Source: Marinilabilia rubra (lineage in GTDB: Bacteria; Bacteroidota; Bacteroidia; Bacteroidales; Marinilabiliaceae). From it: a DNA stretch of 64,000 bases. Under the pieces are notes generated by a model that did no database searches, had not been told where the DNA came from, and saw only the letters and a program-made list of their open reading frames with translations. The stretch covers positions 372,001 through 436,000 of the forward strand of contig NZ_QEWP01000003.1 of NCBI RefSeq assembly GCF_003121985.1, given 5' to 3'. Positions 1 to 64,000 of this stretch are shown here, piece after piece. The stretch's first letter is position 1; every line of letters begins with the position of its first letter. The translations under genes were made by a program, and so were the position numbers.

Positions 1-109
1 GTCCTTCTCAAAAATTTCTCCTTTTTCTTTCAAAATCCCTGTTTCGATACAACTAAATACTACCCTAAATTCCAACCTAAAAACAAATTGCATCACAAAA
101 AACCAGACT

Positions 110-3100
110 ATGAGACTAAAGATTACCTTGCTACTGCTTGTGCTGGCATCGGCCACGTTTGCACAAACACAGAAAGTAAACATCAAAGGATTTGGAGAGA
201 TTTCAGCCACAAAGAAAGCTGACAACCAGTACGAATTAGACTTGAACAAATACGGCAACTTTATTGCCACCGGAACCCTCGATCCTTTGGCTGTTAAAAT
301 TGAAACTACAATTGAAAACCTTCGGGAATTTCCCGGATACAAGCTTTATGAAAAACTGGACCTCCAGGAGATAGAGCTGAATATCGGGCAAAACGGCTTA
401 ACGATTGATGCCAGCCTGGATACCAAAAAGAATTTCGGGGATCTTTGCAAAATGCTCAAAATCCCCAATCCCCAAATGGGTGTGAGCATCGCCGTAAGCA
501 AGACAAAGTTTAAACTGGAAGGGGAACTGGATTTTGAAGACGACCCCATCATCATTAATGTGGTGCCCGATTTCTCCCGCTTCACACTCGAAAATTTGGG
601 CGTGGAGGCTACCGCAGAAGCAGGAGAAGGCAATGCCGAATTGAGCCTGGGCTTTGCCGTTCAAACCCGCTGGAAGCCTACCCAATGGGATCCCGATATT
701 CAGTCGGTCACCGAGTTTTCATACAACCTTACCACCAACGAATTATCAGCGGCTGCCTCTATGACTGATACCTGGAGCAACCCCATGCTCCTGAGCGAAC
801 TATTGAAGCCTAATTCGGTAGAATTCAGCAACGTGGCTGCAGCCCTCGACTGGCCGGTAGGTGCCCCGGCTCCTTCAGGATTTGGATTCACCGTGGGAAA
901 AGCCAAATTTTTCGACCTGGAATTCGGAGCCTTTCTTGCCATGACCCCTACCGACAAGAAGATTGCTATTCAGGCCGAAAGAAACCAGATTACAATGAAT
1001 GACTTTTCACGCATTCTGCGCAACGGTTTCGGACTGAAAGTGCCTGATTTATTCCCCGACAATGTATACATAAAAGATGTAGTAATTCTATACTCGCCCA
1101 CAGGTGGTGAAGTAGGAGAATTTGAGGTTCAGCAGGGGTTCATCCTTAAGGGAAAAGCCAATATTCTGGATGCAGCAACCGCTCAAATCCATTATTTTGC
1201 CAACCTTGAAGAGGGCTTCTTCATGGATTACAGAATTGAAGCAGACCTGAAAGAGGCGTTAATGAAAGAACTCAGGAAAGTGAAGCCTCTAGAACCTGTC
1301 ATGGACAAAGTCCTGAGCACTTTCCAGCTGCGCAAAGTACACACCCATCTTGAAGCCGGCATGGACCTGGATATGTCGGGTAGTACTGCCGTGGCATTCG
1401 ATGTTTTTGGGAAAAGCCACTCTTTTGATATGCAAGCCACTTTAAAACCCAAAGACATTATTGATGCGATCATCAGCAAGGTGAAGGAACAAGGTAAGGT
1501 TATGGAAATAGCCGGAAAAATTGCAGGTACCGTTGGCGATGCATCGCAAAAAGCTTATGGCATTGCCAGCAATGCTTTTAATAATGCCCGTAAAGAATTG
1601 GGAACCGTAGCCCGTCACACACATGGGAAAGAGGCGGCAAAGAGTGTTGGAAGTCTCATCACAAATGCGGTTAAAAACGGAGACATTAGCTGGGAAAATA
1701 AAAGCAAGACCAAATGTGATGAAGAGTGTGTGCCCAATCTGGCCCGCAACATGGCTCGTCCAATGCTGGAGGGAAACAACGACGCGGTTCTCTCCTTTTA
1801 CCGCGATGTTTATCCTGAGTTGACCCTAATCGAAGGAAGCAGCCCTGCAGAAACTTTGAATCTCAGAAAAGATCTGATTTGGGATAAATGGAACAAACTA
1901 ACCGAAAAGATTGATGAAGACTGGAAAAGTATTATTTATGACAAAACATACATCAGGTTTTATATCAAGCCAAGCAGCGCAACCAACGGCGGCAAGATAT
2001 ACAGGCGTCTGATACGTGAACAAAGAACCGAACACCAAAAATTCCGGAAGTTCCTTTTCCAAAAAATGATGACCGATAAAAGCACTCTGCCCTCCTGGGT
2101 GTTTTATGAAGCTTCGGCAGGATCGGGCGAGTTCTATAAAATGAATTTGGATGGAAGCCTGGGAACCAAATTTGCATCTACTGATGGTTGGAGAACTACC
2201 TGGTCGGAAATCGAATATTACTCTGCCAATGGCCAGAACCTGGTGTTGTTCTACGATCAAGCCAACGGTGGAGTCGCCGAGATGTACAAAGTAAAAGATG
2301 ATGGCACTTTGGGTGGAAGGATTGCGTCAACAAGCAGCTGGCTCTCTACATGGTCTGATATTGAACACTACCGTGCCGGTGACAAAGACATGTTGCTGTT
2401 TTACCAACAAGCCGATGGTGGCATGGGAGCAATGTATGAACTTAAAGCCAATGGTACCTTAGGCAAAAGGGTAGCCATGACCAAAGGGTGGAAAGGCACC
2501 TGGTCAGACATTGAATATTACAGCGCCAAAGGAAAAGATTTTATGCTTTTTTACGAACAGGCCAATGGCGGAGCTGCCGAAATGTACAGCATCAATTCGA
2601 ATGGCACCCTGGGTGGCAGAGTTGCTGCTACTAAAGGATGGAGGTCCACATGGTCGGATATTGAATATTTCCAGATGGGTGGAAAAGATCTGATGCTCTT
2701 CTACGAAAAGAAGTCCGGCACCGGAGAGGTCTATGAAATCACCCCCAATGGCGGAGTGGGATCAAGAGTAATGTCCTTTAACAACTGGGATAAATCCTGG
2801 AACGATATTGAGCCGGGTAACCTCAACTCCATCGACCAACAAATTAGCTGGTTGAAAAACAATTGGAGATCGCTCAGTGCCAAAATGAGTCTTTCCTCAC
2901 TTTTATTTTATGAAAATACATCCGGAACAGGCGTTTTACATGGCGTTAACTCAAATGGAAGTCTGGGCGCTCAAATAACCGAAACCGATGGATGGAGAAA
3001 GACCTGGTCGGAGGTTGAATATTACAAGGCCGGAGGTAAGGATATGATCTTATTCTACCAACAAAAGGACGGCGGATATGCCGAAATGTATACGGTAGGT

Positions 3101-3625
3101 GCCTATGGGTCTTACGGTTCAAGAGTGGCTCAGACCAATGGATGGAAATCCACATGGACAGACATTGAATATTACCGGGCCGGAGGTAAGGATTTGATGC
3201 TGTTTTATGAACAAGCCGGAGGAGGGCGTGCCGAAATGTACCGGATAAATGCCGATGGTACCCTGGGTGGTAGAATAGCAACAACAAGTAGCTGGCTCTC
3301 TAAATGGTCGGATATTGAATACTACCGCGCCGGAGATAAAGACATGATGCTGTTTTACCAACAAGCCGATGGCGGTATGGGGGCGATGTTTGAATTGAAA
3401 GAAAATGGCACCCTGGGGAAAAGGGTAGCCATGACTAAAGGATGGAGAGCCACATGGTCGGACATTGAATATTACCGCGCCAACGGAAAGGATCTGATGC
3501 TGTTCTACGAACAAAAGACGGGCACAGCCGAAGTTTATGAGATTTCACCCAATGGCGGACTGGGAGGCAGAGTGATGCAGATGAAAGGCTGGCGAAAAAC
3601 CTGGTCGGATATTGAAGCTTACTAG
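110..3625 (+). CDS. Large secreted protein with ten propeller-like repeats
   Basis: The protein has 1171 residues with a clear signal peptide (about residues 1-19, ending ATFA before QTQ), so it is exported. Residues about 20-560 are a unique beta-rich region without a family I recognise, followed by a mixed helical stretch (about 560-660). From about residue 663 there are ten copies of a ~50-residue repeat with the pattern LMLFYEQ..G..EMY, then GTLGGRV, then GW..TWSDIEYY. They form two blocks of five separated by a ~25-residue linker near residue 905. Five blades of about 50 residues resemble the architecture of tachylectin-2-like lectin propellers; that is inference from repeat number and size, not a proven homology. 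No membrane anchor or obvious T9SS C-terminal domain is visible. A strong terminator follows, so it is probably a single-gene transcript. Ligand and function are unknown. Confidence 0.9.
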   Translation: MRLKITLLLLVLASATFAQTQKVNIKGFGEISATKKADNQYELDLNKYGNFIATGTLDPLAVKIETTIENLREFPGYKLYEKLDLQEIELNIGQNGLTIDASLDTKKNFGDLCKMLKIPNPQMGVSIAVSKTKFKLEGELDFEDDPIIINVVPDFSRFTLENLGVEATAEAGEGNAELSLGFAVQTRWKPTQWDPDIQSVTEFSYNLTTNELSAAASMTDTWSNPMLLSELLKPNSVEFSNVAAALDWPVGAPAPSGFGFTVGKAKFFDLEFGAFLAMTPTDKKIAIQAERNQITMNDFSRILRNGFGLKVPDLFPDNVYIKDVVILYSPTGGEVGEFEVQQGFILKGKANILDAATAQIHYFANLEEGFFMDYRIEADLKEALMKELRKVKPLEPVMDKVLSTFQLRKVHTHLEAGMDLDMSGSTAVAFDVFGKSHSFDMQATLKPKDIIDAIISKVKEQGKVMEIAGKIAGTVGDASQKAYGIASNAFNNARKELGTVARHTHGKEAAKSVGSLITNAVKNGDISWENKSKTKCDEECVPNLARNMARPMLEGNNDAVLSFYRDVYPELTLIEGSSPAETLNLRKDLIWDKWNKLTEKIDEDWKSIIYDKTYIRFYIKPSSATNGGKIYRRLIREQRTEHQKFRKFLFQKMMTDKSTLPSWVFYEASAGSGEFYKMNLDGSLGTKFASTDGWRTTWSEIEYYSANGQNLVLFYDQANGGVAEMYKVKDDGTLGGRIASTSSWLSTWSDIEHYRAGDKDMLLFYQQADGGMGAMYELKANGTLGKRVAMTKGWKGTWSDIEYYSAKGKDFMLFYEQANGGAAEMYSINSNGTLGGRVAATKGWRSTWSDIEYFQMGGKDLMLFYEKKSGTGEVYEITPNGGVGSRVMSFNNWDKSWNDIEPGNLNSIDQQISWLKNNWRSLSAKMSLSSLLFYENTSGTGVLHGVNSNGSLGAQITETDGWRKTWSEVEYYKAGGKDMILFYQQKDGGYAEMYTVGAYGSYGSRVAQTNGWKSTWTDIEYYRAGGKDLMLFYEQAGGGRAEMYRINADGTLGGRIATTSSWLSKWSDIEYYRAGDKDMMLFYQQADGGMGAMFELKENGTLGKRVAMTKGWRATWSDIEYYRANGKDLMLFYEQKTGTAEVYEISPNGGLGGRVMQMKGWRKTWSDIEAY

Positions 3626-3670
3626 AAAAAGGGGGCCTTGCTTTTTGGTTTCATAATTGGTTTTATTAAC

Positions 3671-3709
3671 ATCCCTGACAGGGTTCTCGATCCTGTCAGG
3701 GATTTTTCT
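3671..3709 (+). terminator. Rho-independent terminator after the repeat-protein gene
   Basis: A perfect hairpin with arms ATCCCTGACAGG and CCTGTCAGGGAT is followed by a T-rich run. It lies about 45 bases after the stop codon of the upstream gene. Confidence 0.85.
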
Positions 3710-3718
3710 TTATTATCC

Positions 3719-3905
3719 CGTACCTACGGCACTCACGATGTATTTTCCCTGATCTTTCTACCGATATGCCGTCCCTCCGGGACTTTAAAAATAGGGGGTT
3801 CAATCTTAGGATTTTACATTGAGCCAAAGAAAAGAGGCCCGTTAGGGCTGAAATATTGGTAGAAAATGAGGTGAAACGAGGATAATTTAGTCCCGAAGGG
3901 ATGGA
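3719..3905. repeat. Dispersed palindromic repeat R1, copy 1
   Basis: This ~185-bp REP-like element carries several short hairpins: GTCCCTCCGGGAC near the left end, GCCCGTTAGGGC in the middle, and AGTCCCGAAGGGATGG at the right end, which pairs with the left arm. Related copies lie at about 6805-6970, 16582-16665 (left half only), 17008-17200 and 18391-18577. The rest of the 3626-4276 gap holds no gene I can support. Confidence 0.8.
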
Positions 3906-4276
3906 AAATAATGATTAAGCAGGACGTGAATTGTCACGGAGGCTGGTAGCGAGGGAATTTTTTCTGCCCCTTCTGCGCCTCTGCAAGATGTCTTCTTTCT
4001 TTTAAGGGCCTATCGAGTGCTTATCAGCTATTCATCAGTATAAAATCAGACTTTAACTTTCAATAGCGTTTTTTATTAGAGATTGCTTTGGGGTGATGCC
4101 TTCGCAGTATCATCGCCCAAACAAAAATTGCAGGACGAAACAAAATCACTTCAATGCAAAATCCCGAACTTTCAGGAAAATAAACTACATTTGAGCTGTT
4201 CAACGTACCGAAAATCCACTTCATAATTCAACCTCCCGGCACAACAGGCCCCCCGTAATTCATTCCCCCCAATACA

Positions 4277-4780
4277 ATGCTAAAAACAACTATGAGTAAA
4301 CTGCTAAAACAACTGAAAAACAACCGAAAGATCGTTTATGACCAGCAACCCAATACCAGCAGACGCGTCTGGATAATAGAGGCTGACGGCACCAGAAAAG
4401 TACCTACCCCTCAGCAATGCCTTGCCGATCTTTTTAAAATTTCAAAAACCTATGTTGCGCACAAGGTGTATGATGACTTTGTGGAAATCTACAACCATAC
4501 TTCGTACTCAAACCTGACAAGTGCTTTAAGCTTGATTGACACCATTACGCCTTCCTATTTGCATGGCGATCAGATGTTGGTGGAACAGTGGTTTTCGGTG
4601 ATGTGTGCCGAAATTATCGCATCAGAGAACGAGAAAAATGCAGTTTCCTTAAAACGAAAAATACGACTTGCTATTTATCAGGTGTTGATCCTGCGGATGC
4701 CTGCTTCCAAAGCTGCCGGTTTCTGCAATGGCAAAACCGACTCAGATCTGGAAAGCACCTTGAACACCCTTGAATTTTAA
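4277..4780 (+). CDS. Hypothetical protein, 167 aa
   Basis: I do not recognise the family. The product is a soluble, basic, mostly helical protein without a signal peptide or membrane segment. A basic N-terminus (MSKLLKQLKNNRK) is followed by a segment with VPTPQQCLADLFKISKTYV and a helical C-terminal half. Two starts are possible, ATG at 4277 or ATG at 4292; the second gives the more usual MSKLL start. It stands alone between repeat-rich intergenic stretches. Codon use looks coding and the frame is open for its full length, so it is probably real, but it could be specific to a narrow lineage. Confidence 0.6.
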   Translation: MLKTTMSKLLKQLKNNRKIVYDQQPNTSRRVWIIEADGTRKVPTPQQCLADLFKISKTYVAHKVYDDFVEIYNHTSYSNLTSALSLIDTITPSYLHGDQMLVEQWFSVMCAEIIASENEKNAVSLKRKIRLAIYQVLILRMPASKAAGFCNGKTDSDLESTLNTLEF

Positions 4781-5524
4781 ACCCTTCCTTCATCACCTTT
4801 CTTTTGCTTATCCCTGAAATAGTATACCGTCAATAAAACGGACGCATTCTCAAATGCTCCCGAAGGACGAAGGGTATTCATGGAACCATTTTAATGAAAG
4901 TGCTCTGCCGGATATAGTTTGAGAGCAGTTAACAGGGTGACCCCCAAGATGGATTTATTTTTCTTCTTTGGGGTTTGTTGTTCCGGGAGTATTTTCCTCA
5001 CACTATACCAACAGCAGACATAATGAGATCATTAGCATGCGATAATGACCTATGTAACCTTCGACGGGTACGCATAAGATTCTCGTGGGGTTGCCGTTGA
5101 GCTGCCATTTATTGGCCCTTCAGTAAGGAATATGTTGAATTATTTACATTCGACGCCTTCAGCGTCGCTTTACAATTACCTCGATATTCTATAAACATAG
5201 GAGACCTTCGGCCTCCGGGAGTAATCGCAAGCCCTCTCCCACCTTTCAACCATTCTACCGTCCAACCTTAACATCAGCTGCCCCGTCCTCTATGCCCTCC
5301 CTGCAGCTGAAAGATATTAGATGGTTAGATTTAAGATATTTAGATATCCTTCCACCCTTCTACCCTTCCATGCTCCATGCCCTATGAAAGATATTAGATA
5401 ATTAGATCTAAGATTTTTAGATACCCTTCCACCTTCCCAACCTCTCACCCTTCCACCTTTCTACCATTTCCCCATTCTACCCTTCTCCCCCCCCGAAAGC
5501 CGTTACGGAAGATAACTCATTAAA
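4781..5524. other. Intergenic region with low-complexity and REP-like repeats
   Basis: No gene is supported here. The stretch holds one R2 element (5151-5220) and imperfect direct repeats of the type AGATATTAGATGGTTAGAT followed by pyrimidine-rich CCCTTCCACC tracts (about 5305-5480). The same motif returns near 7140-7215. Confidence 0.6.
5151..5220. repeat. Dispersed palindromic repeat R2, copy 1
   Basis: Two hairpins, CGACGCCTTCAGCGTCG and GGAGACCTTCGGCCTCC, are joined by a conserved spacer containing ATTCTATAAACATAGG. Related copies occur at about 7055-7122, 17228-17260 (partial), 17424-17495 and 18793-18862, usually a few hundred bases from an R1 copy. Confidence 0.8.
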
Positions 5525-5570
5525 CTAAGAAAAGGCCGTCAGCAAACCTTTTTAGATTAACTGACGGCCT
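5525..5570 (-). terminator. Terminator of the downstream lipoprotein gene
   Basis: Read on the minus strand, the arms AGGCCGTCAG and CTGACGGCCT enclose an 18-base loop and are followed by TTTTCTTAGTTT. It lies 26 bases after the stop of the minus-strand lipoprotein gene. Confidence 0.85.
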
Positions 5571-5595
5571 CTATAAAACGGGAAATTAGAATAAC

Positions 5596-6114
5596 TTAGT
5601 TCTTCATCTTCCGATAGGTTTTTCTGGGAGCGTTCAAAGCTTCTTCCCTGAAAGAATAATACTCCTCTTCTTCCATCTCAATGGTTTTCACCAATTCACC
5701 TTCTTTATCAAGAATGCATACCGAATAATCACTCACTTTCTGAAGTTCCTCAGCACTTGCCAGGGCAGGGTCGATCAGTGGAGTTCCTTCTATAATGTAA
5801 GTGTATTCACCATAGATATAGGGAATGTAAAAATACTTGTACGTCAGCACACCATCGACCAATGCAACAGCACCGGGAGTACTTTCAATGGCATTGTCGA
5901 TGGCTTCTTTCCCATCAGGACGACCAGTCGGGATTATAATAATTATTGATTTTGTGTCTTCACCTTCAATGCGCTCACCTCCACGCTCATAGGTAGGAAA
6001 CTTAGAGAGTTCAACATTCTTGGATGAGATTAAGGTAAAATCCATTACCCTGTAGCTACAACTTGCAGCGATAAACACCAATGCCAATGACAGAATAATT
6101 CTACTTGTTTTCAT
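5596..6114 (-). CDS. Predicted lipoprotein, 172 aa
   Basis: The N-terminus MKTSRIILSLALVFIAASC is a lipoprotein signal with a lipobox (IAASC), so the mature protein should be lipid-anchored at Cys19. The remainder (SYRVMDFTLISSKNVEL and a C-terminal YSVCILDKEGELVKTIEMEEEEYYSF segment) has no family that I can name. Small Bacteroidota lipoproteins of this general type are common. It is transcribed alone: a terminator follows directly and upstream lies a long AT-rich intergenic region. The start is fixed by the signal sequence. Confidence 0.85.
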   Translation of the reverse strand: MKTSRIILSLALVFIAASCSYRVMDFTLISSKNVELSKFPTYERGGERIEGEDTKSIIIIIPTGRPDGKEAIDNAIESTPGAVALVDGVLTYKYFYIPYIYGEYTYIIEGTPLIDPALASAEELQKVSDYSVCILDKEGELVKTIEMEEEEYYSFREEALNAPRKTYRKMKN

Positions 6115-6298
6115 TTGATTAAATTTTGAATAGTTAGATGTTATATTTAAAAATATTAAAATAGTTTTATATAATCGACCAGTAACATATTGAGATATAA
6201 ATAATGGATTATTATACTTTAATTACACTCAAAAGTAACCTTTTTAATTTACAAAACATTATACAATCACTAGTTCTGATAAAAATAAGGATTATTTA

Positions 6299-6741
6299 GG
6301 GTCTGCTGAAAAAGTCAGCAGCCCTATTTTAATTGTATTTTTTATTGTCCTTTTTGGCATTGCCCCAAAAAGAACGAAATCCCGATTATGGTTTTTGTGA
6401 GTTTTTTCACAAAAACTTTACAAAACCTATATCGGGACTAGTCCGTTTAAACCTATCCGCCCGCGAAAGTCAAAATTTCCGGCCATAGCGCAAGGCCTTG
6501 AAAGTCGCCCATTTTGGCTTCCCGCTGTCCGCTGGCCCGGAAAACGAACAGGCCACCGCGCCGTTTAAATAGTAAAAGCCGTTCAGCCTAAAAACATTCT
6601 TTTGAACAGTAACATTTTGAATACTAATTACCGCGGGTGCAGACTTTTTGAAAGATTTACTTGAAGAACCTTGCACTTTGAATGTGATTATTAGCTATAA
6701 TTAATTCATTATTAGTTCTTTATTTGTTTCTCAGCAAGCCC
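6299..6741. mobile_element. 443-bp MITE-like element, copy 1
   Basis: The element has imperfect terminal inverted repeats (left GGGTCTGCTGAAAAA, right end reading inward GGGCTTGCTGAGAAA) and is flanked on both sides by TATTTA. A second copy of exactly the same length lies at 33480-33922. It encodes no transposase. A 68-codon open frame on the minus strand (6470-6676) is broken by TAA in the other copy, so the element is probably non-coding and mobilised in trans. Confidence 0.85.
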
Positions 6742-6804
6742 TATTTAAAAATTAATCATTATACTTCCTTATAACTTCTTTTTGAAATTTTGTAAAAGTT
6801 TTCA

Positions 6805-6970
6805 CCCGGGGTTTTCTGCCGATATGTCGTCCCTCCGGGACTTTGGAGTTACGGGGTGTAATCTTACCAGCTATATTTCTTCAAATGGCAAGAGGCCCGT
6901 CAGGGCTGAAATATTGGTAGAAAAGGATGTGTAAAGAGGTCAGTTAAGTCCCGTAGGGATGGCATTGCCA
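6805..6970. repeat. Dispersed palindromic repeat R1, copy 2
   Basis: This copy has the same order of hairpins as the one at 3719-3905 (GTCCCTCCGGGAC, GCCCGTCAGGGC, GTCCCGTAGGGAT) but lacks the leading TACCTACGGCACTCAC segment. Confidence 0.8.
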
Positions 6971-7054
6971 CAATTAAGAAAAGCCGGCTGATGCCCCCCG
7001 ACTCCGAAGGCGGTCGTATAGGTCACTGAAAGTCCTGGCTTTACATACGACACC

Positions 7055-7122
7055 TTCAGCGTCGTTTATCTAATTCCCGAGAATTTCTATAGACATGGGA
7101 GACCTTCGGCCTCCTTGCTCCA
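7055..7122. repeat. Dispersed palindromic repeat R2, copy 2
   Basis: ACGACACCTTCAGCGTCG and GGAGACCTTCGGCCTCC hairpins are separated by the family spacer. It is followed at 7131-7215 by the AGATGGTTAGATCTAAGAT plus CCCTTCCACC low-complexity motif also seen near 5310-5480. Confidence 0.8.
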
Positions 7123-7389
7123 GCCTCCATGCCCTATGAAAGACATCAGATGGTTAGATCTAAGATATTTAGATACCCTTCCACCTTCCCAACCTCTCAC
7201 CCTTCCACCCTTTCACCCCCTTCATTTACGCATTCAACTACCTAATTAACCAATTGACTGACTGTCGCTTACAATTATCCCATTCATCAAAACACCCCGG
7301 TCGTTCACCAAAACAAAATTGACATTCACCCTCATCCGCGCTTAATTGCACAACGATAATTTTTAATTACTAACCAAAAAGAACCCGAA

Positions 7390-7503
7390 ATGCCACTGGC
7401 CCATTTCCAAAATTATGCAACAGACATGGCTGAAGATATACAACCTCAGTCCTGTGGCGATGCGTCGCCGGGGGCTGAGGTTTCTTTTTTTAAAACTATT
7501 TAG
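7390..7503 (+). CDS. Possible 37-aa leader ORF
   Basis: An ATG at 7390 opens a 37-codon frame (beginning MPLAHFQNYATDMAED) that stops at 7501-7503, two bases before the ATG of the next gene. A terminator-like hairpin lies inside its second half. The spacing suggests either translational coupling or a leader peptide; it could equally be a chance frame over a terminator. Low confidence. Confidence 0.3.
   Translation: MPLAHFQNYATDMAEDIQPQSCGDASPGAEVSFFKTI
7443..7491 (+). terminator. Nested hairpin with T-run just before a gene
   Basis: Outer arms ACCTCAG and CTGAGGT enclose an inner GGCGA/TCGCC hairpin and are followed by TTTCTTTTTTT. It has the form of an intrinsic terminator but sits only 15 bases upstream of the next start codon, so it may act as an attenuator rather than ending an upstream gene. 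Confidence 0.6.
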
Positions 7504-7505
7504 TT

Positions 7506-8198
7506 ATGTCGCAAAGACAAGATTACGAGGCTAAATTAGCCGAAGCACAGGCGTTGAAGAAGGAACAAATTCAATCGCCTTACATGACAATGAAGGAATT
7601 TTTCGAGGACACTGAATCACTCGCTGTAAAAGCCCTGGCTCATAAAGAAAAGCTTTTAGAGGCAGGCCTCCGGGAATCCATATTGGCCGATATGGAGGTG
7701 CTTAACAATGCCACTATTCATGCCGAATCCCAATGGGCGCAGGAACGACACGATCAGGAGGCGGCAGTGGAAGAGTGGAAGAAAAAATCACCGGCTGCCT
7801 ACAAGTTTAGGGACTATCTCCTGAGTGCTGCCAGGTACGCCTTCCGTAAAGATGACAACAAACTTAAAACGGTAGCCTATATTGCCGAAGGCAGAACCAA
7901 CGCGGATATGATTCAGGACCTGAGTGACCTGTCGGTAATGGGAAGTCAGAATCCTGAGGCTTTTGCCAAAATAGGTGTTGAGGCCTCGGAGTTCGAAAAA
8001 GCTTCTGCAATGTCGGAAGAAATGCTCAACCTCAGGGCCAAAGCTAACGGCACCTCGGAGATTAATGAAGAACGTGTGATTCGCGATCGTTTTTATACTC
8101 TGACCAAAGAGCTGGCAGATGAAGTGCGTGATTGTGCCCGGTTTGTTTTTCATGATGACCCCGACACTTTGGACGATTTTAATACCAGGTATAATTAG
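7506..8198 (+). CDS. Hypothetical helical cytoplasmic protein, 230 aa
   Basis: The family is not recognised. The product is almost entirely alpha-helical and charged, with likely coiled-coil stretches at about residues 5-25 (YEAKLAEAQALKKEQIQ) and 60-95 (QWAQERHDQEAAVEEWKKK). It has no signal peptide or membrane span. Two conserved-looking blocks, FRDYLLSAARYAFRKDD and ADEVRDCARFVFHDDP, look like internal repeats of one helical motif (both contain ARxxFR/H-DD). It lies after a terminator-like hairpin and a possible leader ORF and has its own terminator, so it is probably a single-gene unit. Function unknown. Confidence 0.8.
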   Translation: MSQRQDYEAKLAEAQALKKEQIQSPYMTMKEFFEDTESLAVKALAHKEKLLEAGLRESILADMEVLNNATIHAESQWAQERHDQEAAVEEWKKKSPAAYKFRDYLLSAARYAFRKDDNKLKTVAYIAEGRTNADMIQDLSDLSVMGSQNPEAFAKIGVEASEFEKASAMSEEMLNLRAKANGTSEINEERVIRDRFYTLTKELADEVRDCARFVFHDDPDTLDDFNTRYN

Positions 8199-8227
8199 GG
8201 TTTTGTTTCAAAGTCTGTTGAAGACAG

Positions 8228-8258
8228 GAGTCCGGTATTTGCGCCGGGCTCTTTTTTT
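8228..8258 (+). terminator. Intrinsic terminator
   Basis: The stem GAGTCCGG/CCGGGCTC (one G-T pair) has an 8-base loop and is followed by seven T. It lies 30 bases after the stop of the preceding gene. Confidence 0.85.
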
Positions 8259-8319
8259 GTCCAGCAGTGCCGCCAATCAATATGCCTGATTGTCTCAAGC
8301 AGGAAGAGTGTTGTATGTC

Positions 8320-8625
8320 CCCGGGAGGGGTTGCAACCGGCAGGAAGCAAAGGTTCAAGCCCCTGAGGTGCATTGTTTGCAGCCTGAAGGGGGTGGACCT
8401 CAACCTCGAGGGGGTGTCAGCCGCCCGGAAGGGGTCTGCAGCCGGCCTGAGCCAATTTGTTGCCGCCCGGGAGGCCTTGCAAACGGCCTGAGGGCATTTG
8501 TAATCGCCCGGGAGCCAAATTGCATCCGCCCGGGAGGGGTTGCAAGGGCCCTGAGGCATATGTGGCCGGCAGGGAGGGGGATGTTGTGGGCCGGGAGGGG
8601 GTGTAAGGAGCAGGGAAGTGGAAAA
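8320..8625. repeat. GC-rich 21-bp degenerate minisatellite
   Basis: About 14 units of 20-22 bases can be aligned. Each begins CGGGAGG or CTGAGG and ends in GC-rich CCGGC or CCGCC; an example unit is CGGGAGGGGTTGCAACCGGC. The plus strand is G-rich and all of it is far richer in GC than the neighbours. It lies between the terminator of the upstream gene and the stop of hsdR. Because 21 is a multiple of three, long open frames run across it on both strands; I regard these as artefacts. Confidence 0.85.
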
Positions 8626-8636
8626 CCGCAGCTCAA

Positions 8637-11600
8637 TCACCCAATCATAGCATTTTCATTAACTTCTTTAATTACCCGGATGATGTGATCCTGTTCTTCA
8701 TCCTTTGGAAAGAGCTCAAAGAGACCATTATCGTCAGCATTTTTGAAGGAATAGGCCAGCTCGGGCAGCTCAAGGAAGCCGACCCGGGTAAAATGTTCGA
8801 CAATCATTTTTACAAACTGAAGTTGATCTGCGCTCAAATTACCTGAGTCCATAAACTCCGAGAAAGCTTTTTGAGTGGCTTCCTGATCCATGCCAATGAT
8901 GCTGCGAATAAATACTCCCAAGGGTTTGTTACCAAAAAAACGAATGTAGTCTTCCCTGGTACCAATATGAGAATCAATAAAAATGAGACGCTCCAGTTCG
9001 TCAAGTTCTTCGGGAGTAAGCGGGGTATTCTTTTTCAGTTTCTGAATGGTCAGGTGATCCTCATTTTCGCGAATATAGGTTTCCACCTTAAGTTTGTACG
9101 ACTCACTTTTGGTGTATCCAATGGGCCCGTCTTTTACCACTTTTACTTCGATTATTTCGTCGGCAAAATCGGTATTGTAGGTCAATGCTTCTTCTTTGGG
9201 GAGATATTTTAGAAGATCTCTCAGACTTTTTCGGATGGATTCGAGTTTATTGTAAGATTTTTCGGTCCAGAAATTGTCGTTCTGAATGGCCTCAATCATG
9301 GGGCGTTGCCGGGCTACATCATTAATGTTAAGCAACCTCATCAGTTGTTTGCCAATCCCTCTTACCGTATCTTCATATCTGTCCTGGGTCGGCTTCTCTT
9401 CAATTACGGCCAGTTGAAAGTTTTGCATGAGCAAATCGAAACGTTTGGCCATTTCGTCTTTTTCAGGAATGTAAACAAGGGGAGCAATATGATTGAAAAG
9501 CTCAAAGATGGCTTTGTCATCCAGATGATTCCAAATTTCCCGCTTGTTGTAGGTTTCTACATATTTAAGCTCCATACGAACCCTGAAGTTCTCTTTATTC
9601 AAACTTTCCACACGCTTGAAACACCAATCCAGAAGCTGCTCTCTTTGCTCCTGATGGTAATCGTCATGATAGGGCTCTTCCCGAAAAGCTTCAGCAATCA
9701 GAATGGTGGTTTTAAAAATTTTAATGGTAAGGGACTCAGATCGTCCAGGTTTCCTGCCATCGGGATTGAGTTTGAAAAAATTAAAATTACGACAGAGGTC
9801 AAAAACATTAAAAAATTTCTTGTCTTTGCCCGGCGCAAACAGGTCTTCACACAACCTGGTACCCCGCCCAAGCATCTGCCAAAACTTGGATTTACTGTAA
9901 ACCGGCTTAAATAGTACGAGGTTGACAATTTCGGGAACATCCACCCCTGTGTCGAGCATATCTACCGAAACTGCAATTTGGGGCTGCTTCTCTTTGATGG
10001 AAAAATCGTCCAGTAAATCCTGTGCATACTTCTCGTAATTATCAATGATGCGCAAAAATTTATTGCCGTATTCGGGGTACATCTTATTAAAACGCGCTTC
10101 AATAAATTCAGCATGCCGGTGACTATTGGCAAAAATGATGGTCTTTCCCAGCTTGTCTCCCCCCTCAACTTTCAGTCCATGGGTCATGAGGTAATCCAAA
10201 GCCTTATCGACAGTATCCTGATTGAATAACCAGTTGTTGATGGCACTGCTGTCTATCTCCTTGGGAAAGTACCCCGACTCATCCCGAAAGGTCTCTTCAT
10301 ACCGCTCTTTCTCCTCTTCACTTAAATCATCGTACTTAATGCCGCGGGTCATGAATCCCAGGTTCACTTCGAGGGGGACATGGGGTTTCAGATAATTTTC
10401 TTTAACCGCTTCGGCCAACTCGTAATCGAAAGTGGGAATGCCCGTTTCCTCTTCAAACAGTTCGTAGGTATCATGGTCGGCATCGTCCTTTGGTGTGGCC
10501 GTTAACCCCAGCATCAGGGCATCGAAATAGTGGAAGATGGCACCGTATTTCTGGTAAACCGACCGGTGGGCTTCATCGACAATGATAAGATCGAAATGTC
10601 CAACGGAATACAAGCGTTCGTCGCCCGACCGCACCCCGTCGATGCTGTTCATGATCGTGGGGTAAGTGGAAAAGACCAGGCGCGTATTGGGTTCTTCCTT
10701 CTCTTTGGTGAGATTAACGGACGACAAATGGGGCAAAAGTTTATTGAAATTCCGTTGGGCCTGTGTCACCAGAGCATTTCTGTCGGCCAGGAAGAGCACC
10801 CGTTCTATCCAACCGGATTTAAACAAAACATCTACAAAAGAGATGGCTGTACGTGTTTTACCGGTTCCGGTGGCCATTACCACCAGGGCTGCCCTGGAGC
10901 CGCCCCGGAGTCCGTCCGGGGTTTCTTTCACAAATTTGTCCAGCACACTGGCTATGGCCAGCTTTTGATAAGGCCGGTTGGTAATTTCATTGCTGATGGG
11001 TTGCTGTCGAGGATCAATCCTGTCCTTGCGGCGATGAACCAAAGCCTGAAGCTCATCCCGGGTATAAAAACCATGTACTTTGCGTGGCGGATAAAAACAG
11101 TCGTCCCACATTTCGGTATCAAACCCGTTGGTATAGTAAATAACGGGACGCTGACCAGTCATTTGCTCCAGACAATTGGCATACAGCTCGGCCTGCCGCT
11201 TGCCCTCGTTAATGTTTCGCGAAGCTTTCTTTGCCTCCACCACAGCTAAAGGCAGTCCGTTGTTGCCCCACAGAACATAATCGGCAAAACCTTTTCCGCT
11301 GGGATTTGCAGAAACGGGCATCCCCGTTACAGGATATTCCTTTGTATTAGTGGCATTGGGGTCCCATCCGGCTTCCTCGAGCATGGCATTGATGTACAAT
11401 TCCCGGGTTTGTTGCTCCGAATATTGTTCGGGAGGCAGTTCGATGGGCTGATTTCGCTCCTTTCGCTCCTGTATCTCTGAAAGCTGGTCTTTTAGTTTCT
11501 CAATTTCCGATTCAGCCTCGAGCCGTTTCCTCCGCTCGTCTGCAGCCACCTCAATTTGTTGCGACAGCTGTTCCTCCATCTGTTTGAGTTCCCGGAGGCT

Positions 11601-12038
11601 TTTCTCTTTGGCACCCACTTTGGGGATAACGCTTTCATCAAAATCACCAATTTCAGGAGGAGTTTCGCTGTACATTTTGGCGGTCCAGCTTAAAAACCGG
11701 AAAAGAAACCGAACCGTGGCCATGCTTACTTTCCGGTCTGTTTTCCCATTATGAACGGCGTTGTTTCCCTGTTTACGGATGTACTCTATATTGCTGAAAA
11801 CAGAAGGTGGAATAATTTCTCTGAAAGAAGGTTCGGCCATGCGGGCAGCCAGTTTGGTTTGGTAGGGTTGGTTGAGGTACTCTTCGTTTTCGTACAACCA
11901 GTTAACCGTGCTTTCCAGGCACAAACGCGCATAAAAAGCTGCCGTAACGGGTGCTGTAATGGCTGATTTTTCGGCTTCTATGGCCTGTTTCATAAGAGCA
12001 GGCCACTCGTCCCGGAGAAAGAGAAAGTTAGATGGCAT
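8637..12038 (-). CDS. hsdR: Type I restriction endonuclease subunit R
   Basis: This is the motor and nuclease subunit of a type I restriction-modification enzyme, 1133 aa. Domains in order: an N-terminal DUF4145-like helical domain (about 15-110), a charged coiled coil (about 140-195), the HSDR_N nuclease domain with DYVLWGNNGLPLAVVEAKK (about 253-271, PD-(D/E)xK type), then a superfamily 2 helicase with ATGTGKT (about 389), DEAH (about 487), LTATP (about 512) and QMLGRGTRL (about 740), and an EcoEI_R_C-type C-terminal domain. All motor and nuclease motifs appear intact. It is the last gene of an hsdM-hsdS-hsdR order on the minus strand but is separated from hsdS by 900 bp of tandem repeats, so it may have its own promoter. 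Confidence 0.97.
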   Translation of the reverse strand: MPSNFLFLRDEWPALMKQAIEAEKSAITAPVTAAFYARLCLESTVNWLYENEEYLNQPYQTKLAARMAEPSFREIIPPSVFSNIEYIRKQGNNAVHNGKTDRKVSMATVRFLFRFLSWTAKMYSETPPEIGDFDESVIPKVGAKEKSLRELKQMEEQLSQQIEVAADERRKRLEAESEIEKLKDQLSEIQERKERNQPIELPPEQYSEQQTRELYINAMLEEAGWDPNATNTKEYPVTGMPVSANPSGKGFADYVLWGNNGLPLAVVEAKKASRNINEGKRQAELYANCLEQMTGQRPVIYYTNGFDTEMWDDCFYPPRKVHGFYTRDELQALVHRRKDRIDPRQQPISNEITNRPYQKLAIASVLDKFVKETPDGLRGGSRAALVVMATGTGKTRTAISFVDVLFKSGWIERVLFLADRNALVTQAQRNFNKLLPHLSSVNLTKEKEEPNTRLVFSTYPTIMNSIDGVRSGDERLYSVGHFDLIIVDEAHRSVYQKYGAIFHYFDALMLGLTATPKDDADHDTYELFEEETGIPTFDYELAEAVKENYLKPHVPLEVNLGFMTRGIKYDDLSEEEKERYEETFRDESGYFPKEIDSSAINNWLFNQDTVDKALDYLMTHGLKVEGGDKLGKTIIFANSHRHAEFIEARFNKMYPEYGNKFLRIIDNYEKYAQDLLDDFSIKEKQPQIAVSVDMLDTGVDVPEIVNLVLFKPVYSKSKFWQMLGRGTRLCEDLFAPGKDKKFFNVFDLCRNFNFFKLNPDGRKPGRSESLTIKIFKTTILIAEAFREEPYHDDYHQEQREQLLDWCFKRVESLNKENFRVRMELKYVETYNKREIWNHLDDKAIFELFNHIAPLVYIPEKDEMAKRFDLLMQNFQLAVIEEKPTQDRYEDTVRGIGKQLMRLLNINDVARQRPMIEAIQNDNFWTEKSYNKLESIRKSLRDLLKYLPKEEALTYNTDFADEIIEVKVVKDGPIGYTKSESYKLKVETYIRENEDHLTIQKLKKNTPLTPEELDELERLIFIDSHIGTREDYIRFFGNKPLGVFIRSIIGMDQEATQKAFSEFMDSGNLSADQLQFVKMIVEHFTRVGFLELPELAYSFKNADDNGLFELFPKDEEQDHIIRVIKEVNENAMIG

Positions 12039-12298
12039 CTAAGGTGCTTTTGTTTAAATCGATTTTAGTTCAACAAAATAGTAATTTTTGTCGTTTTTGG
12101 TGGAATGATGGGACGTAAAAATAGTTTAAACGCAGAGATGCAAAGGCGCAGATGTTTTATTGGGAGAGGTTGTAACCAATTTGCCACAAGATATAGACAA
12201 TGGACAAACCATTGCATGCTCGTTTCCTTTGATTTATTTTTATATATTACGTTTCTGCCGCAGCTCCGCAGCTTTTCTTCTTTATTCATTAAATTCCT
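12039..12298. other. AT-rich spacer upstream of hsdR
   Basis: This holds the presumed hsdR promoter region and a fragment with ACGCAGAGATGCAAAGGCGCAG, a motif class that also occurs near 16025, 26800 and 34045. No gene is supported. Confidence 0.5.
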
Positions 12299-12828
12299 CT
12301 ACCGTTCCTTCGCCGCTCTGCGGCTATAAATTACTGATTATTTGCAACTAAAACCGCGGAGCGGTGTCTTGAGCGGTAAAACTACCACCGCGAAAACCCC
12401 GATAAACCGCAGAGCGGTGACGGAGTTGTAACTAAACCATGGTAATACGATTTAAGCAGGATCACGCTATATGAACTACCGTTCCCTGGCCGGTCTGCGG
12501 CTATAAATTACTGGTTATTGCCAACTAAAACCGCGGAGCGGTGTCTCGAGCGGTAAAACTACCACCGCGAAAACCCCGATAAACCGCAGAGCGGTGACAA
12601 AGTTGTAACTAAACCATGGTAATACGATTTAAGCAGGATCACGCTATATGAACTACCGTTCCCTGGCCGGTCTGCGGCTATAAATTACTGATTATTGGCA
12701 ACTAAAACCGCGGAGCGGTGTCTTGAGCGGTAAAACGACCAACGCGAAAACCCCGATAAACCGCGGAGCGGTGACAGAGTCGTAACTAAACCATAACAAT
12801 ACAATTTAAACGGGCATGACCAGTATTC
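12299..12828. repeat. Three tandem copies of a 177-bp repeat
   Basis: Units begin at about 12299, 12476 and 12653, each with CTACCGTTCC followed by a CTGCGGCTATAAATTACTG segment. Every unit contains the palindromes ACCGCGGAGCGGT and ACCGCAGAGCGGT (the third has ACCGCGGAGCGGT twice) and ends in GTAACTAAACCATGGTAATA. Units 1 and 2 are nearly identical; unit 3 diverges at its end. There is no CRISPR-like spacer structure. The array separates hsdS from hsdR. Confidence 0.9.
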
Positions 12829-12944
12829 GAAATAAAACTACGTTGCATAGTAGCTAAACCCCGGAGGACATTTTTCCACCAGACTCAACCTAATGAAACT
12901 TCTCGTCACAGCCCCTCTGCGTTTAGGCCACTTTTAACACCTCT

Positions 12945-14069
12945 CTACAACTCCCCCTTAAAAGCTTTTTGCACCAACGCATTAAAAAGATCTTCGTTTT
13001 CCTGCATGCTTTGTTTGAGCAATGTCTTTTGGGCTTCTATGTTTTGGACGATTTGGGCGAAGTGGTTTTGGAGATTTAACGGTGGTAGTGGTATAGAAAG
13101 ATTCTTCAATTTTTCTTTTGATATATTTGGCATTGAACCAGCACTTCCTGTAGCAAGCTTCTGGATTTTTCTTCTGAAATTCCTGTCATTAAAAAGAAAG
13201 GAAGTAAATATACCATTTAACAATAATGGCTGGTATTTTATTCTAAAAATAGTATCCGGAAGCAACAATTTAGGAGGGGTTTTAAAGACATAAGCACAAG
13301 CACCAACAAGCTCTCGGGTATTCTTTCTTGAAAACAAAAGGTCATTTGGTTTTACTTCAATATTTTCTTTGGGAGATAATGAGTCCGGTAATTTCTTGTT
13401 CTTATTATCTAAATAATTTCTTTCTGAAACCGCAGACAAAGTAAGTATTGCCCAAGTATTATTGCCTTTTCTGGGGCTACTTTCACATTTTGGACTCCAA
13501 CCACTTTCGATTCCATCAATGACCCCACCCAAGTTAACTTCTTCCCACCCCTTCGGATTGGTCACCGGATCGCCAAACATATCCAGGAAGGTAGCTTGTA
13601 ACAGCTCCTCGTAGGCAGCCAGTTGCTGCTTGCTTTTTTGGCGCAGGGCATCGGCTTTGTCTAATATGGTGGCAATGCGTTTTTGTTCGGGTAGTGGGGG
13701 GAGGGGGATTTGAACCCTGTCTAATCCCAGTTTTGTTATCTGTGGCTGTGCTGAACCAGAAATGCAATCTTTCAGACTGGTATTTTTCAGATAATAATAT
13801 AGATATTTAATATACACATCCTTACTGAGACTATCCAAGGCCATTGCATTGCCATTGATATAAGAATAAGGCTCTGAAATATTAACACTCCCGCATGAGG
13901 CACCTCTACAGGTTATCAACAAGGTTTCTTCTTTATGATTAAATTCAGAATACCATCCAATTTTTCCATTTGCGCCATAAACCGAATATCCTTTCTCGGT
14001 AAAATCTTTCATCGAAATAGTCTTCCATTGCTTTGGCCTGCAAATATCTGTCAAGCTAACTAATTTCAT
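12945..14069 (-). CDS. hsdS: Type I restriction-modification specificity subunit S
   Basis: This 374-aa subunit selects the DNA target for HsdM and HsdR. It has the two-half architecture of the family: TRD1 (about 1-125), a central conserved helix (IPLPPLPEQKRIATILDKAD, about 125-165), TRD2 starting after FGDPVTNPKGWEEV (about 175-320), and a distal conserved repeat (IPLPPLNLQNHFAQIVQNIE through the C-terminal FKGEL). Both halves appear intact. Its ATG overlaps the TGA of a 23-codon frame that resembles the end of HsdM, which suggests that this hsdS was recombined in together with a piece of another hsdM. No second hsdS cassette or recombinase lies nearby. Confidence 0.95.
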   Translation of the reverse strand: MKLVSLTDICRPKQWKTISMKDFTEKGYSVYGANGKIGWYSEFNHKEETLLITCRGASCGSVNISEPYSYINGNAMALDSLSKDVYIKYLYYYLKNTSLKDCISGSAQPQITKLGLDRVQIPLPPLPEQKRIATILDKADALRQKSKQQLAAYEELLQATFLDMFGDPVTNPKGWEEVNLGGVIDGIESGWSPKCESSPRKGNNTWAILTLSAVSERNYLDNKNKKLPDSLSPKENIEVKPNDLLFSRKNTRELVGACAYVFKTPPKLLLPDTIFRIKYQPLLLNGIFTSFLFNDRNFRRKIQKLATGSAGSMPNISKEKLKNLSIPLPPLNLQNHFAQIVQNIEAQKTLLKQSMQENEDLFNALVQKAFKGEL

Positions 14070-14137
14070 CCCAGCAACCCTCCCAATTCATTCATTAGCT
14101 CATTGCGTTCGCTCCCTTTGAAGTCTAAATATTTCAT
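14066..14137 (-). pseudogene. Duplicated 3' end of hsdM (23 codons)
   Basis: The frame starts MKYLDFKGSERNELMNELG and stops at a TGA overlapping the hsdS start (ATGA). Its SERNELMNEL matches the extreme C-terminus of the HsdM upstream (SERDDLMNEL), and the bases are similar too (both contain TTAATGAATGAATT or CTAATGAATGAATT). I read it as the remnant of another hsdM copy, possibly retained for translational coupling to hsdS. Confidence 0.65.
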
Positions 14138-14234
14138 AAACGCCCACAGAGGGCAAAACGGCATAATTCTCATTACAATATTAATTATTAGCAAACAAAT
14201 TCCTGATTATTTAATATCATATGCGAGCGAGTAA

Positions 14235-14266
14235 TGACCAATTTGTTGAGGTCAACAAATTGGTCA
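14235..14266. repeat. Perfect 15-bp inverted repeat at the hsdM stop codon
   Basis: TGACCAATTTGTTGA and TCAACAAATTGGTCA are separated by two bases (GG). The right end includes the TGA stop of hsdM. There is no T-run after it on the minus strand, so it is not a typical terminator. It could be an operator, an mRNA end stabiliser or a recombination scar. Confidence 0.85.
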
Positions 14267-15820
14267 ATCATTCAGCATTTTATCTAATTCATTCATTAAA
14301 TCATCCCTTTCGCTATCCATTTTTTTAATTCGCTCCATAATGTCACCGGGTGCATCGTACTGCACCTCTTCGTAAACAATCTCCTGGTAGGTATTAAACG
14401 AGAGGTTGTAGTTTTCTTTCCTTATTTCATCGGCCGGCACAAAAAAGTGCTGGGCGGTGCGATCAGCACCAAAGTCCTTTAGCTCATCGGGAGCTGAGTG
14501 GGTTATTTGGTGGAACTTTTCGATGATGTCGGGAATATTGTTCTCTTCATGTTTGTAGGCCCTCAGCGACGGTAACTCCGGTTCGTTTTCATCAGGCTTG
14601 CCCAGCATTTCGCGTTTGTCGTCGAGACTGTAGCCATCGGCTTTCATGTCGTAGAACCACACTTTGTCGGTACCGCCGGTTCCGGTTTTGGTAAAAATGA
14701 GAATGGCCGTGGCCACTCCCGTATAGGGTTTAAACACACCTGAGGGCATGGAAATGACCCCCTGCAACTGGTTTTCGTCGATCAGTTTCTGGCGAATGGC
14801 CTTGTGGCTTTTGGTGCTTCCAAACAACACACCGGCAGGCACAATAACGGCACAACGGCCACCCGGGCGCAACATACGCAGCATCAGGGCCAGGAACAGC
14901 AATTCCGTTTTGGCACTCTTGGCGGTTTTGCCCAGGTTTAGTGCTTTCTTGAGACTTAGCTCGATGCCATCGTAATCCACAGAGCCTGTAAAAGGCGGAT
15001 TGGCCATAATCAATGAGAACTTTTCGCTCACTTCATTGTCGCCCGAAAGGGCATCCTTGTATTGCAACTTAGGATTGTCAATGCCGTGCATTTGCAGGTT
15101 CATGGCACTGATGCCCACCATGGTGTTATCGCTCTCAAACCCGTTGAACATACCGTTGTTGAAATGCTCACGGAACTCCTTTTTGTAGAATTCATCGGGA
15201 TAATTGTCGCGCAAATACTCCACAACGCTTACCAGGAAGCCGGCGGTACCTGCTGCCGGGTCGCACACCCACTCATCGGTTTGCGGTTGCATCAGGTCAA
15301 CCATCATGCGTATGATGTGCTTGGGCGTACGAAACTGTCCGTTAATACCGGCAGAAGCCAGCTTGGACAACAAATATTCATATACATCCCCTTTGGTGTC
15401 ACGGTCCTCCAGTTTTATCTTGTCCAACAGTTGCACCACCCGGTCCAGTAACTTAGAGCTGTTGATGTCGAAATTGGCATACCGCATGGTATCGGCAAAC
15501 AGACCGCCTTTGCGACCGATGTTTTTGATAAAGTCGAACACACCGCCCTCTTTGCGAAAGAGGTGGTACATCTGATTGGGGTCCCTGGTCTTAAACACAT
15601 TCCAACGCAGTTCACGTTGATCCTCATTGTAAATGGGGTCCTGAACCGCCATACCCAGTTTATTGGCCTGCTTTTCTTTCAACTCCTGTTGACGATCCAG
15701 ACTGCGGATGAACAGCAAATAGGTAATTTGCTTAATGATACTCAACGGGTCGGTCATTCCGTTTTGCCAGAATTCCTTCCAAATCTTGTCAATGTCGTTG
15801 CGCTGTTGTCCTGTGAGCAT
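14264..15820 (-). CDS. hsdM: Type I restriction-modification methyltransferase subunit M
   Basis: This is the 518-aa N6-adenine DNA methyltransferase subunit, active with HsdS. The N-terminal HsdM_N helical domain (about 5-130) includes DPLSIIKQITYLLFIRSLD. The catalytic domain follows with QFRTPKHIIRMMVDLM, the SAM-binding motif DPAAGTAGF (187-195) and the catalytic NPPF (274-277), all intact. The C-terminal helix SERDDLMNELDKMLND is the part duplicated just before hsdS. It is the first gene of the restriction locus. A G-rich heptamer repeat lies about 105 bases upstream of its start. Confidence 0.97.
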   Translation of the reverse strand: MLTGQQRNDIDKIWKEFWQNGMTDPLSIIKQITYLLFIRSLDRQQELKEKQANKLGMAVQDPIYNEDQRELRWNVFKTRDPNQMYHLFRKEGGVFDFIKNIGRKGGLFADTMRYANFDINSSKLLDRVVQLLDKIKLEDRDTKGDVYEYLLSKLASAGINGQFRTPKHIIRMMVDLMQPQTDEWVCDPAAGTAGFLVSVVEYLRDNYPDEFYKKEFREHFNNGMFNGFESDNTMVGISAMNLQMHGIDNPKLQYKDALSGDNEVSEKFSLIMANPPFTGSVDYDGIELSLKKALNLGKTAKSAKTELLFLALMLRMLRPGGRCAVIVPAGVLFGSTKSHKAIRQKLIDENQLQGVISMPSGVFKPYTGVATAILIFTKTGTGGTDKVWFYDMKADGYSLDDKREMLGKPDENEPELPSLRAYKHEENNIPDIIEKFHQITHSAPDELKDFGADRTAQHFFVPADEIRKENYNLSFNTYQEIVYEEVQYDAPGDIMERIKKMDSERDDLMNELDKMLND

Positions 15821-15924
15821 TTATTTATGTGTTTGTTTTTTTCAATACAAAAGAAGCAGAGTGTACCTTTATTTCAGTCTGCAAAAATAATTTTTAAATT
15901 CACGACATCAATACATCGTAACCG

Positions 15925-15955
15925 TAGGGTTAGGGGTTAGGGGTTAGGGGTTCTG
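15925..15955 (+). repeat. Short G-rich heptamer repeat
   Basis: About four units of AGGGGTT/AGGGTT run in tandem, followed by CTGGGG. Four runs of three or four G with three-base spacers could form a G-quadruplex on the plus strand. It lies upstream of hsdM. Confidence 0.8.
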
Positions 15956-16094
15956 GGGTCGGAGCAAATCAAAAAGAACCATGCAAGCATCAAAAGCCGC
16001 AATTCCATAATAATAAAAACTTTGCGTCATAGTGCCTTTGCGTTTAGGCTATTTTCAACCGGCTATGGGGCATAAAACTACTCAAAAAACCACT

Positions 16095-16328
16095 ATGCCT
16101 AAGAATAAACTCGCAAGTTTCCGTTACCGGGTTATCAACAATTGCCTGCGTAATACCGGAAGAAAATGGAACCGGCAGGACCTGATCAATGAGATTTCGG
16201 ATCAGCATTCACCGCAGCCTGACAGCTGGAAAATTCTCCCAGATAAATACGGTTCGAATCTGAGGGCATATAATTACACCCCCGGGCATGCACTTCATGA
16301 TCACCATTGCTCTGAGCATTTTTGTTGA
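16095..16328 (+). pseudogene. N-terminal fragment of a WYL-domain regulator
   Basis: Residues from MPKNKLASFRYRVINN through RKWNRQDLINEISDQ resemble the start of Bacteroidota WYL-domain transcription factors (which typically run RYR-ID-CL-N---RKWT-EDLID). After about 40 residues the similarity stops and the frame continues into unrelated sequence ending at 16328. The normal protein is over 300 residues, so this is a truncated remnant. It is surrounded by dispersed repeats. Confidence 0.55.
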
Positions 16329-16581
16329 CATTATACTTCGTCATAACTTAAAAATTTAGGTTTAAAAATCATTTATCGGTACAATGTTAAAGGAAGTGGG
16401 TGCAATGTTTTTGCACTGGAAATAAAAAAGATGTTTTCCATCTGATATTCTCAAAAACACCGCTCCTAAAAAAATAAACCAACGCCCTTAATCATCTCAC
16501 CATTAGAACCTATGAACCATAAAAAGAGCAACCATTTTATTGACCTCTAAAGGCAGTAGATTACATAGACGTGTGAAATAT

Positions 16582-16665
16582 TCCGTACCTACGGCACTCA
16601 TTTATAGTTTCCAGGTTCGTTTCTACTACCAATATATCGTCCCTCCGGGACTTTTTGGTAAATAT
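16582..16665. repeat. Dispersed palindromic repeat R1, left-half copy
   Basis: It starts with TACCTACGGCACTCA and includes ATCGTCCCTCCGGGACTTT, then loses similarity. It is a truncated member of the R1 family. Confidence 0.7.
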
Positions 16666-16696
16666 ATTCGCATTGTTTTCCCCATATGAGATGATC

Positions 16697-16835
16697 AATG
16701 GCCACGCAACTTTTTGCTTCTTCGCATCTACCGATTCTAAACTGCCCTTACAGGGCGCAAACTCATTACCACCGCCAGATCCCAAGGCGTTGCCGTTGGG
16801 CTAAGATTATTTGGGCTTTCAGCCCGGCCCGAGTA
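16697..16835. repeat. Dispersed repeat R3, copy 1
   Basis: It contains AACTTTTTGCTTCTTCGCAT, a GCCCTTACAGGGC hairpin, then CCCAAGGCGTTGCCGTTGGG and GGGCTTTCAGCCC hairpins. The second copy is at about 17254-17380. Confidence 0.75.
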
Positions 16836-16864
16836 AACCATGCTCTTTGCCCCTGGCCTCCCCC

Positions 16865-16971
16865 CTGCGTTTCTCCGCGCTCCCTGTGGTTTTTTATCCT
16901 AAACCGGCAACGCCGGTTGTTTGGTTTTAACCACAGAGGACACAGGGGAACGCAGAGAGGGATTTTTTTAA
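16865..16971. repeat. Dispersed repeat R4, copy 1
   Basis: A central hairpin ACCGGCAACGCCGGT is flanked by inverted arms CTCCCTGTGGTTTT and TTAACCACAGAGGACACAG. The second copy lies near 18655-18755. Confidence 0.7.
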
Positions 16972-17007
16972 GGCTTGGTAGTGCTTTTTATGTGCGAAAA
17001 GTAATAT

Positions 17008-17200
17008 CGCGTACCTACGGCACTCACGATGTATTTTCCCGGACTTTCTACCGATATGTCGTCCCTCCGGGACTTTGGAGTTACGGGGTGTAATCTTACG
17101 GATTTAAAATAGCCCGAAAAAAAGGCCCGTCAGGGCTGAAATATTGGTAGAAAAGGTTGTGTAAAGAAGACCGTTAAGTCCCGTAGGGATGGCATTGCCA
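17008..17200. repeat. Dispersed palindromic repeat R1, copy 4
   Basis: This is a full-length copy, from GTACCTACGGCACTCACGAT to GTCCCGTAGGGATGGCA. It is almost identical to the copy at 18391-18577; the two flank the SGNH lipoprotein gene. Confidence 0.85.
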
Positions 17201-17227
17201 TGGTCAGGGCTGACTGGTTACATGTGA

Positions 17228-17495
17228 TTTTACATACGACACCTTCGGAGTCGTTTTTCAACTTTTTGCTTCTTCGCATCTACCAATTCTAAGCTGCCCA
17301 TGCAGGGCGCTAAAACCTCGAACCCGAAAAAATCCCAAGGCGTTGCCGTTGGGCTAAGATTAGTTGGGCTTTCAGCCCGCGTGCCTCCTGCTCTGCGCCC
17401 CTCTGTGCTCTCTGTGATTTCACATACGACACCTTCGGCGTCGTTTTTCAATTCCTGGGAGATGCTATAAACATAGGCGACCTTCGGCCTCCGTC
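17228..17495. repeat. Cluster of R2 and R3 repeats
   Basis: A partial R2 (ACGACACCTTCGGAGTCG, 17228-17260) is followed by the second R3 copy (17254-17380) and a full R2 copy (17424-17495, with GACCTTCGGCCTCCG). The rest of the 15821-17723 gap shows no other gene. Confidence 0.7.
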
Positions 17496-17723
17496 TCAAT
17501 GCTCTATGCCCCATGCCGCATGCTGTACCAACTAATGTGCTGATGAGATGATGAACTATTGAGCATTTACATTTAAATACCCTCTCACCCTACTACCCCC
17601 ACTGAATACTGACAACTGATCACTAAATTACTTTCTGCCACTATGCCCCTTCCTCTCTGCCCATGCCCCATTTTTTCCTAACTTTAGCTCCACAAAATTT
17701 CTCATTCACTAAAACAACCAACT

Positions 17724-18362
17724 ATGAAAAAACTGATTTTCGCCGGCTTAACGGCTGTTCTCATCAGCCTGTCAGCCTGCAATTGTAACGAACCAACCAA
17801 AGTAGCCTGCGTGGGCGACAGCATTACCGAAGGGGCCGGTGTGTGGCCACAAAGCGAACTGGCCTATCCGGTAGTTCTGGACAGTCTGCTGGGCGACCAA
17901 TACAATGTTTTGAACCTGGGACGTAGCGCCACCACGATGCTTCGCGATGGCGATTTTCCGTATTGGACAGCCAAGGAATTTTCCAATGTTTTTGCGTATG
18001 AGCCGGAGGTGATCATCATCAAACTGGGGACCAACGACACCAAACCACAAAACTGGGATGCCGCTAAGTACGAAAGCAGTTACCAGGCAATGATCGACAC
18101 CTTTAATACCATACCTGCCAATCCACAGATTTTTGTTTGTCTGCCGGTACCGGTTTTTGAAACCAAATGGGGCATCAATGATTCTACAGTGGTTAATGGT
18201 GTGATTCCGACTGTGAAGAAGATTGCTGAGCGCAACAACTTACCTGTAATAGATTTGTATGAGCCTATGCTGGACAAAGGGGAGATGTTTTTCGACAGCA
18301 TCCACCCCGATGCACAAGGTGCTGCTGCCATGGCGGAGATTATTGCGGGGGAGATATTGTAG
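17724..18362 (+). CDS. SGNH/GDSL-family lipoprotein hydrolase
   Basis: The 212-aa predicted lipoprotein has signal MKKLIFAGLTAVLISLSAC (lipobox LSAC, Cys19), then an SGNH hydrolase domain. Block I is GDSITEG with the nucleophile Ser, block III is GTND, and block V is DSIHPD with the catalytic Asp-x-x-His pair near residue 190. This family cleaves esters such as acetyl groups on polysaccharides or lipids; the closest architecture is acyl-CoA thioesterase I/carbohydrate esterase-like, but the substrate cannot be read from sequence. It stands alone between two nearly identical R1 repeats. Confidence 0.93.
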   Translation: MKKLIFAGLTAVLISLSACNCNEPTKVACVGDSITEGAGVWPQSELAYPVVLDSLLGDQYNVLNLGRSATTMLRDGDFPYWTAKEFSNVFAYEPEVIIIKLGTNDTKPQNWDAAKYESSYQAMIDTFNTIPANPQIFVCLPVPVFETKWGINDSTVVNGVIPTVKKIAERNNLPVIDLYEPMLDKGEMFFDSIHPDAQGAAAMAEIIAGEIL

Positions 18363-18390
18363 GTTATCTGCAATAAACCACAGTAATATC

Positions 18391-18577
18391 CCGTACCTAC
18401 GGCACTCACGATGTATTTTCCCGGATCTTTCTACCGATATGCCGTCCCTCCGGGACTTTGGAGTTACGGGGTATAATCTTACGGATTTAAAATAGCCCGA
18501 AAAAAAGGCCCGTCAGGGCTGAAATATTGGTAGAAAAGGTTGTGTAAAGAAGACCGTTAAGTCCCGTAGGGATGGGA
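18391..18577. repeat. Dispersed palindromic repeat R1, copy 5
   Basis: Full-length copy nearly identical to 17008-17200. It starts about 30 bases after the stop codon of the SGNH gene. Confidence 0.85.
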
Positions 18578-18581
18578 CTAC

Positions 18582-18862
18582 CTTCTCAATGCTCTCTGCA
18601 CTTGGTCCATGCTCTCTGCACTTGGCTCCATTCCTCCGGCTTCCGGCTCTCCCCTCCTCTGCGTCTCTCTGCGCTCTCTGTGGTTTTAATTAATAACCGG
18701 CAGCGCCGGTTGATTTTTCTTACCACAGAGGACACAGAGTGGGATTTTTTAAAGCTCCCTGGAGTCTTTAATTCCAGGGAGTTATTTTTACATTCGACAC
18801 CTTCGGAGTCGTTTTACCAATTCCCACGATATTCTATAAACATGGGAGACCTTCGGCCTCCT
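18582..18862. repeat. R4 and R2 repeat copies with a short tandem duplication
   Basis: A 21-bp unit (ATGCTCTCTGCACTTGGTCC type) is duplicated at about 18588-18632. R4 copy 2 follows (about 18655-18755, with ACCGGCAGCGCCGGT) and an R2 copy at 18793-18862 (CGACACCTTCGGAGTCG and GGAGACCTTCGGCCTCC). Confidence 0.7.
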
Positions 18863-18886
18863 TCCTCCCTGCTCCATCCACTTACC

Positions 18887-19561
18887 TTAAGCCTCGGCAG
18901 TATTCTCATCGTACATTACCACAGAAGCATCAAATTCGGTATTAACCACCTCGTCTTTAGTAAGCCATTTTTCCGAAGTAATCACCTCATATTGATTATT
19001 TCCTTTCTCCTTCAATTCCCAAATAATGCCATCGGCCTCGGGAAAAGGAACCTTTCCGTCCAGTTGATCGCCAAACAAACGCAGAAGGAGGTTATTGTCC
19101 GACAAGCCCTGACTGAGAGATTTCAATACGGTTTCTTTATTGACCTCAGAATCCTCTTCATTCGATGTTAATTCCAGGTCAATCACGTTGATCTGAATGT
19201 GCGGAAACTTGCCATTATAGGCTGTATACAACAATTGGTTGACCTCAAATAATGGTTTGTGAAGATCAATCTCGGTATATTTCTCGGCCATCTTTTCGCT
19301 CAACATTTCGAGAGAGATGTTATCGATCTGCCCTTCCGTCAGATGATCTGAAAGTTTGTAATCCAGCACAATGGCAGCAGCCTCTCTGGGCTCAAACTCA
19401 TTGATGGCCATAAAAAGAAAGTCTTTGACTTCAGCATCTTTTACTGTTTCAGCATCCGGCACCTCAAAACGGTTCATCAGTTCCTTGTAATCGTCAAGCG
19501 ACCAGGCTCCTTCCAGTTCATCGGTGGTTTTTACATCGTTAATCTTAACATGAAATTGCAT
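18887..19561 (-). CDS. Hypothetical acidic protein, 224 aa
   Basis: The product is not recognised. It is a strongly acidic, soluble protein without a signal peptide or membrane segment. The N-terminus MQFHVKINDVKTTDELEGAW is followed by a helical region (to about residue 100), then a beta-rich C-terminal half ending in a WLTKDEVVNTEFDASVVMYD segment. The start ATG at 19561 is the only reasonable one. It sits alone, between a repeat cluster and a transposase remnant, in an accessory stretch. A regulatory or structural role is possible but nothing in the sequence decides it. Confidence 0.8.
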   Translation of the reverse strand: MQFHVKINDVKTTDELEGAWSLDDYKELMNRFEVPDAETVKDAEVKDFLFMAINEFEPREAAAIVLDYKLSDHLTEGQIDNISLEMLSEKMAEKYTEIDLHKPLFEVNQLLYTAYNGKFPHIQINVIDLELTSNEEDSEVNKETVLKSLSQGLSDNNLLLRLFGDQLDGKVPFPEADGIIWELKEKGNNQYEVITSEKWLTKDEVVNTEFDASVVMYDENTAEA

Positions 19562-19626
19562 AAACTATACTTTTCTGTTCATAAGGGTAACCGATGAGAT
19601 GAAGGATTGTTGTGAAGGATTTCTTA

Positions 19627-19965
19627 TCAAAGGGTCTGGAACCTGCGAAATTTATCAGAATGCCATTTGGCGGGGTTGGTACGGATGTAGTTTTTAATGG
19701 TGCAATACGATTCTTCATCCCTGATAATGTGGTCATGGTAATTAGGATGCCACAATGGTTTTTGTCGATTAAACTTTTGGACTGGCAGTTCTTTCTTATC
19801 AATAAAGTTGTCTATCGCATTTACAGTAGCCGATTTGAATCCAGAAACAAAAGAAGAGATAGACCTTGGAGAACGTTTTAGGCGGAATGAATCTCCCTGA
19901 TTAGTATACTTGGGAACGGTATTATCGGAAGAAACGCACGGCCGTGCGTCTTGGCACCCCCACAC
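19627..19965 (-). pseudogene. Truncated RAYT (REP-associated tyrosine transposase)
   Basis: The frame carries the C-terminal signature of Y1/IS200-like RAYT proteins: SSFVSGFKSATVNAID, then LWHPNYHDHIIRDEESY and NYIRTNPAKWHSDKF. The N-terminal catalytic part with the HUH motif is missing, and an in-frame TAG sits two codons before the GTG at which the open frame begins, so it is a remnant. Its DARPCVS segment is encoded by the palindrome ACGCACGGCCGTGCGT (19934-19949), a REP-type sequence also seen at 22383-22402. RAYTs are known to act on REP-like palindromes, which are abundant in this window. Confidence 0.75.
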
Positions 19966-20094
19966 AAACTACATTGTTTCAGGGGTTACAACAATTAAAA
20001 ATAATGAATTCATTTATTTGTTGTATCCGTAGCTACGCAAAATTTTGCGCATCTACACCCAAAAACCGAAACAACACCAAATAATCACGACATA
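19966..20094. other. Short palindromes downstream of fabH
   Basis: This spacer holds an imperfect AT-rich palindrome around AATGAATTCATT (19987-20025) and the short palindromes CGTAGCTACG and GCAAAATTTTGC. No gene is seen. Confidence 0.5.
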
Positions 20095-20134
20095 CAAAAA
20101 ACCCGGCACAATTGATTAACCAATCGATGCCGGG
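20095..20134 (-). terminator. Terminator of fabH
   Basis: On the minus strand a CCCGGCA stem with inner ATCGATTGG/CCAATTGAT-like pairing closes with TGCCGGG and runs into TTTTTTG. It lies about 40 bases after the fabH stop. Confidence 0.85.
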
Positions 20135-20172
20135 CGTTTATTTATCCGTCTGTTGTCTTGTTGTTAAAGAGA

Positions 20173-21177
20173 TTATTTTTGGTCGCCGTTGTACCCCCAT
20201 TTCAGGTAGAGGGCTCCCCAGGTAAATCCTGCACCAAATGCGGCGAGAATGATATTGTCACCTTTTTTCAGCTGCTCTTCCCACTCCCACAGACAAAGAG
20301 GTAAAGTAGCGGCAGTGGTGTTTCCATAGCGCTGAATATTGATCATCACCTGGCTTTTATCAATGCCCATGCGATTGGCAGTACCTTCAATGATACGCAT
20401 GTTGGCCTGGTGGGGCACCAGCCAGTTAAGATTATCAGAAGTGATGTTGTTACGTTCCATAACTTCCACGGCCACGTCAGCCATTTTAGAAACTGCATGT
20501 TTGAATACATGACGGCCATCCTGGAAGATATAATGTTCGCGGTTATCGATGGTTTCGTGAGATGGGGGCTTAACTGATCCACCGGCCTTCTGGTGAAGAT
20601 ATACACGACCAAAACCATCACTTTGCAGCTTACTGTCCACAACCCCCTCTTCTTCGGTGGTTGGTTCAAGTAATACCGCTCCGGCACCATCACCAAAAAG
20701 AACGCAAGTAGTACGATCTGTATAGTCGGTTATTGACGACATTTTGTCGGCACCCACCACAACGACTTTCTTTTTGCTGCCTGTTTTTATAAACTGTGCA
20801 GCTGTATCCAGTGCATACAGGAAACCTGAACATCCGGCATTGATATCGAAGCTGTGCGCATTGCGAATGTCACATTTATCAGAAACAATATTGGCAGTCG
20901 CCGGAAATATATGATCGGGGGTAACAGTGGCACAGATAAGCATATCCACTTCATCAGGCGAGGTTCCTGATTTTTCAAGCACCTGGTTAACGGCCTCTTT
21001 GGCCATATCCGAGGTGCCTTTTCCTTCACCTTTCAGAATTCTTCTTTCTTTTATGCCTACGCGGGTCGTGATCCATTCATCGGAGGTATCGACCATTTTA
21101 CTGAGTTCCTCATTTGTGAGGACATAATCGGGAACATATCCTCCGATTGCGGTGATAACTGCATTTACTTTTTCCAT
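20173..21177 (-). CDS. fabH: Beta-ketoacyl-ACP synthase III
   Basis: FabH condenses acetyl-CoA (or a branched acyl-CoA) with malonyl-ACP to start fatty acid synthesis. The 334-aa thiolase-fold protein has the full catalytic triad: Cys116 in INAGCSGF, His near 253 in VPHQAN, and Asn near 284 in YGNTTAAT, together with the glycine-rich C-terminus [10 protein letters not shown]. Length and motifs are normal. It follows rpmF and the DUF177 gene, a common arrangement, but a terminator and ~315 bp separate it from rpmF, so it probably has its own promoter. plsX, often found between rpmF and fabH in other bacteria, is absent here. Confidence 0.97.
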
Positions 21178-21289
21178 CGTAACAGAAACGATTTAATGGC
21201 CGGAAGTAATTTGGTGCGTCACAGTTAGTGGCGAGACATGTTCTGGCCTTGTAAAAAACAAGCCGGACAAAACTTACGAATTGCCCGAT

Positions 21290-21326
21290 AAATAAAATTG
21301 CCCCTAAAGCAAGTCACTCAGGGGCA
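21290..21326 (-). terminator. Terminator after rpmF
   Basis: The stem TGCCCCT/AGGGGCA (21299-21326) is followed on the minus strand by ATTTTATTT, and on the plus strand by ATATTTTTT. It separates rpmF from fabH; the rest of the 21178-21493 gap shows no gene. Confidence 0.75.
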
Positions 21327-21493
21327 TATTTTTTAAACTAATAAGATACACAAGCTTTTACAAATCCTGCGATTTGCACTGAAATTCGTTTAACCAGCTC
21401 TTCCACTATCTTACAGATACCGTTTCGTGCAAACAAAACGCGCCACTGACGGATAGAGTTTACACCGAAAACGAGCATTTCAGCGAACTCAAC

Positions 21494-21679
21494 CTAAGCT
21501 GTAACTTCCTTCTCAACAGCCAGTTTGCCTCTGTAATGACCACACTCGTTGCATACAGTATGCATTTTGATTGTAGCGCCACAGTTAGAGCAAACACCCA
21601 AAGCAGGCATGGTGGCTTTGTAGTGAGTTCTTCTCTTGTCTCTTCTAGTCTTCGATGTTTTTCGTTTTGGATGTGCCAT
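21494..21679 (-). CDS. rpmF: 50S ribosomal protein L32
   Basis: The 61-aa protein is bL32 of the large ribosomal subunit. It starts MAHPKRKTSKTRRDKRR, the canonical basic N-terminus, and contains the zinc-ribbon form of the family with two pairs, CSNC and CNEC. It lies 14 bases downstream of the DUF177 gene, with which it is almost certainly cotranscribed. Confidence 0.98.
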   Translation of the reverse strand: MAHPKRKTSKTRRDKRRTHYKATMPALGVCSNCGATIKMHTVCNECGHYRGKLAVEKEVTA

Positions 21680-21693
21680 CTTATAACCTCTTT

Positions 21694-22269
21694 TTACTTG
21701 TTGTTTTTATTTATTAATTTCTTTAACTCATCCCATCTGGGATCTATCGGTTCGTCTTCAGTCTCTTCTTCGCTGTCCGGAAAACTGTCTTCGTCAACCA
21801 TATACTCGTTCAGTTTTTCCAACATTTCCGGATCACAGCCCGGTGTACCGTCTTCATTGTCGGGGTGAACATGTCTGATGGGCACACTCACAACAATGAA
21901 TTCGTACATAAACTCGGCTACATTAAAAGTGTGTGCTTCGTGGGGTAAAACCACGATTTCCTCAGTTGGTTCGTCGTATTCGTCGCCAAAATTCACATAG
22001 ATGGTTCCTTCATAATCTATAGGAACATCCACATTACTTAAACAGCGGTCGCAAGTGGTTCCAACCTCTCCCTCAATTTGGAACTGAAATTCCATCATTC
22101 GGGAACTTTTAATGAGCTTTACGGTGGCCAAAAGGTCACCTGTCTCTACCTGTGGCTGCTCAAACAGCTCAAAAAAGGTGTTTCCTAACTTGAACTCAAA
22201 GAGGTGTTCGCCGTCCTTAAGTCCCTTAAAGGCAATGTCGTAGTCTTTTCTTTTCTTCTCTGCTGCCAT
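21694..22269 (-). CDS. DUF177 (YceD-like) protein
   Basis: The 191-aa protein matches the YceD/DUF177 family, whose gene is very often directly upstream of rpmF, as here. In plants and E. coli this family has been linked to 23S rRNA accumulation. The sequence shows the conserved CDRCL motif (near residue 64) followed by DYEGTIYVNFGDEYDE, and an acidic C-terminus ending in DPRWDELKKLINK, which is typical of the family (PRWaaLkkL). The start at 22269 gives a normal length. Confidence 0.93.
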   Translation of the reverse strand: MAAEKKRKDYDIAFKGLKDGEHLFEFKLGNTFFELFEQPQVETGDLLATVKLIKSSRMMEFQFQIEGEVGTTCDRCLSNVDVPIDYEGTIYVNFGDEYDEPTEEIVVLPHEAHTFNVAEFMYEFIVVSVPIRHVHPDNEDGTPGCDPEMLEKLNEYMVDEDSFPDSEEETEDEPIDPRWDELKKLINKNNK

Positions 22270-22382
22270 ACGTAAAAACTTCGCAAAGGTATAAAATATT
22301 CATTGTGTGGAAAAAATAATTTCAGAAAAAGTTTTTTGTGACGAAATCATCAGAAAAAACCCCTTATTAACACAGATAGTAA

Positions 22383-22402
22383 AGACGCACGATCGTGCGT
22401 CT
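22383..22402. repeat. REP-type palindrome
   Basis: AGACGCACGATCGTGCGTCT is a perfect 20-bp palindrome just beyond the 3' end of the histidine kinase gene. It is closely similar to the palindrome within the truncated RAYT gene (19934-19949). Confidence 0.8.
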
Positions 22403-22405
22403 CTA

Positions 22406-23557
22406 CTATCCAATCAGAATCCGGAAAGTCGTCCCTTTATCCGGAGCCGATTCCCTGACAAATATTTTTCCGTGGTGATAATCCTCCACGATGCGCCGAA
22501 CAAGCGTAAGCCCAAGACCCCATCCACGTTTTTTGGTAGTATAGCCCGGTTTAAAAATGGTTTTTTGTTTGTTTCTGGCAATGCCTTTCCCCGTATCTGT
22601 AATATCAATAAAGGTTTGGTTTTTCTGCTTTCCCCAGGAGAATATAATGGAACCTTCTCCTTCCATAGCATCCGCCGCATTTTTACAGATGTTCTCAATC
22701 ACCCATTCAAAAAGTGGCCGGTTAACAAAAATCTCAGATGCCCCGGTCGATTCAGGAACTTGCATCCGGATATTTACCCCGGAGGAAATGCGTCGTTCAA
22801 GATAACCGATCACATCGTGGAGCATTTCAAAAATTTCCACCTTATTCAACTCGGGGCGTGACCCTATCTTGGAAAACCTGGCTGTAATAATCTGAAGCCT
22901 TTGGATGTCATGCTTCATCTCTTCAACCAAAGAAGCTTCCACATTTTTCATGGATAGTACTTCCACCCATCCGAGCAGAGAAGACGTTGGCGTACCTAAC
23001 TGGTGGGCTGTTTCTTTGGCCATACCTACCCAAACCTGGTCTTGTTCCCATCGTCGGGCAGAGCTGAAAGCCCAGTAGGCCAGCAACACAAACAACACTA
23101 CAACCACCAGTTGAACAACCGGAAACCATCTTAGTTTCTGGAGAATCGTGGAATCGGAGTAATACAAGAACTGACGTTGATTATCGCCCAGGTCTATGAC
23201 AATGGGCTCCCGTCCGCTCTTCATTTCTTTTAGTTTTTGCTGCAAAAAGACATTCTCTCCCTTTGACGGCAAATCCAGATTACGGTGAAAATAAATGGTA
23301 TCATTGGCGTCGGCAATGATTAGTGGTACAGTCGTATTGTTCTGAATAATTTCAAAAACCAGTTCGAGGGATTGATCATCAATATCGGGCCGGGCAAATT
23401 GCCGGTTGGCCTTTGCCCATAGCTCCATTTTTCTGGTCTCTTCCTGTCGCAGTTGCGAAGTAAGCTGATTGGTATAATAAAGAGATGCGGCACCAATTAG
23501 CAGGGCGCCGATCATCAGGAAAAATTTCCACCAACGTTTTCTTTTGTATAGTTCCAT
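22406..23557 (-). CDS. Membrane sensor histidine kinase
   Basis: The 383-aa kinase has an N-terminal membrane span (about 10-30), a periplasmic sensor domain of about 115 residues, a second span (about 145-165), a dimerisation/phosphoacceptor helix with the H-box variant AKETAHQLGTPTSSLLGW (His near 184), and a HATPase domain with N-box NICKNAADAM, G1 DTGKGI and G2 GWGLGLTLVRRI. The AHQLGTP H-box is typical of a Bacteroidota kinase subgroup. No response regulator is adjacent, so the partner is elsewhere. The gene is separated from rsgA by a terminator. Confidence 0.93.
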   Translation of the reverse strand: MELYKRKRWWKFFLMIGALLIGAASLYYTNQLTSQLRQEETRKMELWAKANRQFARPDIDDQSLELVFEIIQNNTTVPLIIADANDTIYFHRNLDLPSKGENVFLQQKLKEMKSGREPIVIDLGDNQRQFLYYSDSTILQKLRWFPVVQLVVVVLFVLLAYWAFSSARRWEQDQVWVGMAKETAHQLGTPTSSLLGWVEVLSMKNVEASLVEEMKHDIQRLQIITARFSKIGSRPELNKVEIFEMLHDVIGYLERRISSGVNIRMQVPESTGASEIFVNRPLFEWVIENICKNAADAMEGEGSIIFSWGKQKNQTFIDITDTGKGIARNKQKTIFKPGYTTKKRGWGLGLTLVRRIVEDYHHGKIFVRESAPDKGTTFRILIG

Positions 23558-23610
23558 TTTGAAATGGTATAACGTGTTCTCAGTTCCGGACTTTGGGTTC
23601 AGGGTTTCTC

Positions 23611-23650
23611 TAAAAAAACGAAGGAGACCGCCATCTATTGCAATCTCCTT
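23611..23650 (-). terminator. Terminator of rsgA
   Basis: On the minus strand the arms AAGGAGA and TCTCCTT enclose a 16-base loop and are followed by CGTTTTTTTAG. Confidence 0.8.
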
Positions 23651-23689
23651 TAAGCTTTTTGTTCACCAACCACCGATTACCCTCCACCG

Positions 23690-23765
23690 CCCATTGAACA
23701 CTGACAACTGATCACTGACAACTGACCACCGACTACTGACCACTGATTACTGATTACTGATAATT
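23690..23765. repeat. Degenerate ACTGA-rich direct repeats
   Basis: About seven imperfect units of the type ACTGACAACTGA or ACTGATTACTGA follow one another directly before the rsgA stop. A short version appears near 17600. Confidence 0.7.
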
Positions 23766-23769
23766 GTAT

Positions 23770-24702
23770 CTACCTGTACTTCTCATCCCGGTTAAGAAAA
23801 ATGCTCACATAGCTGTTGTAGCGTGAGGAGGCAATTTCGCCTCTTTCTAAAGCTTCCTTAACTGCGCAACCCGGCTCATGCAGGTGAGTACAATTGTAAT
23901 AACGACAATTGGAAGCCGCTTTGAAGATTTCGCGGAAGTAATGCGCCAATTCTTCTTTCTCAATATTAAAGAGTCCGAACCCGCGAATACCGGGGGTGTC
24001 AATAATGTATCCGCCAAAGCTGAGTGGATGCATTTCAGCAAAGGTAGTGGTGTGACGACCGGTATGATGCCGATCGGAAATACGTCCGGTTTTCAAATTA
24101 AGTGAAGGCTCCACCCTGTTAATAAGTGTACTCTTACCCACACCTGAATGACCGGCCACTAATGACACTTTGTCGTTAAGAAGTGATTTCACTTTCTCAA
24201 GACTTTCATCGTCATCATGCTTTGCGGAGGTTGTCAGCACATTATAGCCGATCATTTCATACATCTCCACAATTTCATGCAACTGGTCTTTGTGAAAATG
24301 ATCGTAACGGTCTACTTTATTAAATATAATGGTAGTGGGAATATCGTATGCTTCGGCAGTTGCCAGAAAACGATCGATAAAAACCGGTGTTGTAACCGGA
24401 TAATTGATGGTAGCAACAATAATGGCCTGATCAATATTGGCAGCCAAAATCTGAGTTTGCTTTGAAAGATTGGAGGCACGACGGACAATAAAATTCTGAC
24501 GCTCTTTAATTTCTTCAATAACCCCTGTTCCAGTAGCCGCATCGACAGAATAAGCCACGCGGTCACCCACAGCAACGGGATTGGTGCTCTTCAACTCATC
24601 GAGCCGGAACCGGCCTTTTATCTTACAAGACACGGATGGCTCATCGTCGGTTTTTACATTGTACCAACTCCCTGTAGATTTTATAACAACACCTTCTTTC
24701 AA
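23770..24702 (-). CDS. rsgA: Ribosome small subunit-dependent GTPase RsgA
   Basis: RsgA (YjeQ) is a GTPase that checks late maturation of the 30S ribosomal subunit. The 310-aa protein shows an OB fold (about 1-65) and then the circularly permuted GTPase motifs: G4 NKVD (about 134), G1 GHSGVGKST (about 182) and G3 DTPGIRGFG (about 228). The C-terminal zinc finger contains CRYYNCTHLHEPGC. The order G4-G1-G3 and the zinc finger are diagnostic. It is monocistronic or last in its unit, with a terminator downstream. Confidence 0.97.
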   Translation of the reverse strand: MKEGVVIKSTGSWYNVKTDDEPSVSCKIKGRFRLDELKSTNPVAVGDRVAYSVDAATGTGVIEEIKERQNFIVRRASNLSKQTQILAANIDQAIIVATINYPVTTPVFIDRFLATAEAYDIPTTIIFNKVDRYDHFHKDQLHEIVEMYEMIGYNVLTTSAKHDDDESLEKVKSLLNDKVSLVAGHSGVGKSTLINRVEPSLNLKTGRISDRHHTGRHTTTFAEMHPLSFGGYIIDTPGIRGFGLFNIEKEELAHYFREIFKAASNCRYYNCTHLHEPGCAVKEALERGEIASSRYNSYVSIFLNRDEKYR

Positions 24703-24904
24703 ACGATTCGATTTTTGTTTAACTCAAAAATAATGATTTATCACTTCCCATCATACTATAGATAGTCAGATTTTTAGAGATTAGATTTAAGAACATGCCC
24801 GGGGATTAAAAAACCGACTTCCCATTCTGTTTTTTGAAAAACCACAACGCACTGTGAATGGGTCAATTAGAACATGCACTTAAACCTCTCGGCAAATGAT
24901 TGAT

Positions 24905-25561
24905 TCAGAATTTATTTTCATTCCTTTTCTTCAGTATCACAACCCGCGTTTCGTCATTCCACATCATATCGTAACGAAACCGGCTGGCAATAAACTCAAA
25001 AGTTTTCATTGTATAAAAAAGAACATGCGTATCGTCACGAGCATAAAACCAGTTTTCAAAGTCCCCGGGAGCAGGTCGGAACATGGTCATTACCGTTAGA
25101 ATTCCTCCGGGTTTTAGCAATGCGTCCAATTGTCGCAATTCTTTTTCAGGATCATGAAAATGCTCAAAAACTTCGGTGGAGAAAATGAAATCGAACGGGC
25201 CTTGAGGAAGTGCCGGTCCAAATATGGGATCGTAATTTTGACACTCGATCCTCTGTTTGGCCAAAATTTGGCATATGGCAGGACCTGGTCCGCAGCCGTA
25301 ATCCAGCCCGGTCATTTCAGTGCTTAGAAAAGGGAGGGTTGGTTCAACTGCCTGGTTTAAAAATTTAAGATACCCCGGATCGTCAACATCGTTTTCATGT
25401 TGCTCGTAACGCTCCTTTTCAGCATTTACAGGCAGAAGATTGTGACAAGCAACAAATACCAGATCGCAAACAGGACAGTGAAGGTATCGTCTTTCAAGAG
25501 GCCCTTTAACAGGGTGGTGATGCTCCGGGTTGCTGTGACAAAGAGGACATTTTTGATTCAT
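24905..25561 (-). CDS. Class I SAM methyltransferase with N-terminal zinc ribbon
   Basis: The 218-aa protein begins with a putative zinc ribbon (CPLC at 5-8, CPVC at 29-32), followed by a methyltransferase fold with motif I LDYGCGPGP (about 86-94), FDFIFSTEVFEHFHDP (about 123) and LLKPGGILTVMTM. The combination suggests methylation of a small molecule or cell-envelope precursor; the substrate is not known. The stop-to-start spacing of 9 bases with the DksA/TraR-like gene upstream suggests cotranscription. Confidence 0.87.
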   Translation of the reverse strand: MNQKCPLCHSNPEHHHPVKGPLERRYLHCPVCDLVFVACHNLLPVNAEKERYEQHENDVDDPGYLKFLNQAVEPTLPFLSTEMTGLDYGCGPGPAICQILAKQRIECQNYDPIFGPALPQGPFDFIFSTEVFEHFHDPEKELRQLDALLKPGGILTVMTMFRPAPGDFENWFYARDDTHVLFYTMKTFEFIASRFRYDMMWNDETRVVILKKRNENKF

Positions 25562-25570
25562 AGATCAGGA

Positions 25571-25909
25571 TTATCTCGAGGCACATCGCATACAGAGGGT
25601 ACTTTCGGGAACCAGAACCAACCGCCCCATGGGGATGGGCTGACCACATTTATAGCATGTCCCAAAATCATCTTTGTCAACATTTTCGAGTGCACGTTCC
25701 AATTTTTTCAATTTCTGGCGGGTTTGTCCCAAAGCAGCTTCATTGACACTTTTGTTGTTGATGGCATCCATCCTTGAAACCCTTCCAATAGAGTTCTCCG
25801 GGGCAATAGGCTTAGTCAGCTCTTCAAGCTCCTCGATTTCACGTTTTGCTTTGGTGATTTTCCGCTCTATGGTAGATTTAAGATGTTGTCGCTCGTCGGG
25901 TTTCAGCAT
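25571..25909 (-). CDS. DksA/TraR-family zinc-finger protein
   Basis: The 112-aa protein has an N-terminal coiled coil (about 5-75) and a C-terminal C4 zinc finger, CYKCGQPIPMGRLVLVPESTLCMRC, as in the TraR/DksA C-terminal domain family. Such proteins bind the RNA polymerase secondary channel or act as stress factors; Bacteroidota carry several short versions. It lacks the clear acidic coiled-coil tip pair (DxxDxA) of E. coli DksA, so a DksA-like activity is not assured. It is cotranscribed with the methyltransferase downstream. Confidence 0.87.
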   Translation of the reverse strand: MLKPDERQHLKSTIERKITKAKREIEELEELTKPIAPENSIGRVSRMDAINNKSVNEAALGQTRQKLKKLERALENVDKDDFGTCYKCGQPIPMGRLVLVPESTLCMRCASR

Positions 25910-26047
25910 AGGAATTAGTTTTTAGTTATAGTGGATAGTGATAAGCCTGAAGATTAGAAAAACGGCCTTGAATGCCTTAGAAGAACAACATTTAGCATTA
26001 CAAAGAAATAACTGAAATATCTCCCGGCACGGAGTTATTCATGACTG

Positions 26048-26503
26048 TTACATATATTTCAGATAATCCTTAACCTCCAGGAAAGCTCGTTCCATCCTAA
26101 TCATCTTGTCAATCATAAAGGTAAATATTTCTGTCCAGCTCTCACGCACATACATATCTCCGGGCTGTTCAACATACACACGGCAAACTTCCCGTCCATT
26201 GGGCTTAGTATAGGCAAAATCCCAGATGAGAGGTTCGCCAAACTGCCCTTCAAACAACCCTTTGGCAGCTTCCAGTTTCTCGTAAAGCCCCAGCCGGTCT
26301 TCTTCCTTTTTGATATTGATCTCCAAAGCCACAATTATTTTCTCACGGCTGACATCAAAGCGCAGGTCGAGGCCTTTAATACCTGTATTATCGAAGATCC
26401 ATGTACGCTTGCGCCCTTTTTGACCAGGCAATCGCCGCGTCTTATTACTCAGTTTTTGCCAGAATTCGAGACGTAGTTCTTTGGCTTCTTCTTTTGAAAA
26501 CAT
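26048..26503 (-). CDS. DUF4268 domain protein
   Basis: The 151-aa protein appears to be almost entirely a DUF4268 domain, with features LRLEFWQKLSNK near the N-terminus and a central LRFDVSREKIIVALEI segment. The domain is often seen alone in Bacteroidota or attached to nuclease-like proteins elsewhere; its biochemical role is not established. The small membrane protein gene lies 15 bases downstream and is probably cotranscribed. Confidence 0.85.
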   Translation of the reverse strand: MFSKEEAKELRLEFWQKLSNKTRRLPGQKGRKRTWIFDNTGIKGLDLRFDVSREKIIVALEINIKKEEDRLGLYEKLEAAKGLFEGQFGEPLIWDFAYTKPNGREVCRVYVEQPGDMYVRESWTEIFTFMIDKMIRMERAFLEVKDYLKYM

Positions 26504-26518
26504 TGTGGTATTTGGTTT

Positions 26519-26686
26519 TTATTCTTCCTTCTTTTTCCCGGATGTAAGCAGCAAATAGAGCAGGTAAACGATGCCGCTTCCCATCAGTCCGATGGCTACC
26601 CGCTCCATGGCTTGGGAACCTCCGTGAATCATGCCGAAACCGGCTATTATAAAAAACACGGCTACAATCGCCAACTTAGTCTTCAT
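26519..26686 (-). CDS. Small two-span membrane protein, 55 aa
   Basis: I chose the ATG at 26686 (MKTKLAIVAVFFIIAGFG) because the open frame upstream of it begins only with a GTG and gives a less plausible N-terminus. Two hydrophobic segments (about 4-20 and 30-47) are followed by a charged tail GKKKEE. The family is not recognised. It lies directly after the DUF4268 gene. Confidence 0.7.
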   Translation of the reverse strand: MKTKLAIVAVFFIIAGFGMIHGGSQAMERVAIGLMGSGIVYLLYLLLTSGKKKEE

Positions 26687-26837
26687 AGGCTTAAAATAGT
26701 CATTAGTTATAGCCACCAGTGATTAGTAGCGTTTAAATAATTCAACACCATTCTCCCAAACACGAACAATCTTCAATTTGTTCTACTCCATTTAACCTCT
26801 TTGCGGCATGGCGACTTTGCGTTTTTAACAACTATTT

Positions 26838-28025
26838 CTAAAAATTGTAACGCAAAGATAGCAAAAGCCGGTGGTTAACGAAGTTTTCCGTATCTGCAGG
26901 GACGCCGTAGTTGTCAAAGTCGCTTCCCCATTCGGCCCGGGTCATCATCCATTCAGCACCAATCCATGCTTTGCCCATAATGTATTTCAGACGGGGGGCA
27001 ATAGCCAAAACAGAAGCGACTTTTCCTTCGCTAAGTGAAAGATCAGAATTTACCACAACTTCTTCCGGTGCTCCCATATTGGCAGTGTATCCGGCAAAAA
27101 GTCCGGGTTGCAGTCCGTCACTTTTATTGGAGTGTATGTCCGTCCAGACAGATCCTGTTTCAAGCGCAACGTAATCATCATCAGCCACCGACTGACCAAC
27201 ACCACCAAGCATTACCAGCTCCGACATATTGCTCCCGTAAACGCCTTCCATTTTAAAGGTAAATTTGGGGAATTTATACTTGAAGGAAGCATTCATGTGA
27301 TATGAGGAAACTTTCTCGGGAGATGTTCCGGTATTGGGCACTGCCAGGGTTTTAAAACCTGCTGTCATTGCTGCCCAGGCTCCTCCGCTTTTCCACTTAA
27401 GCTGGGCATCCATCTCGGGCAAAAGGGCTCTTTCGGTACCATCAGATCCAAATCCGGAAGTACGGAAATTGTTTTGCTCAAGAAGGAAGAAGAGCAACTG
27501 AGTGCTTTCAGAAGCATTGAATGTCAACCGTATCTGAGGCGTGCGGTTCAGTGGGTGAAAAGGGGCTCCTGCATTGGTGTTGACCGTATGAGGAAAATTC
27601 TCAGTCAAAAACAAGGGATGCCAGGTCTGTCCTATTGTAAGCGACCAGGTTTCTTTAGCAAATTTCACAAAAGCATGACGCAGTCTGAAGTTGTTATCGC
27701 CATTGCCTTTCCCCAAAAAGTCACCTTCAATCAGAGCTGATGTTTGAAAACCTTTCAGTTCGGGTCCGCTCACATGAAGTCCAAAGCGGCTGTGACTGGC
27801 GTCCACATCAAACTGGCGATAATCGTTTAAATCCTCTCCTGCATCTCCTGGTTCTTCATTTTTGGGATATAAATAGATATGCCGGTTTCTTGCCTCTACA
27901 CTACCACGGGTATTCACAGCAGCATCTACGCCCACATAACCATGAAAATCAACCTTAAAATCCTGGGCTGACACAGATGCCCCCACGGTTAGACCTGCAA
28001 CAAAAAACAGTAAAAACTTCTTCAT
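26838..28025 (-). CDS. Outer membrane porin-like beta-barrel protein
   Basis: The 395-aa protein starts with a signal peptide (MKKFLLFFVAGLTVGASVSA before QDF). The rest consists of alternating amphipathic strands, including SRFGLHVSGPELKGF and LRHAFVKFAKETWSLTIGQTW, and the final residues LLLSLRYNF end in Phe, which is a classic outer-membrane insertion signal. This layout resembles porins of the DcaP/OprO-like group seen in Bacteroidota. Substrate is unknown. It is transcribed divergently from ccsBA and appears to be a single gene. Confidence 0.87.
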   Translation of the reverse strand: MKKFLLFFVAGLTVGASVSAQDFKVDFHGYVGVDAAVNTRGSVEARNRHIYLYPKNEEPGDAGEDLNDYRQFDVDASHSRFGLHVSGPELKGFQTSALIEGDFLGKGNGDNNFRLRHAFVKFAKETWSLTIGQTWHPLFLTENFPHTVNTNAGAPFHPLNRTPQIRLTFNASESTQLLFFLLEQNNFRTSGFGSDGTERALLPEMDAQLKWKSGGAWAAMTAGFKTLAVPNTGTSPEKVSSYHMNASFKYKFPKFTFKMEGVYGSNMSELVMLGGVGQSVADDDYVALETGSVWTDIHSNKSDGLQPGLFAGYTANMGAPEEVVVNSDLSLSEGKVASVLAIAPRLKYIMGKAWIGAEWMMTRAEWGSDFDNYGVPADTENFVNHRLLLSLRYNF

Positions 28026-28463
28026 TTTGTGATATTATTTATTTTTTAATTTTTGATCTTACTCAAAAACAGACGATCATGTTTCAAAAAGAAGTGCGAA
28101 AAAACAAAAAGTTCCCAAACCCTGCAAGTTGGAATAAATTCTGAGATGTGTGGGGATTGTTCATTAAAGTGTTTATTTTAGCAAATCAACTTATGTAGAT
28201 CGTTAGATCTTGAGATTAATAGATTCAAGATAAGAATCAGCTATTAACAGAGCCTTGCACCCCCTTCGAAAATCAAAAAGTAGATCAACCTGATATAAAA
28301 CTTTACAATAGATCGTTAGATTTTTAGATATAAGATGAATCGTATGATATTGAAAATCTGGACCTTAGTACAAACAGTCGTTTAAATATAAATAACTGAC
28401 TACAAGTGCCTTATAAAAGTTTAACGGAGTATTGACTTTAAGAATAGCTTTAAAAATAAATTT
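28026..28463. other. Divergent intergenic region with repeat family R5
   Basis: The region between the porin and ccsBA contains one R5 copy (about 28310-28440, beginning CAATAGATCGTTAG and ending AAGTTTAACGGAGTATTGAC), plus a partial left end near 28196-28250. The promoters of both divergent genes must lie within this stretch. Confidence 0.65.
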
Positions 28464-31400
28464 ATGGATCGTTTCGTGAAGTTCCTCACTTCCCGTCAAT
28501 TGATGGGTGCTCTTTTTATTTTACTAGCGGCTGTACTTGCAGTGGCCACTTTTCTGGAAAATGATTTTGGTTTCAATGCATCCCGTGCTATGGTTTACAA
28601 TACCTGGTGGTTCGAATTAATCTTCGTTTTACTGGGCATTAACATGTTTGGAAACCTGTTTGCATTCAACCTCTGGCGTTGGGGAAAAGCACCGGTTCTG
28701 TTATTTCACCTTGCATTTTTTGTAATTATTTTGGGAGCCGCCATTACCCGTTACATCGGCTACGAGGGCAACATGCCCATCCGGGAAGGACAAACGGCCA
28801 ATACCATTTATACCACTGATGGGTATGTCACCCTGGAGGTAAGCGATCAGTCCGGGTCCCGGATTTTTCATGAAAAGGTTTTCTTATCAGGTAAAACACC
28901 TCATGAGTTTTCTAAAGAGGTTACTATCAATGGTGAGGATTTTTCAGTTAAAAGCACCCGATATACTTATAATGCCATGATGAGGCCGATTGAAAAGGGC
29001 GGCGGAGACCCTCTGTTGGGCATCCTGGCTTCGTCTTCATCGGGGCGACAGGAGGAGTTTCTGAAGCCGGGACAGCAAATCAATGCCGGTGGCCTTAACG
29101 TGGCCTTTGCACCTGATTCCGATCAACCAGTAGATGTTGCCATCACAATGAATGAGGCAAATCAGCTGATCATTCAGTCGATACACCCGATGAAACAATC
29201 GGCTATGGGGACGCAGCAATCTGCTCCAATTCCCGGAGGCACGCCTGTTTCTTTAAAGCCCGGAACCATTTATTCTGTACAAGGCATTAAACTGGCCATG
29301 AGCCGTTTTTGGCCGGAAGCCGAATTGAAACCGGCAGCAATGGGGGGCCAAGGAGGAGGCCCCGGCCGGGATATGGTTACTTTCCGCATTTCAGGAAATA
29401 GCCAAGGCAGGGATGTTTTTGTAGAAGGTAAAAAAGGAGATGTTGGTCAACCTGAAAGTGTTGCTGTCAACGGAGGCATGATGAGGATTCGTTACGGCTC
29501 ACTTCCACTGGAACTGCCCTTTTCCATAAGGCTGAACGATTTTCAACTGGAACGCTATCCGGGATCTGAAAGCCCTTCATCGTATGCCAGTGAAGTAACG
29601 CTGATCGATCCTGACCAAAACAAAAAGATGGATTATCGCATTTTCATGAACAACATCCTCAATTACGGAGGATATCGCTTCTATCAATCATCGTACGACC
29701 GCGATGAAAAAGGCACCATCCTCTCTGTCAATCACGATCTCTGGGGAACCCTGATTACCTACATCGGTTATTTCCTGCTCAGCGTAAGCATGCTCTGGTC
29801 GCTGTTTGCCAAAGACACCCGGTTTCGCAAGCTATTGCAAAAAACCAACAAAATATACCTAAAACGCAAGGGGCTGGCAACCGTCTTTTTGATCCTTATT
29901 TCGGTCTCGGTAGTGGGAAAAGACATGCCGCCAAAGCCGGATAAAGAAGTCGCCAGCCAATTGGGCAAAATATGGGTGCAGGACAAAGGGGGACGCATAA
30001 AACCCCTGAACAGCCTGCACCAGGAGATCATGGTTAAACTGGTTAAGCACAACAACTTCAACGGATTCAACCCCGACCAGATGCTTTTGGGAATGCTTCT
30101 CCAGCCGGCAGACTGGCAAAGGTTGCCGCTCATAACGGTAAAACATCCTGAACTCAAACGACTGTTGAGTGTCAGTGGCCGAAAGGCTGCTTTTGCCGAT
30201 TTCTTCGATCAGGGCAGGGTCTACAAAATCAAGAAAATGGTGGATGCGGCTTACCGGAAAAATCCTGCTAACCGCAACAAGCTGGAGCAGGAACTTATCA
30301 AAGTTGATGAGCAGGTAAACGTCTTTTATATGGCTCAGTCGGGTGACTGGCATCGCATTTTCCCGGTCAACAACAACCGCGAGATGCCCTGGCAGGTGCC
30401 TTCCAAACCACCCAAGGGTCTGTCAGGCAAAGACAGTCTGTTTGTTACCTCTGCGATGCCCTCATTTATTGTGGCTGTAAGAAACGGCAACCAGGGGAAA
30501 GCCCTCAAAATACTGGACGACATAGCAGGGTATCAGGAAGCTCATGGTGGAAAATTATTACCTTCTGAGTCGAAACTTAAGGCTGAGATATTGTACAACC
30601 GGCTCAACATCTTTATGTGGCTGGCCACGTTCTTCTTTGCTTTTGGTATCATCCTGGTCATCTACAACATTCTTGGATTGGTTTATCCCCCCGTTCTAAA
30701 AAAATGGATACTGAAACTTTCCACCGGTCTGATTGTGGGTGGCTTTCTTTACCACACATTTGGTCTGGCACTAAGGTGGTATGTTTCGGGACATGCCCCC
30801 TGGAGCAATGGTTACGAGTCAATGATTTTTATCGGATGGGCGCTGTTGCTGGCGGGCCTTGTCTTTAGTCGCAGGTCACCCCTGGTATTGTCCGTTACAG
30901 CCCTTTTCGCCGGTATTGTACTAATGGTATCGCACCTAAGCTGGATGAACCCTGAAATCACCAATTTGGTACCGGTTCTGAAATCTTACTGGCTAACCCT
31001 GCACGTGGCAGTGATCATTGGCGGATACGGCTTTATGGCCCTGGGTGCCATATTAGGGTTCCTGAACCTGCTTCTCACCGGCTTAAAAACCAAGGAAAAC
31101 AAATTGCGACTGGGACTGACCATCGAAGAATTAACTGCCATCAACGAAATGGCTCTGATTGTTGGCCTCTATTTAATGACCATCGGCTCCTTTCTGGGAG
31201 GTGTTTGGGCCAACGAATCATGGGGTCGGTACTGGGGTTGGGATCCCAAAGAGACCTGGTCACTCATTACAATATTGATTTATGCCTTCGTGGTACATAT
31301 GCGTTTGATCCCAGGCTTACGCGGAAAACTGGCTTTCAACACAGCGTCACTGCTGGCCTTTGCATCGGTTATCATGACTTACCTGGGTGTCAATTACTAC

Positions 31401-31553
31401 CTGGCAGGAATGCACTCCTATGCAGGAGGTGATCCGGTGCCAATTCCTACTGCAGTTTATTATGCAGTGGTAATTGTGAGCGTGTTGATAGGGTATGCGT
31501 ATTGGAAGGAGAAGGGAGTGCCCCCACCAACCTCCCCCAAAGGGGGAGGCTAA
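28464..31553 (+). CDS. ccsBA: Fused cytochrome c biogenesis protein CcsBA
   Basis: System II cytochrome c synthase, in which CcsB (ResB) and CcsA are fused in one 1029-aa membrane protein that exports haem and attaches it to apocytochromes in the periplasm. The N-terminal part (about 1-460) has ResB-like spans and a large periplasmic domain. The C-terminal part is CcsA-like, with multiple spans and the tryptophan-rich haem-handling WWD motif WGRYWGWDPKETW (about 918-930), plus conserved His residues. The last residues PPPTSPKGGG are encoded by an inverted repeat element, so the natural C-terminus probably ended near WKEKG. It is transcribed alone. Confidence 0.95.
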   Translation: MDRFVKFLTSRQLMGALFILLAAVLAVATFLENDFGFNASRAMVYNTWWFELIFVLLGINMFGNLFAFNLWRWGKAPVLLFHLAFFVIILGAAITRYIGYEGNMPIREGQTANTIYTTDGYVTLEVSDQSGSRIFHEKVFLSGKTPHEFSKEVTINGEDFSVKSTRYTYNAMMRPIEKGGGDPLLGILASSSSGRQEEFLKPGQQINAGGLNVAFAPDSDQPVDVAITMNEANQLIIQSIHPMKQSAMGTQQSAPIPGGTPVSLKPGTIYSVQGIKLAMSRFWPEAELKPAAMGGQGGGPGRDMVTFRISGNSQGRDVFVEGKKGDVGQPESVAVNGGMMRIRYGSLPLELPFSIRLNDFQLERYPGSESPSSYASEVTLIDPDQNKKMDYRIFMNNILNYGGYRFYQSSYDRDEKGTILSVNHDLWGTLITYIGYFLLSVSMLWSLFAKDTRFRKLLQKTNKIYLKRKGLATVFLILISVSVVGKDMPPKPDKEVASQLGKIWVQDKGGRIKPLNSLHQEIMVKLVKHNNFNGFNPDQMLLGMLLQPADWQRLPLITVKHPELKRLLSVSGRKAAFADFFDQGRVYKIKKMVDAAYRKNPANRNKLEQELIKVDEQVNVFYMAQSGDWHRIFPVNNNREMPWQVPSKPPKGLSGKDSLFVTSAMPSFIVAVRNGNQGKALKILDDIAGYQEAHGGKLLPSESKLKAEILYNRLNIFMWLATFFFAFGIILVIYNILGLVYPPVLKKWILKLSTGLIVGGFLYHTFGLALRWYVSGHAPWSNGYESMIFIGWALLLAGLVFSRRSPLVLSVTALFAGIVLMVSHLSWMNPEITNLVPVLKSYWLTLHVAVIIGGYGFMALGAILGFLNLLLTGLKTKENKLRLGLTIEELTAINEMALIVGLYLMTIGSFLGGVWANESWGRYWGWDPKETWSLITILIYAFVVHMRLIPGLRGKLAFNTASLLAFASVIMTYLGVNYYLAGMHSYAGGDPVPIPTAVYYAVVIVSVLIGYAYWKEKGVPPPTSPKGGG

Positions 31554-31628
31554 GGAATCTCGAATGCTGCCTTACTCACCCTTTGGGGGATTTAAGAGGC
31601 ACTTGGGGGGAGGGTTGGGGGCACCCCC
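31515..31628. repeat. Imperfect inverted repeat at the ccsBA 3' end
   Basis: The left arm TGCCCCCACCAACCTCCCCC pairs with the right arm GGGGGGAGGGTTGGGGGCA, and inner parts pair as CCCCCAAAGGGGG and CCCTTTGGGGG. It supplies the last codons and stop of ccsBA and abuts the stop of the convergent gene. Confidence 0.85.
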
Positions 31629-33148
31629 TACCACCAAACCCCACTGTTGCTAACAAATGATATATATTTTCCGCAAGGGGACCAGCTGGGCACATTCATT
31701 GTACCCTGTCCTCCGTAAAGGTAGGCCACCACTTTGGGATCGCCCCCATCTATGGGAATCTGCCGCAGGTAAACATGCTTGTAAAACGGATGATCCCCTG
31801 CATCTACTTCAGGCATGTATGATATAAACACAATCTGTTTTCCATCGGGTGAGATGTGTGGGAACCAGTCGTTGTATTCATCAAAAGTCAGCTGTTCCTG
31901 TTCCGAGCCGTCGGGTTTCATTCTCCAAATCTGCATGGTACCGGTGCGGGCTGAGTTGAAATAAATATACTCACCATCAGGCGAATACTCCGATCCATCG
32001 TCCAGGGCTTTTTGATTGGTTAGTTGCACCTCTTCTCCGCCTTCGGCAGGAATCCGGTAAATATCGTACTGCCCGTTGCGTTCTGCCGTATATATCACAT
32101 ACCGATTATCGGGCGACCATCCATGCAGATACGAAGGACTTTTGGCGGTAATTCGTTTTGGGGTACCTCCTTCTATCGATAAACTATAAACCACCGATTG
32201 TCCGTCATCTTCATCAGCATGGTGACTAATGCCCATTGTTTTTCCGTCGAAAGTCAGCACGTGATCGTTGTTGTTATTGGTGGCAAATCCTGTATTCATC
32301 TGACTGGGAATGCCTCCATCAGCCGAAATTTTGAAAAGAAGTCCTTCGCTGTTATAGATCAAACTTTGATTGTCGGGAGTCCAGTTGGGTGCCTGAATAG
32401 AAATTGGTGAGGTAAAAATAATTTCCCGATGTCCGGTTTCCATATTCATTACCTCGAGGTGACTGCCCAGAAAATCCTGATAAGGCACCAGATCATCAGG
32501 TGCAGGCTTCACCAATCTCACATTACTAAAAACAGCCTTTTCGGTAGTGGTACTATCGTGCGAACAAACAAAAAGACCTGCCAATACCTCATCCTGCAAA
32601 TCCTCAACAGGCATTGAAATAGTGTTAAAAACTTCGCCATATTTGGCTACCGACATCAGTAACGTATCACCGCGGCGTTCCAGCTGCACAATATCGGGAG
32701 ATTGAACCTCCGATCGCATCTCCAGAGTTTCTCCATCCTGCTCAGCACGGTATTGAAGGGCAGTGAGTCCATCCCCATGAACGACGGCACTGTAATGTGG
32801 TGAGCCGGGAGTTTTATTGGTTCTGAGCATCCAGCCCATCTTGCGATGCGAATGTTGCCCCTCTCCTTTAAACTTCATACGGGCTCTGAGGATAAAATCG
32901 CCTGAAGCTTCGCGCCAGGCAAACTGAAAAGCATCTTCATCGAACCATATATTCTCACCACTTCCGGTTAAAACATAAGTTTGATTGTCTGAACTGTAAT
33001 CTGCTTCCCCGGAAATTCCTACAGCTCCAATATCATTGTGCTCAGTAAAGATGCCGGTATCCGGTGTTTGTGCTTTGGTCATAAAGCTCATGAATAACGA
33101 GCCAGACAAAAGAATGACTCCGGTTTTAATTGTGTGTGAATTTTTCAT
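31628..33148 (-). CDS. Secreted TolB-like beta-propeller protein
   Basis: The 506-aa protein has a signal peptide (ends about residue 26, TKAQ). The first domain (about 30-215) resembles a laminin-G/DUF1349-like jelly roll (WREASGDFILRARMKF and KMGWMLRTN). The second domain (about 225-500) has WD40-like PD40 blades, with recurring motifs such as WTPDNQSLIYNS, WSPDNRYVIYTA, YSPDGEYIYFNS and ISPDGKQIVFIS. Such TolB-like proteins bind glycans or proteins at the cell surface or periplasm. The two-domain order is common in Bacteroidota. Function is not known beyond that. Confidence 0.9.
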   Translation of the reverse strand: MKNSHTIKTGVILLSGSLFMSFMTKAQTPDTGIFTEHNDIGAVGISGEADYSSDNQTYVLTGSGENIWFDEDAFQFAWREASGDFILRARMKFKGEGQHSHRKMGWMLRTNKTPGSPHYSAVVHGDGLTALQYRAEQDGETLEMRSEVQSPDIVQLERRGDTLLMSVAKYGEVFNTISMPVEDLQDEVLAGLFVCSHDSTTTEKAVFSNVRLVKPAPDDLVPYQDFLGSHLEVMNMETGHREIIFTSPISIQAPNWTPDNQSLIYNSEGLLFKISADGGIPSQMNTGFATNNNNDHVLTFDGKTMGISHHADEDDGQSVVYSLSIEGGTPKRITAKSPSYLHGWSPDNRYVIYTAERNGQYDIYRIPAEGGEEVQLTNQKALDDGSEYSPDGEYIYFNSARTGTMQIWRMKPDGSEQEQLTFDEYNDWFPHISPDGKQIVFISYMPEVDAGDHPFYKHVYLRQIPIDGGDPKVVAYLYGGQGTMNVPSWSPCGKYISFVSNSGVWW

Positions 33149-33479
33149 GGTGTTATTAGTTGTTTATTCAAAGATAAGAAAGTGTTGTCATAAGGCCATA
33201 AACCTTGAAATGACTCCTCCCCACCTTCCCCTTTTTTCAACGGGTGGATTAACCGCCCTCCCACTCGCTTACAACGAGAGGCTTATCTCCTGTTGTCTGT
33301 GACGACCATACCTATGGAATATTAATATTTCTCGTCATAGACGAGAGATAGAAGGCCCTTCGTTACAATCGAGGGGCAGATGAGAACCAGCATTCACAGG
33401 GATGTGAAACATCAAATGCCCTTATGCAACCATCAATTTTAAATTGCCTTGCATGAAGGCTTTAATCATATTACCTTTA
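33149..33479. other. Intergenic spacer before the MITE copy
   Basis: It contains a short imperfect hairpin around CTCGTCATAGACGAG and CTCGCTTACAACGAG. No gene is supported. Confidence 0.4.
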
Positions 33480-33922
33480 GGGTCTGCTGAAAAAGTCAGC
33501 AGCCCTATTTTAATTTTATTTTTTATTGTCCTTTTTGGCATTGCCCCAAAAAGAACGAAATCCCGATTATGGTTTTTGTGAGTTTTTTCACAAAAACTTT
33601 ACAAAACCTATATCGGGACTAGTCCGTTTAAACCTATCCGCCCGCGAAAGTCAAAATTTCCGGCCATAGCGCAAGGCCTTGAAAGTCGCCCATTTTGGCT
33701 TCCCGCTGTCCGCCGGCCCGGAAAACGAACAGGCCACCGCGCCTTACAAATAGTAAAAGCCGTTCAGCCTAAAAACATTCTTTTGAACAGTAACATTTTG
33801 AATACTAATTACCGCGGGTGCAGACTTTTTGAAAGATTTACTTGAAGAACCTTGCACTTCAAATGTGATTATTAGCTATAATTAATTTATTATTAGTCCT
33901 TTATTTGTTTTTCAGCAGGCCC
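33480..33922. mobile_element. 443-bp MITE-like element, copy 2
   Basis: The length is exactly that of the element at 6299-6741. Terminal repeats GGGTCTGCTGAAAAA and (reading inward from the right end) GGGCCTGCTGAAAAA match at 14 of 15 positions. An 8-bp target duplication, TACCTTTA, flanks both ends (33472-33479 and 33923-33930). The minus-strand frame seen in copy 1 is interrupted here by TAA at 33744-33746. Confidence 0.9.
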
Positions 33923-34112
33923 TACCTTTAAAGATAATAATAACAAAACGTTAGTTTTTTATATGCTGGTCAACTTTCATTTTAGCCGAGCTTCCATCAA
34001 ATGAAAACGCCCTTGTCCGAAAACCCTGAAAATAAAAACCTTATGTCATCTCTCTGCGTTTCAGCTTTTATTCTAACCATCTATAAATCTTACATCTAAA
34101 AATCTAATCTGT

Positions 34113-35123
34113 ATGCAAGAAGCCCTGCTTTACGAAAAACTGGACGATCAAACCGTAAAATGCAATCTGTGTGCGCATCACTGCAAAATAAAACCTGGAA
34201 AATCAGGCATCTGCAAAGTTCGAGAGAACATTGATGGCACACTTTATACCCGGGTTTACGGAAGAACCATCGCCCGACACGTCGACCCCATTGAAAAGAA
34301 ACCTCTTTATCACTTCTATCCGGGATCGAGTGCATTTTCGATTGGTACACCGGGCTGTAATTTCCATTGTTCGTTTTGTCAGAACTGTGAAATATCCCAG
34401 GTCGATAGTGATGAAATACTGGAGACGGGACACAAAGCTTCACCCACGGACCTGGTTCAGGAAGCCATAAAGACCGGTTGTAAAAGCATTGCTTACACCT
34501 ACACCGAACCCACCATCTTTTTTGAATACGCTCTCGACATAGCCAAACATGCCAGAGAAGCAGGCCTGAAAAACATTTTTGTGTCCAATGGATATATGAC
34601 ACCGGAAATGCTGGATATCATCGGCCCTTATCTGGACGCCATCAACATTGACCTGAAGGCCTTTCATGATGAAACCTACAAACGTCTCATGGGCGGACAT
34701 CTGCAACCGGTATTAAATGCCTTAAAGAAAGTGATCGAAATGGATATCTGGCTTGAGGTGACTACCCTGGTCATTCCCGGAGTTAACGATTCAGGAAGCG
34801 AACTTTATGAAATTGCCCACTTTATTGCAGATGAACTGGGTGTTGATGTTCCCTGGCACATCAGCCGGTTTTTTCCCGGATATAAAATGAATGATGTGCC
34901 TGTCACCCCTATGAATACGATTGACAAGGCCGTGCAAGCCGGAAAAGAAGCGGGAATGAATTACATCTACGTAGGCAACGTTCCTTTTTCCTCAGAGCAA
35001 AACACCCATTGTCCGGGATGTGAGGCCACCTTGATAGAACGATCAGGATACAACATTTTATCTAATCGAATTGAAAATGGTACTTGTCCGGAATGCGGGT
35101 CGAGAATTGCGGTGGTTGATTAG
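34113..35123 (+). CDS. amrS: AmmeMemoRadiSam system radical SAM enzyme
   Basis: The 336-aa protein is a radical SAM enzyme with the canonical CxxxCxxC cluster motif in CNFHCSFCQNC (about 82-92) and N- and C-terminal zinc-binding Cys pairs (CNLCAHHC; CPGC and CPEC). This arrangement matches AmrS/PflA-like proteins of the AmmeMemoRadiSam group, whose usual partners are AMMECR1 and Memo proteins. Neither partner is visible in this window. The reaction is not firmly established. Its end overlaps the convergent lamin-tail protein gene by four bases. Confidence 0.92.
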   Translation: MQEALLYEKLDDQTVKCNLCAHHCKIKPGKSGICKVRENIDGTLYTRVYGRTIARHVDPIEKKPLYHFYPGSSAFSIGTPGCNFHCSFCQNCEISQVDSDEILETGHKASPTDLVQEAIKTGCKSIAYTYTEPTIFFEYALDIAKHAREAGLKNIFVSNGYMTPEMLDIIGPYLDAINIDLKAFHDETYKRLMGGHLQPVLNALKKVIEMDIWLEVTTLVIPGVNDSGSELYEIAHFIADELGVDVPWHISRFFPGYKMNDVPVTPMNTIDKAVQAGKEAGMNYIYVGNVPFSSEQNTHCPGCEATLIERSGYNILSNRIENGTCPECGSRIAVVD

Positions 35124-37966
35124 TTCTTCCGAACCCCCAGCACACAACTATCTTTGTGAGCCCTTACATTGCCATTAAGGTCGAACACCTGGCCCCAAAT
35201 GATGTAAATTCCCGGTGCTGCCAGTGTGTGGTCATCAGTGATGCCGTCCCAGGTGATTTGCCCGGAAGTATCCAGTGTTTGGTTGTCTACGAGTCTTCTT
35301 ATTTCGTTACCCTCGGCATCAAATACCGAAAAGGAACCTTTTTGCCCGGGTTTTTCAAAAGCATAGGAGATGATTAACTGATCCTCAGTTCCATCAAGAT
35401 TGGGTGTAAAAATTTCAGGTGATAATTCAAATAACGCAGCTGTTCTTGCATCACGTTGATTTATCAACTGGGAGTTAGAAGCTCCCGGGGTTCCATAACC
35501 CGAAGTTGAAGAAGCAGAATGCCAAATAAGCGGATTATTGGTTTTGGCATCATAATTTGTTCGTTCAAGGGCTACTCCTTTTGTATGAGACAATAATTCA
35601 AAATGCCGTTCCGGCTCATAATCAAAGCGGTCGATTACCTGCCCGTTTAGGCGCGTCAGGAAAACAGTGCCCCCCTCATTCACATAATTGGGTAAATCCG
35701 CGATTTCTCTTATCGCATTTTCAGAGTTCTCGGGGTAGTTACTTTTTAACCAATGGGCATCTTGAGTCAGGCACAGATAATGCCCGGGCAAGAGCCAACG
35801 AATGTGATCTGACAAAAGGACCAACTCTTCGGGATCTCCTTTTTTGTCATTGCGGGCCAGACATAAACTATCCAGAGAAATAATTTTATCAGACCGGTTG
35901 AAAATCTCCACATAATCGGCACCTTCTGATGGTGGATCAAACATCAGTTCATTGATGACCACATCAAAGCTGTCGAGCCTTCCCGGAAAACCAAACGGCA
36001 ATTCATATGGCGCAGCCAGATAATTCCCCTCCAAATCCCTGATATTCTGATGCATTATAAAACTTTCAACCACATTCGGCTTGAACGTCTTCCCAAATGT
36101 AACCGTAAATACATCTCTGAAAACCTCATCCATAATTATGGAATCTATATTTAATCCGACATTCTCAGATATCCATTCTTCAAAATCCACTGATTTTACA
36201 TCCAGTGGCTCGGCAAAAACCAGTTTTAATACTGAATCAATTTCAAGCCATGCATCCTGAAGTGAAGGTGAAAACAAATCAGTATTTACTCCGGCCACCG
36301 AATTTTCAAAACCGGGTGTTCCCCCCTCTTCATTCTGACAATATGTCCAATTCCATGAATGCCCGGAAAGGTTTTCCGTATCTACCACTTCCAAGCTCCA
36401 ACCACCGCTTTGTTTGTAAGATTTTCCTGACAATCGGCCGGGATACCTAAAAGAAGCCACAACTAAACCAGAAGGATTCCTAAGAATTATTTCCCCTCCC
36501 CCATTCGTTAGTGACGACCAGGCTTCCATGTGAAGAGCATTTTCAAATCCAGTTTCTTCATCAGGCACCAAAACAACATATTCTCCGGGAAACAGAAGAA
36601 AATCTGGCAAGTCTTTCTGGTTAGCGTTAACCATAAGTGACATATTACTGAAACTCACCGGCAGGTCTGAACGATTGTATAATTCCAGGTACTCTGCTTC
36701 GGGCAAAAAGACAGATGGAGTGGGATCATGCATGATTTCGGAAATCACAATATCATAGGGAGCCGCTTCGTGATAGTAAATGGAATAAGGGCCTTTGGCT
36801 AAAGTATCCCCGTTGGTCCAGGCAAGGTCCTGAATTAACAATTCAATTTCCTCAGCATCCGGAAGGGGATTATCAAGATGCAAAACACATATTGACTCAT
36901 TAAGCATTTCAATATCATCCACCCGCCACTCTTTGCCGGAAAACACAATCTTATCCGGTGTCAGGTTTTCTATTGGAAAGGGTTGGTTGAATTCCAGCCT
37001 TATTTGGTGGTAACTTTCAGCGGTCAACCTCTCAACCGCAGGATGCAGATAGGATATTTGCAGAGTGGTATCCTCCATTGCGGTTCCGGAAGCATCGCTC
37101 CACCCTGAAACGGTCAGCAAGCCGTTTTCAAAATCAGGCAATCTATCCTTGAGGCCCAGGATAATCTTTTTGGAATTTACTCCGAAGTTAAGTTCGAAAA
37201 TATCCAGTGTGCCAGAATTCTCAAGTGTCAGCGAAGGTTGAGAACGCTCAATGGAAATCTCTTCCGAAAATGTGAATGCCAACTCAGTTCCATTAACGAC
37301 ATTCATCTCCACCATCGCCGGAGCAACAGTATCGGTATAAGCTTCCCCTGTAACAGAAACCGGCCCAAACCAAAATTTATCGAATCGGGTTTTTGTATAA
37401 TGGCAGCTTAAACCAAAAAATTTTGAAGCCAAACCGAATTTACTATTGGTCTGTCCTTCCTGCTGCCATCCTGAGCCGGCATTGGTCTCCAGAAACCACT
37501 CTCCACCTTTTTCCCGCTCAACCCTCACCTGAGCAATAACCGGATCCATATCCAGCAGGTCTTCTCGTCCTTCAATAAGCAAGCGGTCTTCTCCATTCCT
37601 CCGCTCCCATAGTGATATATTGTCATCTGAGGTTCCCACTACCAGATAAAAACCATTTTTGAAATTTTCCTTTCCATCAGTTGCGAGGAACACTTGAAAA
37701 TAATTGGATGACGAGGGATTGAAATCAAGTTGAAAGGCCATTTCCCAGGAAGCATTTTCAAATGCCTGGGAATTTGTAAATAAAAAAGCCTCACCCGAAA
37801 CTTCAGGCGCATTTAATTGAATAATATTGCCCTCCTCCGGAGAAACAAAGAAATTAGTATCACCGGTCCACGCTTCAGGAAACGGATTCAGGAAATCCCC
37901 AAAAGACAGACTGAGAAAGGGATAGCACAAGAGAACAACAAGAAAGCAACGAAGAATAGATTTCAT
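35120..37966 (-). CDS. Secreted lamin-tail domain protein
   Basis: The 948-aa protein has a signal peptide (to about residue 22) and is built of secreted modules. A first lectin-like part is followed by two lamin-tail domains, YDIVISEIMHDPTPS...EYLELYNRSD (about 400-510) and FDVVINELMFDPPSEGADYVEIFNRSD (about 675-800). The C-terminus (FELSPEIFTPNLDGTEDQL to GIYIIWGQVFDLNG) resembles a FlgD-like Ig domain. Lamin-tail proteins of this type are common in Bacteroidota and often associate with secreted nucleases or adhesion; no enzymatic domain is seen here. It is transcribed alone. Confidence 0.9.
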   Translation of the reverse strand: MKSILRCFLVVLLCYPFLSLSFGDFLNPFPEAWTGDTNFFVSPEEGNIIQLNAPEVSGEAFLFTNSQAFENASWEMAFQLDFNPSSSNYFQVFLATDGKENFKNGFYLVVGTSDDNISLWERRNGEDRLLIEGREDLLDMDPVIAQVRVEREKGGEWFLETNAGSGWQQEGQTNSKFGLASKFFGLSCHYTKTRFDKFWFGPVSVTGEAYTDTVAPAMVEMNVVNGTELAFTFSEEISIERSQPSLTLENSGTLDIFELNFGVNSKKIILGLKDRLPDFENGLLTVSGWSDASGTAMEDTTLQISYLHPAVERLTAESYHQIRLEFNQPFPIENLTPDKIVFSGKEWRVDDIEMLNESICVLHLDNPLPDAEEIELLIQDLAWTNGDTLAKGPYSIYYHEAAPYDIVISEIMHDPTPSVFLPEAEYLELYNRSDLPVSFSNMSLMVNANQKDLPDFLLFPGEYVVLVPDEETGFENALHMEAWSSLTNGGGEIILRNPSGLVVASFRYPGRLSGKSYKQSGGWSLEVVDTENLSGHSWNWTYCQNEEGGTPGFENSVAGVNTDLFSPSLQDAWLEIDSVLKLVFAEPLDVKSVDFEEWISENVGLNIDSIIMDEVFRDVFTVTFGKTFKPNVVESFIMHQNIRDLEGNYLAAPYELPFGFPGRLDSFDVVINELMFDPPSEGADYVEIFNRSDKIISLDSLCLARNDKKGDPEELVLLSDHIRWLLPGHYLCLTQDAHWLKSNYPENSENAIREIADLPNYVNEGGTVFLTRLNGQVIDRFDYEPERHFELLSHTKGVALERTNYDAKTNNPLIWHSASSTSGYGTPGASNSQLINQRDARTAALFELSPEIFTPNLDGTEDQLIISYAFEKPGQKGSFSVFDAEGNEIRRLVDNQTLDTSGQITWDGITDDHTLAAPGIYIIWGQVFDLNGNVRAHKDSCVLGVRKN

Positions 37967-38125
37967 TTGATTAGGGTTTATTACTTAAAAGTATTAATTT
38001 TGTGTCGATTGTGTCAAAAAAAGACCCAACAAAGCGGAATATGAAATTATTCAATCCCTATTTTGTAATAAACCCATTCTTGATGCAAGGTAATTAATTT
38101 TTTTGTCAATAAAAACGAAATATTA

Positions 38126-38200
38126 TCACATGGAGCTTTCTGGAAATCCGGAGATCTCCGGGTTTGGACAAAACCTCTAAAACATAAGGCCCCCATGTGA
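38126..38200 (+). promoter_or_regulatory. Structured 5' leader of asd (candidate cis-regulatory RNA)
   Basis: An 8-bp closing stem TCACATGG/CCATGTGA encloses two further hairpins: the perfect palindrome CCGGAGATCTCCGG (38148-38161) and GGGTTTGGACAAAACC (38160-38175). It ends 25 bases before the asd start codon. It does not match a riboswitch class that I know. It could regulate asd translation or be a REP-like repeat. Confidence 0.5.
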
Positions 38201-38225
38201 CCATTTATTAACCAAAATTAAACAC

Positions 38226-39236
38226 ATGAAAGTAGCTATTGTAGGAGCCAGCGGTGCTGTAGGACAAGAGTTTTTAAACATTCTTGAGAACAGAGATTTT
38301 CCAATGGATGAACTCGTATTATTCGGATCTGCCAGAAGTGCAGGACGAAAATACAACTTCAGGGGGAAAGAGCTGGTAGTCAAAGAGCTTCAACACAACG
38401 ACGATTTTAAAGATATTGATATTGCCCTCACCAGTGCAGGTGGAGGCACTTCCAAAGAATTCGAAAAAACCATTACCAAACATGGCACCATCATGATTGA
38501 CAACTCCAGCGCATTCCGTCTGGATGATGATGTGCCTTTGGTAGTACCTGAAGTAAATGCGGCTGACTGTGCCAACCGTCCGCGCAATGTAATTGCCAAC
38601 CCCAACTGTACCACCATCCAGATGGTTGTTGCCCTGAAAGCCATTGAGGATATATCTCATATCCGCAGGGTGCATGTTTCTACCTACCAGGCAGCCAGCG
38701 GGGCCGGTGCGACTGGCATGGACGAACTGGAAAACCAGTTTAAGCAGATTGTGAATGGTGAAAAACCCGACGTAGAGAAATTCACGCACCAGCTGGCCAT
38801 GAATATCATTCCTCACGTGGATGTATTTACCGACAACGGATACACCAAAGAGGAGATGAAGATGTTCAATGAAACCCGAAAAATCATGCACTCCGATGTT
38901 CAGGTGAGTGCCATGTGTGTGCGAATTCCGATTATGCGCGCTCACTCGGAGTCTATATGGGTAGAGACTGAACGTCCGGTTAGTGTAGAAGAAGCCACTG
39001 AGGCCTTCAGCAAAGCCGAGGGTATAAAGGTGATTGATAACCCAGACAAAAACGAATATCCAATGCCTCTCTTCCTTTCAGGTGAGGATGAAGTTTTTGT
39101 CGGACGTATCCGCGCCGACCTGGCCAACCCCAATGGACTTACGTTCTGGGCCGTAGCCGACCAGATTCGCAAAGGAGCTGCTCTTAACGCAGTTCAAATT
39201 GCTGAATACATGGTAAAAGAAGGCATGGTGAAGTAA
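38226..39236 (+). CDS. asd: Aspartate-semialdehyde dehydrogenase
   Basis: Asd reduces aspartyl phosphate to aspartate semialdehyde, the branch point to lysine (and diaminopimelate), threonine and methionine. The 336-aa protein has the NADP-binding GASGAVGQ (about 8-15), the catalytic Cys in NPNCTT (about 134), and the substrate-binding [11 protein letters not shown] stretch (His near 241). The protein is of normal length. It lies alone, preceded by a structured leader and followed by a terminator, so it is transcribed as a single unit. Confidence 0.97.
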
Positions 39237-39265
39237 AAAATATTATTGATTTGTAATATATTTGA

Positions 39266-39298
39266 AACGGGACAGTTATTAACTGTTCCGTTTTTTTA
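39266..39298 (+). terminator. Terminator of asd
   Basis: The stem AACGGGACAGTT/AACTGTTCCGTT, with a 3-base loop and one G-T pair per arm, is followed by a run of seven T. Confidence 0.85.
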
Positions 39299-39309
39299 CT
39301 ATAAAAAAC

Positions 39310-39907
39310 ATGCTATCAAAAGATCTACACAAAATGACCCCCTCAGGAATTGGGACAGTTGTTCCCCATTTTTCTTGAAGAACCAAATCCGGAGTGGCGT
39401 GCACAATTTGAATCCGAAAAAGCCAGAATCATCCACCTGTTTTCAGAGGAGGAAATTGAACAAATAGATCACATTGGTAGCACAGCGATTTCCGGCATTA
39501 AGGCCAAACCAACCGTCGATATCCTGTTACAAATCACGCATGAAACCGGGGATCAAAAGGTGATTGATAACATTACTTCGCTTGGCTATGAATTCATTCC
39601 CCAACCGGACAACCCTCCACCACATATGATGTTTGTTAAAGGCTATACCACTGAAGGATTTAGTGGAAAAAGCTTCCATATTCATGTACGATACAAAGAC
39701 CATTGGAATGAAATACTCTTCAGTGATTATTTGCTACATCATCCTTCTATTGCCAAAAAATAGGAAGCCCTAAAGATAGTCCTGGCAAAAAGTTTCAAGT
39801 TTGACCGGGATGGATATACTGAGGCTAAAACAACCTTTGTGAACAAAGTTTTGGATTTGGCAAAGGACTATTTTAAAAGTTCTGAATACCAATCAATAGA
39901 CCGTTAG
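39310..39907 (+). pseudogene. GrpB-family (UPF0157) gene with frameshift and stop
   Basis: The reading from ATG 39310 (MLSKDLHKMTPS) shifts frame at an extra G near 39346; in the next frame it continues LGQLFPIFLEEPNPEW, then IDHIGSTAISGIKAKPTVDIL, and SFHIHVRYKDHWNEILFSDYL, typical of GrpB nucleotidyltransferase-like proteins. After IAKK it meets a TAG (39761-39763), beyond which the same frame continues EALKIVLAKSFKFDRDGYTE, the expected end of the family. Two lesions argue for a real pseudogene, unless the assembly has errors. Confidence 0.75.
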
Positions 39908-40265
39908 TCCCGATGCTTCGGGATAGATATTAGATTTAGGATGAATCTTAAAACATTGAAAATCTGCACTTTAACACAAAATGTGCTTTAATCATAAACC
40001 AATGATTCAGAGACTCTTGAAAAACTTTAACGGACTATTACCAATAAAACACTTTTATTAATTTTGGAGAGTTTATAGACCGACACTAACTAGTGTCGGT
40101 CCATAAAGTACCATTTGCGTCGTTACGCTTGCTCCCAAAATACTCATTTACCCAAGTAAACTCCGTTTTTGGGAGCTTCGCAGGCCTTGCAACTGGAACT
40201 TTCTGACCAGACACATGACTACTTAGTTTCAAAGCTGACTTTATAGACGGGCACTAACTACGGTC
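39895..40265. repeat. Repeat cluster upstream of the helD-like gene
   Basis: An R5 copy (39894-40043, CAATAGACCGTTAGTCCCGA to CTTTAACGGACTATTACC) is followed by the palindrome GACCGACACTAACTAGTGTCGGTC (40078-40101). A related TTTATAGACGGGCACTAACTA occurs again at about 40242-40262, and a TTTATAGACCCACACAAATT at 49442. No gene is seen here. Confidence 0.65.
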
Positions 40266-40369
40266 ACGGAGAACCTAAAGGAGTTTGAACGAATATCTAA
40301 CATTCAACTGGAAAACCGGATTCAAAGGAAATAGCTCCCCGTAACTTTCTTCTCCTAACCATCTTTTGC

Positions 40370-40377
40370 TATTTTTG
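40370..40377 (+). promoter_or_regulatory. Likely -7 box for the helD-like gene
   Basis: TATTTTTG matches the Bacteroidota consensus TAnnTTTG and lies 27 bases before the start codon, giving a short 5' leader. Confidence 0.45.
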
Positions 40378-40404
40378 CAGCCCTAACGAGAAAACAGGCG
40401 GAAG

Positions 40405-42468
40405 ATGTTCAACGGCAGCGAGAAAGAAGAAAGAGTATTCCTGCAGAAAATACTGGAGCGACTTAGATACACCCTTCGAAAAATTGACGGGACCATCAGT
40501 GAGCACTCCAAAGATGTTCAGGATTTCAAGGAGTATTTGTGGAACAACATGTCCGACATGGATCATGCCGAAAAAGTATCGGTGCGTCAGTCCATCACTC
40601 AAACAGCCATGACCGGTGAATCAGCTCTTGAACGCAAAAAAAGAATCCGGAAGCTTATAGACATCCCTTATTTTGGCAGAATTGATTTTGCCGAGGAAGA
40701 TCAAAAGCAACCCTGGCCCATCTATATCGGCATTCACTCTTTCTATGATTTTGAGACCCGTGAAAACCTTATTCACGACTGGCGGGCACCCATCTCAGGA
40801 ATGTTTTATGATTACGAACTGGGCCCTGCAGTTTTCAAGGTTCCTGATGGTGAAGTTGAAGGCGAAATCTCTCTCAAAAGGCAATACCGCATTCGGAAAA
40901 GCACGATGGAATTTATGCTCGAGAGTTCGCTTAACATCCATGACGATGTATTGCAAAAAGAATTAAGCGCCACATCGGATGAGAAAATGAAAAACATTGT
41001 GGCCACCATTCAGCGGGAACAGAACGCCATTATTCGTGACGAGGACGCCTTTGTGCTGATCATTCAAGGAGTTGCCGGATCAGGCAAAACCTCAATTGCC
41101 CTCCACCGCATTGCATATTTGCTTTACCGGTTCAAGGACACTATTTCATCCGATAACATCCTGATCATTTCGCCCAACAAAGTTTTTGGTGATTACATTG
41201 CCAACGTTTTGCCCGAACTAGGTGAGGAAAAAATCCTCGAAACAGGAATGGAGGACATTGCCAGGGAACAACTCAACAACAAGTACAAATTTCAGACTTT
41301 CTTTGAGCAGGTTTCGGATCTTGTTCACAAGAAAGATGAGGCTTTTTCTGAACGAATTCGCTTTAAAGCCACATTTGAATTTCTGAACTTGTTGAAAAAA
41401 TATTTGCTTCACATCGAAAACCATTATTTTGAAGCTAATGACGTCAAAGTAGACCGTTTTTTCATCCCTGCCGGTTATGCCGAGGAACGCTTCAGAGCCT
41501 GGAGCAGAGTGCCTTTGGCAAAAAGATTCCAAAGGGTAGCCAAAGATATTGTGGGAAGAGTCGAGATCATGCAAAAAACGGACATCCCAAAATCAGAAAT
41601 TAAAAAGACAGAAACACAGGTAAAGAAAATGTTCCGCATCACTAACCTGCAAAGTCTTTACAAAGATTTTTACGACTGGCTGCAACGCCCTGACATGTTT
41701 AAAAAACGGAAAGGAGGGCTCGAATTTGCTGATGTATTTCCGATGGTGTATCTTAAAATAATGTTCGAAGGCCCTCAAAGTGCCTCGAAAATCAAACACC
41801 TTCTGGTGGACGAAATGCAAGACTACACCCCTGTGCAATACGCTGTATTGAGTAAACTCTACCCATGCCGAAAAACAATCCTGGGCGATGCCAATCAATC
41901 GGTTAACCCCTTCAGTTCGAGCAAACATGAAGACATCTCCCGGGTATTCCCCAATGCGGTTACCATGAAATTAAACAAAAGCTACCGGTCAACTTTCGAA
42001 ATAACCAGTTTTGCACAGAACATCTCCCCCAACGACGAACTGGATCCGATCATTCGGCATGGCAAAGAACCACAAATTACAGGTGTTAAGACAGCCGGGA
42101 ATGAGCTGGGAAAAATATCCGGATTAATTGAAGAATTTCAACAATCCAGCAATCAATCATTGGGAATTATTTGCAAAAATCAGGAACAAGCCGATTCAAT
42201 TCATGAGCAGCTGAAACCACATCATAATGATGTCTATTTGCTCAACAGCGAAAGTGTGGCCTTTGTCAATGGAATTGTCATTACCACAGCCCATATGGCT
42301 AAAGGACTTGAGTTTGACAATGTAATCGTTCCTCATGTAAATAAAAAGAACTACAACAACGAAGTGGATAAAAGCATGCTTTACATTGCATGTACAAGAG
42401 CCATGCACCAGTTAAACCTGACACATTGCGGCGAATTGAGTGAATTATTGCGCTTTCCAGGAAATTGA
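40405..42468 (+). CDS. HelD-like RNA polymerase-recycling ATPase
   Basis: The 687-aa protein is a superfamily 1 UvrD-type ATPase of the HelD/HelR group. Members release stalled RNA polymerase from DNA and some confer rifampicin tolerance. It shows an N-terminal antiparallel coiled coil (about 8-70), then the conserved DWRAPISGMFYDYELG (about 125-140). The Walker A motif GVAGSGKT lies at about 222-229, Walker B LLVDEMQD at about 467, and motif VI-like YIACTRA near 657. Length and the DWR motif fit HelD better than UvrD or PcrA. The stop is 2 bases from that of the convergent response regulator gene. Confidence 0.9.
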   Translation: MFNGSEKEERVFLQKILERLRYTLRKIDGTISEHSKDVQDFKEYLWNNMSDMDHAEKVSVRQSITQTAMTGESALERKKRIRKLIDIPYFGRIDFAEEDQKQPWPIYIGIHSFYDFETRENLIHDWRAPISGMFYDYELGPAVFKVPDGEVEGEISLKRQYRIRKSTMEFMLESSLNIHDDVLQKELSATSDEKMKNIVATIQREQNAIIRDEDAFVLIIQGVAGSGKTSIALHRIAYLLYRFKDTISSDNILIISPNKVFGDYIANVLPELGEEKILETGMEDIAREQLNNKYKFQTFFEQVSDLVHKKDEAFSERIRFKATFEFLNLLKKYLLHIENHYFEANDVKVDRFFIPAGYAEERFRAWSRVPLAKRFQRVAKDIVGRVEIMQKTDIPKSEIKKTETQVKKMFRITNLQSLYKDFYDWLQRPDMFKKRKGGLEFADVFPMVYLKIMFEGPQSASKIKHLLVDEMQDYTPVQYAVLSKLYPCRKTILGDANQSVNPFSSSKHEDISRVFPNAVTMKLNKSYRSTFEITSFAQNISPNDELDPIIRHGKEPQITGVKTAGNELGKISGLIEEFQQSSNQSLGIICKNQEQADSIHEQLKPHHNDVYLLNSESVAFVNGIVITTAHMAKGLEFDNVIVPHVNKKNYNNEVDKSMLYIACTRAMHQLNLTHCGELSELLRFPGN

Positions 42469-42470
42469 CC

Positions 42471-43190
42471 TTAAGGATTATCTTCACGTAACACATACCC
42501 AACTGTTGGTATATTGTCAATCCTTAAACTTTTGTCGTCCTTAAGATATCGTCTGAGCTTGCTGATAAAAACGTCCAGGCTGCGCCCGTGAAAATAATCC
42601 ACATCTCCCCAGAGATTCATCAGGATTTCTTCACGTTTAACCAGTTGATTTTTTCGACCGGTAAGCATTTTCAGAACTTCACACTCACGCTTGGTCAACC
42701 GATGTGAATGATCATTGTTTCTTAACATCTGATTACTAAAATCAACGACAAAACTGCCAACGGGAATAGCCGGTTTCTCAGAGACCTGATTTTCAGTCCG
42801 GTTTAATCGTCTGGTAATGGCCTTAATCCTCCATATTAATTCATCCAACTCGAATGGTTTAACCAGATAATCATCCACCTCCAGTTCAAAAGCTTTTTGC
42901 TTATCATCTTTGTGCGACCGTTTGCTAATAATAAATACCGGAATGTTCTTATCGCGTCTTCGCACTCTTTCAGTCAGGGTAAATCCATCAATACCAGGCA
43001 ACATCAGATCGAAAATGCAAAAATCATGTCGCCCATTGCAGAAGTTCTCAAAGGCTTCATCTCCATCAATGCAATAAGTCACCTCGTGACCAAAACTTTT
43101 CAGCAGAGAAGAGATTTCAGCTCCCAAAGCCTGATCATCCTCAACCAAAAGAATGTTTAGTAAACCAGAGTCCATCAGTTTATTAAACAA
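42471..43190 (-). CDS. OmpR-family response regulator
   Basis: The 239-aa protein has an N-terminal receiver domain with acidic pocket (EDDQ), phosphoacceptor Asp in FDLMLPGIDGF (about 62) and KPFELDEL (Lys near 112). The C-terminal winged-helix domain contains RLTKRECEVLKMLTGRKNQLVKREEIL and ends with DNIPTVGYVL, both typical of OmpR/PhoB. No kinase gene is adjacent. It lies 30 bases downstream of tsaB and could be cotranscribed with it. Confidence 0.95.
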   Translation of the reverse strand: MFNKLMDSGLLNILLVEDDQALGAEISSLLKSFGHEVTYCIDGDEAFENFCNGRHDFCIFDLMLPGIDGFTLTERVRRRDKNIPVFIISKRSHKDDKQKAFELEVDDYLVKPFELDELIWRIKAITRRLNRTENQVSEKPAIPVGSFVVDFSNQMLRNNDHSHRLTKRECEVLKMLTGRKNQLVKREEILMNLWGDVDYFHGRSLDVFISKLRRYLKDDKSLRIDNIPTVGYVLREDNP

Positions 43191-43220
43191 AGCAAAACAT
43201 AGAGGGTTTAACGCAGGTGG

Positions 43221-43928
43221 TTACAACACCTTTTTTTTAGGAGTGGTAGCAATAAAATCCTTCAGATAAAACGGTTCAAAATAAGCTACATCTTCAAAAG
43301 CTTTTTGGTTCCAGGCTTCGAAAGCCAATGCAGCCATATTGCGGGCGAGGGGCCCTTCATCCTCAGGGAAAACGGCATTGGGGTGGTTTAGTGCTTCCTT
43401 GCATTTTCCGGCTCCATTGCCAAAGAAAAAGACTTTTCTTTGATCCAAAACATCCCTGTAACTTGTTTCATCTATGATGTCGGCAGAAGTTTTTCGCTGC
43501 TGTGTCATATTTGTATCAAACATGGCAGCATATACCTCCATTCTTCGGGCATCAATCATAGGACAAAACCAACTATCTTCGTCGGGATTAAAAGATAATT
43601 TCCCTTTCACCACCGGCCAGGCCAAAACAGAGAGGGACGGAATAGAAATCAAAGGCTTATCCATCGCGAAGCACACACCCTTGGCAGTAGAAACGCCTAT
43701 TCGTAACCCGGTATAAGAACCCGGTCCGCTACTCACAGCAACAGCATCCACATCAGTTATCTCAATTGCAACTCCTGAATCCTCAAAGAGCTGTTGTATT
43801 AATACGGTGAGTCGATTGGCATGAGAATTTCCTTCGCTCTCCTGCCTGGCTGCCACTACCTTACCATCCTTGGCCAAAGCCACAGAACACACTGTTGTTG
43901 AAGTCTCTATACAAAGAATATATGCCAT
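43221..43928 (-). CDS. tsaB: tRNA threonylcarbamoyladenosine protein TsaB
   Basis: TsaB is the scaffold partner of TsaD in making the t6A modification of tRNAs that read ANN codons. The protein begins MAYILCIETSTTVCSVAL, the usual N-terminal ASKHA segment, so I chose the ATG at 43928 rather than the upstream TTG. SSGPGSYTGLRIGVSTAKG (about residues 65-85) is the family hallmark. The C-terminal half is divergent, as is normal for TsaB. Confidence 0.95.
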   Translation of the reverse strand: MAYILCIETSTTVCSVALAKDGKVVAARQESEGNSHANRLTVLIQQLFEDSGVAIEITDVDAVAVSSGPGSYTGLRIGVSTAKGVCFAMDKPLISIPSLSVLAWPVVKGKLSFNPDEDSWFCPMIDARRMEVYAAMFDTNMTQQRKTSADIIDETSYRDVLDQRKVFFFGNGAGKCKEALNHPNAVFPEDEGPLARNMAALAFEAWNQKAFEDVAYFEPFYLKDFIATTPKKKVL

Positions 43929-44030
43929 CGCAAAAACTTTTTGCAAAAGTAGCGAATCAGCTTTAAGATCAAAAGCCGGAATTAAATGTTTTTTGCCAAT
44001 ATTTCAATGTATGCCTATTTCGCTGTCTTT

Positions 44031-44693
44031 TCATTGAAAGTAAAAACTCACGCCAAGTCCGAGACTCCATATATCCTTCAGGGTAATATAGTCCGTACGA
44101 ATGGCTTCAAGCAGATAAGCATCCAGGGCCGAAAACTCAAAATAGAGCCCCACTCCCGTTAAATGTTTATCTTTCACAGGTATATGCCATTCCCCTCCCC
44201 AAAAAGGAGCAAGGTGAACCTTATTCTGAAAATAATATTCTTTGGGATAATGTGGAGGAAGCCTTTTAAAGGTAGTATTGGTATTTCCCCAGTTTACAAT
44301 TAAGCCTGCCCTTGGCCAAAAATGCTTTAACCATGGAGACCTCGTCAAAAAGAAACTATTTTTTAAAGAAATGGTCTGAACCCCGACACTGCTACCACCA
44401 AAATTTTCGGACAAGTGACCATACATCAAAGTTGGCTCGTATATCTCCCACAACCGATATCCCAAACCTACCGATAAAAAGCCCACACTCCCGGCATACT
44501 GTACTTTGCCATGCGTAGGAAAAAACCAACGGGGTTTTATTCGGACAGTGTCTTCTTTTATCACTTTTGATCTTGGCTCATACATCCTTTCAATAAAAGG
44601 GGCCATAGGATGACTTGGGCGGGAAGCAAACTGCGCATCTCCTTCCGCCACAATTCCCATTAGCAACAAGAGCATTATCAACCAATATTTCAT
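44031..44693 (-). CDS. Predicted outer membrane beta-barrel protein, 220 aa
   Basis: The signal peptide (MKYWLIMLLLLMGIVAEGDA before QFAS) is followed by repeated amphipathic strands, including VGFLSVGLGYRLWEIYEPTLMYG and HLTGVGLYFEFSALDAYL, and the C-terminus LGLGVSFYFQ. This fits a small outer-membrane barrel. I do not recognise a specific family. It is transcribed alone between tsaB and a repeat copy. Confidence 0.82.
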   Translation of the reverse strand: MKYWLIMLLLLMGIVAEGDAQFASRPSHPMAPFIERMYEPRSKVIKEDTVRIKPRWFFPTHGKVQYAGSVGFLSVGLGYRLWEIYEPTLMYGHLSENFGGSSVGVQTISLKNSFFLTRSPWLKHFWPRAGLIVNWGNTNTTFKRLPPHYPKEYYFQNKVHLAPFWGGEWHIPVKDKHLTGVGLYFEFSALDAYLLEAIRTDYITLKDIWSLGLGVSFYFQ

Positions 44694-44751
44694 TACATAT
44701 ATATTCTTGGGAACTATGAAAATTCCTGAATTTTAAAAGAGCCTGTTTGTT

Positions 44752-44881
44752 GACGATAGATCTAAGATCTAAGACATATCATATGTTATTGCTTTTCTGA
44801 ACTTTAACACAACAAACCTCACTAAGACAAACAACTGAATTATACGGTCTTGCAAAAACTTAACGAAGCATTGTGTTGAAA
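44752..44881. repeat. Repeat R5 copy between two genes
   Basis: This copy is diverged: GATAGATCTAAGATCTAAGA at the left and CTTGCAAAAACTTAACGAAG at the right, with the AACTTTAACACAA segment typical of the family in between. Confidence 0.6.
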
Positions 44882-44906
44882 TACAATTCGCCATTTTCTG
44901 TACTGT

Positions 44907-45716
44907 CTAAAAAGACTCACGGGAAACCATCAATGTGTCCGCCTGAACATCAAGGACAACAATCTGCCTGTCTTCTGTGTCGCCGGTCACTAAAAACGGC
45001 ACATCAGAATCTTCCCTTTTTCCATAAAAATAACTGTGAGTATGACCATGCACAGATAGTGAAACATTCTGATCTTCGATGATCTTATTGTATAGATAGT
45101 GATTGCCGACACTAAACTGTTTGCTCCATGGGGGAATATGGGCAAAAACAAAAATATGGGTAATATCATCTCCCACACTGCAGGCATTTTTCAGCCATTT
45201 AAAATCAGGATCCTCAACGTTTTTTTCCCAAATAGTATCATCAAAAAAGACAAACCGGCAATTATTGTAATCAAGGGTGAAATTAAACGGCCCAAACATA
45301 TCCTTGTAGATGTACTCTCCGTTAGAAAGGAAGTCATGGTTCCCGATAAGAGTAATCAAAGGATGGTTTAAGTCTTTCGTTATATCCTCAAACCAAACAA
45401 ATTCGCGGTATATTCCACTTAAAGTGATGTCGCCATTGTGAACAACAAAGTCAATGCTGTCCATTTTGTTCAAAGCCTTTATCTGCAATTGAAAATCATC
45501 GTAGAAAGTATGGGAGTCACCGATAAGGGCAATTTTAAATGGCTTAAACTCTGCATGACTCCCATTCTCAAGACCACGGATGGATTGAAGATTTCCCTGC
45601 TTCCCATACGAGCCTACCCCCGCCTGGTAAGGACTGTACTCAATCAGGTTTTCGCAACTGCTAACGATCGAAATCAGGACCAGTGTCACAAATATGCTTA
45701 ATAAAAACTTTTTCAT
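44907..45716 (-). CDS. Calcineurin-like metallophosphoesterase lipoprotein
   Basis: I placed the start at 45716 because MKKFLLSIFVTLVLISIVSSC is a clear lipoprotein signal with lipobox VSSC; the longer frame upstream gives no sensible N-terminus. The phosphoesterase motifs are complete: GDSH (D and H, metal 1), HNGDIT, GNHDF, the later AHIPPW, and GHTH. The substrate is not known; such proteins hydrolyse phosphomonoesters, phosphodiesters or cyclic nucleotides at the envelope. It lies 160 bases downstream of the PAS kinase gene on the same strand. Confidence 0.88.
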   Translation of the reverse strand: MKKFLLSIFVTLVLISIVSSCENLIEYSPYQAGVGSYGKQGNLQSIRGLENGSHAEFKPFKIALIGDSHTFYDDFQLQIKALNKMDSIDFVVHNGDITLSGIYREFVWFEDITKDLNHPLITLIGNHDFLSNGEYIYKDMFGPFNFTLDYNNCRFVFFDDTIWEKNVEDPDFKWLKNACSVGDDITHIFVFAHIPPWSKQFSVGNHYLYNKIIEDQNVSLSVHGHTHSYFYGKREDSDVPFLVTGDTEDRQIVVLDVQADTLMVSRESF

Positions 45717-45876
45717 TCCAAGTGCGGCATTTTTCCTATACAAAGGAACAATGATTGCTAGCCGCAGGCAATGAATTTCGGATGTAAACCCAAAATAACG
45801 GGGCGAAACACCCAAAAATGGTGACAACCCGTTGGCAACTACAAAAATTTTGAAAGTATTGTGATAATAAAGGAGA

Positions 45877-48531
45877 TTACTGAACCGGTAAAGTAAAAAA
45901 GAAACTTGCACCATGACCTGCAGCCGACTCCACCCATATGTTGCCTTCCATAAGCTCAACCAGGCTCTTACATATAGACAACCCCAGACCGGTTCCTCCT
46001 CTATTCTGAGCGCCTACTTTTAAGACCTGCCCAAAGCGTTCGAAGATAATTTTATGATGCTTGGCAGCAATTCCTATTCCATCGTCATGGACAAAAAAGC
46101 GAACACGGTCCCCATCAGGTTCAAAACCAAAAACAACGTGCCCCCCTGGTGAAGTAAATTTAAAAGCGTTACTGATCAGATTATTAAAAACCTGAGTGAT
46201 TTTCCCCCCATCAACCAAACAAAAAAGGTCATCCTCCGGTACATGATATCTTAATTCTACGTTGCGCTCCACTGCCTCAACCTCAAAGAAACGTGCCAGG
46301 TCATGAGTAAGCCGGTTAAGGTTCACCCGATCGGGAAGAAAATTAACTTGTCCGGTTTCCAGTTGAGAAACTTCAAGCACATCATTGATGATGGCCAGCA
46401 ATTGCTGTCCGCTTTTTACTATCACATCCACACAGTTGTCCCGGTCTTCCTCTGGTAAATCTTTGGTTCGTAATAGTTCTGAAAAACCCAGAATTCCATT
46501 CATCGGAGTTCTTATTTCATGACTCATATTGGCCAGAAAGGCCGACTTAAGCCGGTCACTTCTCTCTGCCTGTTCTTTCGCCTCAATCAAATCCCTTTCT
46601 ACTTTCCGTGCATGGGTTACATCGCGAACAATAGTCATAAACCGATCCTCATTAACATAAACCATCCGGGATTCAAAAATCCCCAGGTTTTCATCTTCGC
46701 CCATTTCATATTCATAAGTTTCTAAACTTTTGTGGAGTTGAACGGCCGCAATTTTTTGATGAGTCAGATTAGCTATGTTCTCAGGAAAAATATTATCTAT
46801 TTTTTGATCAATGAAGGAGTTGGGTGGTAAATACAAATCCTCCTCATTTTCTGCATGGTAATCCTTTATGACTCCTTCTTTATCAAAAACAAATATCAAA
46901 TCGGGAATAACGGAGAGCAATCCTGTAATGCGGGCCTGGTTTTGATTAGCCTCATCAACAGCTGCGTGCAGACTGTATATTAATTTCTTTTCCTGAGTAA
47001 TATTGGTGAATGTTCCAATTACCTTTTGAGGAAGGCCATCTTTAAAAATCATAATGCCACTTCCCTTATAATATTGGAATGCCCTATTGTCCATCTCCAC
47101 CCTAAACTCATCAAACCATTCCTCATTTTTGGGAAACCGGTTCGTCCAAAAGTTCACAATCCGAAACCGGTCCTCTTCATGAATCCGGGCGCTAAATTCT
47201 TCAAAAGTAGATGGGGGTTCTTTGAACGGTCCAATAAAGCTGAACTTGCCAAACCAGCTCATTTTATCTGTTGTGGGATTCCATTCATAAATAATATCAT
47301 TAGTATGAGTCGCCACTATACGAAATCGCTCTTCGCTTTCGCGGAGTCGTTCTTCAGTTATTTTTCTGGCAGTAATATCCCTTCCCAGAATTACAATTCC
47401 TTTTCGCCTGCCGGTATCATCAAAAACCGGTGTTTTTATCACATCTAACTTACATTCACGTCCATCCGGTAATGGCACAGATTCCTCTGCCATAACCGGC
47501 TGTCTTTTTTCCCAGGCTTCTTTATCTGAAAGGGCGCACTGTTGAAAAACATCCTTTAATTCCGGGACCAAAGTCTCCAGATAGCCCTCCTCCTTAAAAA
47601 GAAATTCTTTATCCTTCAACCTGAAAAGTTGCTGAATAGACTCATTGGCCTCCATCCATTTTCCTTCCGCATCTTTAAAACAAATAACATCCGGAGTAGC
47701 ATTGATTAAAACTCTCAAACGGTCTTTACTTTCCTTTAACGCCCTCAGGGTTTTTATTCTTTCTGTATCGTCGTGAATTATCCCTATACCCCCGGTCACT
47801 TCCTTCGATTGATTGAAAATAGGAGCGGTTTTCAGCACCAAATGGACAGATTCTTTACTGATCGTTGTATTATAAATGCCTTCATAAAACCCTTCATCCC
47901 CATTTAAAGGGGCTTTTAAAGCAGGCAGGATAGAAGGATCTTGTATGTTATTAAGATCGAAATTTAAAAGATCGCCGGTTGAAGCGCCTAATGTGGATAT
48001 CAATCGTTCATTGAACGAGGAAATCTTAAGCTGAGTGCTGTAAAAAAATATTCCAACCGGTGAGAATTCAAACAGAAGCCTGAACCGATCCTCTTCTTCA
48101 AGAGGACGCGGTTTTTCATCAAAGAAAAAGTTTTCAAAACTTTTTTCAATGGCCATCCTGGTCTGATCAATAAGCAGTTTTTGCATGTCATCCCATGACG
48201 AAGCATCATCTTTTAACAGACAGAGGCGGTTAAAGCCGGAAAGGGAACGAGATGTTAAGTTAAAAAAAAGACCCGCCTGAAAAGGCTCTATCAAATCGGA
48301 GTTTGCCAGTTCGACACTTCCTGCAGATTCTTTTGCATAAGGGGCGGTTTGCTCCAATACCCTTTTAATGTCGGATTCCGTAAAAGACTTTTTGGAATTT
48401 GGAGATGCTGACCAAATAAAATTAACAGATCCATCAACCTCTACAGTCAACATAACATGTGAACCAGTAAAAGAAGAAAGCATTTTTAAGGTATCCAATG
48501 CTGTAGGGGGAAACCCTTGAACATGATGCAT
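45877..48531 (-). CDS. Multi-PAS sensor histidine kinase
   Basis: The 884-aa kinase has no obvious signal peptide or membrane segment and therefore seems cytoplasmic. Several PAS/PAC units occupy about 145-645 (such as FRLLFEFSPVGIFFYSTQLK, LRVLINATPDVICFKDAEGK, FRIVATHTNDIIYEWNPTTD and ITGLLSVIPDLIFVFDKEG). The HisKA box is MSHEIRTPMNGILGFSELL (His near 667), followed by a HATPase domain with the N-box QVFNNLISNAFKF, DDGIGI and GGTGLGLSICKSL. No receiver domain is fused. The N-terminal ~140 residues are of unknown fold. Confidence 0.95.
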   Translation of the reverse strand: MHHVQGFPPTALDTLKMLSSFTGSHVMLTVEVDGSVNFIWSASPNSKKSFTESDIKRVLEQTAPYAKESAGSVELANSDLIEPFQAGLFFNLTSRSLSGFNRLCLLKDDASSWDDMQKLLIDQTRMAIEKSFENFFFDEKPRPLEEEDRFRLLFEFSPVGIFFYSTQLKISSFNERLISTLGASTGDLLNFDLNNIQDPSILPALKAPLNGDEGFYEGIYNTTISKESVHLVLKTAPIFNQSKEVTGGIGIIHDDTERIKTLRALKESKDRLRVLINATPDVICFKDAEGKWMEANESIQQLFRLKDKEFLFKEEGYLETLVPELKDVFQQCALSDKEAWEKRQPVMAEESVPLPDGRECKLDVIKTPVFDDTGRRKGIVILGRDITARKITEERLRESEERFRIVATHTNDIIYEWNPTTDKMSWFGKFSFIGPFKEPPSTFEEFSARIHEEDRFRIVNFWTNRFPKNEEWFDEFRVEMDNRAFQYYKGSGIMIFKDGLPQKVIGTFTNITQEKKLIYSLHAAVDEANQNQARITGLLSVIPDLIFVFDKEGVIKDYHAENEEDLYLPPNSFIDQKIDNIFPENIANLTHQKIAAVQLHKSLETYEYEMGEDENLGIFESRMVYVNEDRFMTIVRDVTHARKVERDLIEAKEQAERSDRLKSAFLANMSHEIRTPMNGILGFSELLRTKDLPEEDRDNCVDVIVKSGQQLLAIINDVLEVSQLETGQVNFLPDRVNLNRLTHDLARFFEVEAVERNVELRYHVPEDDLFCLVDGGKITQVFNNLISNAFKFTSPGGHVVFGFEPDGDRVRFFVHDDGIGIAAKHHKIIFERFGQVLKVGAQNRGGTGLGLSICKSLVELMEGNIWVESAAGHGASFFFTLPVQ

Positions 48532-48767
48532 AATGCCTTATTTTTGGGAATTCGGGGTTTATCAATAATCTTTAAAATTAAGAAAAAACTCATTACAATT
48601 ATTTAAAACTGATTATAATATTGAGTAACCACTCATATAATTTGGTCAACTTACGATTATATCTCACTAATTTTTATCTTCCCCAGACTAAACTCAGAAA
48701 ATTCAACAACCAAACACCGACATTCAAAAGGCCACAACAACGAACACCTTACAAACCTCCACTCAAC

Positions 48768-48917
48768 AATAGATCGTTAGTCCCGATGCTTCGGGATAGA
48801 TATAAGATTTAAGATAAATCATATAACACTGATAATATGGGCTTTAAGACGAAAGCTCATTCACACGCAAGAGCTTAATCTTTAGACTTTTATAAAAGCT
48901 TAAGGCTGTAGTTTAAA
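48768..48917. repeat. Repeat R5 copy in the trpS upstream region
   Basis: The left end CAATAGATCGTTAGTCCCGA is almost identical to the copy at 39894. It continues to TATAAAAGCTTAAGGCTGTAG. The sequence to 49470 has further small hairpins such as CCCGAAGCATCGGGA but no gene. Confidence 0.7.
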
Positions 48918-49478
48918 AATGCGTTTTTGCCCTTGGAGATTAAATAGTGCAAGGCCTTGCAAGGACAAAGTCACCATATTAAAATAAAAAGGGCACCATT
49001 AGTCCTCCTGAAAAGGTAGTACCGAAATAGGTCTTCCATTGGTAAGGTTCGATCCCAAAAAACACGCAAAAATAAACTTAAGCCAAGCTTAACGGAGTAT
49101 TGACCCAAAAAACAAAGCGAAAAAGAAATTTTCACCTCTGAGGATATTGATTGGCTAAATTGCAAACAAATGAAACCAGGATTTTATTCTTTACAGCCCC
49201 CTTTTTTAAGTATCTTACTACTTCAGCAACGAAAATGAAGCAGCATTTTATGCGAAAGCAAATATGTTTTCAAGCCACTGTTGTCCGGTAAAACAATAGT
49301 ATTTTCTTTTTTGCACTCCAGCTCCCGAAGCATCGGGACGGCGTATTTTCGGGCTTCGCAAGCCCCCGAAGAAAAATCGGGGCAGGCTTTGTAAATGAAT
49401 CTTGCTGAACACGCACATAAATTTTGACACTGTTTGCTTAATTTATAGACCCACACAAATTAGGATGGTTCGCTAACG

Positions 49479-49508
49479 TTGTAATACCCTTTATTTTTAC
49501 TATTTTTG
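49479..49508 (+). promoter_or_regulatory. Predicted trpS promoter
   Basis: TTGT (49479-49482) and TATTTTTG (49501-49508) are spaced by 18 bases, matching the Bacteroidota TTTG/TAnnTTTG pattern. The start codon lies about 40 bases downstream. Confidence 0.5.
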
Positions 49509-49548
49509 CCTGCGTTTTTGCAGATTTTGAAAAGATAGAAAGAATACT

Positions 49549-50538
49549 ATGGAAACTGTTGTTAGCGGAATTCGCCCTACCGGAAATCTTCATTTGGGAA
49601 ATTATTATGGAGCTGTTAAAAACTTCCTGAAAATGCAGGAAAACTATAATTGCTACTTTTTTATTGCCGATTATCATTCATTAACGACCCATCCCCATCC
49701 GGCTGACTTGCATGGAAATGTACGTCAGATACTTGCCGAATATTTAGCAGCCGGACTGGATCCTGAAAAATCTACCATATACATACAGAGTGATTTGCCA
49801 GAAGTTGCCGAACTCACACTTTTGTTGAACATGAATGCCTACCTTGGGGAACTTGAAAGAACTACTTCCTTCAAAGAAAAGGCACGTAAGCAACCGGATA
49901 ATGTCAACGCCGGCTTGCTTACTTATCCGGTCCTGATGGCATCCGACATCATTATTCATCAGGCATCAAAAGTGCCGGTAGGTAAAGATCAGGAGCAAAA
50001 CCTTGAAATGACCCGGAAATTTGCCAATCGCTTCAACAGAATCTACGAGGTAGATTATTTTACCATTCCCCAACCATTCAATTTTGGTGAATCGCTTATC
50101 AAAATCCCGGGACTGGATGGCAGCGGAAAAATGGGTAAATCGGAAGGCAATGGAATCTATCTGGCTGAAGATCCCAAATCCATTCGAAAGAAGGTAATGA
50201 AAGCCGTTACCGACAGTGGCCCCACTGAACCAAATTCCCCTGTAACCGAACCCATCCAAAACCTGTTTACATTGATGGAGGTTGTTTCTGACCAGGCTGT
50301 GCTGGATCAGTTTAAGGAAGATTATGCAAAGTGCACGATCCGCTACGGGGATTTGAAAAAGAAGTTGGCTGAGGACATCATCAACTTCACCGCTCCTATC
50401 CGCGAGCGAATAAACGCCATCGCAGCAGATGATGCTTATTTAAGGAAAGTAGCTGAAATGGGGCGCGAAAAAGCGCATGAAAATGCTGCCAAAACCCTCA
50501 AAGAAGTCAGGGAGATTATTGGTTTCAAACCCTTTTAA
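49549..50538 (+). CDS. trpS: Tryptophan-tRNA ligase
   Basis: TrpS charges tRNA-Trp. The 329-aa class I synthetase begins with METVVSGIRPTGNLHLGNYYG, which contains the HIGH-type motif HLGN (15-18). The KMSKS motif appears as KMGKS near residue 195. The rest of the protein, including DQEQNLEMTRKFANRFN, is normal for bacterial TrpS. It is transcribed alone. Confidence 0.97.
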   Translation: METVVSGIRPTGNLHLGNYYGAVKNFLKMQENYNCYFFIADYHSLTTHPHPADLHGNVRQILAEYLAAGLDPEKSTIYIQSDLPEVAELTLLLNMNAYLGELERTTSFKEKARKQPDNVNAGLLTYPVLMASDIIIHQASKVPVGKDQEQNLEMTRKFANRFNRIYEVDYFTIPQPFNFGESLIKIPGLDGSGKMGKSEGNGIYLAEDPKSIRKKVMKAVTDSGPTEPNSPVTEPIQNLFTLMEVVSDQAVLDQFKEDYAKCTIRYGDLKKKLAEDIINFTAPIRERINAIAADDAYLRKVAEMGREKAHENAAKTLKEVREIIGFKPF

Positions 50539-50559
50539 TTGAGAATAAGAAGATCTCTG

Positions 50560-50695
50560 TTCACAATTCTCCGTTAAACTTTTGCAAAAAGCTATAAATC
50601 AACTTTTTGAAATTATATGCACAATTGCCTTAAGGCTCTGACTATTAGCATTATACAATACTCCCTAAATCTAACGATCTATTGCATTCAGGTTC
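50560..50695 (-). repeat. Repeat R5 copy, inverted
   Basis: In this copy the family ends are reversed: it begins TTCTCCGTTAAACTTTTGCA and ends TCTAACGATCTATTGCAT. It lies between trpS and the convergent LytTR regulator gene. Confidence 0.7.
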
Positions 50696-50748
50696 CATTT
50701 AACTAAAAACAGAACTGAAAAACATATTTTGAAAGAACGATGCTGATA

Positions 50749-51498
50749 TCAGGCCAATGCCTGGTTGTATCGTTCTTTCAAAACTTCATATTTCCTGGGG
50801 TCGAGTGGAATTTCTATCCCGCTTTTTAGATAAATAGCAGACCGGTATTCGTCTACACTTTCCACCTTTCTGAGGTTGACAACATATTGAGGGTGACAAC
50901 GGAAAAAAGCATAATTATCAAACAATTGCTCATACCGGCGCAATGGACGTGGGACAAACAGATCTTTTTCCCCCTCGATATGAATTATGCATCCCCCCGG
51001 AATGGCTTCACCATATTCTATCTCTGATAAAGGAACAGCATCACTCGCCGGCATGGTGGGAAAAACAACCAATCTGGCACAAGCAGGCAAGTCGTAGTTA
51101 GACAAAAGAATTTCCAGTTTCCGTTGATAATCCGATTCGCTGATGGCATCGCAGGCTTTGTCAATAGCCAAAATCAAATCAGAGTAATCGAAAGGCTTTA
51201 TTACAAAGCTCACCGCCGAAAATTGAATGGCTTCCTTTTGATAATCTTCATTTCCTGACATGAAAACCACCTTAAAATCAAGCAATTCAATCTTCCGTAA
51301 TAAATCAAACGCTGTTCCATCCGGAAGGTTAATATCCAAAATCACGAGATCCGGATTATCCGAATGAATTGCAGCTCGGGCATTCTCAATAGTGCCAACA
51401 CTCTCCAGAATTTCAAATTCCGAAAAATTCTGCCTGACAATTTCCTCTACAATTCTTACCATTACCCGATCATCTTCTACAATCAGGATTTTTTTCAT
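50749..51498 (-). CDS. LytTR-family response regulator
   Basis: The 249-aa protein has a receiver domain (acidic pair in VEDDR, phosphoacceptor Asp in VILDINLPDGTAF, Lys in IKPFDYSDL) and a C-terminal LytTR DNA-binding domain with IHIEGEKDLFVPRPLRRYEQL and FFRCHPQYVVNLRKVES. It lies just downstream of a LytS-type kinase on the same strand, and the two very likely form one system. Targets are unknown. Confidence 0.95.
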   Translation of the reverse strand: MKKILIVEDDRVMVRIVEEIVRQNFSEFEILESVGTIENARAAIHSDNPDLVILDINLPDGTAFDLLRKIELLDFKVVFMSGNEDYQKEAIQFSAVSFVIKPFDYSDLILAIDKACDAISESDYQRKLEILLSNYDLPACARLVVFPTMPASDAVPLSEIEYGEAIPGGCIIHIEGEKDLFVPRPLRRYEQLFDNYAFFRCHPQYVVNLRKVESVDEYRSAIYLKSGIEIPLDPRKYEVLKERYNQALA

Positions 51499-51573
51499 TG
51501 GACTCCAGTTTTAATTATATAATAAGCAACCTAACATCTTTCAAAACGATAAAACAATCTACCCTAAAGAGCA

Positions 51574-53586
51574 TCACCCCATCACATTAATTTTCTTTCG
51601 TACTACGGATTTCCTATCACGACTGGCAGTTTTTCTTTTGGCTGAATTCATCTCCACAACAGGCAAAACGATTTTCACAACCGTCCCCCTGTCAAAGGGA
51701 TTAATCTGCTTTTTGTCCATAATTACCAAGTCGGTTTTCCCTCCGGAATCTCGTCGCAACATATCAAGACGCTCACGAGTGATTTTTATGGCCATAGATT
51801 CATGCCCCTTCTCTTTCTCACTGGCCTTCTTTGATGCATTAATCCCAATTCCGTTGTCTGTAACCTCCACTACCATTTGACTCTTATCCTTGCGAAACTT
51901 TACTTCTATGAGACCATCTGTATCCACAGGTTTTATGCCATGCTCAATGGCATTCTCAATAAAGGGCTGAGTCAACATTGGCGGCACCATTACCTCATCG
52001 GAGGCAAGGCTTTCATCAACGTGCAAAGTATATTCAAAAGACTCGGAAAAACGCAACCTTTGTAATTCAAGATAGTAGCCCAGAATTTGTGCTTCCTCCT
52101 TAAGGGATATATAATCATGGGTAGAACTTCGCAATACTTGACGCATAAGCCGGGCAAAATCGGTAAGGAAACGCGATGATTTCTCAATATCATGTTCGAG
52201 TATGTATACCTGAATCGCACTTAATGCATTAAAAATAAAATGCGGATTCATTTGAGAACGCAAAAGGCGTTGCTGATGGCGAACATTCTTATACCGGTTT
52301 CGAAGTTGTGATTGTCTGATTACCATAATAATGGCAAAAGAAACCGCCACCACTAATATCAGCACTGTAATCAGGTAAAACCGTTGCCGGTCAAGCATTG
52401 ATTTCTGCTTAAGGGTCTGTTGATTGAGTTCCTCAATTCGCGCCCTTTGTCTTTCTGATTCAAAGATGGCCTGTTGTGTAGCCAGGTGATGAATATTTTT
52501 TTCATTGATGATGCTGTCCCTGTATGCTGCTGACATCTTAAAATAATCAAGAGCCTTACCATTGGTTCCCTGGTTTTCGTATAGTTCCGACAATAGCCTT
52601 GAGGCTTGTTCTATCTGGAATAGTGTTCCAATCTCTTTTGATAAATCAATCGCCTTAAACAGATAAGATTCGGCTTGTTCCTGCTCGCCTATGTCCAGAT
52701 ATGTTTCACCTATTTTGGTATAACTAATGGCCACCTGCATCAGGTCACCCAGATCTTCATTGAGGTGAAGAGCTTTTTCAAGGTATTCAAGGGCTTTGTG
52801 CGGACGTCCCTGCTCAATGTAAGCTCCACCGATACTATTGAAGCAGATAGACTGCCCTACCTTGCTGTTAATTTGATAATTGTAATCAAGAGAGGTAAAA
52901 AAATGAAACAACGCAGAATCAACTTCACCGAGTTTAAGTAAGGACTCCCCAAGGTTATTATGATTGATTGCTAATCCAAGTTTATTGTCCGATTTCCGGG
53001 ACATGGCAAGGGAGCGCTTAAAATACTCTATGGAGGTAGCAAAACGATCCAGGTTGTAATTTACATTTCCTATGCTGTTAATTGAGGAACTGATAAGTAA
53101 AGTGTCTTTGGTCTCTTCGGCGAGCGAAAGAGCTTTAATATGCATTTCCAGGGCCATTGGATTGTCATCAATCCGCCTGTAAACTACCCCGATTTGAAGA
53201 TATACATTTGCAAGCAGATTCTTATCCCCGGCCTTAGTTGCATAATCGAGTGCCTTTTGGTGATACTTCATGGCTTCACCATACCGGGCCCTGTTTCGGT
53301 GTCTTTTACCAAGAAGATTATAGATTCTGGCGAGTTGACGAACATTATCATTTTTACTGGCAATCTCTTCTGCTTCGGCAAGATAGCTATCTGTAATATC
53401 CAAATTTGCCCCACCCTGCCCATATTGACTTCTCGATCGCTCTATCAGTTGTTCAACGACAAGAGAGTCGGTACCGGAAATGTCCATTCCGGTTCGTCCG
53501 GGAGAAGATTCTTCTTCAGCCATTGGCCCCTTGCATGAAATTATGCCTGTTAATAGGATTAAAAGCAATCCTGCGTAACGAATCAT
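51574..53586 (-). CDS. TPR-containing LytS-like sensor histidine kinase
   Basis: The 670-aa protein begins with a lipoprotein-like signal (MIRYAGLLLILLTGIISC). Around six to seven TPR repeats follow (about 60-345), then a short coiled coil, one membrane span (about 395-415, FYLITVLILVVAVSFAIIMV) and a His_kinase domain with NPHFIFNALSAIQ (about 445) and LTQPFIENAIEHGI, plus a HATPase domain. The TPR part should be periplasmic. It is the upstream partner of the LytTR regulator 75 bases away. What the TPR array senses is not known. Confidence 0.93.
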   Translation of the reverse strand: MIRYAGLLLILLTGIISCKGPMAEEESSPGRTGMDISGTDSLVVEQLIERSRSQYGQGGANLDITDSYLAEAEEIASKNDNVRQLARIYNLLGKRHRNRARYGEAMKYHQKALDYATKAGDKNLLANVYLQIGVVYRRIDDNPMALEMHIKALSLAEETKDTLLISSSINSIGNVNYNLDRFATSIEYFKRSLAMSRKSDNKLGLAINHNNLGESLLKLGEVDSALFHFFTSLDYNYQINSKVGQSICFNSIGGAYIEQGRPHKALEYLEKALHLNEDLGDLMQVAISYTKIGETYLDIGEQEQAESYLFKAIDLSKEIGTLFQIEQASRLLSELYENQGTNGKALDYFKMSAAYRDSIINEKNIHHLATQQAIFESERQRARIEELNQQTLKQKSMLDRQRFYLITVLILVVAVSFAIIMVIRQSQLRNRYKNVRHQQRLLRSQMNPHFIFNALSAIQVYILEHDIEKSSRFLTDFARLMRQVLRSSTHDYISLKEEAQILGYYLELQRLRFSESFEYTLHVDESLASDEVMVPPMLTQPFIENAIEHGIKPVDTDGLIEVKFRKDKSQMVVEVTDNGIGINASKKASEKEKGHESMAIKITRERLDMLRRDSGGKTDLVIMDKKQINPFDRGTVVKIVLPVVEMNSAKRKTASRDRKSVVRKKINVMG

Positions 53587-53731
53587 AATGCTTGTACTTT
53601 AAATCGACATACAATGCCATCGGCTCCTTTACAATGGAAATCAAGGGCATTGCATGTAGGGTTTTCCGGTTATTGCAGCACAAGTTAAGCATTTTTTAAA
53701 CCCAATTTACAAAGAGTGTTTCTGTTTTTTG

Positions 53732-54766
53732 ATGAAGGGTTATCTTTGTAAGCTAAAACCAGTTGATGTGAAGATAGGCAATTTAGAACTCAGAAAGGAG
53801 CCTTTGTTACTTGCTCCGATGGAAGATGTTACAGACCAAATGTTCCGCAAGCTTTGCAAACGGTATGGTGCCGATTTGATGTACACGGAGTTTGTTTCAT
53901 CAGATGCGCTGGTGCGGGAGGTGGACAAAACAATGAAGAAAATGAAACTGGATGACGCAGAACGTCCGGTAGGCATACAGATTTACGGAAAAGAGATTGA
54001 TGCCATGGTGGAAGCTGCTAAGATTGCAGAGGAAGCCAAACCTGACATTATTGACATCAACTACGGATGCCCTGTTAAGAAAATTGCTACCAAAGGGGCC
54101 GGGGCAGGTATGCTCCGCGACATCCCCAAAATGATTGAGATGACCCGCGAAATTGTTAAGGCTGTGAAGGCTCCGGTTACCGTGAAAACAAGATTAGGCT
54201 GGGATGAAGACTCCAAAAATATTGTAGAGGTGGCAGAGCAACTTCAGGATACAGGCATTCAGGCACTCACCATACACGGACGCACAAGAGCTCAAATGTA
54301 TACAGGCGAGGCCGACTGGACATTAATTGGTGAGGTGAAAAACAATCCACGAATGAACATTCCAATTATTGGTAACGGAGACATATCAACCCCTGAAAAA
54401 GCGCGGCGTTACCTCAATGATTATGGAGTGGATGGGTTAATGGTGGGACGGCCTTCCATTGGGCGGCCATGGATTTTTAAAGAGATACGACATTACCTGG
54501 ATACCGGTGAACTTTTACCGGCACCCTCCATCCCCGGGCATGTGGAAATGATCCGCGAACAAGTCAATAAATCAGTGGAATGGCTTGGCGAAAGAAGAGG
54601 AATTCTTCATTCACGCCGGCATCTGGCCATAACTTTTAAGGGACTGGATCATTTCAGGCCTTTAAAAATAAAAATGCTGAGAACAGAAAGCATTGAAGAT
54701 CTGAATGCCATTCTTGACGAGATAGCAGAAAGATGGGCTGATCATTCTTCTCCCTGCTCAGAATAA
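53732..54766 (+). CDS. dusB: tRNA-dihydrouridine synthase
   Basis: Dus enzymes reduce uridines in tRNA using FMN. The protein has LLLAPMEDVTDQMFR, the FMN/substrate-binding N-terminal stretch, the catalytic Cys in NYGCPVKK (near residue 114), and IIGNGDIST near the C-terminal end of the barrel. The best match is the Bacteroidota DusB-like subgroup. The start is uncertain: ATG at 53732 gives the annotated length, but a TATCTTTG motif at 53741 suggests that transcription begins later and that GTG at 53768 (before KIGNLELRKE) may be the true start. Its 3' end overlaps the convergent permease gene by 25 bases. Confidence 0.93.
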   Translation: MKGYLCKLKPVDVKIGNLELRKEPLLLAPMEDVTDQMFRKLCKRYGADLMYTEFVSSDALVREVDKTMKKMKLDDAERPVGIQIYGKEIDAMVEAAKIAEEAKPDIIDINYGCPVKKIATKGAGAGMLRDIPKMIEMTREIVKAVKAPVTVKTRLGWDEDSKNIVEVAEQLQDTGIQALTIHGRTRAQMYTGEADWTLIGEVKNNPRMNIPIIGNGDISTPEKARRYLNDYGVDGLMVGRPSIGRPWIFKEIRHYLDTGELLPAPSIPGHVEMIREQVNKSVEWLGERRGILHSRRHLAITFKGLDHFRPLKIKMLRTESIEDLNAILDEIAERWADHSSPCSE

Positions 54767-55980
54767 TAGCGACGAACGATTACACGAACGGGATACAGGG
54801 CAGCAAGAAAACCTATTAACGAAACACTAAAATAAACCAACACCATATCAGTCCATTCCAGCGCTACAGGATAGGCTTCAACAATGAAGGCGCCTCCTCC
54901 CTGAAACCGGAGCAAACCAAATTGCTGCTGAAGCCAGATTAGAAGAGCACCGAGCAGAACGCCGGCCGTGACCCCGGCCAGGGAAATCAGCCATCCCTCA
55001 ACCAAAAACACTTTATTGATCAGACTGCGATCGGCACCCATACTTCTTAAAGTGCCAATGCTTTGCTTTTTCTCAAAAATCAAAAGTGAAAGTGTACCAA
55101 TAACGTTGAAAAGAGCGATCACAAGAATAAACAGCAAAATCAGGTAAGCCATCAATTTCTCAACCCTCATCAGTTTGTAAAAAGTAGCATGCTGTTCATG
55201 TTGGTCTTTTACTTCGAAGCTATTGCTCAGCAGAGTTTCAATATTCTGTTTTACATCCTCAGTATCAAATTTTTTATTTACGGCAATTCCAAGAGAAGAG
55301 ACTACGCTGTCGCTGTATTCAAACAGCCCCCTGGCCTGATCAATATCAACAATCAAATACTTTGAGTCATACTCGAGCTGTCGCACGGCAAAAAGACCTG
55401 CCGGATGAAGATATTCTTTTTTAAACGAAAGGTCGGGGCGCATCAAATTTATCCGTCCCTTGCGTTTGGGAGCATAAATTACCAGAGGTTTAACAAAATT
55501 AAGTCTAAGCCCCAACTGATCGGCCAAAACATACCCCACTACCCCGTAGTTCTGATTGTTTTGTCGAAGCCTGTATCGCCCGTCAACTATTATGGAATCA
55601 ATTCCGGAAACAGCAGCAAAACTGTCGTCTACACCCATAACTATGGCAGGCACCTGCCTGTTATCGGATCTAATTAGTGCATGGTCTTCCAGAACGTGTG
55701 AAATGGTCTCTACACCTTCAATCTCTACCAACTGTTCATAAGGAATAGAATCTATATTAAAGACCTTGCCCTGTTCCGGAGTAATTTTCAAATCGGGATC
55801 GAAAGAACCATACAAAGAGCCTATAAGACCATGAAGCCCGTTAAAGACAGAAAGCACCACAATTAAGGCCAGAGAGCCCACTAAAACGCCGGTCACCGAA
55901 ATCATGGAAATGACATTAATGACATTTTGCGATTTTTTGGCAAACAGATATCGGAGCGCTATCCTGAGGGCTAGTTTCAT
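54742..55980 (-). CDS. FtsX-like permease, LolC/LolE family
   Basis: The 412-aa inner-membrane protein has the four-span MacB/FtsX architecture: TM1 at about 20-45 (SLALIVVLSVFNGLHG), a periplasmic MacB_PCD domain (about 50-245) and three C-terminal TMs (from LMAYLILLFILVIALFNVIGTL on). The sequence SIGTLRSMGADR and the overall length suggest the LolC/E group, which extracts lipoproteins for transfer to the outer membrane; the ATPase LolD is not next to it. The gene follows the methyltransferase by two bases. Confidence 0.92.
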   Translation of the reverse strand: MKLALRIALRYLFAKKSQNVINVISMISVTGVLVGSLALIVVLSVFNGLHGLIGSLYGSFDPDLKITPEQGKVFNIDSIPYEQLVEIEGVETISHVLEDHALIRSDNRQVPAIVMGVDDSFAAVSGIDSIIVDGRYRLRQNNQNYGVVGYVLADQLGLRLNFVKPLVIYAPKRKGRINLMRPDLSFKKEYLHPAGLFAVRQLEYDSKYLIVDIDQARGLFEYSDSVVSSLGIAVNKKFDTEDVKQNIETLLSNSFEVKDQHEQHATFYKLMRVEKLMAYLILLFILVIALFNVIGTLSLLIFEKKQSIGTLRSMGADRSLINKVFLVEGWLISLAGVTAGVLLGALLIWLQQQFGLLRFQGGGAFIVEAYPVALEWTDMVLVYFSVSLIGFLAALYPVRVIVRRYYSEQGEE

Positions 55981-55982
55981 AA

Positions 55983-56816
55983 CTAATTTGCAGCTGGTTT
56001 AAATGCTTTAACGAGCAATCCCGTTCCTTCTTTATGATGGCCTCGCACATCTATAAAATTCAGGAGGTAGGCAAAAGGCCAAACCAACAAATAATAAAAG
56101 GGTAGCAGAATAAAAAACACCTTGCTCTTATTGAGCAATAATATTGGCGTTTTCATGGTCAGTTTCCATGAGATATGTCCGGGAATTCCATATGAATATC
56201 GACACTCTACATTTTCAAACCCGGCCTCTTGAAGTTTTTCTGAAATATCTTCAGGACTATAGCCATCACGAACATGTTCATCAATAAACCCTGAAATACC
56301 ATCACCTTCGTGATCATGATGCGCATCAGAACCACCTTTATCGGAAGGGGTTGAAATTAACAGCATGCCCCCCGGAGTTAAACTTTCAAAAAAGTTGTAA
56401 AAAACCTTCCGGTCTTCCTCAATATGCTCCATTACATCAACCGACAAAACCAGATCGTAAGAAGCCTGGTTGGAAAAGCGGGTCAGATCGGCTTCCTGAA
56501 AAGTCACTCTGTTCCCGTTGCCCAGCAACTTGAAAAACCTGTTACAATCCTCAACCTGTTCTTCTTTTACATCCACACCCAGAATCCGGAAATCCCGGCC
56601 TAATTTTGACATAAACCATGAATACTGTCCAAATCCAGAGCCTGCATCCAGTATGTCTGCCATCGAACCTTGAGATCGGGCCCACTTCTTCAATTCCCGG
56701 CGTATATACCAGGAGCGTAACAACAAAAGATTAAGAAGCCGGTAAAAAAGCACTCTCAAACCAGGCGTAGCATTGAAGACACGCCCAAGAGAACGTTTTA
56801 TTGGATCATATTGCAT
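55983..56816 (-). CDS. Class I SAM-dependent methyltransferase
   Basis: The 277-aa protein has the Rossmann motif I ILDAGSGFGQYSWFMSK (about 55), acidic motif GVDVKEEQVEDC, and LVLSVDVMEHIEEDRKVFYNF (about 125), followed by TPGGMLLISTPS. A hydrophobic stretch toward the C-terminus (ILLPFYYLLVWPFAYLLNF) suggests membrane association. The substrate is not known. It lies between rbfA and the LolC/E-like permease, in the same operon orientation. Confidence 0.88.
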   Translation of the reverse strand: MQYDPIKRSLGRVFNATPGLRVLFYRLLNLLLLRSWYIRRELKKWARSQGSMADILDAGSGFGQYSWFMSKLGRDFRILGVDVKEEQVEDCNRFFKLLGNGNRVTFQEADLTRFSNQASYDLVLSVDVMEHIEEDRKVFYNFFESLTPGGMLLISTPSDKGGSDAHHDHEGDGISGFIDEHVRDGYSPEDISEKLQEAGFENVECRYSYGIPGHISWKLTMKTPILLLNKSKVFFILLPFYYLLVWPFAYLLNFIDVRGHHKEGTGLLVKAFKPAAN

Positions 56817-56881
56817 AACTGCTAATTCTGTTTAAACTCAAAGTCGTGAAAGACCTTGAACGAAGGGAAAATTTATCCTGA

Positions 56882-57220
56882 TTATTCGTTAAGAAGGCGA
56901 TCAATATTGTCAATATAATCCAGGCTGTCGTCAATGTAGAACTCCAAATCAGGGATTACTCTCAATTGCTTGCCGGCCCTTTGACCAAGGGTAAAGCGTA
57001 TTTGTGAAGCGTGTTGCTTAATGTTGTTGAAAACTTCATCTTTTCTGTCAGGTGGGAAAATGCTCAAATAAACCCTGGCAATTCCCAAATCGGGGGTAAC
57101 CCGCACCACTGTTACCGACACCAGCGACCCCAGCGAAAATTCCTTCACTTCGCGCTGAAACATTTCACTCATATCTTTTTGAATGAGCCTTCCTATCTTC
57201 TTCTGACGGGTAGTATCCAT
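56882..57220 (-). CDS. rbfA: Ribosome-binding factor A
   Basis: RbfA assists maturation of the 16S rRNA 5' end and cold adaptation. The 112-aa protein starts MDTTRQKKIGRLIQKDMSE and contains DLGIARVYLSIFP and the C-terminal LRVIPDLEFYIDDSLDY, all typical of the family. Upstream on the same strand lies the glycosyltransferase gene, downstream the methyltransferase and Lol-type permease. Confidence 0.97.
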   Translation of the reverse strand: MDTTRQKKIGRLIQKDMSEMFQREVKEFSLGSLVSVTVVRVTPDLGIARVYLSIFPPDRKDEVFNNIKQHASQIRFTLGQRAGKQLRVIPDLEFYIDDSLDYIDNIDRLLNE

Positions 57221-57247
57221 ATTCTATTTTGTTTTAACTGTACGAAG

Positions 57248-58300
57248 TTAGGCAAAATTATGCAAAAACGATTCCACCTCCTCTACCATCCTTTTGTGGT
57301 TAAACAAGGCCTTCACAGTTTGCTCTCCATTGTTCCCAATCTTCAGTAATTTTGCCGAGGGCATATCCAGGATCTGCTTTAATTGTCCGGCAACCAAATG
57401 TGGTTTCCCGGGAGTTAAAAATCCATTTTCCCCATGATTTATAAACTCGCCCGAGCCACCTGCATCAGTTGTGAGCACAGGAACGCCACAACTCATCGCT
57501 TCCAATAGTGCATTTGAAACACCTTCATTGCGGCTCAGCAGGCAAAAAAGACCAGCACGTTTCAACCAGGGGAACGGGTCATTAAAACCTTCCAAGCAAA
57601 CCACATCCTGCAATCTATTGAATTGAATTTGTTTTTTAAGATTCTCTTTTTCCCGACCCTCTCCTAAAATATGGAGCTGAAGCTTTCTTTGGTATTGCTC
57701 GGGAAGCCCGGCAATAGCATCAATTAAAACATTGAAGCCCTTTCGGCGGGTCAGCATCCCGGTCGAGACAATCAGAAAACCACCTGCTTCTTCATTGGTA
57801 GCCTTATCTTTACGGCATCTTTCGTCCAGACCGTTATAGATTACTTTTACGGGATGGTTTTTCATCCATCTGTATTTATGAAGTTGATTTTTTATTTTTC
57901 CGGCATTGACAATAATCCCATCGTTTAACCTTTGATAAACCAACCGGCTCCAGAAAGGAATTCGCATCTTCCGCACAATCCCCAATCTCAAAACATGTCT
58001 TATCCTCATACCCCGGGCAACAAGTCCCGCCAGAAAATATTCCTTTTTTTTGGTTGAAACAATAACATCAATCTCATTTTCCTGCACTATATCTTGAATG
58101 ATCTTCCGGGTTTCCCAATCAAAAACAGACCTGAAAGGTGCCCAAAAAGATGGAATATTACTTCCAAATTGTTCTTGTAAATGAGGTGCTCTCCCCAGGA
58201 AAAAAACGTCATGGCGATTTTGCAGGCCCTCCATAGTATTAGCGACCCATTTTTCATTTCCACCCCAAACTTTTGCTGAACAGATGAACAATATTCTCAT
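57248..58300 (-). CDS. Glycosyltransferase family 4 (GT-B)
   Basis: The 350-aa protein has a GT-B fold with the N-terminal GGNEKWVANTMEGL and C-terminal GT4 motifs: VIYNGLD (about 150), VSTGMLTRRKGFNVLIDAI (about 178), LHILGEGREKENLK, and the nucleotide-sugar-binding LSRNEGVSNALLEAMSCGVPV (about 262-282, with the E-x7-E pattern). Such enzymes build LPS or exopolysaccharide glycans; donor and acceptor cannot be told. It is upstream of rbfA by about 28 bases and could be cotranscribed. Confidence 0.92.
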   Translation of the reverse strand: MRILFICSAKVWGGNEKWVANTMEGLQNRHDVFFLGRAPHLQEQFGSNIPSFWAPFRSVFDWETRKIIQDIVQENEIDVIVSTKKKEYFLAGLVARGMRIRHVLRLGIVRKMRIPFWSRLVYQRLNDGIIVNAGKIKNQLHKYRWMKNHPVKVIYNGLDERCRKDKATNEEAGGFLIVSTGMLTRRKGFNVLIDAIAGLPEQYQRKLQLHILGEGREKENLKKQIQFNRLQDVVCLEGFNDPFPWLKRAGLFCLLSRNEGVSNALLEAMSCGVPVLTTDAGGSGEFINHGENGFLTPGKPHLVAGQLKQILDMPSAKLLKIGNNGEQTVKALFNHKRMVEEVESFLHNFA

Positions 58301-58736
58301 AAAATCTTTCCTTATAAAAGCTCATCAAAACTACTGAAAAATATAAACAACACTCTATTCCCCGAAATAGAGATCAGCGATAATCAATTATTACGATCAA
58401 TAATTTATAACTTGCACATAACACTGATAATTAATAAATTTTCTGATAGAAAAACTATTGTGGAAAATTAGCCTGCTTTATTCATGAATTATCGTTATGA
58501 GATGTTCAAATATCAAGAAATACAATCAACCGCAAATAAAATGGATGCAGGAAATAATGGATTATTTTCAAATCCATTTTATTGAGGACGGTTGTATTTT
58601 GCCGATAGATGGACATCGGAATAGATTATTTGTGAATAAGGTAGGTTAGATCCTGAAAAATGGGAAAAATTAATTTCTTTTAATTTTCAATAGTTCTACG
58701 CTTGAATTAATCAGGTTAAATGACAATTCTAAACAT
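58301..58736. other. AT-rich divergent spacer with an imperfect inverted repeat
   Basis: No gene is supported. An inverted repeat (left arm at 58520-58546 with AATAAAATGGAT, right arm at 58571-58598 with ATCCATTTTATT) lies about 140 bases before the next gene. Confidence 0.55.
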
Positions 58737-59540
58737 ATGAACAAAAAGACACCTATTCTTCTCTCCGTGGCAGGGACATTACTGTCGGCTGCAGCGTTTG
58801 CCTTTTTTCGTTTAAGAAACAGAGCCGAAAAGACTCCTTTTTTTGAAAAAAGCCCCAAGAGGTCTCCAGCCAAACCCAACATTCCGGCCAGTACTCTATA
58901 CAAAACTAAAGGCATAAAAAAAGTAGAAATAAAGGCTTATCACGATATTAAGTTATCGGGGTTTTTCCGGGGAGAAGCAAAAGTCAGACCTGACGAGCAT
59001 GATAAATATAATGTGGATATTTTCGTAAATGACAATGATTTAATTGGTCATATTGAGAAAAACCGCCGATTAAGCAATTCCATTACTGTGTGGCACAACG
59101 GAGCTGTTTTTGCCTTTGGATTGATTCCCACAAGCGGCGACGTAGACAACTCTCAGCAGAAAACATTTGCCTTTATTCCAGTGGGTTTATCTGACAATGC
59201 AACAGAAGAAATATTAACCGCTCTGAGAAAACTGGAAGACAGAGAAAAAATACTGGAAAAAGAGGAAATTGCATCAAACGATTATCTGCAAATCCTGAAT
59301 GACCATCAGTTGGTATCTGAAGTCTTCAAAAAATATGATTTACTTAACGAATTCGACATCAGTCTTTCAAAAAAATTAATTCCGGCTCTTTCGAAACAGC
59401 TCGAAGAGGAGGAAGACTGGGAGGGACTCCTCAAATTAGAAAAGCATGCGTCACTCATTGACGAATTAAGCGAGCGCTTTGCAGGAGCCACTTACCGACG
59501 CATCAGTAAAGCCAGAAAAACAAAAGGGATAAAACAGTAG
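58737..59540 (+). CDS. Hypothetical membrane-anchored protein, 267 aa
   Basis: The family is not recognised. A single N-terminal hydrophobic segment (about 6-22, ILLSVAGTLLSAAAFAFF) suggests a membrane anchor, followed by a basic linker. A beta-rich domain (about 60-130, KGIKKVEIKAYHDIKLSGFF through GAVFAFGLIPTSG) precedes a helical C-terminal region (about 150-260) rich in charged residues (REKILEKEEIASNDYLQIL, QLEEEEDWEGLLKLEKH). The start is fixed by the anchor. It is transcribed alone and convergent with the next gene. Confidence 0.75.
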   Translation: MNKKTPILLSVAGTLLSAAAFAFFRLRNRAEKTPFFEKSPKRSPAKPNIPASTLYKTKGIKKVEIKAYHDIKLSGFFRGEAKVRPDEHDKYNVDIFVNDNDLIGHIEKNRRLSNSITVWHNGAVFAFGLIPTSGDVDNSQQKTFAFIPVGLSDNATEEILTALRKLEDREKILEKEEIASNDYLQILNDHQLVSEVFKKYDLLNEFDISLSKKLIPALSKQLEEEEDWEGLLKLEKHASLIDELSERFAGATYRRISKARKTKGIKQ

Positions 59541-59562
59541 CCATTTTTTTGTTCGGATATTA

Positions 59563-59596
59563 GCAAAAAAAGTTCCTGCAGATTTTTCTACAGGAA
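59563..59596 (-). terminator. Terminator of the convergent downstream gene
   Basis: On the minus strand the stem TTCCTGTAGA/TCTGCAGGAA is followed by CTTTTTTTGC. It lies 25 bases after the stop of the minus-strand gene. Confidence 0.75.
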
Positions 59597-59620
59597 TACA
59601 ATTCTATTGAACGCTTCAGA

Positions 59621-60346
59621 TCAACTCCCCATTGCACTCATTTTGCCAAAAACCTCTGAACAGATCTCCCGTTCTACCTTTGTCGTAAGTTTTCTTACAA
59701 CACTATTCAGACTTGCCACAGATTTACCCAGGTCTTCATCCGGAGCCGACTGATAAAGCCGGTCGGTTATCCAAAAGAGAGACCTTAGGGCGTTCTCGAG
59801 GAGCGGCCTGGTTTCGCGAACGGATATTTCTTTAAAAGCTCCTATTTTCTTTTCATCACTAAGAGAGTCAAAATCATTCTGGGCACGTACCAATTCATCA
59901 AACCAATCCGAAGCCCCAAGTTGCTCAATCGTCTCAAGATGATATAAATCCAACTCCTTAATCAGACGGGGCAGACCTGTGATTTGTCTCTGATAGCCAT
60001 CATTATTGGACTGCCAGGTATGCTTTTGAAGCACCGACAATAATTCTGTTCCAAGTACACTATGTTTACCCGACAACCGGTGACAGGAGGCTTCAACAAA
60101 ACGAACAAATGCAATGTAAGCTTCATCCCTTTTACTGGCTTGTAAAGTTTTTCGCTCCATCACACTACTAATCACTCTTCGTTGAAACGTCAATTCATAT
60201 GTCTGCAAACTCTCTCTCACATCTTCAACAAAAGGAAGTAAGGTTGACCGATGTGACGGACAGTGATCAAAAACCTGCAGTGATATTCTTGCAAGGTCGT
60301 ATAAATCAAACGATAAAAGATTTGAAAAATTAAGGGCTTTTAGCAT
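59621..60346 (-). CDS. Hypothetical helical protein, possibly DUF6261-like
   Basis: The 241-aa protein is soluble and almost all helical, with no signal or membrane segment. The pattern KRDEAYIAFVRFVEASCHRL and LRSLFWITDRLYQ vaguely recalls the Bacteroidota DUF6261 group, but I cannot confirm this from sequence alone. The start at 60346 is supported by the AT-rich upstream region. It has a terminator and seems to be a single-gene unit. Confidence 0.7.
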   Translation of the reverse strand: MLKALNFSNLLSFDLYDLARISLQVFDHCPSHRSTLLPFVEDVRESLQTYELTFQRRVISSVMERKTLQASKRDEAYIAFVRFVEASCHRLSGKHSVLGTELLSVLQKHTWQSNNDGYQRQITGLPRLIKELDLYHLETIEQLGASDWFDELVRAQNDFDSLSDEKKIGAFKEISVRETRPLLENALRSLFWITDRLYQSAPDEDLGKSVASLNSVVRKLTTKVEREICSEVFGKMSAMGS

Positions 60347-60538
60347 AATTGTTGGGCTTAGGAATAAAACCGTTAATACTAATCAGAAAAAATCAGCCTT
60401 TTCGAATGATGAAAAAGCTGTAAACCTCATAATTTTACGATTATTGACTAAAAAGGTTTCAAAATACAAAGTATTGTTAAACAAAACCCTTAAAAAAGAT
60501 AATAATTAAAGGTGTTGCCAAGGATGGTTGATATTCGA

Positions 60539-60707
60539 CTGGTGTCAAGTCAAATGTAGAATGTCGGGTAAGCCGCCGCTATTTTTCACTTTGTGCAAGT
60601 CAACAAAAAAGTAAGCATAGCCGTAGCTACGTGAGTCTTTTTTTGGGGAAGCACAAGGTAGAAAGAGCAAGGCTTGGGCCGTCAGACTATGCTTGACTTG
60701 GCACTAG
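60539..60707. repeat. Large (~169-bp) imperfect palindrome at the dgt stop
   Basis: The two halves around CGTAGCTACG (60622-60631) are imperfect reverse complements: CTGGTGTCAAGTCAA on the left against TTGACTTGGCACTAG on the right, and TTTTTCACTTTGTGC against GCACAAGGTAGAAA. The right end includes the dgt stop codon. This reads as a REP-like or transposon-like intergenic palindrome. Confidence 0.75.
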
Positions 60708-62050
60708 AACCCCTTTCCTTCCAGGCCGGTACCACTGATCTTCCGGAATAAATCAAGGGCATAAACATCCGTCATCCCTGAAATAAAATCAATCACCGTT
60801 TGTATGCGAAGATGTACGGGGGCATCATCTGAAACCCGATATTGATCAGGAATGAAAGGCAACAATAATCCTGAATAATAATGCTTTGGCTCAAGAACTG
60901 CTTTAATGAATTCATCCAGAAGGGTACCGAGAATTTTAAAACCGGCGATTTCTATCTCAACTACCGAAGGATCTCTGTAAATACGTTTAAATCCTACCCT
61001 TGCACATTTTTTCATAGCAACATTCATGGCTCCATCCAGTTTGTCGGTCAAAGCTCCATGAAACTTACCCGCTAAAATGTCATCATGATTTTTAATGAAA
61101 ATATCGGTACAAGCCCCTACCAGTTTACCAATAATCCCTGCTCTGATATAAGCAATCTGCTCGTTGGTATCGGTCACTTCCCTGCTCACCCCTTCAATCT
61201 TGCTTAAAGCATCACGATCATCAGAAGAATCATAAAAAGACAACAGCAGGTCTTTGGTTTCTTCAGTTGACAAGATTCCCAGTTTATGAGCATCTTCTAT
61301 GTCCATAATCTGATAGCAAATATCGTCAGCAGCTTCCACCAGATAAACCAGCGGGTGACGTGCAAAAACACCGGGGGATAATTCCTTAAGCCCCAATTCC
61401 CGAACTATATCCAAATACATTTCCTTTTCTGACTGAAAAAAGCCGTATTTCTTGAGATTTTCGTTCCCTGAGGAATAAGGGTACTTTACGATAGAAGCAA
61501 CAGTGGTATAGGTTAAAGCAAAGCCTCCATTACGACGGCCCGAGAATTTATGAGTAAGCACCCTTAATGCATTGGCATTTCCTTCGAAATCCAAAAAGTC
61601 GTCCCACACTTCTGAATTATTCACTTCCTTTTCCAGATACTGCCCTTTTCCATGCTTGAAAAAATCTGAAATGCCTTTCTCCCCGGAGTGTCCAAAAGGA
61701 GGATTCCCCATATCATGGGCCAGACAAGCAGCAGCTACTACAGAACCAAGTTCTTGTGACAGAGGAAGATCACCTCCATAAAGATCGTGCAAAAATCTGG
61801 CAACATTGCTGCCCAGGGAGCGACCAACACTGGCCACTTCCAAGCTATGAGTCAACCGGTTGTGCACAAACACACTCCCGGGTAAAGGAAAAACCTGGGT
61901 TTTATCCTGCATTCTTCTGAAAGGCGAGGAAAAAATCAAACGGTCATAGTCACGTTGAAACTGAGTACGATCATGATGCTCCGGTCTTACTGACTGGCCG
62001 GTTCGCTTGGTTGATAACAGGTTTTTCCAATCCATATCTTTTACTTTCAA
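60704..62050 (-). CDS. dgt: Deoxyguanosinetriphosphate triphosphohydrolase-like protein
   Basis: The 448-aa HD-domain enzyme hydrolyses dNTPs to deoxynucleosides and triphosphate. The motif CLAHDMGNPPFGHSGE (near residue 115) holds the metal-binding HD pair; RLTHSLEVASVGR carries the upstream His, and VEAADDICYQIMDIEDA the downstream Asp. The length fits the dGTPase group. The start overlaps the last bases of the YgjP-like gene (ATGA), so the two are translationally coupled. Confidence 0.93.
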   Translation of the reverse strand: MKVKDMDWKNLLSTKRTGQSVRPEHHDRTQFQRDYDRLIFSSPFRRMQDKTQVFPLPGSVFVHNRLTHSLEVASVGRSLGSNVARFLHDLYGGDLPLSQELGSVVAAACLAHDMGNPPFGHSGEKGISDFFKHGKGQYLEKEVNNSEVWDDFLDFEGNANALRVLTHKFSGRRNGGFALTYTTVASIVKYPYSSGNENLKKYGFFQSEKEMYLDIVRELGLKELSPGVFARHPLVYLVEAADDICYQIMDIEDAHKLGILSTEETKDLLLSFYDSSDDRDALSKIEGVSREVTDTNEQIAYIRAGIIGKLVGACTDIFIKNHDDILAGKFHGALTDKLDGAMNVAMKKCARVGFKRIYRDPSVVEIEIAGFKILGTLLDEFIKAVLEPKHYYSGLLLPFIPDQYRVSDDAPVHLRIQTVIDFISGMTDVYALDLFRKISGTGLEGKGF

Positions 62051-62775
62051 TAAATGGTTGTCCGATGTTTTTTCATTTCTGAAGCCAATACCCGTGCTTT
62101 ACCTCCGGTAACTCTATCCATCAATCGCCAGAATCCCGGACCATGGTTTTTCTCCACAGTATGGCACAGTTCATGAAGCACCACGTAATCAATCAGGTAT
62201 TCGGGCAACCTCATCAATTGAAGATTCAGATTGATATTATTGACTGCTGAACAGCTCCCCCATCTTGATTTTAGATTTTTTACAAATACTTTTTTGTAGG
62301 AGAAGTTATGACGGTGGGCAAATTGATGCACTTTCTGAGGAAGAACAAGTTTGGCCTCAATTCTCATGGCCCTTTCAATGCCTTCACGTATGGCATCCTG
62401 GACTTTGGAATCGGCAACATTTGCAAAATGGGGATAAGCAACTCTCAGTATTCCGTTGTTAAGCGTCATGCGAATGGTTTCAGCCTGATGCTTCTGTACT
62501 TTCAATTCAAAACTACTGGTTCTGAAAACAGATTTTTCATCAAAAATCGTTTTCTGACCTTCATGTTTTTCGATTTTCTCCAGGTTTTTTAATATCCATT
62601 GGTGCTTTTCTTCTACAAAAGCCAACGCTTTTTTGGGAGAGAATCCGGGTGGGAACATCACTGTAATACCCTCGAATGGCTTTAGCCGGATTGAGAGACG
62701 CTTACAACGACTGTCCGATTTAAAAAGCACAGGCCCCAGCCCTTCTATTTCTATAAGTGAGGTTTTTATCGCCAT
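62047..62775 (-). CDS. YgjP-like (DUF45) metalloprotease-fold protein
   Basis: The 242-aa protein belongs to the YgjP/DUF45 group of putative zincin metallopeptidases. The zinc site is in VVLHELCHTVEKNHGPGFW (HExxH near residue 197, with the third ligand in the NHGPxFW segment). SRWGSCS is the conserved central motif (near 166). It overlaps dgt by four bases and is likely cotranscribed with it. The target protein is not known. Confidence 0.93.
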   Translation of the reverse strand: MAIKTSLIEIEGLGPVLFKSDSRCKRLSIRLKPFEGITVMFPPGFSPKKALAFVEEKHQWILKNLEKIEKHEGQKTIFDEKSVFRTSSFELKVQKHQAETIRMTLNNGILRVAYPHFANVADSKVQDAIREGIERAMRIEAKLVLPQKVHQFAHRHNFSYKKVFVKNLKSRWGSCSAVNNINLNLQLMRLPEYLIDYVVLHELCHTVEKNHGPGFWRLMDRVTGGKARVLASEMKKHRTTIY

Positions 62776-63072
62776 TTAAACGCAAAGTTAAGTATTTCAT
62801 TTTTCCCCCAAACAACCTTTTTCAGGTTTTGCTGTAACGTTTATCCCCACTCAGGCGTCGCACCTGAAGTTATTCTTTCTTAGAAAAACATCACCTATTT
62901 AAGCAATTTGTTACCAAAAAAACATTAATCATGCATTGTTTTATCATCAAAATGTTCGATAACGGACAACCCTTGTCGCAAAAACAGACAGTTTTAAATA
63001 TTAAAAAGAAAAGCCCCACAATCACAAACAACTGTATTTCTGAGCATTAAAGACTTTGGCAAATCAATTGAT
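62776..63072. other. Divergent promoter region
   Basis: This spacer separates the YgjP-like gene from the ABC transporter ATPase gene, so it must hold both promoters. It has AT-rich tracts but no motif I can call safely. Confidence 0.4.
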
Positions 63073-63840
63073 ATGAGATCAGAGCAAAACCACACAAAAC
63101 CAGGTACCATGAGCAATAGTATTATTAAAGTTGAAGGCCTGCACAAATCCTACAGGATGGGAACCAGTGCACTCCACGTTCTTAAAGGGATTGATTTGGA
63201 CATAAAGGCCGGGGAGATGGTCAGTATTATGGGGTCCTCTGGTTCTGGTAAGTCTACTCTTTTGAATATACTGGGAATTCTTGACGGACATGATCGGGGA
63301 GATTACTTTCTCGATAACATCAAGATTCAGAAGATGAACGAAACTCAGGCGGCCAGGTTCCGAAACAATTACATTGGTTTCATTTTTCAGTCGTTCAATC
63401 TTATTTCTTTCAAGAATGCCATGGAAAACGTTGCGCTGCCGCTTTATTACAAAAACATCAGTCGCAAAAAACGTAACCAGAAGGCATTGGAATATTTGGA
63501 ACGACTTGGACTTAAAGAGTGGGCCAATCACCTGCCTTCAGAACTCTCCGGTGGTCAAAAACAGAGAATTGCCATTGCACGGGCACTAATATCGGAGCCA
63601 AAGGTAATTCTTGCCGATGAGCCTACAGGAGCACTTGACACTCAAACTTCTTATGAAGTAATGGACATCCTTCAGGAAGTCAATAAAATGGGCATTACCG
63701 TAATCATAGTTACTCACGAGGACGACATCGCCCATCGCACTCAAAGAATTATCAGACTTCGCGACGGCATTATTGAAATGAACAAAAAGAACGGACATTT
63801 TCAAGCTGCTGCATCCAGTGAAGTTTTTTCCACAACTTAA
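63073..63840 (+). CDS. ABC transporter ATPase, MacB/LolD type
   Basis: The 255-aa ATPase has Walker A GSSGSGKST (about 54), the signature LSGGQKQR (about 157) and Walker B VILADEPTGALD (about 178), plus the H-loop THED. Length and motifs match the MacB/LolD/FtsE exporters that work with FtsX-type permeases. The start could be ATG at 63073 or the later ATG at 63109 (MSNSIIKVEGLHKSY). A permease gene begins at 63955, downstream in the same direction, so the two are very likely one exporter. Confidence 0.95.
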   Translation: MRSEQNHTKPGTMSNSIIKVEGLHKSYRMGTSALHVLKGIDLDIKAGEMVSIMGSSGSGKSTLLNILGILDGHDRGDYFLDNIKIQKMNETQAARFRNNYIGFIFQSFNLISFKNAMENVALPLYYKNISRKKRNQKALEYLERLGLKEWANHLPSELSGGQKQRIAIARALISEPKVILADEPTGALDTQTSYEVMDILQEVNKMGITVIIVTHEDDIAHRTQRIIRLRDGIIEMNKKNGHFQAAASSEVFSTT

Positions 63841-63954
63841 AAATATTGTCAGCCACAAATGGTGCACATGCAATGATAAAGGTTTTTTTGACGCACCTTT
63901 TCACCATGCCATGCACTCTATAAACTGCCAATAAAAAATCAATATTCAAAGACT

Positions 63955-64000
63955 ATGTTTAACGCATTCCAGGAAATATTCTCGACCCTCAAACAGAATA
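63955..64000 (+). CDS. ABC transporter permease, partial (5' end)
   Basis: Only the first 15 residues (MFNAFQEIFSTLKQN) lie in the window. They match the usual start of Bacteroidota MacB-like permeases (QEIF-T-K-N). The rest continues beyond position 64000. Confidence 0.7.
   Translation, partial: MFNAFQEIFSTLKQN

Follow-up and report, generated by a model that had tools for sequence, protein, structure and literature searches.

In the EcoKI type I restriction-modification (R-M) system, hsdM and hsdS are translationally coupled via a 1-nt overlap of the two genes (PMC3510504, in excerpt). Type I specificity changes by exchange of TRDs or of hsdS, as in StySB, StySP and others, the crossover described being in an hsdS conserved region (PMC3874165, in excerpt), and phase-variable hsdS loci are known to carry inverted repeats (PMC7394358, in excerpt).

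We examined a type I locus of Marinilabilia rubra that lies within 64,000 nucleotides of contig NZ_QEWP01000003.1, referred to here as the window. As in EcoKI, a stop-start overlap with hsdS is kept, but the EcoKI overlap is 1 nt and part of hsdM itself, whereas here it is part of a detached hsdM tail, hereafter the distal copy (PMC3510504, in excerpt). The locus resembles StySB/StySP in that the hsdS of a type I operon is a mosaic, its parts differing in their nearest relatives; their seam is in an hsdS conserved region, whereas the one proposed here is at the hsdM 3' end and would have left a duplicate (PMC3874165, in excerpt). With phase-variable hsdS loci it has in common the presence of repeats at the hsdM/hsdS junction, but here a direct repeat is involved, 29 nt long and 83% identical, and a second hsdS was not found (PMC7394358, in excerpt). 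No description of a duplicated hsdM 3' end was found among the titles and abstract openings listed from open-licence literature, which is a weak negative.

The operon and its two hsdM ends

The gene order on the minus strand is hsdM (15820-14264), hsdS (14069-12945), three 177-bp repeats, and hsdR (12038-8637). HsdM has N6_Mtase and HsdM_N domains (PF02384, PF12161) and matches the NCBIfam hsdM equivalog TIGR00497 under its cut-off (74 vs 243 bits). HsdS has two TRD/conserved-region repeats (PF01420, 4.9e-33), and HsdR has N-terminal nuclease and helicase domains (PF04313, PF04851, PF08463). From these domain assignments, the locus is apparently an intact type I restriction-modification operon (hsdM, hsdS, hsdR) of the ordinary kind. 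The features of the junction and of the surrounding genes are as follows.

8637-12038, minus strand: hsdR, 1133 aa; PF04851, PF08463, PF04313
12945-14069, minus strand: hsdS, 374 aa; PF01420 (4.9e-33), two Methylase_S stretches
14066-14113, minus strand: displaced second hsdM 3' end, SERNELMNELGGLLG*; its stop overlaps the hsdS start (ATGA); 12/15 residues shared with the L007, L008 and L009 tails
14114-14137, minus strand: MKYLDFKG, the first 8 codons of the 23-codon frame; not hsdM-like, no counterpart in the relatives' tails
14138-14234: spacer of about 100 bp; no convincing relative
14188-14271, minus strand: 27-codon frame with its ATG inside the hsdM end (ATGATTGA), 8-base overlap; no Pfam match
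14235-14266: perfect inverted repeat, 15-bp arms, 2-nt gap; starts at the hsdM stop; L035 has a similar hairpin in the corresponding position
14264-15820, minus strand: hsdM, 518 aa; PF02384 (9e-61), PF12161 (1.3e-13) by Pfam
14285-14314, minus strand: matching stretch in the present hsdM, SERDDLMNEL, with the exact 13-nt core

The genome (5.4 Mb in 59 contigs) has five other HsdM-like matches, at 28-33% identity. No second hsdS was found, the genome having one hsdS match at E <= 1e-20, a threshold that a very divergent copy would escape. Inverted repeats in 12000-15900 did not exceed 28 nt at 79%, and the locus does not have the form of a phase-variable (inverting) hsdS locus. The 177-bp unit is repeated three times in tandem at 12299-12829, between hsdS and hsdR, with copies 95% and 85% identical to the first. 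Immediately upstream of the hsdM start, at 15926-15958, is a G-rich repeat of the GGGTTA/GGGGTTA type.

The 23-codon frame plus stop at 14066-14137 on the minus strand reads MKYLDFKGSERNELMNELGGLLG*, and its TGA overlaps the hsdS ATG (14067-14069) as ATGA. Its hsdM-like part consists only of the last 15 codons and the stop (14066-14113). The C-terminal end of the present HsdM is SERDDLMNELDKMLND*. At the DNA level, 14085-14113 and 14286-14314 form a direct repeat with 24/29 nt identical (83%) at a spacing of 201, within which the 13-nt core TAATGAATGAATT is exact (14286-14298 in hsdM and 14085-14097 in the distal copy). The earlier note had claimed both a resemblance of this frame to the HsdM end and matching nucleotides, and the repeat confirms the latter. 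With the tail of L009, a related locus, the 15-residue end has a BLOSUM62 score of 62; in the six frames of the window, the other best places scored 36 (the tail of HsdM itself) and 25. Shortness of the frame and the lack of any relation in its first 8 codons might be expected of a chance similarity, but the maximum in 5000 dinucleotide shuffles of 14066-14263 (three frames) was 29, the best place in the window outside hsdM reached 25, and the position of the frame mirrors the junction in five relatives. Chance can be set aside with near certainty, and the claimed resemblance to the HsdM end stands.

The hsdM-hsdS distance is now 194 bp, and the two hsdM 3' ends are 201 bp apart. Because the two copies differ at 6/30 nt of the aligned shared stretch, this is not a recent perfect duplication.

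Junctions and hsdS genes in related loci

The nearest hsdM loci, by HsdM identity, were L087 (86%), L009 (81%), L008 (81%), L007 (80%) and L098 (79%), from four genomes, L007 and L009 being from one assembly. The three closest named loci come from a Prolixibacteraceae MAG (two) and a Bacteroidetes MAG (one). In all five, hsdM ends LM[NK]ELGG[LM]L[GR]* with ATGA as its last four bases; for the four nearest, the 4-base overlap onto the following frame was computed, and for L098 it was read by eye from the DNA. The distal copy has 12 of its 15 residues in common with the tails of L007, L008 and L009, 11 with L087, and 10 with L098, and matches the closest relatives across the whole end including GGLLG*. 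The present hsdM lacks GGLLG*; it ends ...LMNELDKMLND*, stopping six codons past the shared stretch in a different way. Because five of five close relatives end GG[LM]L[GR]* in ATGA, the 23-codon frame is taken as the normal junction of the clade, and the present hsdM end as the odd one. By this comparison the frame is the hsdM-hsdS junction proper to the clade of this HsdM, and not that of a foreign hsdM type.

The present hsdM end, AATGATTGA, has the form of an 8-base overlap type. In a survey of hsdM ends, a 4-base overlap was the commonest arrangement (35/84 rows) and an 8-base overlap was second (9/84). The 84 rows, the window among them, were those having a next frame of at least 120 codons, most of these frames being unchecked as hsdS. 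Four loci had been fetched twice (L088-L091 repeat L010, L014, L052 and L074), and without them the counts were 34 and 7 rows.

Across the 30 nt that they share, the copies in the window are mutually nearest, with 6 differences compared to 8-13 between them and the five relatives. They were strictly nearest each other in 55% of bootstraps, with ties in 14%, which is weak support. An AGC (Ser) codon is common to both copies, and all five relatives have another codon there. The proposal of the earlier note that the tail came from a different hsdM, taken as a different kind of hsdM, was therefore not borne out, as the distal copy has the canonical end of its own clade and the copies are nearest each other, if weakly (55%). 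Nor does any of the five close relatives carry the duplicate, which the earlier note would have counted against exchange if relatives with different TRDs had shared it.

The searches made did not find a near-identical hsdM for this locus, a strain with the pre-event arrangement, or a donor. A class-wide search of 365 genomes at E <= 1e-170 returned only the genome itself. Viral contigs gave one match at 85% (L129), ending inside hsdM, and all but 1 of 2637 plasmid records were below 60% identity, a figure that concerns the hsdM match and not the junctions.

We then compared the hsdS genes. Among the loci compared, the N-terminal TRD (TRD1) of the window hsdS was nearest that of L022 (62%), a locus whose HsdM is only 52% identical. 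The central region/first conserved region was nearest L009 (85%), and the C-terminal TRD was nearest L087 (69%) and L007 (68%). By these nearest matches, hsdS is a mosaic, with TRD1 nearest L022 and the rest nearest its own clade.

Five pairs of loci, hand-picked among the pairs listed (728 pairs in all), were aligned side by side. In L058/L063, both labelled Intestinibacter bartlettii, a 185-aa HsdM segment is 99% identical and divergence begins 18 nt before the hsdM end. In L010/L052 (85%) the tail is common up to CTTAAAGTTTTGGAGG and the overlap type then switches, as read by eye from a display out of register. In L008/L009 and L040/L042 identity ends at the hsdM stop, with unlike sequence beyond, and L068/L070 differ only at the last codon of hsdM (again by eye, the display out of register). 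Pfam identified the next gene as hsdS in each of the ten loci run (L058, L063, L010, L052, L007, L009, L087, L035, L012 and L084); L008, L040, L042, L068 and L070 were left out of this check. As judged from the alignments of L058/L063 and L010/L052, related loci show hsdS being exchanged along with the final codons of hsdM.

A general rule of such exchange was not detected. Among 46 pairs with a common TRD1, resemblance over the last 18 nt ahead of the next gene did not exceed that in matched controls (mean excess -0.02; 18/46 pairs positive). The test covered 66 loci, leaving out L088-L091, loci without a next frame or with a short one, those with hsdM below 600 nt, and those with a gap above 60 or below -15, hence the window and L084. 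The pairs are distant, share loci and are not independent, and local events would escape. On these sequences it cannot be claimed that the hsdM tail generally travels with TRD1.

The spacer, the hairpin and a parallel in another locus

The strand from 14290 to 14040 folds better than shuffled sequences (z -2.6), and the hairpin at the hsdM stop is not followed by a T-run. Perfect hairpins whose arms reach 9 bp or more were found in the first 80 nt past the hsdM stop in 3/89 rows: the window, L035 and L050. The L035 hairpin is closely similar in sequence, and hsdM and hsdS are also separated there; the L050 hairpin has a different sequence. The hairpin core occurs once in the genome itself and in 2/12 other genomes (three of the 12 had been picked for an earlier match), and the longer pattern is absent from all others of 296 genomes.

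Hairpins of this type, with a core like TTGTTGA..TCAACAA, recur in Bacteroidota (14235-14266 in the window, L035 1585-1612, L111 at 1502-1531 and 1607-1630, and L113 1503-1528). Their settings are two hsdM stops, intervals between predicted genes (L112, L113), and in frame within dinD (L111). The L111 palindrome lies in a dinD gene (NF008573, 5.7e-27, under the cut-off of the model) and reads DQFVEVNKLI, and the plus strand of the window at the hairpin reads NDQFVEVNKLV. An origin of the hairpin as a dinD fragment was nonetheless rejected, as the L111 protein, used to search the window and the loci compared, gave no further dinD for the window, and the L112 and L113 palindromes lie between predicted genes.

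The junction DNA as a whole matched only the locus itself in its own genome, apart from its hairpin read on the other strand, and had no match in plasmids and phages. Among 393 genomes of the order (its own included; best 2 candidates per genome scored), 42 had a match at E <= 0.01. Outside its own genome, none extended beyond about 50 of 231 nt, and most were to an AT-rich stretch or the hairpin. The best non-hairpin match (L110; 36 nt, 89%, E 1.6e-6) lies inside a 224-aa frame unrelated to R-M, and another (L117; 30 nt, 90%) is outside any long frame; we put both down to chance. The 42- and 27-codon frames between hsdM and hsdS had no Pfam match, and Rfam gave none in 12000-16500. No integrase or transposase was found between the duplicated ends, the 194 bp containing no long enough frame, and a degenerate remnant is possible.

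To survey duplicated tails we used 95 loci, of which 90 had an HsdM match; two without a stop were dropped and L098 was added. In a scan of up to 1.3 kb past hsdM, 88 rows (one row being too short; the window and the four repeat loci counted) gave only two scores above 39: 71 for L084 and 62 for the window. Scores in the reverse-strand control stayed at or below 33, and the best score in 19 further loci was 39. In L084 (contig JAFZFY010000415.1, a water-buffalo rectum MAG), hsdM 3' end copies of 71 nt at 90% identity lie 1083 nt apart. Between them, at 3496-4649, are DUF3791, DUF3990 and a frame matching DUF3791 below the cut-off; hsdS starts after the second copy and is cut by the contig end. 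As in the window, the duplicated hsdM 3' end is between hsdM and hsdS, and the second copy closes a short frame with unrelated first codons. Unlike the window, L084 has 71 nt at 90%, a cassette between the copies, and an hsdS that does not overlap the second copy. The earlier note had regarded duplicates in unrelated loci as counter-evidence; the single one found is a tail of its own hsdM, and we read it as a parallel. Three loci (L135, L143 and L144) have a large frame (581, 588 and 476 codons) directly after hsdM and no duplicated tail, the comparison covering the frame next to hsdM; duplication is therefore not the rule.

Two other observations concern hsdM-adjacent gaps. The hsdM-hsdS gap of L012 (5591-5814) contains MNWKSLELREVGEITES, by eye resembling the remains of an hsdS start, upstream of the hsdS now in place. 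In L030 and L046 (both Mucilaginibacter) the gap encodes, right ahead of the next gene, a similar peptide end, RVNNGLKQY, possibly the remnant of another gene.

Origin and meaning of the second hsdM end

Homology-facilitated illegitimate recombination, in which homology is one-sided, is a known process. The explanation to which we incline, by a modest degree, is an untidy recombination that involved two alleles from one hsdM clade and left two hsdM 3' ends. Homology in the tail would have anchored one side of the event, the other side being illegitimate, so that the tail of one allele was placed beside that of the other instead of replacing it. The distal end, in the 23-codon frame, is the clade-typical one, still overlapping hsdS via ATGA, and the proximal end, used today, is DKMLND*, which runs into the hairpin and is parted from hsdS. 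An untidy tail exchange is a natural reading because exchange is seen in relatives and hsdS is a mosaic, and we infer that the scar stems from exchange of hsdS. The copies, nearest each other only weakly (55% of bootstraps), do not tell whether it was hsdS or the present hsdM end that came in later.

Counting for exchange are the junction typical of the clade, seen in five relatives, the loss of the hsdM-hsdS overlap, the clean exchanges elsewhere and the L084 parallel. Counting against it, no pre-event strain or donor was found, the spacer is without a convincing relative, tail and TRD1 did not detectably travel together in the survey, and genes adjoining hsdM without a tail duplicate are common. 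The clade relatives L008 and L009, moreover, differ in TRD1 and have identical tails, so exchange can be scarless. The AGC codon common to both copies and absent from the five relatives counts against import and favours an event within the lineage. It speaks for a less probable account, a small insertion or local duplication within the lineage unrelated to specificity exchange, by which the tail was copied together with some 170 bp of filler, the proximal copy, no longer overlapping hsdS, drifted to DKMLND*, and the distal copy kept the hsdS start context. That the copies are nearest each other also speaks for this account, but the bootstrap for their being strictly nearest is only 55%. The recurrence of the hairpin type in Bacteroidota (in dinD in L111, between genes in L112 and L113) means that it may be an inserted element; the single core in its own genome, its presence in 2/12 others, and the absence of the longer pattern from the others of 296 genomes make no multiplying element evident.

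Both GGGAGGG, eight bases ahead of the hsdS ATG, and the ATGA overlap are retained in the distal copy, and the proximal end has neither. An SD-like sequence is present in 17/35 rows with a 4-base overlap and so is not general. We infer that hsdS now starts from the detached signal in the distal copy, and this copy may survive as it carries the likely start signal of hsdS. Much less likely is a reading in which the 23-codon frame is kept as a translated leader whose stop re-creates the hsdM-hsdS stop-start coupling. The intact ATGA overlap and GGGAGGG agree with it, as do the coupling of EcoKI hsdM and hsdS via an overlap (PMC3510504, in excerpt) and the standing of the 4-base overlap as the commonest arrangement (35/84 rows), but just 17 of the 35 4-base-overlap rows have an SD-like sequence, and translation of the frame is putative. 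A translated leader would be compatible with an origin by untidy recombination, and the two are not exclusive.

A computed deletion between the two cores gives a 517-aa HsdM ending SERDDLMNELGGLLG* and overlapping hsdS by ATGA. More speculatively, and in our estimation unlikely, the hsdM 3' end could be a recurrent seam for new DNA, at which incoming pieces bring their own hsdM tail, so that two tails flank the newcomer. If so, the newcomer would be the gene cassette in L084, and in the window either hsdS or a decayed piece. Loss of the DNA between the tails (201 bp in the window) would restore the 4-base overlap, making the insertion reversible in principle and a switch of hsdM-hsdS coupling.

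The feature is probably a real, small scar in an ordinary type I system. The idea in the earlier note of specificity exchange through recombination in the hsdM tail is right in kind, given that hsdS is joined to another hsdM 3' end and that such exchange is seen in L058/L063 and L010/L052; it is wrong on a different kind of hsdM, its direction is unproven, and the TRD1-tail test (mean excess -0.02, 18/46 positive) speaks against exchange of this form as a general rule. Exchange of type I specificity is well known within hsdS, and how a whole hsdS or other cargo is swapped into overlapping genes is less plain. The duplicated hsdM tail would be a readable scar of such a swap. It suggests that the final codons of hsdM, in which the hsdS start signal is also located, can be transferred along with any DNA that follows them.
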